Source: a virus
Length of the DNA stretch: 40,116 nucleotides
Direction: 5' to 3' (one strand)
IMG/VR virus record: IMGVR_UViG_3300032132_000754
Span: 1-40,116 of that record
The notes beneath the pieces are model-generated. The model searched no databases and had not been told where the DNA came from. It saw only the letters and a program-made list of their open reading frames with translations. The position numbers were made by a program, and so were the translations under genes. Numbering within the stretch: the stretch's first letter is position 1; each line of letters begins with the position of its first letter. Below, piece after piece: positions 1 to 40,116 of this stretch.

Positions 1-1518
1 TTAGAGGTTGCTGACGGTAACAACACCGTAGTAAAGACCACCGTCTTCGATGAGCTTCTTACCATAACGAGTCATGATGCCCTTGTTCGGGGTGAAGCTG
101 TTCGGATCTAGCACGGTTGGGGTGCTGAGAAGTGGAATGTACGGAGCGTAGAAGTAACCACTGTCTAGGACAGAGCTACCCTTGAAGCCCATGAGGATCT
201 TGCAGTTCGGGAACAGCGGATCCTTGTACAACTTAAGCTTGCCTTGGACTGTACCAGCGGTAGTGATACCGACGTCGATACCGTCTTGGGCTAGAGCATC
301 TGAACCACGGAAGTCGTTCAACTGCTCAAACTTGGACGCAATATCAGCACTGGTAACCATCCAGTTTGCAGGACCACGGAGGGTCAAGCGGTGGATGACG
401 TTTGCAACTTCAAGAGTCTTGTAGAGCAACGCGATGTTACGATCAGTGAAGTTAACGCTAGCACCTGCGCCAGTGGCGAAGTTGTGAGTAGCGCGAACTG
501 CGGCTGCGATGATGAGGTCGTTGATGATCTCTCGATCGATTTCCGCAACCATTTCGTCAGCCATTAGGTCGGTGAGAGTAGACTCTGCATCGATATTGTG
601 GACAGACTTAAGGTCTTGAGCAGCTTCAAGTGACCAAGAGGTCTTGAGCTTACGAGTGATAGCGGCAACAGAGTCACTATCAATGCTGAGGGTTACCTCA
701 GGCTGGAACGGGTTGTTTTCGAGGTCATACTCGTAGTCGACCCTAGCTACGGCACCAGCAGGAAGTGCGCCAGCGCTTAGAGCAACTGAAACAGTACCAG
801 AGGCGTGATCGAAACCGGTAGCAGTAGCGGTAGTCTCATTTACGACACAACCGGTGCAGTCACCGACGAGGATCAAGTCAGGATCGCCATTGCTGTCGAA
901 ACCAACCTGTAGGATTGGGGTAGGATCTTCACAACTATCAACATCTTCACGGAAGACGTTAACAACAACAGTACCAGCGAGAACTGGACGGTGTGCTAGT
1001 GTGCCACTGACTGACATGAGGTCACCGGCTACCTGGAGAGGCTCGCCCTTAACTTCTTGTGAGGTGTAGTACGGGTCTAGCGCCCAACCGTTCTGACGTG
1101 CGAACTGTTGACTGGTGTTCTGACGCATGATCTGTGTACCCGCGACAGTTTGGCCCTTAGAAAGAGCGTAACGGTATCGGATGTAGAAAATCAAGCTGGC
1201 AGGCTGACTCATTGGCTGAACACCAACAAGGTTATCAGCAATTAGCTTCGGATACGACTTACGAATAAGAGGTAGTGCGAAACGAGTGAAATCAGCGATG
1301 TCACCAGTTGTGGTTGCGTCTTCCAAAAGAAGACTACGATTTTTGGGATCCCAGCAGTTATACTGGTTCTCAAGGATGTTACTCATCAGACCATACTTGC
1401 CTGGGTGAACTTCCTTACATTTACGTAGTACGGGAGCCCATTTCTTAACAAGCATGTTTTTCTTACTCTCGCGAGCAAGCTTCTGTGATCTAAATTCTTC
1501 GGTAATTGTTTGTGTCAT
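1..1518 (-). CDS. gp23: Major capsid protein, T4 gp23-like
   Basis: 505 residues (T4 gp23 is 521); builds the hexamers of the head shell. Residues 76-115 carry the family signature after the propeptide: ADFTRFALPLIRKSYPKLIA followed by a VGVQPM segment, the counterpart of the T4 CGVQPM region. The N-terminal stretch NMLVKKWAPVLRK (21-33) resembles the T4 delta region. T4 gp23 is matured by gp21 cleavage after Glu65; here RSLLLE ends at Glu66 and is followed by DATT, so a cut after Glu66 is plausible (inference). The ATG has the ribosome site AGGAG, which overlaps the stop of the scaffold gene. It is the last gene of the portal-protease-scaffold-capsid run, in the T4 order. The stop codon TAA occupies bases 1-3, so the gene is complete. 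Confidence 0.93.
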   Translation of the reverse strand: MTQTITEEFRSQKLARESKKNMLVKKWAPVLRKCKEVHPGKYGLMSNILENQYNCWDPKNRSLLLEDATTTGDIADFTRFALPLIRKSYPKLIADNLVGVQPMSQPASLIFYIRYRYALSKGQTVAGTQIMRQNTSQQFARQNGWALDPYYTSQEVKGEPLQVAGDLMSVSGTLAHRPVLAGTVVVNVFREDVDSCEDPTPILQVGFDSNGDPDLILVGDCTGCVVNETTATATGFDHASGTVSVALSAGALPAGAVARVDYEYDLENNPFQPEVTLSIDSDSVAAITRKLKTSWSLEAAQDLKSVHNIDAESTLTDLMADEMVAEIDREIINDLIIAAAVRATHNFATGAGASVNFTDRNIALLYKTLEVANVIHRLTLRGPANWMVTSADIASKFEQLNDFRGSDALAQDGIDVGITTAGTVQGKLKLYKDPLFPNCKILMGFKGSSVLDSGYFYAPYIPLLSTPTVLDPNSFTPNKGIMTRYGKKLIEDGGLYYGVVTVSNL

Positions 1519-1529
1519 GACTTATACTC

Positions 1530-2270
1530 CTAGTCGTCCATTGACGCGGCGATGTTCGCGATTTGCGAATCACCTTTATTTGCAGATCTAACTTCAGACG
1601 ATGCTGGCGATTGCCTTGTCGTCTTGCTCTTGGCTGGTCGCTGACGGTTTTCTGCTAAACGACGCTTCTGAGGTTTACGCTCCTCATTTAATGGTTTACC
1701 CTTATTCCTCTTAGAACCTTGTGGTTTGGCTTTGCCTTTTCCTTTCCCTTCGGATAGGAGGTTTGCGGCTTTTGCCTTACCTTCAAGTAATCTGTTCTTC
1801 TGAAGAACTTTTAGGGCAACATCGTTAGCCGAATTGGCTTTGCGAACTGCCATGTCTCTCTCCTCTTGGAGAGATTTGAAAGCTTTAGTTAGTCTCCCGA
1901 TCTGCTTTTTCGCTGTCTGAAGTTCCCGACTGTTGCCACCTGCGTCCAATTGGACTCCCTCAAGTAATGCCCGTAGGCCCTTGAGTTTTGCGGTAGCTTC
2001 GGTTTCTTCTTGTAGACGCTGCTTTTCAGCTGCTCGTTCGATAACTTCCAATTTGGATTCAAGAAAAACTGAAACCTTCCGTGCTAAAACAGCTTTTTCC
2101 TTTTGGACTGCTTCTTTGCAGACTGTTTTAACCTTTGATAACTTGTTCTCAAAATCCCGCTCATATTGGGACTTAAGATCAGTGCCGAAACGGTTAAGTT
2201 CCTCACTAATCGCAGAAATGAGTTCGTCACTTCCGCCTAATTCTTTTAAGTAGTTCTTAAGTTTATCCAT
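1530..2270 (-). CDS. gp22: Prohead core scaffold protein, gp22-like
   Basis: 246 residues (T4 gp22 is 269). It is assigned mainly by position between the gp21-type protease and the capsid protein, and by composition: highly charged, with long predicted coiled-coil helices (about residues 20-165, rich in E, K, L, Q and A) and a very basic, low-complexity C-terminal tail (about 170-230) with many K, R, P and G. Scaffolds of this class form the prohead core and are destroyed by the prohead protease before packaging. The basic tail could bind the acidic protein encoded at 2998-6333 or the shell (inference). The start follows a 33-base gap holding an AAATATAG element; the ribosome site is a weak GGAG about 11 bases upstream. 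Sequence similarity to T4 gp22 is not obvious by eye. Confidence 0.7.
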   Translation of the reverse strand: MDKLKNYLKELGGSDELISAISEELNRFGTDLKSQYERDFENKLSKVKTVCKEAVQKEKAVLARKVSVFLESKLEVIERAAEKQRLQEETEATAKLKGLRALLEGVQLDAGGNSRELQTAKKQIGRLTKAFKSLQEERDMAVRKANSANDVALKVLQKNRLLEGKAKAANLLSEGKGKGKAKPQGSKRNKGKPLNEERKPQKRRLAENRQRPAKSKTTRQSPASSEVRSANKGDSQIANIAASMDD

Positions 2271-2293
2271 TGTAGATTATGCTCCACACATCT

Positions 2294-2301
2294 CTATATT
2301 T
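2294..2301 (-). promoter_or_regulatory. Late-promoter-like element AAATATAG before the scaffold gene
   Basis: In the transcription sense the gap reads TAA-ACAAATATAGAG, immediately after the protease stop codon. The element ends 23 bases before the scaffold ATG, a reasonable place for a T4-type late -10 box and a short leader. The same core recurs before the sigma, sheath and tube genes. Promoter function is inferred. Confidence 0.5.
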
Positions 2302-2303
2302 GT

Positions 2304-3005
2304 TTAAAAATTTTTCCCGGTTCGAAGTTTATCAAAAAAACCACGAATTTCATTTACAACTTGGCCTTCGTTAACAGCTTTCGCACTAATAATGCGTTTT
2401 TCCTGTAAACGATTTCGGTTTTCAACGACCGACATAAACGAACCATGTACGCTAGGCTCAGCAACCATATCAAAAGTGACAAAACCGTAACCAGGCATTA
2501 CCTGATAATATTCTTCACCTTCATAGATAGTTGTTTCCATGTCGCCAACACCACGGGAAGAAATGCCAATGTTGACACCGCTTTCGAGTAATGCATGCAA
2601 TTGTTGACCGAATTGTGTTTTTTCTAGAACTTCACATTCACCGAAGACGACATCGCCTTCCATCCACAACTTAGTAATAAGATGGGATACACGATCCAAG
2701 TGAATCTTAGCATCGGGCGGGTGATCGAATTCACCTAAAACCCGGCGTTCTTTAATGTCTTCTTGAAGATTCTCAACAGCATTGCGCAAAACATTGAGCG
2801 GATAAATCCGACCATTAGCGTTAGGACGATTAGCGCGTTGGAATTGTCCACCGATCCGAAGAACAGGAACTTTCTCACCACCAGCGCTTTCTACCATAAC
2901 ACGATCTGAACGCATGATCTTTAAAGGAAAAGTATCACACAACATAGATCGCGTACCGATATTACCGGTCATAGCAATTGAAGATCTATTAATTAGATTA
3001 CTCAT
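2304..3005 (-). CDS. gp21: Prohead maturation protease, gp21-like (peptidase family S80)
   Basis: 233 residues from the chosen start (T4 gp21 is 212). Serine protease that cleaves scaffold, core proteins and capsid N-termini inside the prohead. Visible motifs: NANGRIYP (about 62-69), GEFDHP with the likely catalytic His (about 91-96) and GISSRG with the likely catalytic Ser (about 147-152), then a GYGFVTFDMVAEPS segment typical of prohead proteases. The start at 3005 is preferred: GGAGAG lies 10 bases upstream and the ATG overlaps the end of the preceding gene by 8 bases (ATGAGTAA). An upstream in-frame ATG at 3029 would add 8 residues and lengthen the overlap to 32 bases; it cannot be excluded. 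Portal, core, protease, scaffold, capsid order matches T4. Confidence 0.9.
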   Translation of the reverse strand: MSNLINRSSIAMTGNIGTRSMLCDTFPLKIMRSDRVMVESAGGEKVPVLRIGGQFQRANRPNANGRIYPLNVLRNAVENLQEDIKERRVLGEFDHPPDAKIHLDRVSHLITKLWMEGDVVFGECEVLEKTQFGQQLHALLESGVNIGISSRGVGDMETTIYEGEEYYQVMPGYGFVTFDMVAEPSVHGSFMSVVENRNRLQEKRIISAKAVNEGQVVNEIRGFFDKLRTGKNF

Positions 3006-6000
3006 CTTCTGTTGGCTCTCCGACTTCATCAGCGCCCTCTGCTAAGCCTTCATCAGACTCTTCGTCATCTGAACTTAACGCATCATCTAACGCACCATCA
3101 AGGTCATCGTCTGATTCGTCATCAAGTCCTGGAGGAGGTGGGAGTGGACTGTCATCGGCTGGAGGGCCTGCTGGGCCTTCATCTCCTAAGCCACCATCGC
3201 CACCAAGATCACCACCTAATTCGTCGTCGCCCAGCCCAAGATCGTCGCCAAGTTCATCGTCGCCAAGACCTAAATCGTCTTGTAAGATGCGATCAACTGC
3301 GGCTGCTACACTATCGGGAGAACCGACAAATGCTGCTACTTTCTCTTCTGCTAGAGCGTCGCCTTTTTTGGTGCCTTCGGCACTCAATTGTGATTTTTCA
3401 TAGCCAGGCTTGTGGTACTTGCGACTTGGTCCCTTGTACTGAGCTTCGAATGGGTTTCCACCGTCGCCGTCGTCCTTGGGCTTATCGCCGTCGTCATCGT
3501 CCTTAGGCTTGTCATCATCGCCGTCATCGCCGTCATCGCTGTCGCCGCCATCACATTTGCCATTACAAATGAAGTTAGGTTTCTTGCAACTGCTGCAAGT
3601 TCCTTTCTTAGCTTCTTCACTTACTGGCTTGGATTTGCATTGGCATTTTTGGCTGCATTGGCAATCTGAATCTGCGCCGCATGCGCCTGCCTTAGGACAA
3701 CCACATTCGAGACCTTCCATTTCTGAAATCATCTCCGCGATACGTTGTGGGGTTAAGAAGTCGAATGATTCGGCAACTCCATCAGAGCCTTGGAGATCAC
3801 TCATATCTCCGCCCTTGGATGCAGCCTTTAGACCACCATCAGACTTTACTTTACCCTGGCCTTTAAGAGAATCAGTGCCTGTACTATCGCTCTCTACGCC
3901 TTCGCCGCCCTGGTCGTCACTCATATCGAGTCCGACTGCTGTTGGGCCGCCCTGTGCTTCGTAACTCTTAGCACCATTAGCGCCTTGGCCAGATGCCCCA
4001 TCGCCTTGAGTCAATGACTTAGGCTGAACACTGCCTTTACCTTTACCTTGATGGTCTGATCCCATGCTTAGTCCGACTGAACTGAAGCCGCCCTTTGCTA
4101 GAGCTGGATCACCACCTGAGACTGGGATTGTGCTTTCTGAAGCCTGAGCTGATTTAGAAGTTCCCTTGCGGCCATCAGTAGTACTGACGCCTTGCTTTTG
4201 GACTCCACCGCCGCCTTGTCTATCGTCCATGCGGGTCGAACCACCAGCGGAACCGCTGTTTGATCCTTCACCTGAACGTCCGTCAGAAGGTTTGGTTCCC
4301 TTCTTAACAACACCGCCGCCTCGTTGAGGTGCGTGCTGTCCGGCTGCTTCACCACCGGCACTACGTCCGTCGGATGTCTTAGCTGATTTGTCGGCAACGC
4401 CGCCCTCGCCACGTAGGTCATCCATTCGGAGACCGCTAGAATCTGACAATCCGCCAGATGCTTCCCATGGCTGTTCACCCTCAGAAACTAGACCACGATA
4501 TGTCTGGTCAATTCTGTCTTCAAGCGAAAGTTCTTTTGGTTGTTTCTTCGCGGCCAATGGCTTACCGTTAAGTGCTGCCATGACGCTTTCCAAGTATGGA
4601 TCGTTATCAGGATCAAGATCAGCTAGGACCTGGTCGCCTGTACGAACCATGCGTGAACGCATTTCTTCGAAATTTTCTCGTAGGGCGCTAGCACGTGGGC
4701 CAATTGCGATGCAACGCTTGACATAGCGTTCCATGTCGTCATAGCATTTGTTAAAGCCATCTTCTGCGAGATAGGTGTCGCCATTTACCTGCCAAGACTT
4801 AAGCTCCTCGTTAAGTTGAGTAGCATTCATCTTTTCGACTGCGGTAAGCTTGCCTTCAAATTGTGGGGGTACAGCGCCTGGAGCTTCCTCTTCTTCTGGA
4901 GGTCCAGCAGGAGGACCTTCTTCATCAGATGGAAGACCTTCTTCCTCTTCTTCACCCTCGTCGCCACCGACTTCAGGGAGGGGAACTAGGTCACCGTCGC
5001 CTTCTTCGCCATCTGGCTCTTCTTCACCTGGCATAGCATCGAATCCTTCAAGATCCTGGATACTATCGACTAATGAGTCGCTGATGCCAGCTAAGAGTTC
5101 CTCAGCTTGGAGAACTGCGTCAGTATCAACATCAACTCCGCTTAGACGCTCAACCAATTCGTTAAGCTCATCTAGGGAAGCAGAAACTTCTTCACCATCC
5201 TCATCTTCAAGATCAGGTAGGATAGAAGCGATAACTCGCAATGTAGTTCGGTATGCCTTGGCACGAGCTGTTTGGATATCCATTTCTTCGTTGAAGACTA
5301 GACCAAGGAATCGGTCATAATCTTTATTGAAGGTATCTGACTCGGCTAGGACAGTTGTATTTGTAAGAAGACCAGCGTGCTCAGCTTTTTGAGCCATCTT
5401 AGTCCACGCTTCGACGATCGAGCCGCGATTGACTTTAAGATTGGTCTTATAAAATAGAGTGGAAACATCTTTGGCCAATTCACTATTGAATTGGGCTCTG
5501 GTAGCTAGAGTGTTTTCAACTAGTTTACGTAGTTGTTTGTTTGTTAGCAGGCTAAACTCTTGTGCTTCTTTAAGGAATTTAGCTGAGATTCGGCAAGCAT
5601 CGCCAACTTTACCTTCGCAAACAAGAGCTGCGCATTCAAGGACTAGATCCTGGAAATTCTGGCTTTTATAAGCGTTTTCGGCAGCGTCACGCATTTTATG
5701 CGCAATTAAGCGACGTCGGGTGTATTCATTGATCGGGATGATGAATTTTTGCTGACTATCTGACAAAGTTCCACGAATGATACGACCTTTGTCCATTTCA
5801 ACGTTATCACGAACTGCTTCTGAAAACAACCGGATGATGTTGGCTTGGTGATCTTCTTGAACAATGCGAGATGAGACAGAAATGTGTCGTGCTTTTCCAT
5901 CGCGGAGAGTCATCCAACCATTAGTTGGGACTACTTTAGCGCGGAATCGTTGTGATTCAATCTTATTGAAGATTTTGTCTGCGGCGGTAAGCTTACTTTC

Positions 6001-6333
6001 GCATACGCTATCAACAAGATCACGAACATTTTTCTTGTATTGAGAAGCTTTATCTTCTTCAATTACGTTAACTGGACGAATGTTTTCTAATTGAACTCGT
6101 CCATGTGAAGCTTTTTTGATGTCGGCAAGATAGAAACGGTTCTTTTCGGTATCCTCGTACATCAAGGAATTAGCATCAAGAGCTGTTAGCCTTAATTGCT
6201 TGTTAGCAGTTTTCCCAAGTCTGGAAACCGCCTCCTCAAAAAACTTAATTTTAGCTGCTGCTCCGTTGTTGATATAACGAACGAATTTGCGAGCATCCAT
6301 TGAAATCGGATTTAAGTTAGAAGCATCGCTCAT
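2998..6333 (-). CDS. Giant acidic prohead-core candidate with repeats and a cysteine cluster
   Basis: 1111 residues, not recognised as a known family. It sits between portal and protease, where T4 has its small core proteins gp67 and gp68, so a core or internal head protein is the best positional guess. Layout: residues 1-370 look globular and mostly helical; 370-500 turn acidic with a Pro/Glu/Gly stretch; 505-620 are again helical; 630-860 are Gly/Ser/Asp-rich with about six degenerate copies of a GLxMxDxxGxxGV motif, some followed by (S/T)DGR; 877-927 hold 11 cysteines; 930-980 are Asp/Gly/Lys low complexity; 1018-1050 are DDELG-type tandem repeats, ending in an Asp/Glu tail. Start ATG follows GAGGG about 10 bases upstream. 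The T4 protease consensus (I/L)xE occurs several times (for example LKE-A, LAE-S, LAE-G), so processing is possible but unproven. Confidence 0.55.
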   Translation of the reverse strand: MSDASNLNPISMDARKFVRYINNGAAAKIKFFEEAVSRLGKTANKQLRLTALDANSLMYEDTEKNRFYLADIKKASHGRVQLENIRPVNVIEEDKASQYKKNVRDLVDSVCESKLTAADKIFNKIESQRFRAKVVPTNGWMTLRDGKARHISVSSRIVQEDHQANIIRLFSEAVRDNVEMDKGRIIRGTLSDSQQKFIIPINEYTRRRLIAHKMRDAAENAYKSQNFQDLVLECAALVCEGKVGDACRISAKFLKEAQEFSLLTNKQLRKLVENTLATRAQFNSELAKDVSTLFYKTNLKVNRGSIVEAWTKMAQKAEHAGLLTNTTVLAESDTFNKDYDRFLGLVFNEEMDIQTARAKAYRTTLRVIASILPDLEDEDGEEVSASLDELNELVERLSGVDVDTDAVLQAEELLAGISDSLVDSIQDLEGFDAMPGEEEPDGEEGDGDLVPLPEVGGDEGEEEEEGLPSDEEGPPAGPPEEEEAPGAVPPQFEGKLTAVEKMNATQLNEELKSWQVNGDTYLAEDGFNKCYDDMERYVKRCIAIGPRASALRENFEEMRSRMVRTGDQVLADLDPDNDPYLESVMAALNGKPLAAKKQPKELSLEDRIDQTYRGLVSEGEQPWEASGGLSDSSGLRMDDLRGEGGVADKSAKTSDGRSAGGEAAGQHAPQRGGGVVKKGTKPSDGRSGEGSNSGSAGGSTRMDDRQGGGGVQKQGVSTTDGRKGTSKSAQASESTIPVSGGDPALAKGGFSSVGLSMGSDHQGKGKGSVQPKSLTQGDGASGQGANGAKSYEAQGGPTAVGLDMSDDQGGEGVESDSTGTDSLKGQGKVKSDGGLKAASKGGDMSDLQGSDGVAESFDFLTPQRIAEMISEMEGLECGCPKAGACGADSDCQCSQKCQCKSKPVSEEAKKGTCSSCKKPNFICNGKCDGGDSDDGDDGDDDKPKDDDDGDKPKDDGDGGNPFEAQYKGPSRKYHKPGYEKSQLSAEGTKKGDALAEEKVAAFVGSPDSVAAAVDRILQDDLGLGDDELGDDLGLGDDELGGDLGGDGGLGDEGPAGPPADDSPLPPPPGLDDESDDDLDGALDDALSSDDEESDEGLAEGADEVGEPTEDE
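3178..3282. repeat. Tandem acidic codon repeats (DDLGLGDDELG type)
   Basis: Inside the giant gene, the protein reads DDLGLGDDELG twice in a row (about residues 1018-1040), then decays into GGDLGGDGGLGDEG. The DNA shows the matching imperfect tandem copies, suggesting recent expansion by slippage. It contributes an extremely acidic, flexible segment. Confidence 0.7.
3777..4440. repeat. Degenerate protein-level repeats, GLxMxDxxGxxGV ... DGR
   Basis: Within the giant gene, five copies have a Met at residues 637, 702, 757, 804 and 844; a sixth, near 672, lacks the Met but keeps GGGV and PSDGR. Examples: GLRMDDLRGEGGV, TRMDDRQGGGGV, GLDMSDDQGGEGV, GDMSDLQGSDGV. Spacing is 30-55 residues. The copies are diverged at DNA level, so the motif seems kept for function, perhaps as a linear binding motif (inference). 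Confidence 0.6.
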
Positions 6334-6381
6334 TTGAAATTATCCCTCATTAACTTTATTTTTGTCGTAGAGTGTGAAAGC

Positions 6382-6392
6382 GAATTTATAGG
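6382..6392 (-). promoter_or_regulatory. T4-late-like TATAAAT box upstream of the giant core gene
   Basis: The 86-base gap between portal and giant gene reads CCTATAAATTC in the transcription sense, seven of eight bases of the T4 late consensus TATAAATA. It ends 48 bases before the ATG at 6333. A second A/T-rich stretch, AAAAATAAAG, lies closer to the start. Function is inferred. Confidence 0.45.
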
Positions 6393-6419
6393 ATTTCGCC
6401 CACGTTACATTTGAATTGA

Positions 6420-8351
6420 CTAGACCCAACCCGCAGCCATCCTCGACGGAAGATCGTCGATCGTAACTTCTTCATCTGAGTCGTTGGTGTCCATTTCCAT
6501 ATTTTCGGTAAGTAGAATCCGCGCTCTAGCTTTGGCTTGGACGCGCTCGTCCTCTTCAATGATTGATTCGACCAATACGTCTGAATCATCATCTCCGCCA
6601 GTATTGCCAAGCCCATCAAGTTCACAGTTGTTTAATAAACTATTGTACCCGCTGACATACTCATGTATATTAGAAGAATTGAAATTATCATATAGTCCAC
6701 GGCTACGATGCGGCTTCTCTTCACGTATTACTTTAGGCACCTTAGCCTCTTGCTCATATCTGGCGTATTCTAATAAGACTTGTTTTTCTAAACCAGAATT
6801 ATAATCCTCTGGCATGCCACCAGGCATCTCGCCAGGCATTCCACCCATAGGAGGACCGCCAAGATCCAACGGCACCGGCTCGCCTGGTGGAAGAGCTTCT
6901 TCCTCGCCGCCCATCGGAGGTGGCATTCCTCCGCCCATTCCGCCACCCCCCATCGGATCTTCCATACCAGGCATAGCCTGTTGAGTTTTTTCCATCTCCT
7001 CGTCCATCTCTTCAATTTCATCGTCTGTCATATCAGTAAATCGACGTAGAATCCATTTCTTAGGGAAGTATTCAGTTGCACGGAGAGATTCGATAACATT
7101 AGCGCGTGACTGCCATGTCTCAATACGATATAACTCATCAATGGCTGATGAACTAGCCATGTGAATGTCGAAATCACGCATATCAGATTCTTGGAATCCG
7201 GCTAACGCAAGGTGTACAATAGCAATTTTCTTAAGGCCAATAGCAACCTCACGTTGGATCCATTGTACTTCTTTGGCGAAAACCGGATCAATAGCAGATA
7301 ATGGGCGCTCACTTGATGTGCTACCCTCTCCAAGACCAACCCACTCAAATGGGATCTTAAGAGCGGCAATCATCTTTTTCTTAAAATATTCGATATCCTT
7401 GATATCATCTAAATTCTCAGCGCCAGGCAACGTAGTAATAGTCGGACCAGTACCGTCTTGACGTTGCGGCAACCAGAAATCATCTTCTTGAATCAACGGG
7501 TGCCAACGCTCATTAACATCGCCAGAAGAGGGATCGAAAAATTGTTTTTTCTTAAATTGACGAGCGATATTTTCGATATATGCTTCAACTTCAGTAGTTG
7601 GAATGTTGCCAACTGGGATGGTGAAAACACGCTTCTCTGGTGCACGAGTGATACGATAGATCAGTGCAGCGTCTTCCATCAATCGGAGCTGCTTAAAGTG
7701 TTTTCTCGCACCGTCTAATAGAGATCGGCCATAAGGGTGATACACATTTTCATAAGAAGTAAGACGGAGGTGCATTACTTGCCATGGATGTAAGAAAACT
7801 GGTTCAGAAGTTAGTTGGTCTTGGAAGAAGAATCCAACCAAGTCGCCATATTTTGTTTCAATCCTAGTAAAATTATAAACATTCATGTGCTTGAAGTTGA
7901 TAATTCCGTTACGATTTTTAGATGGTACGATTTCGGCTGGGAAATCACCATATTTAATGAGATATCGGATTAATGGGCGTAGACGATTGTCAATCAACAA
8001 TGTCTCGTAGAATAGACGCTCTAATTCTTCCTTAACTCTCTTGCTCTTAGCCTTAATGGTAATAGCGTGTTTTAATTCAGGATCTAATAAGCTACATTCT
8101 GAGGCGTATAGATCCAAAGCCATCTGGATTTCGCCAATTTCACCCATCTGGTCGAAGTCTTTATATCGCTCCAATCTGTTGATTTGTAGATTGGTCTGCT
8201 CAAGAAGAACATTTTGTTGAGCGAAATTTAAAAACCTACCGCCTGAAGTAATTCTATCAAGGTTCGATTGGTCAATGAATAGACTATCGTTCCTATACAG
8301 ATTACTCTGCTTAAAGAACGCCGCTAGTCTATCGAATAATTGCCAGCTCAT
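6420..8351 (-). CDS. gp20: Portal protein, T4 gp20-like
   Basis: 643 residues (T4 gp20 is 524). Forms the dodecameric vertex ring through which DNA is packaged and to which the tail attaches. Diagnostic stretches: DAALIYRITRAPEKRVFTIP (about 227-246), then EDDFWLPQRQDG, ITTLPGAENLDDI and the YFKKKMIAALKIP helix (289-334), which follow T4 gp20 closely. The extra length is at the C-terminus: about residues 455-520 are a Met/Gly/Pro/Glu-rich low-complexity segment, followed by about 120 residues without a T4 counterpart that I can see. Good ribosome site AGGGG 6 bases before the ATG. The start lies 2 bases after the terminase stop, so translation is probably coupled. Confidence 0.93.
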   Translation of the reverse strand: MSWQLFDRLAAFFKQSNLYRNDSLFIDQSNLDRITSGGRFLNFAQQNVLLEQTNLQINRLERYKDFDQMGEIGEIQMALDLYASECSLLDPELKHAITIKAKSKRVKEELERLFYETLLIDNRLRPLIRYLIKYGDFPAEIVPSKNRNGIINFKHMNVYNFTRIETKYGDLVGFFFQDQLTSEPVFLHPWQVMHLRLTSYENVYHPYGRSLLDGARKHFKQLRLMEDAALIYRITRAPEKRVFTIPVGNIPTTEVEAYIENIARQFKKKQFFDPSSGDVNERWHPLIQEDDFWLPQRQDGTGPTITTLPGAENLDDIKDIEYFKKKMIAALKIPFEWVGLGEGSTSSERPLSAIDPVFAKEVQWIQREVAIGLKKIAIVHLALAGFQESDMRDFDIHMASSSAIDELYRIETWQSRANVIESLRATEYFPKKWILRRFTDMTDDEIEEMDEEMEKTQQAMPGMEDPMGGGGMGGGMPPPMGGEEEALPPGEPVPLDLGGPPMGGMPGEMPGGMPEDYNSGLEKQVLLEYARYEQEAKVPKVIREEKPHRSRGLYDNFNSSNIHEYVSGYNSLLNNCELDGLGNTGGDDDSDVLVESIIEEDERVQAKARARILLTENMEMDTNDSDEEVTIDDLPSRMAAGWV

Positions 8352-8353
8352 TA

Positions 8354-10315
8354 TTAACCCCTAAAGTATTTCAGGATGTGCTTCTTTTTAGTTACTCCAG
8401 GCCCCAAAATTGGACGTTTACTATTTTTATCAATAGTAATACCCTGTCCGACCTGCATAGTAAATCTAGCCAACTCTTCGGCTTGGTTAACTTTACCACT
8501 ATACATTTCAGAAGAGCTACCCATGGGAGCCATCAAGCCCTTGCCTTTGAGCTTGTCGAACTTAGAAGAACCTTTTCCAGCTATGACCGGAGCATTTGAG
8601 TCTGCTCCGGAACTAATGTTATTTAACGGCATAAGGCCGATATTATCCCTCATTAAGGCGCTGTTAATACCTACTAAAGTTAATGTAAGGGCCATGACCA
8701 AGTCATCGGTGTTTCCAGTACCAGGTTCGTTGCCATATCGCCCATTACCAAGATGGATGTAAATGCAACATTCATGATAAAGTCTCGTAGAACGCAATAT
8801 GTAACCATCTTCGTCGCCAACATTATCAATAAGATGTTTAATCAATACTGGCTTGGTAGAAGCAGAAGTCGGATAGCCGATTTGGTTATATTTTACCTTC
8901 AATGTAGCAGTAGTCTTACTATGGCGATAAAGGTTCGGATACATCAAATCTTTATCTAGCTCTTGAGTAACTGATTGGCCAATGCCGGTGCGCTCGCAAA
9001 CAACATGGGCATTATTGTACATCCGACCAATATAGTCAGTCATCCTAGCAAACATCTTTGGCAGCACTTTAATCTTCAGTTCTGCTACTTGACGTTGAGT
9101 AGTGGCATCGATTACTTGCAGTCCACAAAAGTCACTGGCTTCACCAGTCGAGGTGTCAGCCCCTACGACATAAGTATGTGGCTTTGAAATTTCTGTTGGA
9201 AGAGAACGCGGGTCAATGCCCTTCTTCTTAGCTGCAGAGATGGCAGCTTCGGCATCCTCCTTAGTATATGGCTTTTCCCATACCCATAGCAAATCTTGGA
9301 AATCTAATGTGAGGTGCTCATCTAAGGCAGGGTTGGAATAATCCACCATGCCGATTGTGGTGTATTCATCGCTAGTTACCAAATTGATTTGGGCTAAAGC
9401 TTTCCTGCTCAGTACAGTATCACCAGATCCGATAAATTCGGCTAAAACTTCTTGACGGAATTTACTATCATCGCCTTTGGTGGCGAGGTTACGATACTCA
9501 CCCTCTAACCACGGACTCCAAAAAGTCTTACCAGTAGGACCAGGGCCATATTTCTCGACCTCACGAGGATCGATAAGTTCTTTTAATTCTCTGGTCGGAG
9601 CAATGATAGTCTTCAGTCCGTTGAGTTCATCCTCGAACTCAAGTTTCCAGTCCATATCCCACCAATTAATGATGATAGGATTGAAGTCATTGGCCTTATC
9701 AACAGCCCCGGCCCAAGTTTTCCAGTACCAGTTTCCAACACCTTTAGGGGTTGAAACAATGATTACTGATCCACCGTGTTGTAGTGTTGACCAACCACCA
9801 GCCCACATATCCTCCATGCGATCAATGAATGCGGCTTCATCAATAATATTCAATGATGAAGCGTTCGATCGTAGAGTGTCGGGACTAGAGGTTAGACTCT
9901 TAATACTTGATCCGTTGGTGAAGCTAAGTGTGTGCTCGTTCATCGTATCCGGCTTCCACAACTCTTTCATCCATGACGGAAGATTATTGTAGGCGAATTT
10001 GACGTTACGAGCTAAGTATTCTTTAGCGTCATCATCTCGTTTTGAAACAATTAGAACAGTCTTATCGTTATAAAACATTGCGTACCACAATGCAAACGAA
10101 CCTGTTAGAGTTGAAATGCCACACTGCCGACATTTCTTGAACACGTTAAAACGCTTATTCATGAAATGTCGGAGACATTTTTTCTGATACGAGAATAGTT
10201 TAAAAGGAAGGATTCCCAGCTTAGGATGCTTTACTTTGCAGAAATTATCAATAAAAAATGACGGGCTCTTTTGGCACCGTTTGATAATCTGAGCAATTAC
10301 TGGGTCTATCGGCAT
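8354..10315 (-). CDS. gp17: Terminase large subunit, T4 gp17-like
   Basis: 653 residues (T4 gp17 is 610). Two-domain packaging motor. ATPase domain: deviant Walker A KKCRQCGIST (60-69), Walker B LNIIDEAAF (155-163) with Glu160 as probable catalytic carboxylate, and coupling motif STPKG (188-192). RNase H-fold nuclease domain: Asp387 in VVGADTSTGEASD, Glu441 in VVCERTGIG, and Asp537-Asp538 in NTDDLVMAL, the expected acidic triad. The P-loop lacks the usual Lys before Ser/Thr (Ile68 instead), with basic residues at its front (Lys60, Lys61, Arg63), as in other viral terminases with a shifted lysine. The start lies just downstream of an inverted repeat that contains its AGGA ribosome site. Confidence 0.94.
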   Translation of the reverse strand: MPIDPVIAQIIKRCQKSPSFFIDNFCKVKHPKLGILPFKLFSYQKKCLRHFMNKRFNVFKKCRQCGISTLTGSFALWYAMFYNDKTVLIVSKRDDDAKEYLARNVKFAYNNLPSWMKELWKPDTMNEHTLSFTNGSSIKSLTSSPDTLRSNASSLNIIDEAAFIDRMEDMWAGGWSTLQHGGSVIIVSTPKGVGNWYWKTWAGAVDKANDFNPIIINWWDMDWKLEFEDELNGLKTIIAPTRELKELIDPREVEKYGPGPTGKTFWSPWLEGEYRNLATKGDDSKFRQEVLAEFIGSGDTVLSRKALAQINLVTSDEYTTIGMVDYSNPALDEHLTLDFQDLLWVWEKPYTKEDAEAAISAAKKKGIDPRSLPTEISKPHTYVVGADTSTGEASDFCGLQVIDATTQRQVAELKIKVLPKMFARMTDYIGRMYNNAHVVCERTGIGQSVTQELDKDLMYPNLYRHSKTTATLKVKYNQIGYPTSASTKPVLIKHLIDNVGDEDGYILRSTRLYHECCIYIHLGNGRYGNEPGTGNTDDLVMALTLTLVGINSALMRDNIGLMPLNNISSGADSNAPVIAGKGSSKFDKLKGKGLMAPMGSSSEMYSGKVNQAEELARFTMQVGQGITIDKNSKRPILGPGVTKKKHILKYFRG

Positions 10316-10320
10316 AATGA

Positions 10321-10350
10321 TCCTAATTTATATTTACTTATAAATTAGGA
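10321..10350. promoter_or_regulatory. Perfect 12-bp inverted repeat upstream of terminase
   Basis: Arms TCCTAATTTATA (10321-10332) and TATAAATTAGGA (10339-10350) are perfectly complementary, with a 6-base loop. In the transcript the 3' arm carries AGGA, the likely ribosome site, 5 bases before the terminase ATG at 10315, so a hairpin would hide it. The 3' arm as read on the minus strand, preceded by AAA, also gives AAATATAAAT, a late-promoter-like box. It could be a translational switch, an operator, a weak terminator after the small terminase gene, or a mix; no U-run follows it. Confidence 0.6.
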
Positions 10351-10353
10351 AAA

Positions 10354-10947
10354 TTACTTCTCTGTTTCGTCGTCGTATTGCTCGGTCTTCAACAGCTCGG
10401 CTAATTGACTAGCATCGAAACTCATGTTGACTTGATTAAAGACCTCATTGCCCTTACTGGCAGACATCAATTTCGGAATAGACTCTAATGCTTTAATAGC
10501 AGTTTGAGCAATTTCGTTTTTTACACGTACCGCATCAGCAACTTTCTCAAGATAAATCCTAGGAACTTTTCCGCCATTCATAATGACACCCATAAAAGCG
10601 TCAATTACTTCTTGGGCTTGCACACGGTCGTGTTGATAATTTTCAATAATGTCGTTGAAAATATGGTTGTATTGCTTAAAGATTTGGGTGAATTGTTTAT
10701 TGAAAATTTCTGGTAAATTTTCTGGCTCGGCCTTTACTATAGAGACGTCTGCTTTTTCTTCTTCCAGCAGCATAGACAGCATTGGGGCTGGTTTAGGTCG
10801 ACGAGGAGTGGGAGGAACTTCGATGACTTCCTTCTTTTTCCCGCCGCCACTTTTGCTACCCTTTTTGGATAGAGGCTCAGTCTCAGACAATTCTTCTAAC
10901 AACGCCTTTAATTCATCTGGGTTATTCGATGCTTTATCTTTATCCAT
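10354..10947 (-). CDS. Probable terminase small subunit (gp16-like)
   Basis: 197 residues (T4 gp16 is 164). Named mainly by position directly before the large subunit. The N-terminal 60 residues are charged, with a basic Lys/Gly/Pro segment (SKKGSKSGGGKKK). Residues 75-160 are predicted helical with heptad character (NKQFTQIFKQYNHIFNDIIE, then a VRVKNEIAQTAIKALES helix), the central coiled-coil expected of T4-type small terminases that recognise DNA and stimulate gp17 ATPase. No recognisable helix-turn-helix. The ATG overlaps the preceding stop by 8 bases (ATGGATAA), with AAGG upstream. Another role for a coiled-coil protein is possible. Confidence 0.5.
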   Translation of the reverse strand: MDKDKASNNPDELKALLEELSETEPLSKKGSKSGGGKKKEVIEVPPTPRRPKPAPMLSMLLEEEKADVSIVKAEPENLPEIFNKQFTQIFKQYNHIFNDIIENYQHDRVQAQEVIDAFMGVIMNGGKVPRIYLEKVADAVRVKNEIAQTAIKALESIPKLMSASKGNEVFNQVNMSFDASQLAELLKTEQYDDETEK

Positions 10948-11725
10948 TTATCAGCCTTAACACGCTGTCGATCCTAGCCTGAGCATCAGAACTGTGGTGT
11001 TTATTTAGAATTTCGGCTGCCTCAAAAATCAAGTCGTATCCCTCGCCCTTAACTTTTTCGCTAGTTCTCATTTCTAATAGAGTAGTACGAATAGCGTCTT
11101 TGTGCTCCATGTCGCTAACAAATGATTCATTAAGTGTTTTATTCTTAATATGATCTAGAAGTTGAAAACATTCAATTTCAATCTTTGTTTTTTCTGGTTT
11201 CTCTGGCTTACTCTTAGCCAAAGGCTGGCCGTAGTTATTTCGCCTGCCGCCGTCTAGTGCCATTTTATTGCCAACACGTTTCTCCACAGATCCACCTTTA
11301 GACAATTTATCTTTGGGGTTTCCAGTAGCTGAATCACCTTTATTGCGAAATGCTCGGTCTCCAGTTTTTGGCACCGGACCTGCAGCTTTACGATTTAATT
11401 TGCTAACGATTTTCTCTACTCTACCACCCTCATGATTTATTCCTGGCAAGGCAGCTTCTTCAACAGATTGTCTGTTGTCGGTCATCGTCGGCTCAATGAC
11501 TAAATGTTTTAATCTCGCATCGTCATATTCAGCTCTAACTTTAAAGGTGATAGGTTGGCCACGAGATTGCTTAGTAGGGACGAAAACCGCTTTATCCGCT
11601 AAAGGAACCTTATCTTTCAGGCTTTTTACGAGTTCTGCATCAACTATAGCGAACTCCCCCGAATCGAAAGTAATTTCCTTCTCAAAATCTTCGTCTTCTA
11701 TATGCAAATCAGTCATCATCGCCAT
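10940..11725 (-). CDS. Unknown protein between late sigma factor and small terminase
   Basis: 261 residues, not recognised. An acidic N-terminal part (1-75) may be a small beta domain. The middle (about 90-180) is basic, Gly/Asn/Lys-rich and probably disordered, with the two similar segments GGRVEKIVSK and GGSVEKRVGN. The C-terminal 80 residues are predicted helical. The reading frame overlaps the sigma gene by 17 bases at its start and the small terminase by 8 bases at its end, so it is embedded in the same unit. The exact start is unclear: in-frame ATGs at 11725, 11719 and 11716 all lack a good ribosome site, and the last gives the tight ATGATGA overlap. Its place between gp55-like and terminase genes hints at a late-transcription or packaging accessory, but nothing in the sequence proves this. 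Confidence 0.7.
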   Translation of the reverse strand: MAMMTDLHIEDEDFEKEITFDSGEFAIVDAELVKSLKDKVPLADKAVFVPTKQSRGQPITFKVRAEYDDARLKHLVIEPTMTDNRQSVEEAALPGINHEGGRVEKIVSKLNRKAAGPVPKTGDRAFRNKGDSATGNPKDKLSKGGSVEKRVGNKMALDGGRRNNYGQPLAKSKPEKPEKTKIEIECFQLLDHIKNKTLNESFVSDMEHKDAIRTTLLEMRTSEKVKGEGYDLIFEAAEILNKHHSSDAQARIDSVLRLING

Positions 11726-12518
11726 CGTAATTCGAGCGCATTACTCTATGTTTATTTTCGGGCTGAAATTCTTCTTTATTAACAGGAGCATCAGAAAATT
11801 CAAAACTCCTAAGACGAATGTTCCGAATAAACCCAGAGATTTTAGCTCGTGAATGGCCAGTCTTCTTGACCAATTTATCAATCATCCCATCATGTGGTTT
11901 ATCATCTTCATAATATAACTCTTTAAGAGCATTTAAAATGTCCATGTGGACAGTATTAAATTGGCACACTTTGCCAGCTTCTTCAGTAAACCTGTCGAAT
12001 TTGAAATTAGTCCTAGATCCTTTAGAATCTAAGTGTTCTTTATAAGCCCCATAGTTTCGTTTATCCCTAGATTCTTTTTTAATATGGGCAAGCATAACTG
12101 TTTTGGCTACTTGAGACCACATATTGAAAACTTTAGTATGTCCTGGGCTATAATCGAACTTATAAAGACTACTTTCAATCTGGCACCAGGCCAATTGGTA
12201 TAAATCACCGAAAGCCGTGCCTTCACGACCATTGGTTAATGTATGTAGTTTATGAGTTCGAATGATCTGGCGAATCAGCTCAGATGCATTCGCCATGATC
12301 TCATCTCTGAGATCTTTAATCGTACAACCACTCTTAACATATTCAGTTAACAGTGACTCTACATAACCATTATCAAAATAGTAGTTTTTAGGAAGGTTTG
12401 GATTATGAGGTCTTTTGGGGTGAGACAGAGTGATTTGATCACTCTCCAAGAACTTTACCTTCTTGGCAGGCTTAAATCGATCTCCACCGCTTACTTCATC
12501 CTGATCACGTTTTGCCAT
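11709..12518 (-). CDS. Late-transcription sigma factor, T4 gp55-like
   Basis: 269 residues from ATG 12518 (T4 gp55 is 185). Residues about 85-155 resemble the sigma region 2 part of gp55: GTAFGDLYQLAWCQIESSLY, then KFDYSPGHTKVFNMWSQVAK, then a helix ending HIKKESRDKRNY, matching the T4 pattern of a helix, FD.....NPHAYITQACFNAF and an IKKERKE helix. Region 2 binds core polymerase and reads the -10 box. A C-terminal LVKKTGHSRAKISGFIRNIR stretch could be a helix-turn-helix absent from T4 gp55. ATG 12518 is chosen because a perfect GGAGG lies 6 bases upstream; a more upstream TTG at 12533 would put this site inside the gene. It would direct host polymerase to late promoters. Confidence 0.68.
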   Translation of the reverse strand: MAKRDQDEVSGGDRFKPAKKVKFLESDQITLSHPKRPHNPNLPKNYYFDNGYVESLLTEYVKSGCTIKDLRDEIMANASELIRQIIRTHKLHTLTNGREGTAFGDLYQLAWCQIESSLYKFDYSPGHTKVFNMWSQVAKTVMLAHIKKESRDKRNYGAYKEHLDSKGSRTNFKFDRFTEEAGKVCQFNTVHMDILNALKELYYEDDKPHDGMIDKLVKKTGHSRAKISGFIRNIRLRSFEFSDAPVNKEEFQPENKHRVMRSNYDGDDD

Positions 12519-12545
12519 AAATTTCCTCCGCAATATATGTACTTT

Positions 12546-12553
12546 CTATATTT
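12546..12553 (-). promoter_or_regulatory. Late-promoter-like element AAATATAG before the sigma gene
   Basis: The gap after the helicase stop reads GCAAATATAGAA in the transcription sense. It ends 27 bases before ATG 12518, leaving room for a transcript that contains the strong GGAGG ribosome site. If the gp55-like protein reads this element, the gene would be autoregulated (inference). Confidence 0.5.
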
Positions 12554-12567
12554 GCAGAATTTATGTC

Positions 12568-14082
12568 TTATTTAGGCAGACGAAATCTTCTCCTAACGAA
12601 TTCAGCGCCATCAATCGTTTTGCCAGCAACCACAACCTTAACATTATACCCCATATCAAGCATGCTTTTTAATTGTTCTTTGCTATGCTTATACAGATAA
12701 TAATTATCTAAGTGTAAGAAGAAAAACAGACGCGCAAAACCCCGATCATTCTTTCTAACTGATCGGCCAACCTTCTGGTCGAAATCTGACCACAATTTAC
12801 CGCCACCGCAGATGATCAGATTGTGAACTCCACCTTTAATGTCTAATCCACGTTTCAGAATCTTACCACCAATAAGACATTTTAGCTCATTATCGGTAAA
12901 CGCTTTTAATGCGACTTGTCTCTTCTTATTTGATGTCTTGCCATAGATAAAGACAGAATCTGGAATTTTCTCTTCTAGAGCTTTCCCAAGGTCAACAACA
13001 TTGTGAGTATCGACTAAAATCATGGTACGATCTTCTGGGAAAGCATCTACGATTCTTTTCACTTTTTGGTGATAAACATCGTTTTCAATTACTAGCTCAC
13101 GTTGGGCGATATCATAGGCAGTTCTATCATGTTTATCGCCTTTTTCTCCAATAGCAACCATTGTGCCGTGGACAGGAATGATAGCGCCAGCTTTTTCAAC
13201 TTCTTTCCTAGGAATTTCATAAATAATGGATCCTGTATGCTCCTTCAAGATTAGAGCCTCTACGGGTTTTGCTTTGTCGAATGGAGTTCCACTAAATCCG
13301 TACTTATACCGACCTGTAAAATATTTCATATATAATTGACGAAATCTTTTATCAGCCGCTTTATCAACTTCGTCTACTAGAAGCAGTTTTGAATGTTTTA
13401 CAATTTCTTGGAAAACTTTAGCATTATCCCTTCGTTTCTTCCATTGCTGATAATTCTTGCGTTTTAAAGAAGCAGGAGGAGACGATAACGATTGAATAGA
13501 CCCAACGACTACAGTTTGTCCATTAGGTCTAGCACCTCCATAAAAAAGACCAACATTGCCGGTACCACTGTCTACAACGTCGCGAAGTTCTAGTCTTTCC
13601 TTGATTTGTTCAATAATGATCCGTTGATCTGCGAAAATTACAGTAGAAACATTAAAAGCCTTTGTAACCGCCGCCATTAGCTCGGTTTTGCCACCTCCAG
13701 TTGGAACAGAAATAATGCCGACTTCGTTCCTATCAGGATGCATAGTATGCAAAGCTTCCATCTGGTATGGATATAATGTGATCCCAGGCAACATATCATC
13801 GCTATATTGTGGGTCTATAGTATTCGGCTCACGACGGTCATCAATTTGAAGCGGCCAACCGTGCTTTTTAGCTAGAATTTTTAATTCTTGTAGGAGTGGC
13901 CTTGCTAAACGGCTGTTGCGCTCATCATATTTGCGGAACCAACCATCCCACCTTTGTTGCGAAATGTCGATAAATTGTGCTCTAGGATGACGTTCACTAA
14001 AGTGGTCAATGATAGCTGGCTCAATAATACCAACTACTTGATTGATATAAACCCACTTGTTGTCTGCGATGATAGCTTGCAT
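12568..14082 (-). CDS. uvsW: UvsW-like superfamily 2 DNA helicase
   Basis: 504 residues (T4 UvsW is 503). ATP-dependent helicase that rewinds and branch-migrates DNA and drives replication fork regression and recombination in T4. Residues 40-85 match the UvsW N-terminal domain (QRWDGWFRKYDERNSRLARP, then an IL.KKHGWPLQID segment). Motif I is VPTGGGKT (126-133), motif II DEVD (237-240), motif III-type GFSGTP (262-267), motif V region LKRGLDIKGG (409-418) and motif VI QKVGRSVRKN (436-445). The C-terminal LDNYYLYKHSKEQLKSMLDM also has a UvsW-like counterpart. No clear ribosome site precedes the ATG (the leader is A/T-rich). It lies between the small 100-residue gene and the sigma factor gene. 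Confidence 0.85.
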   Translation of the reverse strand: MQAIIADNKWVYINQVVGIIEPAIIDHFSERHPRAQFIDISQQRWDGWFRKYDERNSRLARPLLQELKILAKKHGWPLQIDDRREPNTIDPQYSDDMLPGITLYPYQMEALHTMHPDRNEVGIISVPTGGGKTELMAAVTKAFNVSTVIFADQRIIIEQIKERLELRDVVDSGTGNVGLFYGGARPNGQTVVVGSIQSLSSPPASLKRKNYQQWKKRRDNAKVFQEIVKHSKLLLVDEVDKAADKRFRQLYMKYFTGRYKYGFSGTPFDKAKPVEALILKEHTGSIIYEIPRKEVEKAGAIIPVHGTMVAIGEKGDKHDRTAYDIAQRELVIENDVYHQKVKRIVDAFPEDRTMILVDTHNVVDLGKALEEKIPDSVFIYGKTSNKKRQVALKAFTDNELKCLIGGKILKRGLDIKGGVHNLIICGGGKLWSDFDQKVGRSVRKNDRGFARLFFFLHLDNYYLYKHSKEQLKSMLDMGYNVKVVVAGKTIDGAEFVRRRFRLPK

Positions 14083-14099
14083 AGCTTTAAAATACTACG

Positions 14100-14402
14100 C
14101 TATAATTGTAATTGCCCAGCACTGGTATAAGAACCAATCCGAATCTGATTGCTATTATCATCTATCACTAACTCGCCTAAATTATTAGAACAAGTGATTT
14201 GAATGTCATTGGGAGGTGTGGTATTCGGACCAATCCAAATTCCGTTCGGATTAATTGGTGGATAATACGGCAAAGGTTGGATTGGGGCTGGGGCGGCAAC
14301 AGGACGATCTGCGAGTTTCTTAGCTAGTTCCCTAAGAAACTCTACTTCGTCGCGTAGATCTTGGTTTTCTTGTTCTAATTGTTCTTTAGTTTTTTTAGAC
14401 AT
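14100..14402 (-). CDS. Small coiled-coil protein of unknown function
   Basis: 100 residues. Residues 1-32 are a strong coiled coil (KTKEQLEQENQDLRDEVEFL), followed by a Pro/Ala linker (PVAAPAPIQPLPYYPP) and a C-terminal segment rich in Asn, Ile, Gly and Ser that looks like short beta strands (NQIRIGSYTSAGQL). An oligomerising stalk joined to a small beta domain is a reasonable reading. The start at 14402 has AGGAATTAAA just upstream; a longer frame from 14438 would overlap the reductase gene and lacks a ribosome site. It begins 8 bases after the reductase stop. No family recognised. Confidence 0.6.
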   Translation of the reverse strand: MSKKTKEQLEQENQDLRDEVEFLRELAKKLADRPVAAPAPIQPLPYYPPINPNGIWIGPNTTPPNDIQITCSNNLGELVIDDNSNQIRIGSYTSAGQLQL

Positions 14403-14410
14403 TTTAATTC

Positions 14411-16516
14411 CTAAAATTCGCAAGATCCCCCGGCGCAAGCAACAGTCTCTCTAAGAGATGTGTTATCGGTGGTTTCTTCGAATGTTGTCCAATCTATTTT
14501 TTGAAAGCTATTAACTAAATTGTTCCATTTTTTAATATCTTCGTCTGTAACAATTTGTTCGTTAGGAGCCTGTTCATAGATTTTATCGCCAGATTTTGGC
14601 AACAAAGCAATGCCAGAGAAAATATGTCTATTGTCGTAGATGTACTTTACAACATCATCCCATTCATGTTCAGCCACGGAAACAGTATTACTAACATTAT
14701 GTGTTAATCCTGGGCTAGAATTTGGATCTGCAGTACCAGGAACCACCCAGTTTTCATATGTCTTTCTAACAATTTTCAAAAGATCCAAAGCGTTAAGATC
14801 GTCTTTGATAATGGCCTGGTCAGAAACTTCAATACAGAAAGTGATGACTTCATCACCAACTCCCCACACAGATTTTTCGACCGCTTGCGGGTTATGTAAT
14901 TTGAAAAAATGCAATGGCATCTGAACAACGTTTTGTTGCATTCGTCGGAAATAACGACGAGCGTGATGCGGGTGAATGCCAGAACTAGTGCCAAAAATCA
15001 ACGATGTACTACCCGCAGGCTTAGTACAAGTGACCCTGGCTGCAGCTTCAATGCCAATTTGTTCAGCATAATGGCGATTTACTTCAACGGCGTACTCTGC
15101 CATCTCTCGTTGTGTATCTTGGTTTAATAATAGATCGGGGTTTTCCATCCACCCAGTGACAGAAACGCCTAACAACCGCTCTCTACGAATGATCCGACGC
15201 GATACGTCGGTAAGATAATGGAAATAACTGAATCCCGCTTGTAATGTTCCAATAATGGTAGCTGCTTTAACTGCATTGCGGAAGTCTTCCTTAGAAAAGA
15301 TGGCTCCGCCATTTATCTCTGTAAGATTGCAGACCTGCCAACCCGATTCATTAGTAAGAGGGTCGACAGGATTTAAACCAATTTCGACACAAGGATTATA
15401 ACCATAATTCAAATCGTCTAAAAAGACAAATCCGGGTTCGCCATATTTGCGAGAATTAGAAATTATATCTTGGAATTGTGGCAAAGAACATTGGTCGCGT
15501 AGCAGTGCAACGCTGTTATTGCTACGCGCTCTCCAAGGCATGATGTTTTTCCAATATAGGAAAACATCATCACCTTTGGTGGGTTCTTCTGTCTTGCTAC
15601 CAGTACGCTTTAGATCCCAAGCAACAACAGCTCCCTCACCATAATCAACCAGCCAAGTGTCGTCTTTACGCTTATTAGAAAGAACTTTTACGTTCTGAGC
15701 AGAGAATGTCTTGGCAGCCATCATCTCTTCGTCGTCATGCGAGAAGATTGAAATTGTAGCTGATCGACGAATGCCGCCTGATAACACTGCATCAGCAGCC
15801 ATCATAATAATGTCGTAAACTTGAATTGGACGAAGCTTGGATTGTCCAGCTTCGACAGCTTCACGCAATGCACGCTTGATTCGTTTTAGTGCTGTTCTTA
15901 GAGGAGCAGCCCCAGGGGCGCGACCTCCACTGGTTTTCAACCACGATCCCTTACGGCGGATCTTTGTAAAATCGAAGAATACTTCGCGGCCCGAATTTGG
16001 TGTGCCAACTAGATAAGTCGACATTAGAACGTCTAATGAATCAGCCCATCCTTCAATTGTGTCACCAACAGTGTAAGTGAACACTTCTTTTTCATCTGGG
16101 CTTTTGTGTTTAATAAGTTTTGGCAATTTTGCCACATGCTGCTTTTGTACGCTAAATCCGACACCTACCCCGGATAACAACATCCATAGCGCTTCGCTAA
16201 AAAATCGAGGACGATCCGCGTGAGTATACGCGCAGTTATACATGCGCGCGTCATTCTGCAGGATGGCTTCTCCGCCAAATTGCATTGACCTCATAGAAGG
16301 AAGGACTTTTTTGTCCCTTACTTGCTCGAACGCCCAACGAATGTCTTCGTCAATGCCACGAGTTCCATATCTCTGAAGATGCATGTCTCGGACGCGGTCA
16401 ATGGCCTCGTCCCAGGTCTCTCGTCTTTTCTTTTTCTGGTCATATCGTGAGTATTTGGTGATGAAAATATATTCGCTAATAGCGTCAAGTTGATTAGATG
16501 GCAATAGTTTACCCAT
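14411..16516 (-). CDS. Class II (adenosylcobalamin-dependent) ribonucleotide reductase, monomeric type
   Basis: 701 residues, close to the Lactobacillus leichmannii RTPR length of 739. Reduces ribonucleotides, probably triphosphates, to deoxyribonucleotides with a B12-derived radical, independent of oxygen. Conserved points: Cys95 in MYNCAY and Cys396 in WQVCNL (the likely disulfide pair), NPCVEIG with Asn374, thiyl Cys376 and Glu378, SGGIRRSATISIFS (246-259), TKPAGSTSLIFGTSSGIHPH, and the C-terminal shuttle pair Cys694-Cys699 in CAGGSC. All catalytic residues that I can place are intact. No small radical-generating subunit gene lies nearby, as expected for class II. GAGGAAA precedes the ATG. 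It is enclosed by virion and DNA-metabolism genes, so it is probably transcribed along with them. Confidence 0.9.
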   Translation of the reverse strand: MGKLLPSNQLDAISEYIFITKYSRYDQKKKRRETWDEAIDRVRDMHLQRYGTRGIDEDIRWAFEQVRDKKVLPSMRSMQFGGEAILQNDARMYNCAYTHADRPRFFSEALWMLLSGVGVGFSVQKQHVAKLPKLIKHKSPDEKEVFTYTVGDTIEGWADSLDVLMSTYLVGTPNSGREVFFDFTKIRRKGSWLKTSGGRAPGAAPLRTALKRIKRALREAVEAGQSKLRPIQVYDIIMMAADAVLSGGIRRSATISIFSHDDEEMMAAKTFSAQNVKVLSNKRKDDTWLVDYGEGAVVAWDLKRTGSKTEEPTKGDDVFLYWKNIMPWRARSNNSVALLRDQCSLPQFQDIISNSRKYGEPGFVFLDDLNYGYNPCVEIGLNPVDPLTNESGWQVCNLTEINGGAIFSKEDFRNAVKAATIIGTLQAGFSYFHYLTDVSRRIIRRERLLGVSVTGWMENPDLLLNQDTQREMAEYAVEVNRHYAEQIGIEAAARVTCTKPAGSTSLIFGTSSGIHPHHARRYFRRMQQNVVQMPLHFFKLHNPQAVEKSVWGVGDEVITFCIEVSDQAIIKDDLNALDLLKIVRKTYENWVVPGTADPNSSPGLTHNVSNTVSVAEHEWDDVVKYIYDNRHIFSGIALLPKSGDKIYEQAPNEQIVTDEDIKKWNNLVNSFQKIDWTTFEETTDNTSLRETVACAGGSCEF

Positions 16517-16537
16517 GAAGAGATTTCCTCGAAGTCT

Positions 16538-17203
16538 TTATTTAGTCGTAGGTGGAATGCGAAGATCAGAACCCATCACAGATTTTAGCTGTGGTAATAG
16601 ATCTTTAGTAACGGTGTGAGTGCAAATTCGCAACATTTCAAATCGGGATGGCAGTTCAGATCTCTCATCTTCTGGTAACTTAGACATCGTTCTGACACAC
16701 ATCTTACTTAATGCAAGATAAACTTCTGATAAACGGCCCAGGTTGTACCAATGTACAATCTTGGTGCTGCCACCTGATTTGACGGGTTCTAGTAAAGTAC
16801 GAACAAGGATATTTTTGTCAGCCACCTGACTATACAAAAATTCGCGGCTGGAACGCAACTCTTCAATTAGAGAAGCCTCATCTGCTGCAAGATTTTCTAA
16901 GCTCTTGCAGCAGATATCTACGATATTGTTCATGCATAGCAGTTGAGTGCCTTTATTAAGCAATTTTCTCTGCTTAGCATAATCAACAATGTCGAATACT
17001 AAGATTCTGATAAAGGATTCATTTAACTCCAACTCATTATAACATTTCTGGGTGAAGCTTTTGGTCCACCGGAATTGATACGTTTTCGTCTTGTCAGAAC
17101 ATCTTGGGAATTTAATTCGTCTTCCAGCTTTGCCCATGGCTTGCTGGAACATTAAATAGACAGTAAATACCTTAGTATCGGTGATTTCACACATTTCAAG
17201 CAT
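16538..17203 (-). CDS. Unknown helical protein upstream of the reductase gene
   Basis: 221 residues, not recognised. Mainly helical by composition and fairly rich in Cys (10 residues, scattered rather than paired as in a zinc ribbon). The N-terminal part (1-60) is basic and aromatic: KAGRRIKFPRCSDKTKTYQF, then RWTKSF. This could bind nucleic acid; the rest alternates helices with acidic loops. It is the first minus-strand gene of the non-structural block and starts 23 bases from the divergent plus-strand gene. The ribosome site is weak; a second ATG three codons in (17194) is an alternative start. Its stop lies 21 bases before the reductase start, so the two are probably cotranscribed. Confidence 0.7.
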   Translation of the reverse strand: MLEMCEITDTKVFTVYLMFQQAMGKAGRRIKFPRCSDKTKTYQFRWTKSFTQKCYNELELNESFIRILVFDIVDYAKQRKLLNKGTQLLCMNNIVDICCKSLENLAADEASLIEELRSSREFLYSQVADKNILVRTLLEPVKSGGSTKIVHWYNLGRLSEVYLALSKMCVRTMSKLPEDERSELPSRFEMLRICTHTVTKDLLPQLKSVMGSDLRIPPTTK

Positions 17204-17226
17204 ACGATCTTACATACGAGGCGAAA

Positions 17227-17484
17227 ATGAGCGAGCAAGAGTTAGACCGACCAACTGACGAATTACAAGAAGGTCCGAGTGACGAATTTGAAGAAGTCAG
17301 ATCCAAAATTGAAGAATTCCTTAATGACGATAGAGTTAAGATCGCCACAGTAGTTTTCTCGATGGGGGACAATGAGAGCCCGCATGTTCTCAGAAAAGGG
17401 CACTTTTACGACAACGCAGCTCTGTTAAATACAACGCTAGATGCATATCGTGCTAAAGCGGCGGTCGAACTAGGTATTAATTAA
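17227..17484 (+). CDS. Small acidic protein on the plus strand, unknown function
   Basis: 85 residues; first half very acidic (MSEQELDRPTDELQEGPSDE), second half with FYDNAALLNTTLDAYRAKAA, a likely helix. One of only two plus-strand genes here. GAGG lies 5 bases before the ATG, so the gene is likely real. It diverges from the 221-residue gene across 23 bases and ends by overlapping the baseplate gene tail to tail: the palindrome TTAATTAA (17477-17484) supplies both stop codons. Plus-strand location suggests expression at another time than the late block. Small acidic phage proteins often bind or inhibit host factors, but nothing specific is visible. Confidence 0.65.
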   Translation: MSEQELDRPTDELQEGPSDEFEEVRSKIEEFLNDDRVKIATVVFSMGDNESPHVLRKGHFYDNAALLNTTLDAYRAKAAVELGIN

Positions 17485-19063
17485 AGTTCGCTTTTTCAAA
17501 ATAGAACTTGACGTTAACATTTCCGAGAGTGATTAACTCATCGAATCCAACCTGACTATCCGGAGCCGTAACAGCGCCATCCTTAGATTGAATGATGTCG
17601 TCTGTTGGTTCACGAAGCTGAATAAATTTAACGCCTTCTACTTCCTGCAAAGCACGCTCTAATTGGGAAGTATAAAGCGGCTGACCTAAATCGAACATCG
17701 CAATATCAAAGAAGTTTGCAATAACAGCATCAACCTTATTTTTAGCAATAGTTGGATCCGCGCTTCTATATAACACCACATTGGCTCTTAAATCAACAGG
17801 TTTGATAGCAGCATCAACAACCCTGACTTCACTAGTCAACGTATTAATGTCAGAAATAGATGTTTCAAGACCAGTTTTTAAACCAACACTTGGCAATACT
17901 GGAATTCCACCTGGGCCTTCCGCAAGAATATGCAAGAAAACGATATTAGCATTCAATGATGTTTTAACAGATGCTACTGCCTTCAATACGCTGCCGAAAA
18001 TCGGATGGGCAAACCCTTTGGCTTGCACTGCATAATCTTCGCCACTGGTAGCAGAAGACAAAGCCGCACTCTCCTTTGGCGCTCTCAATTTAGCAGCTTC
18101 CAGCGTTTCGCGGTTAGTCCCACCACTTGAAGGGTTAGGATTTCTGAACAAAACCTCTACAGAGAATCTGGCCGGTGGGTTAGGGTTAACTGGCCTAGTT
18201 TCATTGATAGTATTGGCACTAATCCTACCACGCGAACCTCCGCCAACTCTAAATTGTACAGTAGCAATTTGTCCAGCTAGCAACGACCGACCAGCTCTAT
18301 CGTTTCCGAATCTAATTATAACGCGATCTTCTTTAAATTGAACTTCGAAAACTTTGTCTTGTGGGCCAGACCTCTCTAACGTATCAACCCGACGCCATTC
18401 TTCAACAATGCCACCAGTCTGGATCGATACAATGATTGGTTCATCTAAAACATTAGATTCTAAAATTTCAATTTCTTGACCAGGGCCACCAGCCGATTCA
18501 ACGGTGAAAGGAGCAATGAATTTGCCTTCTATGCCAAATCCGATAACTCCACGTGTCCCTGGAAAAATAGTGACTGGGCTAGTAAAATCCCCAGGTGCAC
18601 GGTATAATTCATAAGTAAGACCATTACCATCAGGCCCAGTCAATACAAATTGAAGGCCAGGTGGAATGTTCACAGCAGTAACGACTTCAGAAGCAACGCT
18701 GACTTCGATATCGACAACTGCCGGAGTGGCCTTTTTGATAGTGTTGTTAATTAATGCTAAATGTTGATCTACTGCGTCTGCCGTTTGAGCAGTTGGTAAA
18801 AAACTTTCATCAACCAGGATGTCACTACGTTGAGACAAAATGCTGGCTACATAACTTACCAATTCCATGACCATAATAATACCGTTGCTAGCAACGAAAT
18901 CGTTAAATTGCTCTGGAAAATAAGTTTTAATATATTCAATCATAGCCCGACGCATCTCTTGGAATTCAAGAGCGCTGAAATCGATCCTACGTAAGTTGGC
19001 CGGTTCTAAAACTACGCCAAACTCTTCCGGATCGGTCGGCAATTCGAAAAATGTTTCTGCCAT
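17477..19063 (-). CDS. gp6: Baseplate wedge protein, gp6/baseplate J-like
   Basis: 528 residues (T4 gp6 is 660; P2 gpJ about 300). Forms the wedge ring that holds the baseplate and triggers sheath contraction. The N-terminal region (about 25-95) shows the gp6 pattern: ALEFQEMRRAMIEYIKTYFP, then FNDFVASNGIIMVMELVSYV and a DILVDESFLP segment, the T4 equivalent being DFRVNESFLP. Residues 120-290 are beta-rich, and the C-terminal part matches baseplate J folds (SGEDYAVQAKGFAHPIFGSV, later FFDIAMFDLGQPLYTSQLER). AGGTG precedes the start, which overlaps the gp25 stop as TAATG. The gp25-gp6 adjacency is conserved in many contractile tails. Confidence 0.88.
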   Translation of the reverse strand: MAETFFELPTDPEEFGVVLEPANLRRIDFSALEFQEMRRAMIEYIKTYFPEQFNDFVASNGIIMVMELVSYVASILSQRSDILVDESFLPTAQTADAVDQHLALINNTIKKATPAVVDIEVSVASEVVTAVNIPPGLQFVLTGPDGNGLTYELYRAPGDFTSPVTIFPGTRGVIGFGIEGKFIAPFTVESAGGPGQEIEILESNVLDEPIIVSIQTGGIVEEWRRVDTLERSGPQDKVFEVQFKEDRVIIRFGNDRAGRSLLAGQIATVQFRVGGGSRGRISANTINETRPVNPNPPARFSVEVLFRNPNPSSGGTNRETLEAAKLRAPKESAALSSATSGEDYAVQAKGFAHPIFGSVLKAVASVKTSLNANIVFLHILAEGPGGIPVLPSVGLKTGLETSISDINTLTSEVRVVDAAIKPVDLRANVVLYRSADPTIAKNKVDAVIANFFDIAMFDLGQPLYTSQLERALQEVEGVKFIQLREPTDDIIQSKDGAVTAPDSQVGFDELITLGNVNVKFYFEKANFN

Positions 19064-19470
19064 TAGAGCACCTGTTGCTGAGACGGAACAATAGCTTGTG
19101 GGTTAACTGTTGAAATATCTACTGAAAGAATGATGTTTGGGTCTCTAGACAAAGCGCACAAAACAGTGATGGCTAAAAAATGATTATCTGGATCTCCAGT
19201 AATCTTTACATCCCTAAACTTAACTCTAGGCTCGTATAAAACGATAGCTTCGCGAATGCTATCCTTCAAGCCGCTGATATTTTCAGCGTAAATCAATTCG
19301 AACGGGAACTTTCTAATTTGAGTTCCGAAACTAGTTCGCATGCGCCGTTCTTTAGGAGAAGTAAGAAGAAGTTGTTTTAGATCGTTTTTAATCAATCTAA
19401 GCTCTGCCTGAGGTGGCAGAACCTCTCTGTTCTTAATAATGAATGGGAAATTAAATCCTACCAATGCCAT
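19063..19470 (-). CDS. gp25: Baseplate wedge protein, gp25/gpW-like
   Basis: 135 residues (T4 gp25 is 132). Small wedge protein that ties gp6 to gp53 and nucleates the sheath. The diagnostic helix-plus-loop is present at about residues 25-60: LIKNDLKQLLLTSPKERRMR, then TSFGTQIRKFPFE, the family pattern of an I..dL..LL.T..GER....FG stretch. A short beta sandwich follows (PRVKFRDVKITGDPDN, then AITVLCALS). Ribosome site GGTGAG, 5 bases before the ATG, overlaps the end of the preceding gene. Confidence 0.88.
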   Translation of the reverse strand: MALVGFNFPFIIKNREVLPPQAELRLIKNDLKQLLLTSPKERRMRTSFGTQIRKFPFELIYAENISGLKDSIREAIVLYEPRVKFRDVKITGDPDNHFLAITVLCALSRDPNIILSVDISTVNPQAIVPSQQQVL

Positions 19471-19471
19471 A

Positions 19472-20206
19472 TTATCTCACCAACTCCGAAACTTTAAGAA
19501 CCAATTTGTGAATGTCAGCGACTTCTTGTGCCGTAACATTGCGTTCAGTGATAAGATCTGCTAATTTGTTATTAAGATCTACGTCATTTCCAGAAAGTTT
19601 TTGGAAAATTGGGTCATCCGACGTCGCACCATCTGGTAAACCAAGAATAGTTTGAACGGCTCTTAATGCTTTGTTATTTTCATTTATTGTTTTTTGTGTT
19701 TCTCTAATTTCGTTATCAAAATCTTTAAGCTCATTCTGTTTCTGAGCGAACTCTGCTTCCAATTCTTTTTGTCGTACCGCAGATTGCTCTTCCAAACTTT
19801 CAATTTCTTCCTGAGTCAGCCCCAAGTTTTCTAGATTCAACATATTGGTATTATGTTGGATTTCGATATCGTCAGGAGATCTGACATTAACTAGATCTTC
19901 TGTCGGAATGCCAACCTCGAAATCCAAGATCTCGCCAACTTCAAATGTTTTGGCGTTTGAAGCACCAATTAGGTTTCTACTGCTTTGCACCAAACTAAAA
20001 ATCAATTCGCCAAATTGTTCACGGCGATCTTTTTCACTATGGACTTCGTCTGGGGCTGTAGCAAGTTCTTCTGCGATCGGAAGCTGTAAAACAGTGATGT
20101 TAGCCCGTGGCGGATCTTGAGTACTAATAGTATAAGTCACATTGCCAGAGCTATTCTCTGTAGGAAGTATGCCTTTATACAATCCTGTTGGGGCTGTGAT
20201 GATCAT
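19472..20206 (-). CDS. Predicted baseplate-associated coiled-coil protein, unknown
   Basis: 244 residues, no family recognised. Residues 1-125 look beta-rich (MIITAPTGLYKGILPTENSS, and a TFEVGEILDFEVGIP segment that looks like a short domain defining a property or value). Residues 130-190 form a strong coiled coil (EEIESLEEQSAVRQKELEAE, continuing through FAQKQNEL), and the C-terminus is a second helical segment. Position between spike and gp25 suggests a baseplate component. There is no ribosome site: the 12-base gap consists of CAAATATACGTT, so it depends on coupling to the spike gene or on an unusual leader. Confidence 0.65.
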   Translation of the reverse strand: MIITAPTGLYKGILPTENSSGNVTYTISTQDPPRANITVLQLPIAEELATAPDEVHSEKDRREQFGELIFSLVQSSRNLIGASNAKTFEVGEILDFEVGIPTEDLVNVRSPDDIEIQHNTNMLNLENLGLTQEEIESLEEQSAVRQKELEAEFAQKQNELKDFDNEIRETQKTINENNKALRAVQTILGLPDGATSDDPIFQKLSGNDVDLNNKLADLITERNVTAQEVADIHKLVLKVSELVR

Positions 20207-20209
20207 AAC

Positions 20210-20217
20210 GTATATTT
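20210..20217 (-). promoter_or_regulatory. AAATATAC element between spike and coiled-coil genes
   Basis: In sense orientation: TAA-CAAATATACGTT-ATG. The element directly follows the spike stop and ends 3 bases before the next start codon. It has the core found at 2294 and 12546, but this spacing would put a T4-type start site inside the gene. Promoter, processing site or chance are all possible. Confidence 0.3.
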
Positions 20218-20218
20218 G

Positions 20219-22837
20219 TTACGCGTTAGGGAAGAGCGGCGGTTGTGTCAATTCATCCTCACCAATTTCGAAGACTTCAATATAACCCTCAAATGGGATA
20301 TCCTGATTAAATGCCAACACTTTATCGTTCCCCGGAACGTCTTCTAGCACTACAGGATCAGGTAATGCTCTAATTCTAAGAATAAGCGAAAGATCGCCAT
20401 AACGTTGTTGCGATAACATGGCTTGATCTTTGCCACGAGCATAATCCAAGGTTTTAGAAAGATGAATCTCTTTAGCTTCCTGACCTGGAACAGTGTTAGG
20501 GGTATTCAAATGATTTACAATTGATGCAAGAGTCAACCCAGATTCACGAATCTCATCCGTAAACTTGTTAGATAGTCCATACCATAGAACTCCATCTCCG
20601 CCGACTGCTTCAGCGATCGGATCTGGCACTGGGTCCGGTGTTGGGACAGGATTTGATCCTGGCTCGGTTGGAACATTTGGTGATGTTGGTGGGAAATCTG
20701 GTGGCACGGGCGCTCCTGGGCCTGAAGTCGGCAATCCGCCGCCACCGCCGGATCCAGCTCCACCGCCACCGCCGCCGCCGGAAGGACCTCCAAAGACAGA
20801 GGGTGGCACAGGACCCTTAGCTGGTTTTTGAGGATCACAACCACGCTCTTTGTCGAAGTCTTCTGGCTTCTTACGTGCGATCATCTTCTTCTCGAATTTA
20901 CATGGGCTCGCGCTACGTGGGTCAGGAGCCGATTTGGTAGGACCTGGTGTAAAACAAATGCCATCGTGTTTGCCGGTCATATTGAGACATTGGATTTTCT
21001 TATCGGTTCCAATCCCAACTTTGTCGATTACGTGCTGCGTTCCATCAGTATTGAAGGCGACCTTCTTGGCTTTAAAGCCAATTTCGCCCTTTGGTGCCTC
21101 AAAACAGATATTACCTTCATCAGACTTGATATGGATATCTTTCTTGGAGTGGATAATGATCTTGCCTTTTTCGTTTCGTAGCATAATGGCATCGTCATTA
21201 TCATCAAAAACGATAAACAATTCTCCGGTCTTATTACGAATTAGTAACCACTGATCGACAATGGACATCCATACGGCACGATTTTCACTATCTCTAGATT
21301 CTGTCCATTGACCACATGGAGCCTTCTTACCACGAGCCTCGAATCCAGCACCATCAGGCGTCTTCAAACGCACATAATCGTTTTGTTTATCCAATTTTAG
21401 GTGGCAAGTGTTAGATTCTGGATCGTTGCTAATACCTGTTTTACTGATATGCCGAGGCCGAGTCCTTGTCTGCTCTGGGCTCATTTCCGTATGCAATTCA
21501 TCAGATTGCGAAGTACACAAAATGATGTGTTGCCAACGATCGCTAATCTCAAAACATTGTTCTTTTGGAGTAGCAAACATTATATGATCAAGTTCTGGCT
21601 TATCAACAAATTGCATTTGATAACCCTTTCTTGATCTCATCATAATCCCGTTTCCGTGAGGCGTTTTGCTTTCTCCGGACGTTGGGCTAGAACCGCGATC
21701 GTCCAAGAATAACTGATTGCCGTGACGAGTAATAAGCCGGATCATTCTGGAGTCATCTCCGATTTGATCTTCCTTATCGTGCTCTACTCCAAATTCTGAA
21801 CTGTTAAGTTTTTTATAGAAATTATCAGCGACAGGATCGAAACCCTTGTCGAAAAGTTCTAATAGGTGGCCGCCCTTAGAACGCAGTTTTACCCAACGCT
21901 CGTCTCTTCCTTTAGAATCACCAATTGTTTTTTGTCCTGCGTATTCTCCGGAACGAGATTTATCCCATCCAACATCACGCATTTCAATCATATGGCCTAG
22001 ACGAGTACGCCATTCCATACGACGTTGATCACGATCTTTTTCTTTTTGCTCGTTGAAAGCCTTTAACAGATATTTATAACGATCAACTTCGTAGCCTTGG
22101 TCTTGCTCGAAATCTCCTTCAAATTCTTCTTTCCATTTATATCCTTGGTCACCAAAAATCGACGTGTGTCCATATTTTGTACCCATGGCAATATACTTAA
22201 GATCGGGATCGTTTTCGACTGGTTTAGCAACATCAGCCTTAAATTTCCCTTTGCTAACAGCATCTGTTCCTAATGGAATTGGTTTTTCGTCGTGCGATTT
22301 AGGGAAAAAGCCATGAGCATTAAATAACAAGAAGTGTCCATAACGATCTGTAAATCCCATGCTCATAGGACGACCATCTTTAGGAAGATATTTCTTCAAG
22401 TGGTCATCGGGCGCTGAAGCTGGCTCGCCATCTTCGGTTACCGCAAGAGGACTCTTGATGTGATTAGACCACAACGGGTATGAACGACGTCTAGTTGGAT
22501 CACCAGCAGCACAATAAATCGGAACGTATGGATGATTTTTCTCATAACAAATCATCACAACGTCATCGATGGCCGCGTTGGCAAAAGACCCGGCATTAAT
22601 TCCGCCGCTCCACGGGGCAGGGATAGCCCATGGTAGTCTTTCTTTTTTAGTATCGATGTTGTGTAATTCTGGGATTCGAACCCTGCAGCGTCTAATATTT
22701 AGAGGGTCGTTTGTCTCTACAACAATGCCTCTATACCAACCGGAAAAACGATGGTGCAAGTCGGCGCTGCGACGATCGCCAAATCGTGCAAACAGGACAT
22801 CGAGGTTATCTTCATTAACGCTAGGGAAATAATCCAT
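20219..22837 (-). CDS. Baseplate central spike, gp5/VgrG-type, with C-terminal ADP-ribosyltransferase/KptA-like domain
   Basis: 872 residues. Residues about 30-120 are an OB-fold of the gp5/VgrG type (WYRGIVVETNDPLNIRRCRV, then RIPELH and LPWAIPAPWSGG), the domain that sits on the hub. Residues 130-640 are beta-rich repeats with recurring gly-his and lys-gly turns (RLGHMIEMRD, KGGHLLELFD, RHGNQLFLDD, RKGYQMQFVD), consistent with the needle. No lysozyme domain as in T4 gp5 is seen. A Gly/Pro-rich linker spans about 665-745. The last 123 residues (750-872) read LWYGLS...IRESGL...IHLSKTLDYA...LILRIRAL...DIPFEGYIEVFEI, the layout of ADP-ribosyltransferase or RNA 2'-phosphotransferase (KptA/Tpt1) folds. 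The domain call is inferred by pattern. Confidence 0.75.
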   Translation of the reverse strand: MDYFPSVNEDNLDVLFARFGDRRSADLHHRFSGWYRGIVVETNDPLNIRRCRVRIPELHNIDTKKERLPWAIPAPWSGGINAGSFANAAIDDVVMICYEKNHPYVPIYCAAGDPTRRRSYPLWSNHIKSPLAVTEDGEPASAPDDHLKKYLPKDGRPMSMGFTDRYGHFLLFNAHGFFPKSHDEKPIPLGTDAVSKGKFKADVAKPVENDPDLKYIAMGTKYGHTSIFGDQGYKWKEEFEGDFEQDQGYEVDRYKYLLKAFNEQKEKDRDQRRMEWRTRLGHMIEMRDVGWDKSRSGEYAGQKTIGDSKGRDERWVKLRSKGGHLLELFDKGFDPVADNFYKKLNSSEFGVEHDKEDQIGDDSRMIRLITRHGNQLFLDDRGSSPTSGESKTPHGNGIMMRSRKGYQMQFVDKPELDHIMFATPKEQCFEISDRWQHIILCTSQSDELHTEMSPEQTRTRPRHISKTGISNDPESNTCHLKLDKQNDYVRLKTPDGAGFEARGKKAPCGQWTESRDSENRAVWMSIVDQWLLIRNKTGELFIVFDDNDDAIMLRNEKGKIIIHSKKDIHIKSDEGNICFEAPKGEIGFKAKKVAFNTDGTQHVIDKVGIGTDKKIQCLNMTGKHDGICFTPGPTKSAPDPRSASPCKFEKKMIARKKPEDFDKERGCDPQKPAKGPVPPSVFGGPSGGGGGGGAGSGGGGGLPTSGPGAPVPPDFPPTSPNVPTEPGSNPVPTPDPVPDPIAEAVGGDGVLWYGLSNKFTDEIRESGLTLASIVNHLNTPNTVPGQEAKEIHLSKTLDYARGKDQAMLSQQRYGDLSLILRIRALPDPVVLEDVPGNDKVLAFNQDIPFEGYIEVFEIGEDELTQPPLFPNA

Positions 22838-22844
22838 GTCCTAT

Positions 22845-23165
22845 TTACAATTCTTCTGATACACGACTCACTGCTGGATATTCAATCACTTGACCATTTA
22901 GAGGCCAGGCTAACGGGTTTTCAATCCTATTGAAAATAGGAAAAATCCAGTGCAAATCGACGTTACCATAAATATCTTCAGCCAAGACATCAAGTTTTCT
23001 AGCTTGACTTGGAGTTACAGTATGGGTTATAATGTCTTTCTCTTCAAGATTTTTCCTATCCATAAACAGAAATTTCTTGGCGATGCCGAAAGTTTCATCG
23101 CCGTCTCTAGTTAAAATAGGGTCGCTTGTAACAAATCTGGAGTTGGATCGTACTCTAATTGGCAT
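22845..23165 (-). CDS. Baseplate wedge protein with LysM-type fold, gp53-like
   Basis: 106 residues (T4 gp53 is 196). The C-terminal half has the LysM-like gp53 signature: TVTPSQARKLDVLAEDIYGN, then VDLHWIFPIFNRIENPLAWP and LNGQVIEYP, i.e. the usual A...YG...LWW.I...N.I..P....G..I..P pattern. In T4 gp53 clamps neighbouring wedges through gp25. Start 23165 is preferred: AGGAG is 8 bases upstream and the ATG overlaps the preceding stop as TAATG. A GTG at 23174 would add three residues. It is followed directly by the spike gene. In siphophages and P2-like phages LysM proteins at this place (gpX) act in tail assembly, an alternative name for the same role. Confidence 0.75.
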   Translation of the reverse strand: MPIRVRSNSRFVTSDPILTRDGDETFGIAKKFLFMDRKNLEEKDIITHTVTPSQARKLDVLAEDIYGNVDLHWIFPIFNRIENPLAWPLNGQVIEYPAVSRVSEEL

Positions 23166-23791
23166 TAGTACCACTCCTGCGCTGGTTTAGGATCGAGATT
23201 CTTATATGGTTCTCGCATTTCATTATCATCGGCGGCAATTTGAGTAACTAATTGTAGGTCCATCGACACTTCAGTTATAAGATGGAAAATCCCTTCGCTA
23301 TCTTTAATCTTAGTATCGCCATGTTTAATATTATAACTCATTCCACGCCAGGCTGAACTAAATGATCCAGCGCCTTGTGGCAAGTATTCCCACATTTTAA
23401 TGTAAAAAACCGGAAGTGTATCGCCAGCGCCTACATTTTGCATGTAGAAATATGCTTTCCAGTTATTAACCTCCCTTTGACATTTTTTAGTAGTCCAATT
23501 TCCACCGCCTTGGCCTCCACTTGGCCCACCGACTACATAAGTAGTAGTAAAAGACATTTTACGCGGTTCAGCTCCAGCATACATGTACTGCGGCTCATAA
23601 CCAGGAACATTATATAGCAATGGCCATTTAGCAGACTTGGTATCTGTTTTGATAATGGGAGGAAACTGAAACTGCATTACAGAATCAGTATCGCCAGTAA
23701 ACCCAGATACTGGGTCAGTAGAACCACATGCAACACGCAGAACTGATATGCTAAGTAAATCTTGGTCGTTTTTTGTTAATTCAAAAGGCAT
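23165..23791 (-). CDS. Tail or baseplate protein next to the tape measure, possibly tube initiator
   Basis: 208 residues, family not recognised with certainty. Segments such as MQFQFPPIIKTDTKSAKW, YMYAGAEPRKMSFTTTYVVG and WEYLPQGAGSFSSAWRGMSY suggest a beta-rich tube-like fold, as in proteins that cap the baseplate and start tube growth (gp48/gp54 role in T4). A Gly-rich loop (GGPSGGQGGGNW) sits about residue 90. The gene is coupled by TAATG both to the tape measure gene upstream and to the gp53-like gene downstream, and has no ribosome site of its own. The tube-initiator call rests on position and general look only. Confidence 0.6.
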   Translation of the reverse strand: MPFELTKNDQDLLSISVLRVACGSTDPVSGFTGDTDSVMQFQFPPIIKTDTKSAKWPLLYNVPGYEPQYMYAGAEPRKMSFTTTYVVGGPSGGQGGGNWTTKKCQREVNNWKAYFYMQNVGAGDTLPVFYIKMWEYLPQGAGSFSSAWRGMSYNIKHGDTKIKDSEGIFHLITEVSMDLQLVTQIAADDNEMREPYKNLDPKPAQEWY

Positions 23792-26700
23792 TATTTGCTA
23801 TTCTGCCAGTGCACAGCTGACTCTCCAAAACCAGTGCGTGATCTAAATGGGCTAACCTCATCGCCGCTAGATCGAGTAATTTCGGCAACCTTTTCCAGAG
23901 CAGCGGCAGCTCGCTCAGAATTAGGATCTTCCTTCTCAAGTATTTTCGCCAACAAAGTAACAGTTTCAGATTGTAGTGTAATTAAATTAGAGAAATGAAC
24001 GTTTGGATCGGTAGCTGCGCCATCGGCGAATTTAACTGTATAAATCGGAGCAGAATCGGTTTTAGTTGATTCTTTAGATGTAGCTTTTTGGGCTTTCTTC
24101 TCATCGCTTGTTATTCCTAATAAATTACCAATAGCTTTGAGAGGCGATGTAATTACATCAACGGCGGTTCCAACAGCGCCAGATATGAATTTGCCTACAT
24201 TATCTCCCATAGTAGTAGTAGCTAGATCATCAAAAACATCTGGGAAAGCGAAAACGCCTTCTGTCATCAATGACATCTGGTCAAGCATTTTCTTCTCAGA
24301 AGCAGCTTTCTTGGTTTTGTCTGCATCACCCTCTTCCTTGCTAACAAGCATTTTCTCTACTTGAAGCTTAGAAACTTCTTTAGGAGTTGATTTAGCTTGC
24401 TTCGATTTCTCTGCTCCTTCTTTAGCTTTAGCATCAGCAGAGTCTCCACCACCACCACCACCAAATAACCAGTTTACTGCCTCGCCAAGCATCTTAAACG
24501 GTGACAACAATGTGTCCACTACTCCAAACAAACTTGAAAAAGATGGCAAAATTTCATCAATTCCTTCAGAAATATGCAAGAACGAAGACCCAAATAAGAA
24601 ATCCTTCACAGTGGTAAATGCGTCTAGAACTGCGTTGATGGGGTTAGCCATATGCATTATAGTGTCAATGACTTCTCCGGCCCCATCGCTGATGCCTCTA
24701 AATCCTTCTATCATTGCATCAATCGGAGTCATAACCCATTCTAGTACTTCAATTAATTTTTCAAAAGGATATAAGATTGAATCGACCAATCCATCAAACG
24801 CCATCATGATAAAATCAACCACAACTTCTACAGCAGTATAGAGATATTTAAACGGCAATAAGGCGAATTTCACAATATAAGCCCCAAGTTTGAATATAAC
24901 TTTCAAAACTTTAGCGATTGCGCCTACTATACCAAATATGATTTTACCAAGCGATCTCATTATTGGCATGAACGGTTCCATAAATGCCCAAATGAATTCA
25001 CCCATAGCCATAATGGCTTCCATAGCTGGTTTAACAGCATCTGTGAACATCGACGCCTCACCAGTCATGTCCGTGAAAGCAGCGACCAATGGTTGAATTA
25101 GTTTAGTAGCCAAAGACATTAGAGGTGCTAATAGAGCCTCCAATTGTTGCTTCAATGTGCCCATTGATGTCTGAAATGCAGCAGCGGAAGTCTCACGAGC
25201 AGTAGCTGCATCAGTTTCCGCTGCTTTGGCAGCTAAGTGTGCAACACGTTCTGATTCGCTCATGGCAGCTAATTCTTCACGGTTTTGAATCTCCTTATCT
25301 AGCATGGCAACTTGGCTTGCTGACAAACCAGCTTGGGCTAAAGCTGCATCTTGAACACCTTTCGGGAGGCCAGCTAGCTGGCCCCTAAGTTGTTCATAGC
25401 CATCAACCATTGGGCCAATCCCATTTGCTAAAGCTCCTGGACCTTTAGACATCACATCATCCATATGGCCACCTAAGGCCATCAGCATAGTTGATGAGCC
25501 AGATAACGTACGAAGGTCATCATCGATTTTAGCGATTTCAGCCATGCTAACACCAGCACGCTTGGCTGCTGCCGCTAAACCACTCATAGCGTCAATATAA
25601 TCCTCGATTTCAGCATCGCTATAGATGGCATTCATTTGCATCAAGCTTTTATTCATCTGTCCAGTAATGTCATTAAGATCGCTACCTGTCAATCCGTATT
25701 TCTGCGCTCTAACAGTAAGCACATCAAACGCTCGCTGTTGTTGCTCCAACGTAAGATTGCTTTGTTGTAGCCTCTTCTGGAAGGTTGCAGTTGCTTGAGA
25801 ACTAGCTCCTGTCGTCTTGACGAAGGTGGCGTTCATCACAGCCAACTCTCTCAACGCAGCTTGACCAGTAATTATTTCCCCAGAAGTCGTCTTAATGCTG
25901 TCACCGAGGGAATCAAAAGCAAACCCAGCTTCAGAAATGTGTTTGACTGATTCCATCGTTTCTCTTGAAGCAATCCCTGTGGCAATGCTAGCATCATATG
26001 CCGACGCTGTCATTTCTTGTATGCTGCCGTTGGCTCTGAAGTTCGCTGTACGGAATTTCTCCATATCTGCAATATAAATGCTTATGGCTTTCTTCAAAGC
26101 TATAAAAGCAGTGACCCAGACCATAATAGACGCGACAATCAATGTAATGATCGCAATGGCAGCCCAACCTTTAGGACCTAGAGCGCCAAGTTTTGTTAAA
26201 ATTGGGCCAAAACGAGCAGAAAGACCCTTAAATGCCTTAGCAAGGCCACCCGCTGCTTTTGTAGTGCCAGCAGTAGTTTTACTAGCAGTTTTCATCCCGG
26301 TACTAACGTTTTTGGTCTTACCGCCAAGTTTTGCCATGCCATCGTCTAATTTAGAAGTCGCATTCTTGGCTTCTTTCATTTTAGAACCGACGTCTTTTAA
26401 CTTGCCTCCCATATCTTCACAAGATTTTGTTGTTTCCTTTGAACCACAAATTTTGCTTAAATCAGGGAGTGCGTCTTTGCTAATATCTGGCGTTTTGATG
26501 ATTTTGCTAAAATCGGGAACCATATCCTTGCCGAGAGCGCCAGCGAATTCACCCTTAAGATCCGCCGGATTAAACCCAAACAATGCTTCTACGATAGAAC
26601 CACCAGCTTGTTTAACTTCTTTATCGAGCCCGAGCTGTTTAGCGATAAATCCTACTGGGATTGATTTCATTAGCCCATAGAACATATCCCAAGATTCTTG

Positions 26701-27312
26701 CAATACAGCGATGCCACCAGTGGTGTCCTCGACACCAGATAGAAAGACACCATTCTTACCAAAAATGGAATCGATAACCTCCTTGCCCCTATCCAATATC
26801 TTAGTAAAACTAACCCAGCCTTCTTCAATCTTTTCAGTACGTTCACGCCATTGTAGCATTTGGTCTAATGATTGCTCGTTTAAATCGATAGTATCTTCAA
26901 GACCAATAACGCCTTCATTTTGCGATTTGAGCAGTTTAGCATAACCTTTTAGCTGCGCTTGGACAATAGAATCAAAAACAGCTTTTTGTTCCTGGCTTAG
27001 CTCCATATAATCAATTTGGCCTTCCATAAGACCGCCCCATGTAACGCCCAAAGATTCTGCTAAGATTTGTTGACCAGTTATGGCCGCTTTGATGGCCGGG
27101 AAAGACTCATGGTGGAAACCAGCTGTTTGTTGAATTTGCTCGTTGGCTGCACTGACGGCTGATTGTGCTCTTTCTACGGAGTTGCTATACTCTTTTACAG
27201 ACTCCGTAGCAGTTTTAAACTGCTTATGAGACTCAGATAGTCCTTCCCATTGAAGAACGAAGTTGAGGACCCCTAAAAGGTTACGACGGCCACCGCCCCC
27301 AGATTCAGCCAT
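23791..27312 (-). CDS. Tail tape measure protein
   Basis: 1173 residues. Sets tail length and leaves the tube during infection, possibly forming a membrane channel. It is the second-longest gene, placed between hub and baseplate genes. Typical features: a helical N-terminus with Ala/Gln/Glu heptads, Lys/Gly/Thr-rich stretches, a hydrophobic segment at about 380-412 (GWAAIAIITLIVASIMVWVT), a second long hydrophobic zone at about 775-850 (IIFGIVGAIAKVLKVIFKLG, later FIMMAFDGLVDSILYPF), and Ala-rich repeats in between. At about 1.5 angstrom per residue, the usual ruler would give a tail of roughly 170 nm (estimate from length only). Start and stop are both TAATG junctions, so it is translated in concert with hub and tube-like genes. 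A C-terminal helical segment begins near 1000. Confidence 0.88.
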   Translation of the reverse strand: MAESGGGGRRNLLGVLNFVLQWEGLSESHKQFKTATESVKEYSNSVERAQSAVSAANEQIQQTAGFHHESFPAIKAAITGQQILAESLGVTWGGLMEGQIDYMELSQEQKAVFDSIVQAQLKGYAKLLKSQNEGVIGLEDTIDLNEQSLDQMLQWRERTEKIEEGWVSFTKILDRGKEVIDSIFGKNGVFLSGVEDTTGGIAVLQESWDMFYGLMKSIPVGFIAKQLGLDKEVKQAGGSIVEALFGFNPADLKGEFAGALGKDMVPDFSKIIKTPDISKDALPDLSKICGSKETTKSCEDMGGKLKDVGSKMKEAKNATSKLDDGMAKLGGKTKNVSTGMKTASKTTAGTTKAAGGLAKAFKGLSARFGPILTKLGALGPKGWAAIAIITLIVASIMVWVTAFIALKKAISIYIADMEKFRTANFRANGSIQEMTASAYDASIATGIASRETMESVKHISEAGFAFDSLGDSIKTTSGEIITGQAALRELAVMNATFVKTTGASSQATATFQKRLQQSNLTLEQQQRAFDVLTVRAQKYGLTGSDLNDITGQMNKSLMQMNAIYSDAEIEDYIDAMSGLAAAAKRAGVSMAEIAKIDDDLRTLSGSSTMLMALGGHMDDVMSKGPGALANGIGPMVDGYEQLRGQLAGLPKGVQDAALAQAGLSASQVAMLDKEIQNREELAAMSESERVAHLAAKAAETDAATARETSAAAFQTSMGTLKQQLEALLAPLMSLATKLIQPLVAAFTDMTGEASMFTDAVKPAMEAIMAMGEFIWAFMEPFMPIMRSLGKIIFGIVGAIAKVLKVIFKLGAYIVKFALLPFKYLYTAVEVVVDFIMMAFDGLVDSILYPFEKLIEVLEWVMTPIDAMIEGFRGISDGAGEVIDTIMHMANPINAVLDAFTTVKDFLFGSSFLHISEGIDEILPSFSSLFGVVDTLLSPFKMLGEAVNWLFGGGGGGDSADAKAKEGAEKSKQAKSTPKEVSKLQVEKMLVSKEEGDADKTKKAASEKKMLDQMSLMTEGVFAFPDVFDDLATTTMGDNVGKFISGAVGTAVDVITSPLKAIGNLLGITSDEKKAQKATSKESTKTDSAPIYTVKFADGAATDPNVHFSNLITLQSETVTLLAKILEKEDPNSERAAAALEKVAEITRSSGDEVSPFRSRTGFGESAVHWQNSK

Positions 27313-28547
27313 TATACAGTTTGCGCATTCGCATTATAGTCAATTCTGTAGAGATATAGGTCAGTTGTCCAGTTCTTTCTTGTGACTTTGTGATGAAAAC
27401 CATATATGATCCAACGGCCCGCCAAGAAGAAATCTTGATCCTCTGGGTCTTTCCAATTTATATTTAGGGTAGAAACCCCCAATTTTGTTGGGTCATCAAA
27501 CTGTTTATCTCCAGTAATTCCCACCCTTACACGCATAACCATCGGAAGCATGTTCAGATAAAGACTTCTAGCACGCCCACCAAGATAGTCCTCATATTTT
27601 ACACCGATTTCGCCAGCGCTATGCTCCGGAATTCCATTGATGGACGTAGCCCATTTGCATTGTGGTTTGCTAAATCCTTTTTTAGGGTCAATTCTAGTAT
27701 TAATCTTGTTTCCGGTATTCTCGTCGTTAATTTCTACTTTATCTTTATCTGTTTTCTTGTCAATGAACTTACCAGAAATGGTAGAAATCCCTTGAGTAAC
27801 AACGCTATTTTGATAAACCGATAAGAAGTTGTTTGTTAATAGAGTATAATGCTCGATATCGTTAAGTTTTTTGTTATTAAAACTTACGTTATAATTTCCG
27901 AAATGTTTTTTATTAGATTTTAAATCGGCCTGTTCTTTAATGATAAGTTCTTTATCCTTAGAAACAGAAATCCATTGTGTTTTGTCTGGGGTTAAATTAG
28001 CTGACCAGTCTAGCATTGATTGGATGAAGCTCTTAGGATCTTGACGCATCATGGGCCATAATCCTTTTTTGTCATCTTGGGTTTCAGTTACTTGGACGCT
28101 AATACCTGGAGCATAATCGCTTATTACTTGTTTAATAACCTTAGTGATATTTCCTTCGTATACTTTACCATCGCCATCGCCAGCATTAAGACACCAGGTA
28201 GCAGGATCTACAGCTACGAAATCGAACTGTGCGTGATGCATTTTGCCATATTGATCGAGATCGCTAATATAAGCAATTCTTTCTTCCGTTTCTAGATCTG
28301 GATCTCCTTTCCATCCTATCTTGAATTTAACTTCTGTTGGGCCTTGGCGAGCTTGGGCCAAATATTGCTCGCTAGTCGCAAAATCTCTCAAAATCCGGAA
28401 ATATGGGTCAGCTACTTTACAACGAACTACATAACCAGAATTAGTAAATGCTTTCCATTCAAATGCAACCATTTGGGCTAAACCAATTTCTTGGCCTCCG
28501 GCAATTGTCATCTTGACAAATGGTACTGCTCTGGATTTTGCTGGCAT
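27312..28547 (-). CDS. Baseplate hub protein, gp27/gpD-like
   Basis: 411 residues (T4 gp27 is 391). The hub trimer joins tail tube and spike. Supporting pattern: an N-terminal beta domain (EWKAFTNSGYVVRCKVADPY), a middle domain with KSFIQSMLDWSANLTPDKTQ, which resembles the F...L.W.a.....W segment of hub proteins, and a C-terminal AGRWIIYGFHHKVTRKNWTT followed by LYLYRIDYNA, the typical closing strand of late-control gpD and gp27 folds. Located just before the tape measure gene; in T4 and P2 the hub likewise neighbours the spike. Both ends are TAATG junctions. Assigned by fold-level resemblance rather than clear identity. Confidence 0.65.
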   Translation of the reverse strand: MPAKSRAVPFVKMTIAGGQEIGLAQMVAFEWKAFTNSGYVVRCKVADPYFRILRDFATSEQYLAQARQGPTEVKFKIGWKGDPDLETEERIAYISDLDQYGKMHHAQFDFVAVDPATWCLNAGDGDGKVYEGNITKVIKQVISDYAPGISVQVTETQDDKKGLWPMMRQDPKSFIQSMLDWSANLTPDKTQWISVSKDKELIIKEQADLKSNKKHFGNYNVSFNNKKLNDIEHYTLLTNNFLSVYQNSVVTQGISTISGKFIDKKTDKDKVEINDENTGNKINTRIDPKKGFSKPQCKWATSINGIPEHSAGEIGVKYEDYLGGRARSLYLNMLPMVMRVRVGITGDKQFDDPTKLGVSTLNINWKDPEDQDFFLAGRWIIYGFHHKVTRKNWTTDLYLYRIDYNANAQTV

Positions 28548-28930
28548 TATTTATTCCAAGTCAAATCGAAGGCTGAACCAATAGACGCGGAGGCGCTTTG
28601 GTCATCCCCTGTATTTTTGGATTTTTTTAAACGATCAAAAAGTTTAGATGCCTCGATTTTTATGACAGAAGCGTTTGGATATCTGCGATGAAACCACCTG
28701 AGGCGTGCTTCCGCTTTCATTTCTTCAAGATCTTCTATTGAACCTTTAATTTGTTTAGTGTCCTTGATATCGGATTCTAAAATCCCGATCCAGTGTTCCT
28801 TGCCATAGCTATCAAGATATCCCACCTCAATTAGCTGCAGCCCACGCCCTGGCTTATATGTTTTAATAGACTCGCCGAATTGTATAAGCGTATTTCTTTG
28901 AAAGTTTATTGTTACCACACGTAATTTCAT
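28547..28930 (-). CDS. Unknown small protein before the hub gene
   Basis: 127 residues, not recognised. Residues 1-60 look like a small beta domain (MKLRVVTINFQRNTLIQFGE, then VGYLDSYGKEHWIGIL). Residues 62-90 form a charged helix (EDLEEMKAEARLRWFHRRYP) and the rest is polar. It is the first minus-strand gene after the divergent primase, begins at the 27-base divergent gap, has no Shine-Dalgarno sequence, and ends in a TAATG overlap with the hub gene. Membership of the tail operon suggests a tail assembly or baseplate role (inference). Confidence 0.65.
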   Translation of the reverse strand: MKLRVVTINFQRNTLIQFGESIKTYKPGRGLQLIEVGYLDSYGKEHWIGILESDIKDTKQIKGSIEDLEEMKAEARLRWFHRRYPNASVIKIEASKLFDRLKKSKNTGDDQSASASIGSAFDLTWNK

Positions 28931-28957
28931 ATATGTATTTACTAGTATTTCATAAAA
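28931..28957. promoter_or_regulatory. Divergent start region between hub operon and primase
   Basis: Only 27 bases separate the two outward-facing ATGs. The gap is almost all A/T and holds the palindrome TACTAGTA (28940-28947). Minus-strand sense gives AGTAAATACAT, plus-strand sense gives TATGTATTT, both roughly late-box-like. Neither gene has a ribosome site here, so each start may lie on a longer transcript from outside. Confidence 0.35.
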
Positions 28958-30001
28958 ATGGCTCTAGTCCAACTTACACAAGAACAAATTGAGAGCTGGG
29001 TAGCCAGGCATTTCGATTATAAAGCTAGGCGAAACGGTGATGAGTTATTAATTTGTAATCCATTCCTACCAGGGGATGATACATACAAATTCAATATTTC
29101 AACTGTCTTGAAAGCATCAAAAAAAGGAAAATATTCCAATTATTGGGTTCATGACTGGCGTCCGCACGCGCAACAGTACAACGGGTCTTTCCTTAAATTT
29201 GTGCAACGCTACAAAGGATGCACATGGAAGGAAGCCGTCAAAGACGTCTGCGGAGATGGAATTAACCTAAAAGCAATTCTTGCTCAACATAGAGGACGCC
29301 CCAGAGAAGTTAAGGAAGTTCGAGAAGACACAAAATATGTAGTTCTTCCAGATAACGCTGTTCCTATTACAGACGAAAAATATGCCATGGCTAGAAAGTT
29401 TACTATAAATTATCTAGCTTCTAGAGGCATTAATTACGCAGATGCAGTTTCATTCAGAGTCCATTATACTCCCACAATGGTAGTATTCCCATACTTAGAA
29501 TATGATGAAACTGTTTATTGGCAAGGAAGAGCGTTAATTTCTAAAGATTTCTTGTTCCCAGATGATACACAAAGTTCCCGTGGAAAATCCCATTTCTTGT
29601 TCGGATTCGACAATGCGGAAGTAAGACAGCCTCTAATCATAACCGAAGCGATCTTCGACGCACTAACGATTGGGCCAGGTGGTGCAGCTTCGGGCGGTGC
29701 CGATTTAGTGCACGACCAACTTAGGAAAATTAGGATGATAAATCCATCCTATATTGTGTTAGCTCCGGATAATGACGAAGCCGGTTTAGCATCGCTTTAT
29801 AATAATTGGAAACTATTAAGCCCGTATTATAAGGTCTATTTTGTCTTACCCCCAGCGCCATATAAAGACTGGAACGACCATGTCCGCAATGCAGATAATA
29901 AAAAGAAGAAACTGAAAGAAATTCGAAAATTTATTTCGAATAACAAAAAGCTATTGACTATGGCGGATGCTGTTAGGCTAAGATTAAAACGCTCTATCTA
30001 A
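28958..30001 (+). CDS. DnaG-type DNA primase with TOPRIM domain, zinc ligands not conserved
   Basis: 347 residues (T4 gp61 is 342). Makes RNA primers at the replication fork together with the replicative helicase, which is not encoded here. TOPRIM motifs: Glu230 in LIITEAIFDAL, DxD at 271-273 in APDNDEAG, and KDWNDHV (303-309), all typical. The N-terminal segment 30-100 aligns with the CHC2 zinc domain in layout (ICNPFLPGDDTYKFNIST, then YWVHDW and GSFLKFVQRY), but only the first Cys is kept; the His and the later CxxC are replaced. It stands alone on the plus strand among late genes and overlaps the 3' end of the 71-residue gene by 18 bases. No ribosome site is visible. Confidence 0.85.
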   Translation: MALVQLTQEQIESWVARHFDYKARRNGDELLICNPFLPGDDTYKFNISTVLKASKKGKYSNYWVHDWRPHAQQYNGSFLKFVQRYKGCTWKEAVKDVCGDGINLKAILAQHRGRPREVKEVREDTKYVVLPDNAVPITDEKYAMARKFTINYLASRGINYADAVSFRVHYTPTMVVFPYLEYDETVYWQGRALISKDFLFPDDTQSSRGKSHFLFGFDNAEVRQPLIITEAIFDALTIGPGGAASGGADLVHDQLRKIRMINPSYIVLAPDNDEAGLASLYNNWKLLSPYYKVYFVLPPAPYKDWNDHVRNADNKKKKLKEIRKFISNNKKLLTMADAVRLRLKRSI

Positions 30002-30199
30002 ATGTGCGTATTGAGACATGTCGCCGTATTTCTGGTCTGGACCACGATCTGGCATTGATTGGGACACGTCGAAAAGATTGGCGTCATGAGCTTTAGTCAT
30101 TTCTGACCGCTGTTCTTCTTCCTCTTCTTGACGTTTACGTTTTTTGTGTTTCTTATCGAGAGCCCTTTTAAGACTCTTATTGATCAGATCCAGTTTCAT
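29984..30199 (-). CDS. Small charged protein, unknown
   Basis: 71 residues. The first 35 are strongly charged (MKLDLINKSLKRALDKKHKK, then a run of Glu), suggesting a nucleic-acid- or protein-binding helix. The remainder is polar with DVSQSMPDRGPDQKYGD. Ribosome site GGAG lies 9 bases before the ATG. The start overlaps the end of the 149-residue gene by 23 bases, and the 3' end overlaps the primase antisense by 18 bases. Likely real because of the ribosome site and the frame, but short and without a recognised family. Confidence 0.55.
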   Translation of the reverse strand: MKLDLINKSLKRALDKKHKKRKRQEEEEEQRSEMTKAHDANLFDVSQSMPDRGPDQKYGDMSQYAHLDRAF

Positions 30200-30626
30200 C
30201 GTCCATCTCCGCCGCTAACTTTTCGATGGGGTCGTCTGGGTCGGCTCCATCGTTTTGAGATTCGGGATTGCCATCTCCTTTACGAGTAGACCCATACTCG
30301 TCGGATTTAGCACGTCTAGCCTTACTAGGTGTAACATCACCCTCGGTTCTAGGATTGTTGCGGCCCAGAGCACCAACTGGTTTAATTTCACCAACAGCTT
30401 CTCGCTCTTTGATGATACGAATGATTCTATCTTCTACATTTTCCATAACAAAATCAGAGTTCTGCCTATTTCCACTGCGCCGACCATCTGATGGGACCTT
30501 CACTTTAGCAAGCGGTATTTGGCCCCAAACATCGTCTTCTTTGTCTTCTTCAGTCTCATCTAAGTCAAGGGCTTCCTCAACCTCATCGACAAGTTCTTTA
30601 TATTCTTTTCTGCTTTCGAAAATCAT
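30177..30626 (-). CDS. Acidic, probably disordered protein, unknown
   Basis: 149 residues. The N-terminal 45 are acidic and helical (EYKELVDEVEEALDLDETEE), followed by KVPSDGRRSGNRQNSDF and a helix ENVEDRIIRIIKEREAVGEI; the rest is polar, low complexity. The short PSDGR stretch also occurs in the giant core protein (TKPSDGRSG), perhaps by chance. It starts inside the preceding gene's stop (ATGA overlap) with no ribosome site, so it is probably translated by coupling. Between the hub-assembly gene and the tape measure, chaperones and small assembly factors are common, but I cannot assign one. Confidence 0.6.
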   Translation of the reverse strand: MIFESRKEYKELVDEVEEALDLDETEEDKEDDVWGQIPLAKVKVPSDGRRSGNRQNSDFVMENVEDRIIRIIKEREAVGEIKPVGALGRNNPRTEGDVTPSKARRAKSDEYGSTRKGDGNPESQNDGADPDDPIEKLAAEMDDETGSDQ

Positions 30627-31381
30627 TGCACTATAAAACTAAATGGTTGGCTAATAATAGTTTGTCCACTGATATTTACTTTAATAGTATATCGATATAT
30701 TCCTCTTAAGAATGACCTAGTATCAATGGGGCACTTTACTACAAATGGTGAATTTCTACTATGACCCTGTCTAGTGCCAATATAGCATGGAGCGTCACGT
30801 ATGATCAATTCGTCCTTTGCAGTTCTAATGTCAATGGTCGGCTTTAATTGTGGAATGATCGGAGCCAGTTTGTTAAAATCGTACTCGTACATCGGCAATG
30901 GATGAATCGCAACTTCAATAGTTCTAATTTCACCGCGACGTAACTTCTTATCAAGTGGTTCAAAACCAAGTCTTTTGGTTTGTAATTCGTCATCGACGAT
31001 CCAAGCATCGTCGTATAGCCAAAACATACCAGACTGTGTTATCCATTGACTTTCATCATCTACTCCTGCGCTGCCTGGATCTTTACCGAGGAAGCTCCAA
31101 AAATCGAAATAGATGTCACAAGGAACTAAATTATCAGGTGCATCAAATAACACACTAAATTGTCCGATACCCATTTCTACTGCTGGGAAAGGATAAGATG
31201 TGTCTGTTGGGTCTAAGAATGGTATTGAAGCTACTAAATTACCAGGTCTTGGAGAATCCCTATAAATATCGACTTTGCGAATCGCATATGGCGATTCTAA
31301 TGAACCATTGCGATAAAAGCTCATATTTAAGCTGATTACTTCGCCGATTCTACCGGCAACTCTTGGATAAGGTAAGTTCAC
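30623..31381 (-). CDS. Probable beta-rich structural tail protein, unknown
   Basis: 252 residues starting at GTG. Composition and strand pattern (IGEVISLNMSFYRNGSLESP; IYRDSPRPGNLVASIPFLDP; FLRGIYRYTIKVNISGQTII) point to Ig-like or jelly-roll beta domains, roughly two to three. No family recognised. The GTG is the only usable start: an in-frame TAG lies two codons upstream. It has no ribosome site; the preceding bases are AACAAATATAGATT. The gene ends with an ATGA overlap to the next one. Structural role is inferred from position and strand content. Confidence 0.65.
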   Translation of the reverse strand: MNLPYPRVAGRIGEVISLNMSFYRNGSLESPYAIRKVDIYRDSPRPGNLVASIPFLDPTDTSYPFPAVEMGIGQFSVLFDAPDNLVPCDIYFDFWSFLGKDPGSAGVDDESQWITQSGMFWLYDDAWIVDDELQTKRLGFEPLDKKLRRGEIRTIEVAIHPLPMYEYDFNKLAPIIPQLKPTIDIRTAKDELIIRDAPCYIGTRQGHSRNSPFVVKCPIDTRSFLRGIYRYTIKVNISGQTIISQPFSFIVQ

Positions 31382-31384
31382 AAT

Positions 31385-31392
31385 CTATATTT
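31385..31392 (-). promoter_or_regulatory. AAATATAG element before the GTG-start gene
   Basis: Sense sequence: TAA-CAAATATAGATT-GTG, with TAA the stop of the short frame at 31394-31543. The element is identical to those at 2294 and 12546 but ends only 3 bases before the start codon, so a standard late-promoter geometry would not give a transcript with this start. Confidence 0.35.
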
Positions 31393-31393
31393 G

Positions 31394-31543
31394 TTATAGA
31401 TTTCGAGAACCCTTAGTGTTCTTCTTCATCCGGTCGTTTTCTTCTTCGATCCGGTTGATCCACCATTTGCGTTCTTCAGCAGTCATTTCCCCAGATTCAT
31501 CAAAACTTACGCCTTTAGATTTTAGGATATACTGCTGCCACAT
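31394..31543 (-). CDS. Short protein or frameshift extension downstream of the zinc-ribbon hub-assembly gene
   Basis: 49 residues from ATG 31543, 13 bases after the stop of the 326-residue gene. It reads MWQQYILKSKGVSFDESGEM, then TAEERKWWINRIEEENDRMK. This Y.L...G.S.....M...ER.W...R..EE pattern is one I associate with small proteins after tube genes (recollection, not searched). A GGGA 7 bases upstream could be its ribosome site. The same frame is open back to 31603, overlapping the preceding gene, where a TTTTTT run could allow a -2 or +1 shift and produce a fusion. Either reading makes this a real coding stretch. Confidence 0.6.
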   Translation of the reverse strand: MWQQYILKSKGVSFDESGEMTAEERKWWINRIEEENDRMKKNTKGSRNL

Positions 31544-31556
31544 GCAATGATCCCAC

Positions 31557-32537
31557 TCATTCTCTATGTCTCTGCCGCTTTTCAGGACGAAAAAACGACG
31601 CCGTTATGGGTAACGGCGTGATGATGCTGGTTGAACAGCGTGGGCAGTCTGTTTCTACTACAGTGTCAATACCCGGTGAGTTTGTTTTTAAGAAATTAAT
31701 AATTGCATTTACATCTTGAGAATGCAACATGTCTACAAGTTGTTTAATTTTAGAACGACTAGTTTCACCACCAGCTTCAACGATAATTTTATTAATATTT
31801 CGTTCCAATGTATCATCAAGAGACTCTCCAAAGTCTCTAACAACATCCTCTTTACTATTGCTGCGCCAATCTTTCTTTTTACGAGATCTGGCCTGACCTG
31901 GCAATCCATTGCTAGGTTTCACAGCTCCCAGCATTTCCATAGTATCATGTCCGCGTAGGAATCTAACTTTAACTATGAAGTCTTCTCCCAAACGGTCAGA
32001 CAATTCAGGGAGGACCACTGAAAACGGTTCTACTCCTAGTGCTTCGTTTGGTGGGGTAGCGTTTTCCCATAACTCATTGAAGTTATACTCATGCTCAGAA
32101 GTACGCTCACATTGTGGACATGTCAATAAAAATTCGTACTCATTTCCGTGAGTAATACCACGAAGATAATAAAGCAAGAATGATCTATCGTCATCTAACA
32201 AATCAATATGTTTAAATCCATTGGGAATTTTTACATATTTCTTAAAAATGTGTTCTAGTGCTTCGCCAGACCTAACCAACCGTTGAGTAGCCAATACTTT
32301 ATCAGCATATAGACCCATAGGTTTTACTTCCACAACGCCGCCAGGGACCTGGCCGTCATAGTAAAGACCCTTACTGGGTAAGATAATCTCCTCCCATGGG
32401 AAAAAATCATCTTCTTTTTTCTTAAGAACTCGATCTAAAACTGACTCTTTGCGCACAGGCTTAGCCTCGGCTGCAGTTTCCATCTCTTGTTGAAGATCTG
32501 GTGAAAGGTTTGGTTCTGACATTTGGTCTTGAGACAT
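31557..32537 (-). CDS. Zinc-ribbon baseplate hub assembly protein (T4 gp26/gp51-type) or tail chaperone
   Basis: 326 residues. Residues 45-80 carry FFPWEEIILPSKGLYYDG, then VVEVKPMGLYADKVLATQ, a pattern I associate with the gp26/gp51-like hub assembly family of T4-related phages. A treble of motifs follows: YYLRGITHGNEYEFLLTCPQ, then two CxxC pairs, CPQC (about 140) and CPRC (about 300), which may bind one zinc ion together. Residues 200-230 are basic. It lies between tube and tape measure, where tail chaperones of other phages occur, and its end may be extended by frameshift into the 31394 frame. Ribosome site AGAGG before the ATG. The name is by resemblance and position. Confidence 0.6.
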   Translation of the reverse strand: MSQDQMSEPNLSPDLQQEMETAAEAKPVRKESVLDRVLKKKEDDFFPWEEIILPSKGLYYDGQVPGGVVEVKPMGLYADKVLATQRLVRSGEALEHIFKKYVKIPNGFKHIDLLDDDRSFLLYYLRGITHGNEYEFLLTCPQCERTSEHEYNFNELWENATPPNEALGVEPFSVVLPELSDRLGEDFIVKVRFLRGHDTMEMLGAVKPSNGLPGQARSRKKKDWRSNSKEDVVRDFGESLDDTLERNINKIIVEAGGETSRSKIKQLVDMLHSQDVNAIINFLKTNSPGIDTVVETDCPRCSTSIITPLPITASFFRPEKRQRHRE

Positions 32538-32578
32538 TTTGTACCTCTACTAACTATTTACGTGTTTGTAAATTACAG

Positions 32579-33187
32579 TTAACGAGGAATTAATCCACCG
32601 ACACGTCTAGCACCACCGACAGAACGAGTATTCCCATTTCCACCCCTAGATGGTTGAGGAGAGAAAAATTCAACTTCTGCAAAATCATAAGAGAATGTAA
32701 CAGTTAAAATTTTAACTTCTGAGCTTGTATAACTCATTTCACCATGATTAATCAACTTTGGATATGCGCCTTTAAGACGATATTCTTGGACTTTACCACC
32801 ATCACCAGCCAGCAATCGGAATTTTGGATCGCCTTTGTATCCAGATGGGACCTTAATACCTTCTTCTGGAGTCCAAATGGCGTCTTGCCATTTATTAAAT
32901 AAATCGAAAAGGCCGTGGACATCGTAAAATTTTACAACAACGTCTTGCCAATCTGCACGTTTGGCAATCTTATAATAACTATTGCCACCCTTGATCTTTT
33001 TTTCTTCGAAAGACAAAGATGGCAATTGGATAGACTGCGCGTACAATCTAAGTTTTTCTGTTGTACTAGTGCCACCAACAGCGGTAGGAATCCCTAGACT
33101 AGAAATGATCCAGCGATGAGCCCTATGAAATTCGACTGTGTTTCTAGGTTGATTAGGCTGAGAACCTCCGATATTAAAACCTGGCAT
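32579..33187 (-). CDS. Second tail tube-like protein (gp19 paralogue)
   Basis: 202 residues. Clearly related to the neighbour at 33199-33738: both begin MPGF, share an EF.R.HRW(R/I).SS stretch near residue 20-32, a S.(K/S)FEE motif, and a closing YSSSEIQQITVSL / YTSSEVKILTVTF segment. T4-type tube proteins form the inner hexameric rings through which DNA passes. Here the C-terminus carries an extra Gly/Arg tail (SRGGNGNTRSVGGARRVGG). Possible roles: tube terminal ring, a tube initiator, or a second tube subunit. AGG lies before the start, which follows the first paralogue by 11 bases. Confidence 0.75.
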   Translation of the reverse strand: MPGFNIGGSQPNQPRNTVEFHRAHRWIISSLGIPTAVGGTSTTEKLRLYAQSIQLPSLSFEEKKIKGGNSYYKIAKRADWQDVVVKFYDVHGLFDLFNKWQDAIWTPEEGIKVPSGYKGDPKFRLLAGDGGKVQEYRLKGAYPKLINHGEMSYTSSEVKILTVTFSYDFAEVEFFSPQPSRGGNGNTRSVGGARRVGGLIPR

Positions 33188-33198
33188 GTCGGCCTATC

Positions 33199-33738
33199 TT
33201 AAGCGCGCTTGGCTCGATCGAATTTCAGGCTTACCGTAATTTGTTGAATTTCCGAGCTACTATAATCAAGATCATTCCAATTAGAACTAATTGGCCACGC
33301 ACCAAACAAAGTCCAAGTTTCGTCAGGTTCACCAACATTACTAGTACATTCGATTGTGACATTAAGTTTATACGCACTTGGCAAATTGACATGGGCCTTT
33401 TCACTTAGTCCAACAACGCCATTCAAAATCCACTTATATAGAATCTCGCTTGTGTCTTTAACATTATCGCCTTTTACGGTGTCATAGAACGAAAGCTCAA
33501 TTGGATCCCATTTGTTTTTGCCAGCAAAGTAGGCTTCTTCCTGATCGTGGTGTACGACAGCTTCTTCAAACTTAAAACTTGGGCGTTGGGCTTTGGATAA
33601 ATATAGCCAATCCCTCTTGAGAAGACCCGTTTTGTCGTCCGATGACAGACGCCAACGGTGCTTACGACGAAATTCGGCTTTATTATTCTTGGTGAGTTCT
33701 TTTCCACCAGAAGCTTTATCAATTGAAAAACCAGGCAT
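33199..33738 (-). CDS. gp19: Tail tube protein, gp19-like
   Basis: 179 residues (T4 gp19 is 163). Position directly after the sheath gene, length and strand pattern fit the main tube subunit. Conserved-looking parts: KAEFRRKHRWRLSSDDKTGL, a WDPIELSFYD beta hairpin, the LFGAWPISSNW segment and C-terminal DLDYSSSEIQQITVSLKFDR, the last resembling the ends of many gp19 proteins. Ribosome site GAGG, 8 bases before the ATG. An AGATATAG element lies just before it. The paralogue follows immediately downstream. Confidence 0.82.
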   Translation of the reverse strand: MPGFSIDKASGGKELTKNNKAEFRRKHRWRLSSDDKTGLLKRDWLYLSKAQRPSFKFEEAVVHHDQEEAYFAGKNKWDPIELSFYDTVKGDNVKDTSEILYKWILNGVVGLSEKAHVNLPSAYKLNVTIECTSNVGEPDETWTLFGAWPISSNWNDLDYSSSEIQQITVSLKFDRAKRA

Positions 33739-33750
33739 TTTATTCTTCCT

Positions 33751-33758
33751 CTATATCT
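33751..33758 (-). promoter_or_regulatory. AGATATAG element before the tube gene
   Basis: Sense sequence AAAGATATAGAGG, in the gap after the sheath stop. It ends 12 bases before the tube ATG and abuts the GAGG ribosome site. The same 12 bases, AAAGATATAGAG, stand before the sheath gene (36650-36662), suggesting a shared control of the two most abundant tail proteins. Confidence 0.45.
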
Positions 33759-33764
33759 TTAACT

Positions 33765-36629
33765 TTAGAATTCCGCAGCAACATCAATACCAGCAGCAGC
33801 CAAGACTTCTTCAGCGGCGAAGCTTTGGTCAGTCCGTAGAATGACGAGGTTTAATACGATAAATTCAACAGCTCTTGTTGGTTTAATAAGAACACTAACC
33901 CACAGCTCATTTCGGTCACGACGAATTGGAGTATTATTTCGCTCATCGACAATAACATCGAAAGCAGTAAGACCACGTCTAGCTCGAACATCCTCAAGGG
34001 TTGGAACAATAGAATTTCTAACTTGGCTCCACAAAACACTATCATTAGGTTCGAAGAGGAAATTTCTCAACAGAGGAATTAGAGCTTTCTTCAAAGCAAT
34101 CAATAACATTCTGACGTTTACACGATCCAAAGCAGAGTCTTTACGCTGCAATGTACGCTGACCGAAAATTGTTACTCCGTCTTGTGGGAAGTTAACAATT
34201 GGGTTAACTGCGTTGTTGAAACCGTATAATAGGTCTCGCTCACCCTGAGTTGGGTTGAATTCGAGATTTAGGACAGTGTTCAAACGTCCACGGTTTAGGC
34301 CAGCCGGAGCGAACCAAAGCTCTGCTTCTCTGGCAGTTCTTGCGTAAACAGCAGAGACGTGGCCAGATGGTGGAATGAAGATCGTACCACCATTAAATTG
34401 GTCGAATACCTCAACCCATGACCAGTATAGTGCGCCATATGAGCTATTAAGTGAGACTTGGAGATCGCTAAAGAGCATTCCATTGTGCCAATCGACAACT
34501 TGTTGCGGACGTAGACCGAATGGTGGGTCAACTAAGTACATGCAGTCGCCACGGCCTTCGCACATCGCGAGAGATTGGGCGATAACTGCTCCAGAGCTAA
34601 ATCCGGGTGTGGATAGTAATGTGATGTCGAAAACTTCTGGGTTCTGGAATGCGAAGATTCCAGAACTTCTAGCAGCGTTACCAATGACAGCTTCATCCAA
34701 TTTAGAACTGAACATGGCGTCAAGAGGAATTCCGTTAGCTAGACCAGCGAACGCACGATGATTTACCTCGCCAGGTTGACGAACAGCGTAGTTAGATGCA
34801 TCGTTAGGATCGTTCTCAAGGAATACTGGACGTTCTTCCCAATTTAAGTAAGTATTGCCGTTTACACCACCGATTGTGCTACCAGGATTGACAACATTAC
34901 CAATATATCGTGCATCGGTTGGGTTGAAACTAGTGTCATCGACGCGAGCGTCAGGAATTTCTAGTCCTGCTGGGTCGAATACACTGACCTGATAACGGCC
35001 AGGTTGGTTATTGAAGTTAGTAACAGAAACTGTGTGTCCTGCAAGCCACGTTCCTGGAGATGGAGCTACTAAGTAGCCAACCAACGATGCATAATAAGCA
35101 ACGTCCAGAGCACATTGAGCACTTACCGGATCAGTTTCGCATGACAATGGAACCGATGGCGTGATAATGCCAGGTTCTGGCAATTCAACGCGTGGGTCGA
35201 AGAATCCACGGAATGCACGAGTGTGGACTTGGAAGTTCACTTCTTCAGCAAAACGCAAAGTCTTAATGTGGCTGAAATCAGCGAGCATTCGTAATTGGCC
35301 AAACTGATGATCTTCAGAAGCGATGACGAAAACTCGACGATCGTCATCAGTTACTCTAATGGCAAGTGACTCGTAATACCTTGAACCAAGAGCAACACCG
35401 CCAAGGTGCAGAGAGTTAGCTACAGACACCGGAGTTGCACTAGAGCTGATAGAAACAGTCGCTGCTAGATTAGTGGTTTGTTCGTCCTCGATTAAATCGA
35501 GGAAAACACGGTTGTTGTTTGAATTGATGTTAAACGGACCAGTGTCTGCGCCAACTAACCAACTACGTGGAATATCGATGGCCCATTTTTGTAATCCGAC
35601 TTCTAGAGCGAAAGCTTCAGTTCCGGTGATCTGAATGCGATCACCAGCGCCCCTGGTGCGAATGAAGAGATTAACGCCATCATATCCTGCAATAAAATCG
35701 ACTGCAGTGCCAACTAATGTATTGAAATCAGCGACAAAGTCGTCAGGATCATCGTATGTGGCAGCTGTTAAAGTAAAGGAAGCCGGAACACTAGGTGCGC
35801 CTTCGACTTCTAGGGAGAATGTTAAGTTATCTGGTCGTACTTGGAAAGTAAAGGTGTCGTCTCTCTCGATTGGAGAAGAGCCTGTTATTTCTACTCGCAG
35901 CACCAATCCAGTATCGTCATCTCCAGTACCAACCGCAATTGGCAAAGAGAAGGTTACACTACCGCTGGTTCCGCCTAGTACTAGTTGACCTGATGCAATA
36001 ATGGCCCCGTCACTGTTACGATAGAGATCATATCCAGCGCCGTCGAGGACACCGCTTGTTGGGTTAGATGTGATTAGAAGGTTGAAACTATCATCTGTTG
36101 GTCCGGTGTAAACATCAGAAAGGTCTGACCCAACGAAAGCCAAAGTTGCGATAGTTGGCCCGTCAGTCGTAGAGACGTCAAGGTCATTATAGTCGATATT
36201 GAATACTGCGGCAGCATGAAAATCGAGTGGAGCTTCTACGGTAGGAACTTGGATGTTGAGACGACCGAAATCGATTCCTTGGAAGACGGATACACGTCCC
36301 CAACCTTGGACGCGAGCGCCGGTATCGTCGATACAAATCTCTGCTAGTTCAGGCGCTTGGCCATCGTCACATGTGACGCCTACACGGAGTACCCACGCGG
36401 CGTTACCTTCTTCGAGGAAGGCTAATACAGCATATCCCAAGTTAGCTTCTGGAAGCGGCTCACCGAAAACTTCAACGTACTGCTCAGGGTTGGTGATCAG
36501 ACGAGGTTCATTTAGAGGGCCTTTTTGGGCCGCTCCGATGAATGCCGGGATTAAACCGGAAAAGTTAGCGGGGAGGACGCTAAGATCAATTTCTCTTGGA
36601 AATACTCCTGGTGAAAGGAAAACAGGCAT
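33765..36629 (-). CDS. gp18: Tail sheath protein, gp18-like, enlarged
   Basis: 954 residues (T4 gp18 is 659; most sheaths are 350-700). Contractile sleeve around the tube. N-terminus has the sheath signature FLSPGVFPREIDLSVLPANF, then FIGAAQKGPLNEPRLITN and a YVEVFGEP segment. C-terminus has the matching conserved block: VRNSIVPTLEDVRARRGLTA, FDVIVDERNNTPIRRDRNEL, then VSVLIKPTRAVEFIVLNLVI. Between them, about residues 120-480, lies a large beta-rich insertion (SGSVTFSLPIAVGTGDDDTG, DNLTFSLEVEGAPS) that should project from the sheath surface. Ribosome site AGGGG before the ATG; AGATATAG element 23 bases upstream. No catalytic motif seen in the insert. Confidence 0.92.
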   Translation of the reverse strand: MPVFLSPGVFPREIDLSVLPANFSGLIPAFIGAAQKGPLNEPRLITNPEQYVEVFGEPLPEANLGYAVLAFLEEGNAAWVLRVGVTCDDGQAPELAEICIDDTGARVQGWGRVSVFQGIDFGRLNIQVPTVEAPLDFHAAAVFNIDYNDLDVSTTDGPTIATLAFVGSDLSDVYTGPTDDSFNLLITSNPTSGVLDGAGYDLYRNSDGAIIASGQLVLGGTSGSVTFSLPIAVGTGDDDTGLVLRVEITGSSPIERDDTFTFQVRPDNLTFSLEVEGAPSVPASFTLTAATYDDPDDFVADFNTLVGTAVDFIAGYDGVNLFIRTRGAGDRIQITGTEAFALEVGLQKWAIDIPRSWLVGADTGPFNINSNNNRVFLDLIEDEQTTNLAATVSISSSATPVSVANSLHLGGVALGSRYYESLAIRVTDDDRRVFVIASEDHQFGQLRMLADFSHIKTLRFAEEVNFQVHTRAFRGFFDPRVELPEPGIITPSVPLSCETDPVSAQCALDVAYYASLVGYLVAPSPGTWLAGHTVSVTNFNNQPGRYQVSVFDPAGLEIPDARVDDTSFNPTDARYIGNVVNPGSTIGGVNGNTYLNWEERPVFLENDPNDASNYAVRQPGEVNHRAFAGLANGIPLDAMFSSKLDEAVIGNAARSSGIFAFQNPEVFDITLLSTPGFSSGAVIAQSLAMCEGRGDCMYLVDPPFGLRPQQVVDWHNGMLFSDLQVSLNSSYGALYWSWVEVFDQFNGGTIFIPPSGHVSAVYARTAREAELWFAPAGLNRGRLNTVLNLEFNPTQGERDLLYGFNNAVNPIVNFPQDGVTIFGQRTLQRKDSALDRVNVRMLLIALKKALIPLLRNFLFEPNDSVLWSQVRNSIVPTLEDVRARRGLTAFDVIVDERNNTPIRRDRNELWVSVLIKPTRAVEFIVLNLVILRTDQSFAAEEVLAAAGIDVAAEF

Positions 36630-36652
36630 TTTTTAGTCCCCTAATAATTTCT

Positions 36653-36660
36653 CTATATCT
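36653..36660 (-). promoter_or_regulatory. AGATATAG element before the sheath gene
   Basis: Sense sequence AAAGATATAGAGAAA in the 49-base gap after the 93-residue gene. It ends 23 bases before the ATG and leaves a leader that includes the AGGGG ribosome site, which is good late-promoter geometry. Promoter function is inferred. Confidence 0.5.
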
Positions 36661-36678
36661 TTGATTAAATTCCCCAAA

Positions 36679-36960
36679 TTAGCGTGCATTCAGAACTTGG
36701 ACTCGGCCAGACTTCTGAAAGTTTTTAATTTGCTCAGGATACAAACGATCCTCAGGAAAACGCCCCATGCGTTTTGGGTAAAGCATAACTGTCTGTTCTC
36801 CGGAAAACCAATCGTGGCCTACTGGAGCTTTTAGTTGAATTGGAATTGTTTGTGAATCCATACGATTAATGATGGTGACATACTTAACGTTAGCAGCTTT
36901 TTCTTTCTGCTGACGGATTTCACGCTGTGTTAAAGGACGCAAAGGTCTCTTATCGCTCAT
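36679..36960 (-). CDS. Small protein between tail completion and sheath genes, unknown
   Basis: 93 residues. N-terminus basic (MSDKRPLRPLTQREIRQQKE), then a beta-like segment YVTIINRMDSQTIPIQLKAP and EQTVMLYPKRMGRFPEDRLY with a QIKNFQKSGRVQVL ending. The fold looks like a small beta barrel with a basic arm. Strong ribosome site AGGAG, 6 bases before the ATG. Placement in the head-tail joining cluster suggests a structural or assembly role. No family recognised. Confidence 0.7.
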   Translation of the reverse strand: MSDKRPLRPLTQREIRQQKEKAANVKYVTIINRMDSQTIPIQLKAPVGHDWFSGEQTVMLYPKRMGRFPEDRLYPEQIKNFQKSGRVQVLNAR

Positions 36961-37790
36961 AATATTCTCCTAGAACTAGGTTTGATCACTTCAAAAACTT
37001 CGGTTGCCCCTTGTTCTCCGATGGTCTGAATCTTACCCAAAACAGTGGGTACGATTCGCCCTGGAAGAGGGATCCAACCTTCAATCTGGATATTAAAGTC
37101 ATAACGGACTTTAGCAAGTTGGTTTGGGTCGCTGTCAATATCGCTATTATCAGTCGCCCCTGTAAATTTTCCGATAATATTGCCTTGCATGAACTCGTCA
37201 CAAACGGTCCATTCAGCAAGAGGATTAAAACGAGAAATAATCTGATAGTCGATATATTCCATATCTCGTTTCCTCTCAGTCCAAACTGAAAGAGTATAAT
37301 CCACAAAAACGCCAAGTTCACGAGGGGAAACAATAGCTCTAGTACCATCTTTGTCGGCCATACGACGATAGAAATAATGACCAGCTGATGCCGGAGTCTG
37401 GCGCATAGGATTCCATTGCCAACCAGTCCTATTAACAGACATTACAGGCAGCTTGATGCGATTTTCACTATCGACATCCATCAATTGTTTCCAAAAAAGG
37501 ATGGTTTTATCACCACCAGCGATTCTAACTTCTAGTTTGCGATTGCCATCTTTAGTTGGAACATCGATATCTTGAAAAAATTCTTTAATGCCACGATCCA
37601 TCGTCCTTAATCCGTTAGGGTAAACATTATTGACATCATCGGTGGCAGTATTGATAGGATCATGGGCCTGAGCATCGACGCGATCAGCGGCTGGCTGATT
37701 TGCTACAGTCACTGGCACAACAGGATTGACTTCTGGTCGTACCCCCGCGTTTAAATTTTTTGGACTGAAATCGAAATTATGAATTGGCAT
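36957..37790 (-). CDS. gp15: Tail completion/sheath terminator protein, gp15-like
   Basis: 277 residues (T4 gp15 is 272). Caps the tail tube and sheath and joins tail to neck. Order of features parallels T4 gp15: KLPVMSVNRTGWQWNP (loop region), VDYTLSVWTERKRDMEYIDY with QIISRFNPLAEW (T4: YELSIFTRYEDDMFQIVEQI with LPYFQPHF), then VRYDFNIQIEGWIPLPGR (T4: WSLTFEVNGWMYPP). The N-terminal 60 residues are an unrelated-looking extension rich in Asn, Pro and Val. No clear ribosome site; the gene starts 6 bases after the stop of the 118-residue gene. Sheath follows after one small gene. Confidence 0.68.
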   Translation of the reverse strand: MPIHNFDFSPKNLNAGVRPEVNPVVPVTVANQPAADRVDAQAHDPINTATDDVNNVYPNGLRTMDRGIKEFFQDIDVPTKDGNRKLEVRIAGGDKTILFWKQLMDVDSENRIKLPVMSVNRTGWQWNPMRQTPASAGHYFYRRMADKDGTRAIVSPRELGVFVDYTLSVWTERKRDMEYIDYQIISRFNPLAEWTVCDEFMQGNIIGKFTGATDNSDIDSDPNQLAKVRYDFNIQIEGWIPLPGRIVPTVLGKIQTIGEQGATEVFEVIKPSSRRIL

Positions 37791-37796
37791 TGCTGA

Positions 37797-38153
37797 TTAT
37801 CTATTAGTATATTTGAAACCTAAACGTTTTAAAACATCATCTCCATACAACTTATTAGAACGCAGCCAACGATCTTCTTCGGCAGTTAAAGTGATCTCTG
37901 CTCCAGATTTTGGATCGATGCGCGAAAGTGTCCTACCTGGATTTTCAACTTTCAAAGGATTGCCAGCACCGTCTACTACCTTTTGTTGTTCGAAAATTTT
38001 GTTGGCTTTGTTAGTAAACCCAGATTCTTCTTCAACGGATGTTACTAATTGCTTTACAGATTCTTCTATGGCGTTCTGTTCGACTTCTTCTTTCAATTCA
38101 TCAATAAATTGAAAGACAGCTTTTTCTAGATCTCCAACATTATCGAATTTCAT
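37797..38153 (-). CDS. Small helical protein in head-tail joining cluster, unknown
   Basis: 118 residues. Residues 5-55 are helical and acidic (LEKAVFQFIDELKEEVEQNA), then a polar middle, and the C-terminus GAEITLTAEEDRWLRSNKLY followed by GDDVLKRLGFKYTNR looks like a helix-turn-helix-like tail. No family recognised. Start overlaps the preceding stop as ATGA. A possible ribosome site AGAGA and the sequence ATAAATAAG lie upstream. Neck accessory role is inferred from position. Confidence 0.6.
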   Translation of the reverse strand: MKFDNVGDLEKAVFQFIDELKEEVEQNAIEESVKQLVTSVEEESGFTNKANKIFEQQKVVDGAGNPLKVENPGRTLSRIDPKSGAEITLTAEEDRWLRSNKLYGDDVLKRLGFKYTNR

Positions 38154-38761
38154 CGTGGTCTCTTATTTATTAAATGCGTGACTCTAACAGCATCATCTCC
38201 GGTAAGGAGTTCACAAACTGCGGTATAGTACAACCACCGATAATGATAATTGCCAGCATCATAGGCATTTAATACTCTAAACCTAGCAGGACCACGCAAT
38301 TTAGGAGCGTTAAACGGGATTTCAATTACGTCCCCGACAGTTATAAGGCGTTCCATACCAACTGATTTAGCCAAAACAGCTCTTGCGAACGTAATCGGGA
38401 TTTGGATATTACTATCAACTCCCCATTTTGTCAATTCAATATTAAGACTATCAACTTTAAACCAAGCTTTTAAATTGATTCCTTGGGCATATAATGGATC
38501 AGCGTCTTCATCCCACACATCATCTAAGTCTTCATGATCGATGTGTGGTTCTTTTTGAAATAAAGTAACGAAAGCTCCACCAACATTGATGGTTTCTTCG
38601 GCCCACCGTTCCGCAACAGCCAAATCTGGCTTAGCATGATTGTATACTGCTAAAGGAGTATGTTCTTTTTCGATGGCAGTTCTGTGATCCGGCAATCCGT
38701 CTATGGACGTGAACCGCTCATCTGTCTCGTTGAAATTTCTGTTAAAATCGTATACTGGCAT
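38150..38761 (-). CDS. Putative neck protein, gp14-like
   Basis: 203 residues (T4 gp14 is 256). Beta-rich, with an acidic region DHEDLDDVWDEDADPLYAQG (about 77-95) and a closing domain KWGVDSNIQIPITFARAVLA, then GDVIEIPFNAPKLRGPARFR and NAYDAGNYHYRWLYYTAVCE. This C-terminal pattern of a GD.I..P..... ...F.V......D....... ..Y..... chain resembles the SH3-like part of T4 gp14. Located upstream of the gp15-like gene, as expected. Start overlaps the preceding stop as TAATG with AGGCG upstream. The identity is tentative; a generic head-tail connector is an alternative. Confidence 0.5.
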   Translation of the reverse strand: MPVYDFNRNFNETDERFTSIDGLPDHRTAIEKEHTPLAVYNHAKPDLAVAERWAEETINVGGAFVTLFQKEPHIDHEDLDDVWDEDADPLYAQGINLKAWFKVDSLNIELTKWGVDSNIQIPITFARAVLAKSVGMERLITVGDVIEIPFNAPKLRGPARFRVLNAYDAGNYHYRWLYYTAVCELLTGDDAVRVTHLINKRPR

Positions 38762-39150
38762 TAAAAAACGCCTTTAAGAGGGAATGCCTCACAAATTTCA
38801 CCAATCGAGATGGCTGGTTTCTTATTGAAAACATTGTCTACATCAATTGGTTCTGCGATATCCCTAAGAATTTGATACCAATCAGTTTGAGCCTTACAAT
38901 CCTTGCAGTTATCTGGCGAAGGAGGAGGCCCATCCGGAAGTACAAAAAACCAAGTCCGAGGGTTGCGCCAAGAAATAACCTGAGCATCAGGAATAGCAGC
39001 GATAGCGTCAGCCAGATCTACTACAGAAGCTCGGCAATCACGATTTTCCGCCAAAGTAGGACTTGTAAAAGCGCTTGTAGGCTCGCAGCCAGGAACAAGA
39101 ATTTTATTCCCTCTAAGGATCTCTAATCTATTTTGGATTTTAATGGTCAT
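38761..39150 (-). CDS. Unknown protein of the neck cluster with a CxxC pair
   Basis: 129 residues. Cysteines at GCEPTS, RDCRAS, DNCKDCKAQ and EICEAF; the CKDC pair near residue 80 plus the earlier ones could bind metal, but spacing does not match a known zinc ribbon. Segment VVDLADAIAAIPDAQVISWR, then WFFVLPDGPPPSPD. No family recognised. Good ribosome site GAGAGGATATA, and a TAATG overlap with the gene upstream; its own stop makes the next TAATG. Adjacent to the gp14-like gene. Confidence 0.65.
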   Translation of the reverse strand: MTIKIQNRLEILRGNKILVPGCEPTSAFTSPTLAENRDCRASVVDLADAIAAIPDAQVISWRNPRTWFFVLPDGPPPSPDNCKDCKAQTDWYQILRDIAEPIDVDNVFNKKPAISIGEICEAFPLKGVF

Positions 39151-39635
39151 TATATCCTCTCAAGAATGTTAATTGCAAATCCAGTCGCCACATCACGATT
39201 GGCAACTACTTTACGCAATTGTTTTAGCCCTAACAACTTTGCTATATTTTTGGATATACTGATTGCAATTCTATTACTGTCAATAACTGCAACTTGGATT
39301 TCGCCATTTTTAATGCGCCCAGATCGTAAAACGCGCACTAGTACGATAGACGCTTCTTCAGACTTTCCATCTGAAGATTTGATATGTCTGACAGAGATCC
39401 TAGCCTCTTTATCGCGTTTAAGGACTTTTGAGACGTATCTATTAACTTTATTTGAAATTTGGGCAGCCCATTTATTAAGCTTTTTGGCAACTGCCTGGTT
39501 TACGCGAGAAACATCATTAGAAATTTCTCCCATCTTAGGCATGGTAGTGCCATCCAATTTGCGTTCAGTTAAGAACATTTTTTGGAAGTCTTCAAACGAA
39601 GATGAGGTAAATTCTTCTAAATCGATTTCATGCAT
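39150..39635 (-). CDS. Unknown basic protein of the neck cluster
   Basis: 161 residues. Residues 40-90 are basic and helical (VNQAVAKKLNKWAAQISNKV, NRYVSKVLKRDKEARISVRH); residues 95-160 look like beta strands with VLVRVLRSGRIKNGEIQVAV. Not recognised. The leader has GATAAATATATTTTAGA and no ribosome site, so coupling to the upstream gene, 12 bases away, is likely. Place in the order fits a head completion or neck factor, without proof. Confidence 0.6.
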   Translation of the reverse strand: MHEIDLEEFTSSSFEDFQKMFLTERKLDGTTMPKMGEISNDVSRVNQAVAKKLNKWAAQISNKVNRYVSKVLKRDKEARISVRHIKSSDGKSEEASIVLVRVLRSGRIKNGEIQVAVIDSNRIAISISKNIAKLLGLKQLRKVVANRDVATGFAINILERI

Positions 39636-39652
39636 TCTAAAATATATTTATC
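39636..39652 (-). promoter_or_regulatory. AT-rich late-box-like stretch before the 161-residue gene
   Basis: Sense sequence GATAAATATATTTTAGA immediately before ATG 39635. ATAAATAT resembles the T4 late box, but it overlaps the stop codon of the preceding gene and is too close to the start for a normal leader. Low certainty. Confidence 0.25.
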
Positions 39653-40116
39653 TCAGAATGATTGGAAGAGGCTCTCCAAGAGAAATAGCAAATTCTAGAG
39701 CCTTCTCATATTCTTCACGTCCCTCGGTCACTAAAGCTTCACCATCGGAAGCAATAGACCCACCATCGGGACCTGGGATGCCGCTCAATTTGCGGCGCGC
39801 TTGCCCAACATGGACTTTCATTTGGGCAAGGAATGCCCTATATGTAGTTTCTTGCGCTTGTGGAGATCTAAATGTGTCTACGGATGGAAGGTATTGAATG
39901 ACGACTGGAAAGCTTCCCTTAGGAACTGGAAATAATTTGATGGTCCCACCATAATTAGTCCCAACACCATTGACGCTGTCGGCTGGACCACGCTCTACTT
40001 TAAATTCCCAAGTGCCTTCATTACCTAGGATTCTTTGGCTGAATTTTCTATATGACTGAAGCAAGTGATAATCAGTGAGAATGTTTTGAATCCCACTGAT
40101 ATTACCAATGTTAAAC
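39648..40116 (-). CDS. 5'-truncated head-tail connector candidate (neck, gp13-like position)
   Basis: The frame is open from the stop at 39648 to the window edge, so the gene is cut and continues beyond 40116; at least 155 residues are visible. The TTG at 40062-40064 is just an internal codon: the frame upstream reads FNIGNISGIQNILTDYHL without a break. The remaining part is helical, then beta (GTIKLFPVPKGSFPVVIQYL), with a well-ordered C-terminal stretch ARRKLSGIPGPDGGSIASDG. By position, before the gp14- and gp15-like genes, it may be the gp13-type neck protein or another connector. No motif settles it. Confidence 0.7.
   Translation of the reverse strand, partial: FNIGNISGIQNILTDYHLLQSYRKFSQRILGNEGTWEFKVERGPADSVNGVGTNYGGTIKLFPVPKGSFPVVIQYLPSVDTFRSPQAQETTYRAFLAQMKVHVGQARRKLSGIPGPDGGSIASDGEALVTEGREEYEKALEFAISLGEPLPIILR

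What the first reader, a model, noticed from the sequence alone, without database searches (positions are those of the whole stretch)
2998..6333. An 1111-residue acidic protein occupies the gp67/gp68 core locus
In T4 two small core proteins lie between portal and protease. Here a single protein ten times larger holds this spot, mixing globular helical, disordered, repeat, cysteine-rich and acidic parts. It could be a giant internal scaffold, a DNA-condensing counterpart or a packaged head protein injected with the genome.
Basis: partly seen in the sequence, partly recalled or inferred. Interest (0 to 1): 0.72.

Follow-up and report, generated by a model that had tools for sequence, protein, structure and literature searches.

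The report
Giant acidic prohead-core protein
A group of uncultured giant T4-like phages carries, in the gene slot where T4 has two tiny scaffold-core proteins, one conserved protein of about 1,000-1,300 residues that looks built to help form the virus head and then be cut to pieces by the head protease.

Summary
An 1111-aa ORF (minus strand, 6333-2998) lies between a T4-type portal and prohead protease, followed by a scaffold and major capsid protein. It is not an isolated oddity: a homologue fills this slot in all 98 portal-to-protease loci of the clade that I could assemble (60 non-redundant proteins, mostly 980-1290 aa; contigs up to 408 kb). No homologue was found in 50,697 named phage records. 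Residues 1-435 form the conserved folded part. The rest is acidic linkers, Gly-rich repeats and Cys clusters that vary between members. New evidence for a core role: (i) residues 102-133 match the helical hairpin of T4 gp67 (profile-profile E 5e-4, 0 of 150 shuffled controls as good), but not gp68; (ii) the gp21-type cleavage motif is enriched 3.4-fold in residues 1-430, as in the scaffold (3.2-fold) and the capsid propeptide (6.6-fold), and not in mature capsid protein, portal body or terminase (0.9-1.0-fold); (iii) it is strongly acidic (median -95) while this clade's scaffold is basic. Best reading: a giant gp67-like core protein shredded during head maturation. Whether some pieces stay in the head or are ejected is open. 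No proteomic evidence exists. Verdict: a real new variant of a known kind.

The parts
2998..6333 (-). X: 1111-aa acidic putative prohead-core protein
   Evidence: ORF; homologue between portal and protease in 98/98 clade loci; single copy in its record
6049..6306 (-). X residues 10-95: alpha/beta domain (helices 14-23 and 30-42, strands 47-91)
   Evidence: AF2 models of 1-447 and 1-200, block pLDDT mostly 80-92 with dips to about 64-68 at residues 21-30 and 91-95; also matched by the 595-kb phage protein
5935..6045 (-). X residues 97-133: helical hairpin like the N-terminus of T4 gp67
   Evidence: hhalign E 5e-4 to the gp67 family at X 102-133, 0/150 shuffled controls as good; helices 97-111 and 115-127 are among the best-modelled parts
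5038..5733 (-). X residues 201-432: conserved all-helical domain
   Evidence: block pLDDT 86-97 for residues 201-350, lower after; A2 mean column identity 48% against 24% for the full length
4864..5037 (-). X residues 433-490: acidic linker (23 D/E, no K/R)
4534..4863 (-). X residues 491-600: second, less conserved segment with the DGF and DPY motifs
   Evidence: alignment, (Y580 invariant)
3763..4428 (-). X residues 636-857: Gly-rich degenerate repeats of the type MDDxQGxGGV...DGRxG
   Evidence: 53 Gly in residues 641-855; similar repeats in L012 and L022
3550..3708 (-). X residues 876-928: Cys-rich module (11 Cys; CxxC pairs)
   Evidence: Cys-rich C-terminal parts in 24 of 60 non-redundant homologues, one with a weak zinc-ribbon match
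3001..3273 (-). X residues 1021-1111: acidic tail (36 D/E, no K/R)
3037..6000 (-). candidate protease sites in X, including E112^S, E160^D, E172^A, E240^G, E273^N, E331^S, E524^D, E618^G, E855^S and E1099^G (motif [LIVMF]xE^[SADNG])
   Evidence: predicted, not observed
6420..8351 (-). portal (gp20-like)
   Evidence: PF07230 1.2e-75
2304..3029 (-). prohead protease (gp21-like)
   Evidence: PF03420 2.8e-23
1530..2270 (-). scaffold-like protein in the gp22 position, basic (net +20)
   Evidence: position, homologues at the same place, charge; no family match
1..1518 (-). major capsid protein (gp23-like) with a motif site LLLE66^D67 that matches T4 FLTE65^A66 by position
   Evidence: PF07068 2.3e-78; motif; the T4 site is from own knowledge, consistent with the 65-residue propeptide in PMC9958956

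Best explanation
X is the main acidic constituent of the prohead core of a clade of giant T4-like phages, working as an enlarged gp67-type core protein. Inferred mechanism: residues 1-435, with the gp67-like hairpin, help build the inner core on the portal together with the basic gp22-position scaffold; the long acidic and Gly-rich segments fill the core volume. When the shell closes, the gp21-like protease cuts X at many [LIVMF]xE sites, so that most of it leaves as small peptides and makes room for the genome. Shown here: locus conservation, domain layout, charge, hairpin similarity and motif enrichment. Inferred: expression, presence in the core, actual cleavage, and any role in head size.
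For: A homologue lies between portal and protease in 98/98 clade loci; it is single-copy in the 16 X-carrying records checked, and nine such records (several incomplete) show no separate gp67 or gp68 by HMM. The gp67 profile matches X 102-133 (E 5e-4; score 30.2 against a maximum of 22.7 in 150 block-shuffled controls and 12.6 for the reversed profile), and X ranks first of 13 local families. Cleavage motif against local shuffles: MCP 1-100 6.6x, scaffold 3.2x, protease 2.4x, X 1-430 3.4x, X 431+ 1.6x; portal 1-450 1.0x, MCP 101+ 0.9x, terL 0.9x; forward exceeds reversed motif in residues 1-430 of 60/60 homologues. T4 gp22, a known substrate, gives 11 forward against 2 reversed. Median net charge of X is -95 against +10 for the scaffold. 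Published: gp21 cuts after L/I-X-E and degrades gp22, gp67 and gp68 (PMC9026906, PMC9958956).
Against: No expression or proteomic data. The gp67 match is 32 columns and only pairwise-significant; HMMER with Pfam GP67 finds nothing, and the bridging 595-kb phage family does not match gp67. Many motif sites sit in a predicted folded domain and may be inaccessible; counts over related sequences are not independent. In the window protein itself, motifs in residues 431-1111 are no more frequent than in shuffles (5 against 4.5-5.2).
Confidence: 0.68

Rival explanations
1. X is a packaged internal protein, like T4 Alt or IPs or the ejection proteins of SPN3US: trimmed by the protease, kept in the head and sent into the host with the DNA.
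For: C-terminal parts vary strongly and carry Cys-rich modules in 24/60 homologues; giant phages such as SPN3US carry many ejection proteins, several of them cut by the prohead protease (PMC5694885). The positional counterpart in PA5oct is annotated as a structural protein seen by ESI-MS/MS.
Against: T4-type internal proteins lose short terminal propeptides, whereas X has 8-18 motif sites within its first 430 residues in every homologue. No enzymatic family was found.
Confidence: 0.15
2. Hybrid: the N-terminal part is a degradable core protein, while C-terminal pieces (Gly repeats, Cys-rich module) are released by the same protease and stay in the head.
For: Sites such as GVAE^S, SVSE^S and GLAE^G lie at the edges of repeat and Cys-rich modules in several homologues; motif excess 1.6x beyond residue 430 across the family.
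Against: No excess in the window protein's own C-terminal part; module retention is speculation.
Confidence: 0.12
3. X is a stable structural protein of the portal vertex or inner capsid wall, not a core protein.
For: Neighbour of the portal gene; well-folded N-terminal model.
Against: The motif density is that of propeptide and scaffold, not of the portal body or the mature capsid protein.
Confidence: 0.05

Closest known systems
T4 gp67 (prohead core protein, PF17634, phrog_1064)
   Same: Same slot directly after the portal gene; a helical hairpin of the pattern LIxAIxxnDxxxAxxxF (profile match to X 102-133); strongly acidic stretches; gp21-type motif sites.
   Different: 80 aa against 1111 aa; the X hairpin is internal, preceded by an alpha/beta domain and followed by a 230-aa helical domain, Gly repeats and a Cys-rich module; no HMMER match to the gp67 families.
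T4 gp68 (prohead core protein, phrog_1049)
   Same: Same locus, between portal and protease; predicted protease substrate.
   Different: No profile similarity (E 0.31); gp68 is basic (+9 to +15) and X is acidic.
616-aa protein between portal and protease in uncultured phage LR756511 (595 kb; L171:14076-15926)
   Same: Same locus; matches X residues 37-138 (strands plus hairpin), E 5e-4 with one sequence and 9e-4 with the family profile.
   Different: Shorter; the rest is not alignable; not matched by the gp67 profile itself.
PA5oct EST35_0151 (270 aa, between portal and prohead assembly protein)
   Same: Same slot; short N-terminal hairpin, acidic region, then Gly/Lys repeats; annotated as detected by ESI-MS/MS.
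   Different: No significant sequence similarity to X.

Membership tests
T4 gp67 / PF17634 | Gene lies immediately after the portal gene, before the protease | tested here: met
T4 gp67 / PF17634 | Match to the family profile HMM | tested here: not met
   No PF17634 match at E<=1 in nine X-carrying records and no phrog_1064 match among the A1 members
T4 gp67 / PF17634 | N-terminal helical hairpin with the LIxAIxxnDxxxAxxxF pattern | tested here: inconclusive
   Profile-profile E 5e-4 over 32 columns, 0/150 shuffles as good; internal rather than N-terminal in X; independent support still short
T4 gp67 / PF17634 | Small protein (51-81 aa in the ten compared) with an acidic tail in most | tested here: not met
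   1111 aa; acidic tail present but in a giant protein
T4 gp67 / PF17634 | Present in the prohead core and cut by gp21 | not testable with these tools
   Only motif statistics are available
T4 gp68 / phrog_1049 | Sequence similarity to the gp68 family | tested here: not met
   hhalign E 0.31; no phrog_1049 match in nine X-carrying records
T4 gp68 / phrog_1049 | Net basic protein | tested here: not met
   X median -95.5, gp68 +9 to +15
prohead-core protein degraded by a gp21-type protease (functional class) | Density of [LIVMF]xE sites above chance, like known substrates | tested here: met
   X 1-430 3.4x, scaffold 3.2x, MCP propeptide 6.6x; controls 0.9-1.0x
prohead-core protein degraded by a gp21-type protease (functional class) | Found in proheads, lost from virions | not testable with these tools
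   needs proteomics
packaged ejection protein (Alt, IPs, SPN3US E proteins) | Short terminal propeptide and an otherwise uncut mature protein | tested here: inconclusive
   Motif sites spread through residues 1-430 rather than at one end; cleavage not observed

The most novel reading that the evidence does not exclude
X is a core polyprotein: one giant precursor whose folded N-terminal part works as a degradable head core, while the same protease frees C-terminal modules (Gly-rich repeats, Cys-rich modules that differ between phages) that stay with the DNA and may enter the host. Scaffold and ejected cargo would then be one gene product.
Probability: 0.15. Interest if true: 0.75.

Novelty: new variant of a known kind. 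Interest (0 to 1): 0.5.

Why it matters
T4's head core is a classic unsolved assembly: PMC9958956 says its structure remains unresolved and that how proteins are localised in it is mysterious. A whole clade of giant phages that puts one 1,000-1,300-aa acidic protein in the gp67/gp68 slot, opposite a basic scaffold, gives a natural variant of the core with a different division of labour. It also yields precise predictions (named cleavage sites) that one proteomics run could check, and it describes a conserved protein family that matched nothing in Pfam, PHROGs or the named phage records searched.

Tried and rejected
Direct searches with X found nothing: Pfam and PHROGs, tblastn against 50,697 phage records, peptide patterns in viral contigs. 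The family was reached through its capsid-protein and portal neighbours. Family-level scans of 33 members gave only weak scattered hits that I do not rely on. The PDB profile search matched only the acidic C-terminal part. Foldseek against PDB and BFVD: nothing at E<=0.001 for residues 1-447 or, in PDB, 1-200. VIA-align best Z 5.3-5.4 (MakE, helical; Sec3) lies in the range of common arrangements and is not used. I suspected by eye that X 139-215 matched gp68; the profile test did not support it (E 0.31) and I dropped it. Proteins in the same slot of immuto, Mel-JY01, RM378 and L002-L006 are not detectably related. X homologues in sequenced bacterial and archaeal genomes: none by the single peptide pattern scanned. 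No host was identified.

Full report
What is there. The window is part of a 185,177-base virus record. On the minus strand, in order of transcription, lie a terminase large subunit (10315-8354), a T4-type portal (8351-6420), the 1111-aa ORF called X here (6333-2998), a prohead protease (3029-2304), a scaffold-like ORF (2270-1530) and a Gp23-type major capsid protein (1518-1). X has a Shine-Dalgarno-like GAGG before its ATG, and its stop overlaps the likely protease start (ATG at 3005) by 8 nt.

Relatives. X itself found nothing in Pfam, PHROGs, named phages or viral contigs. The capsid protein found 80 viral loci, and a profile of X residues 1-447 found more. In 98 of the loci that hold both portal and protease, an X homologue lies between them; nine others, all more distant in portal or capsid sequence, lack it and those read have smaller, different genes there. 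There are 60 non-redundant homologues, mostly 980-1290 aa with a median of 1035; L103-L105 have an 802-aa form followed by another ORF. The record lengths include 320, 371, 395 and 408 kb. Nine X-carrying records, several of them incomplete, show no separate gp67 or gp68 by HMM search. No named phage record has X by tblastn with three different members.

Anatomy. Residues 1-435 are the conserved part (mean column identity 48%, against 24% over the full length). AlphaFold2 with 33 sequences gives mean pLDDT 82 for 1-447: an alpha/beta domain to residue 95, a helical hairpin 96-127, mixed strands to about 190, and helices 203-432. A second model of 1-200 agrees. After residue 433 come an acidic linker, a weakly conserved segment, Gly-rich repeats (636-857), a Cys-rich module (876-928) and an acidic tail; net charge is -89 for the window protein and -95.5 at the median, against +20 and +10 for the scaffold. 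24 of 60 homologues carry six or more Cys beyond residue 430.

Link to gp67. Single-sequence comparison of the X profile with about 30 proteins, most of them from the same slots of other phages, ranked the LR756511 protein and T4 gp67 first, and Xac_300, Xac_298 and L007_292 aligned weakly to the same columns. With ten gp67 homologues as a profile the match to X 102-133 has E 5e-4; block-shuffled X profiles reach at most 22.7 against 30.2 (150 trials), the reversed profile 12.6. Among 13 protein families of these loci X ranks first for gp67. gp68 gives E 0.31. The LR756511 protein matches X 37-138 but not gp67. I take the gp67 link as likely but not proven: it is short.

Cleavage motif. Published work says gp21 cuts after L/I-X-E and degrades gp22, gp67 and gp68 (PMC9026906, PMC9958956). 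I counted [LIVMF]xE[SADNG] against shuffles within 10- or 20-residue blocks. Parts expected to be cut show enrichment: capsid residues 1-100, 6.6x; scaffold, 3.2x; protease, 2.4x. Parts expected to stay intact do not: capsid 101+, 0.9x; portal 1-450, 1.0x; terminase, 0.9x. The other window proteins tested, outside the five head genes, give 62 forward and 66 reversed motifs. X residues 1-430 give 3.4x (z 45) and the rest 1.6x (z 12.6). In residues 1-430 the forward motif exceeds the reversed one in 60 of 60 homologues, and in the whole X alignment 16 columns carry it in at least half of the sequences, against 1 for the reversed motif. The motif residues were chosen by me after seeing examples in these sequences, which inflates the figures somewhat; the contrast between proteins counted with the same motif is less affected. 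Sequences are related, so z values are not probabilities. In the window protein alone the excess is in residues 1-430 (11 against 4.1-4.5) and absent beyond (5 against 4.5-5.2).

Interpretation. Position, charge, hairpin and motif density together point to a prohead-core protein that works like gp67 and is degraded on maturation. It should not be filed as a gp67 family member: the family HMM and the size fail. Whether C-terminal pieces are retained or ejected is open. Nothing here shows that the protein is made or cut.

Noticed in passing
L171:8978-11551 and L015:560-3793: Portal genes carrying an in-frame intein-like insert (Intein_splicing, 3.7e-8 and 5.5e-6, both under the Pfam cut-off) within or before the Portal_T4 match.
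   Followed up: partly
L001:4301-7993: The terminase ORF of a relative is 1230 aa, about twice the usual length, possibly also an intein or a fusion.
   Followed up: no
window 28958-30001 (+): A plus-strand Toprim-domain gene (PF13155, 6.9e-6) sits among minus-strand genes.
   Followed up: no
window 14411-16516 (-): A gene with B12-dependent ribonucleotide reductase domains (PF21995 3.6e-9, PF02867 5.5e-8) lies between head and tail genes.
   Followed up: no
window 20219-22837 (-): Baseplate injector OB-domain protein (PF04717) with a Gly-rich linker and a C-terminal stretch (YGLSNKFTDEIRESGL...) that by eye resembles an ADP-ribosyltransferase-like domain; no Pfam match there.
   Followed up: no
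L102 and L111 (X homologues): The element EDKDITDPxKKxY...MPHSNxGEG is repeated several times, alternating with CxxC pairs.
   Followed up: no
L002-L006: In distant relatives the ORF in the scaffold position is instead about 490-590 aa and very acidic, in most with GxGxxKF repeats: the acidic mass sits in that gene, not in the portal-protease slot.
   Followed up: partly

What the first reader, a model, noticed from the sequence alone, without database searches (positions are those of the whole stretch)
20222..20590. Central spike ending in an ADP-ribosyltransferase/KptA-like domain
The last 123 residues of the gp5/VgrG-type spike follow a Gly/Pro linker and read like a separate enzyme fold: LWYGLS at the position of the YHGTS entry loop, IRESGL, IHLSKTLDYA, then LILRIRAL, and DIPFEGYIEVFEI at the place of the third motif. 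The order matches ADP-ribosyltransferases and RNA 2'-phosphotransferases. In T6SS, VgrG spikes with C-terminal enzymes deliver effectors; a phage spike with such a domain could modify a host target at the moment of entry. The usual His is Tyr here, so activity is open.
Basis: partly seen in the sequence, partly recalled or inferred. Interest (0 to 1): 0.82.

Follow-up and report, generated by a model that had tools for sequence, protein, structure and literature searches.

The report
Phage spike tipped with ART-like domain
The needle protein of this large, poorly known phage ends in a flexibly tethered domain that resembles the NAD-binding half of the RNA-repair enzyme KptA, but most residues that hold NAD are changed, so it is probably a repurposed ADP-ribosyltransferase-fold domain carried on the needle rather than a normal enzyme.

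Summary
In detail: the 872-aa gp5-like spike (20219-22837, -) has an OB domain, a long middle part, a Gly/Pro linker and a ~125-aa C-terminal domain (CTD), with every quoted motif in place. One relative (IMG/VR contig, L001) has the same spike. Its CTD is 77% identical with synonymous sites saturated, so the CTD is real and constrained.

No family library, PDB sequence search or usable structure model identifies it; both AlphaFold runs failed (pLDDT 40-41). A profile of KptA NAD lobes does single it out. With gap-tolerant settings both CTDs outscore 20,000 of 20,000 shuffles and every other piece of this phage; on a wider set only true ART-fold proteins (DarT) score higher. I judge the ART fold likely (about 0.75), not proven.

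Ordinary NAD chemistry looks unlikely. HGT is YGL, the Arg before VHLS is lost, and the RNA lobe is absent; one NAD-phosphate Arg (R812) remains. Best reading: a diverged, probably non-canonical ART-fold module carried on the spike. Known jumbo-phage spikes carry a lysozyme-like domain after the shaft, and "evolved VgrGs" carry effectors. I found no published phage spike with an ART-fold domain; a survey of viral ARTs describes head, portal and MuF fusions.

The parts
20219..22837 (-). gp5-like central spike protein, 872 aa
   Evidence: single open frame; Phage_base_V at residues 35-107; PHROG 430
22517..22735 (-). OB domain (Phage_base_V), residues 35-107
   Evidence: 24.1 bits (cut-off 23.8)
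20978..22477 (-). long middle part, presumed beta-helical shaft, about residues 121-620
   Evidence: inferred from position and from XacN1/RAS14 spikes in which OB is followed by DUF2345; no family hit of its own
20603..20812 (-). Gly/Pro-rich linker, about residues 676-745
   Evidence: sequence itself; poorly conserved and indel-rich against L001
20222..20608 (-). C-terminal ART-fold-like domain, residues 744-872
   Evidence: conserved in L001
20570..20584 (-). WYGLS (752-756), aligned with YHGTA/S of KptA; His becomes Tyr, Thr becomes Leu
   Evidence: identical in L001
20456..20470 (-). EIHLS (790-794), aligned with VHLS of KptA; the KptA tetrad Arg before it is not kept
20396..20404 (-). 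RYG (812-814), aligned with R-H-G of KptA, whose Arg (Arg139 of CthTpt1) holds the NAD phosphates
   Evidence: identical in L001
20366..20386 (-). LILRIRA (818-824), aligned with the VILTVKA strand of KptA
20267..20302 (-). DIPFEGYIEVFE (846-857), candidate third motif and last strand; DISFEEYIEIFE in L001
   Evidence: its alignment to KptA is uncertain
19472..20206 (-). 244-aa protein directly downstream, in the gene position where SP-15-like phages have PAAR; no family, not PAAR
   Evidence: the same order in L001

Best explanation
The spike ends in an ADP-ribosyltransferase-fold module related to the NAD lobe of KptA/Tpt1, hung on a flexible Gly/Pro tether after the shaft. gp5-type spikes are trimers, so three copies would travel with the spike when the tail contracts. 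In this lineage the module occupies the slot that other large phages fill with a lysozyme-like domain. Because most residues that hold NAD in KptA are replaced and the RNA lobe is absent, it most likely does not carry out KptA chemistry. It most likely works as a diverged ART-fold module, binding a partner or ligand at the tip or in the host, or using a changed active site. Shown: the domain, its conservation in a second phage, its KptA-lobe-like profile and the missing residues. Inferred: the fold, the trimer, the delivery, and the loss or change of catalysis.
For: KptA C-lobe profile (20 sequences) with gap-tolerant settings: CTD 9.1 bits and L001 CTD 7.7 bits, above 10,000 of 10,000 shuffles each and above all 1,579 other pieces of this phage; with default gap costs 1 and 5 of 10,000 shuffles do as well. 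On 4,084 further real pieces, the only ones above both CTDs belong to DarT ORFs, true ART-fold proteins. MAFFT, unguided, aligned L..G, GL, HLS, A, R.G and the strand after it with KptA at 21-27% identity. hhalign of the two-row profile: P 0.0013, rank 2 of 358 including nulls. Purifying selection. Active-site roles in KptA: His101/Thr103 hold the adenosine ribose, Arg121/139/140 the phosphates (PMC6333775); of these only Arg139 has an Arg counterpart here (R812). Precedent for an enzyme after the shaft: SLT_3 in the XacN1 and RAS14 spikes.
Against: No hit at any usual threshold in Pfam, PHROGs, NCBIfam or the PDB sequences. AlphaFold gave pLDDT 40.3 (two rows) and 41.2 (with KptA rows), both unusable; the Foldseek lists from them are not significant. 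HH-suite probability is only 18%. The DUF952 and DarT profiles do not recognise the CTD. Only two CTD sequences exist, so loss of catalysis rests on an alignment.
Confidence: 0.52

Rival explanations
1. The domain is a catalytically active, fast-evolving ART that uses NAD in the host and modifies a host protein or nucleic acid at entry, the spike counterpart of T4 Alt.
For: R812 is kept; the last motif FE[GE]YIE offers acidic residues, and L001 has FEEYIE. ARTs are enriched in myoviruses and many are virion-packaged (PMC9503650). T6SS VgrG1 of Aeromonas is reported to have ART activity (PMC5471719). Two KptAs fetched here have Arg or Gln instead of the His (L037, L038), so that His alone is not decisive.
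Against: Both ribose-holding residues (His and Thr) are replaced and the phosphate-cage Arg before VHLS is lost. The position of a catalytic Glu is not conserved between the two phages (G851 against E). NAD is a cytosolic cofactor and a spike domain may stop in the envelope (general knowledge).
Confidence: 0.2
2. It is not an ART at all but a lineage-specific tip, docking or envelope-binding domain of another fold, and the motifs are a chance likeness.
For: All standard searches are empty, structure models have no confidence, and only one relative exists in the collections searched.
Against: Profile score above 20,000 shuffles and all other pieces of the phage, alongside genuine ART-fold proteins; five motif regions in the right order in both relatives.
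Confidence: 0.23
3. It is a working KptA/Tpt1 RNA 2'-phosphotransferase fused to the spike.
For: The nearest profile is KptA; large phages carry standalone KptA.
Against: The RNA lobe with Arg-His-Arg of the essential tetrad is missing; the fourth tetrad Arg, His and Thr are replaced. The record has no KptA by family search.
Confidence: 0.01

Closest known systems
KptA/Tpt1 RNA 2'-phosphotransferase (Pfam PF01885), NAD lobe
   Same: Order and spacing of L-x-x-G, GL, HLS, R-x-G and the following strand; best-scoring profile of those tried.
   Different: HGT is YGL, the tetrad Arg before VHLS is lost, there is no RNA lobe, and two insertions of about 15 and 6 residues; it sits on a phage spike.
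Evolved VgrG spikes of type VI secretion (VgrG-1, VgrG-3 of V. cholerae; VgrG1 of A. hydrophila, reported ART)
   Same: Spike protein with an extra C-terminal domain carried on the puncturing device.
   Different: Here it is a T4-like phage spike; the domain lacks the usual ART catalytic residues and no activity is known.
Jumbo-phage spikes of Xanthomonas phage XacN1 and Stenotrophomonas phage RAS14
   Same: OB domain, shaft, then a C-terminal domain.
   Different: Their C-terminal domain is lysozyme-like (SLT_3), not ART-like.
T4 Alt and ART-PolyVal/MuF-fused phage ARTs
   Same: ART-superfamily proteins carried in the virion.
   Different: Those ride in the head with the DNA and keep R-S-E or H-Y-D triads (PMC5512222, PMC9503650); this one is on the spike and keeps neither.
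PARP13-type inactive ARTs
   Same: Members of the ART fold lacking ADP-ribosylation activity (PMC10789625); His-to-Tyr in the first motif (PARP13 detail from memory).
   Different: No sequence relation tested; PARP13 is a vertebrate antiviral protein.

Membership tests
gp5/VgrG-type central spike | OB domain (Phage_base_V) near the N-terminus | tested here: met
   residues 35-107, 24.1 bits, just over the curated cut-off
gp5/VgrG-type central spike | Gene position between tape measure and gp25/baseplate J genes of a contractile tail | tested here: met
   tape measure upstream, GPW_gp25 and Baseplate_J downstream; T4 portal, sheath and gp15 also in the window
gp5/VgrG-type central spike | Trimeric beta-helical shaft | not testable with these tools
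   no gp5 repeat family hit in the window spike; inferred from related architecture
ADP-ribosyltransferase fold (clan level) | Three-dimensional ART fold | tested here: inconclusive
   AlphaFold pLDDT 40-41, no significant Foldseek hit
ADP-ribosyltransferase fold (clan level) | Sequence-profile similarity to an ART family above chance | tested here: met
   KptA lobe profile; not met with DarT or DUF952 profiles
ADP-ribosyltransferase fold (clan level) | H-Y-E or R-S-E catalytic triad | tested here: not met
   first position is Tyr in both relatives, second His, third not conserved
KptA/Tpt1 (PF01885) | Hit to the family model | tested here: not met
   no Pfam hit up to E 10; PF01885 finds nothing in the record
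KptA/Tpt1 (PF01885) | HGT motif holding the adenosine ribose | tested here: not met
   YGL in both relatives
KptA/Tpt1 (PF01885) | Arg-His-Arg-Arg tetrad across RNA lobe and NAD lobe | tested here: not met
   no RNA lobe; QEAKEIHLS / QEAMEIHLS instead of R-x-x-VHLS
KptA/Tpt1 (PF01885) | Arg of the R-H/R-R pair before the next strand (NAD phosphates) | tested here: met
   R812 in QQRYGD, aligned by HMMER and MAFFT

The most novel reading that the evidence does not exclude
A T4-like phage carries an ADP-ribosyltransferase-fold effector fused to the tip of its injection spike, with a rebuilt active site, so that a host target is modified at the moment of puncture: the phage equivalent of an evolved VgrG and a delivery route for phage ARTs other than packaging in the head.
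Probability: 0.2. Interest if true: 0.85.

Novelty: new variant of a known kind. Interest (0 to 1): 0.5.

Why it matters
Phage ADP-ribosyltransferases are known as head-packaged, injected or early-expressed enzymes; a survey of over 21,000 viral proteomes describes fusions to head, portal and MuF proteins (PMC9503650), and I found no report of one on the spike. If confirmed, phages and type VI secretion systems would share the strategy of hanging an ART-fold domain on the spike. It would also raise a testable question: does a spike domain reach the cytosol, where NAD is, or has an old enzyme fold become a binding or structural tip domain?

Tried and rejected
Homologue searches: three protein or alignment scans of viral contigs returned only contig IMGVR_UViG_3300033147_000313 and the whole-spike single-protein scan found none. 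Four degenerate DNA-pattern scans gave the same contig plus two chance hits, L022 and L085, whose reading frames are unrelated. Genome contigs and plasmids: none. Phage records: only chance hits; the Brevundimonas, Serratia, Kuttervirus and MT835536 hits are antisense, out-of-frame or span gene ends. PDB profile search: only flavivirus envelope proteins at E 1.4 or worse, chance.

Structure: AlphaFold with two rows and again with four KptA lobes added, both near pLDDT 40. For the second model Foldseek ranked Tpt1, Tpt1 and DarT1 first at E 1.8-2.3 and probability 0.10 or less. That model was biased by its alignment and is not counted as evidence.

Rejected: KptA activity (residues missing); separate translation of the domain (no in-frame ATG just upstream); a PAAR tip gene in the record (none by PF05488); other NAD/ADP-ribose genes such as KptA, Macro or PARP in the record. 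DUF952 and DarT as the nearer family (no signal). ART-PolyVal gave too few sequences to build a profile.

Full report
What the window is. The window is bases 1-40116 of a 185,177-base virus record. It holds a T4-like contractile-tail module: T4-type portal, sheath, gp15-like sheath stabiliser, T4 baseplate protein, tube-like proteins, tape measure, gp25 and baseplate J. The closest named phages are far away; for example the baseplate J protein matches at under 25% identity.

The observation. The spike gene 20219-22837 (-) encodes 872 residues. Phage_base_V is found at residues 35-107. Residues about 676-745 are a Gly- then Pro-rich linker, and the last 123-129 residues form the domain in question. 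An IMG/VR contig, L001, has the same gene order and a spike 79% identical over its length; the domain is 77% identical, the linker 62% with gaps. Synonymous sites are saturated while dN in the domain is 0.17, so the domain is a real, selected part of the protein.

Does it resemble an ART? Standard searches say nothing: no Pfam, PHROG or NCBIfam match even at E 10, and no relevant PDB sequence. KptA sequences were taken from E. coli, from genome contigs, from a family search and from PDB alignments; DUF952 and DarT sequences. The profile of the KptA NAD lobe scores the domain and its relative above all 20,000 composition-matched shuffles and above all 1,579 other pieces of the phage when gaps are cheap; with default gap costs 1 and 5 of 10,000 shuffles do as well. 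On 4,084 real pieces from other loci, the pieces above the two domains with cheap gaps all belong to DarT ORFs, which are true ART-fold proteins, and other DarT and DUF952 pieces follow close behind; with default gaps, two overlapping non-ART pieces also score slightly above the domain. The test thus finds remote ART relatives and places the two spike domains among them. DUF952 and DarT profiles do not find the domain. HH-suite gives a weak result in the same direction (P 0.0013, probability 18%). The gap setting is post hoc, and the domain was chosen for its motifs, so I take this as good but not conclusive support for the fold, about 0.75.

Structure prediction did not decide it. Two sequences gave pLDDT 40.3. 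Adding four KptA lobes gave 41.2, with secondary structure in the ART order (strand WYGL, helix, helix, strand HLS, helix, strand LILRI, last strand IEVFE) but no confidence. The Foldseek lists are not significant.

What is missing and what is kept. In the Tpt1 structure (PMC6333775) His101 and Thr103 of HGT bind the adenosine 2'-OH, Arg121, Arg139 and Arg140 cage the two phosphates, and Arg18, His19, Arg68 and Arg121 bind the RNA phosphates. In the spike domain HGT is YGL. No Arg lies at the Arg121 place (QEAKEIHLS, and QEAMEIHLS in L001). The RNA lobe is absent. Arg139 corresponds to R812 of QQRYGD, kept in both phages. Some genuine KptAs here have Arg or Gln at the His position (L037, L038), so the His alone is not decisive, but His and Thr together are lost here. 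The last motif is FEGYIE in the window and FEEYIE in L001; a Glu at the position of the catalytic Glu of H-Y-E enzymes would be present only in L001 (inference from alignment). I conclude that canonical NAD chemistry is unlikely in the window's protein but not excluded.

How it most likely works. XacN1 and RAS14 spikes have an OB domain, a DUF2345 shaft and then a lysozyme-like SLT_3 domain, so the C-terminal slot of phage spikes can hold an enzyme. In T6SS, evolved VgrGs carry effector or adaptor domains in the same place, including an ART reported for A. hydrophila VgrG1 and a purely binding extension in EAEC VgrG1 (PMC5471719). Here an ART-fold module fills the slot on a flexible tether. 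Three copies would ride on the trimer and enter the envelope, perhaps the cytosol, on contraction. The replaced residues favour binding or a changed chemistry over standard ADP-ribosylation. Steps from trimer to delivery and function are inferred.

Known and new. The large survey of viral NAD/ADP-ribose systems reports ARTs in heads, fused to MuF and portal proteins, and does not use the words spike or baseplate. Paper searches for spike-borne phage ARTs gave none, within a library limited to open-licence papers. I file it as a new variant of a known kind (spike with a C-terminal extra domain), with membership in KptA tested and not met.

Noticed in passing
G000:C1 about 56216-76545 (L014:16217-16943, L015:452-16546): 42 tRNA genes on the - strand of the same virus record, covering most amino acids, one with an odd four-base anticodon call (gatg, L015:6788-6860).
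   Followed up: no
window 33765-36629: Sheath-type protein of 954 aa; the sheath domains match only residues 724-929, leaving a very long N-terminal part without a family.
   Followed up: no
window 32579-33187 and 33199-33738: Two neighbouring proteins both weakly match the T4 gp19 tail tube family, below its cut-off.
   Followed up: no
window 19472-20206: 244-aa coiled-coil-like protein in the gene position where related baseplate operons have the PAAR tip; PF05488 finds no PAAR in the record.
   Followed up: partly
L012:3914-6694 and L013:3911-6883: Spikes of phages XacN1 and RAS14, deposited as hypothetical proteins, read as OB, DUF2345, then SLT_3 lysozyme-like domain.
   Followed up: yes
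L037 and L038: Genomic KptA homologues with FRGT and FQGT instead of HGT but the rest of the family pattern intact.
   Followed up: no
window 14411-16516: Ribonucleotide reductase (701 aa) inside the structural gene cluster, nearest in phages to Rhizobium phage RHph_I1_18 (43%) and Microcystis phage Mel-JY01 (39%).
   Followed up: no
window 17227-17484 against L001 8129-8793: Between baseplate J and the next gene the window has a small + strand ORF (85 aa), whereas L001 has an unrelated Pro-Lys-Gln repeat ORF there.
   Followed up: no
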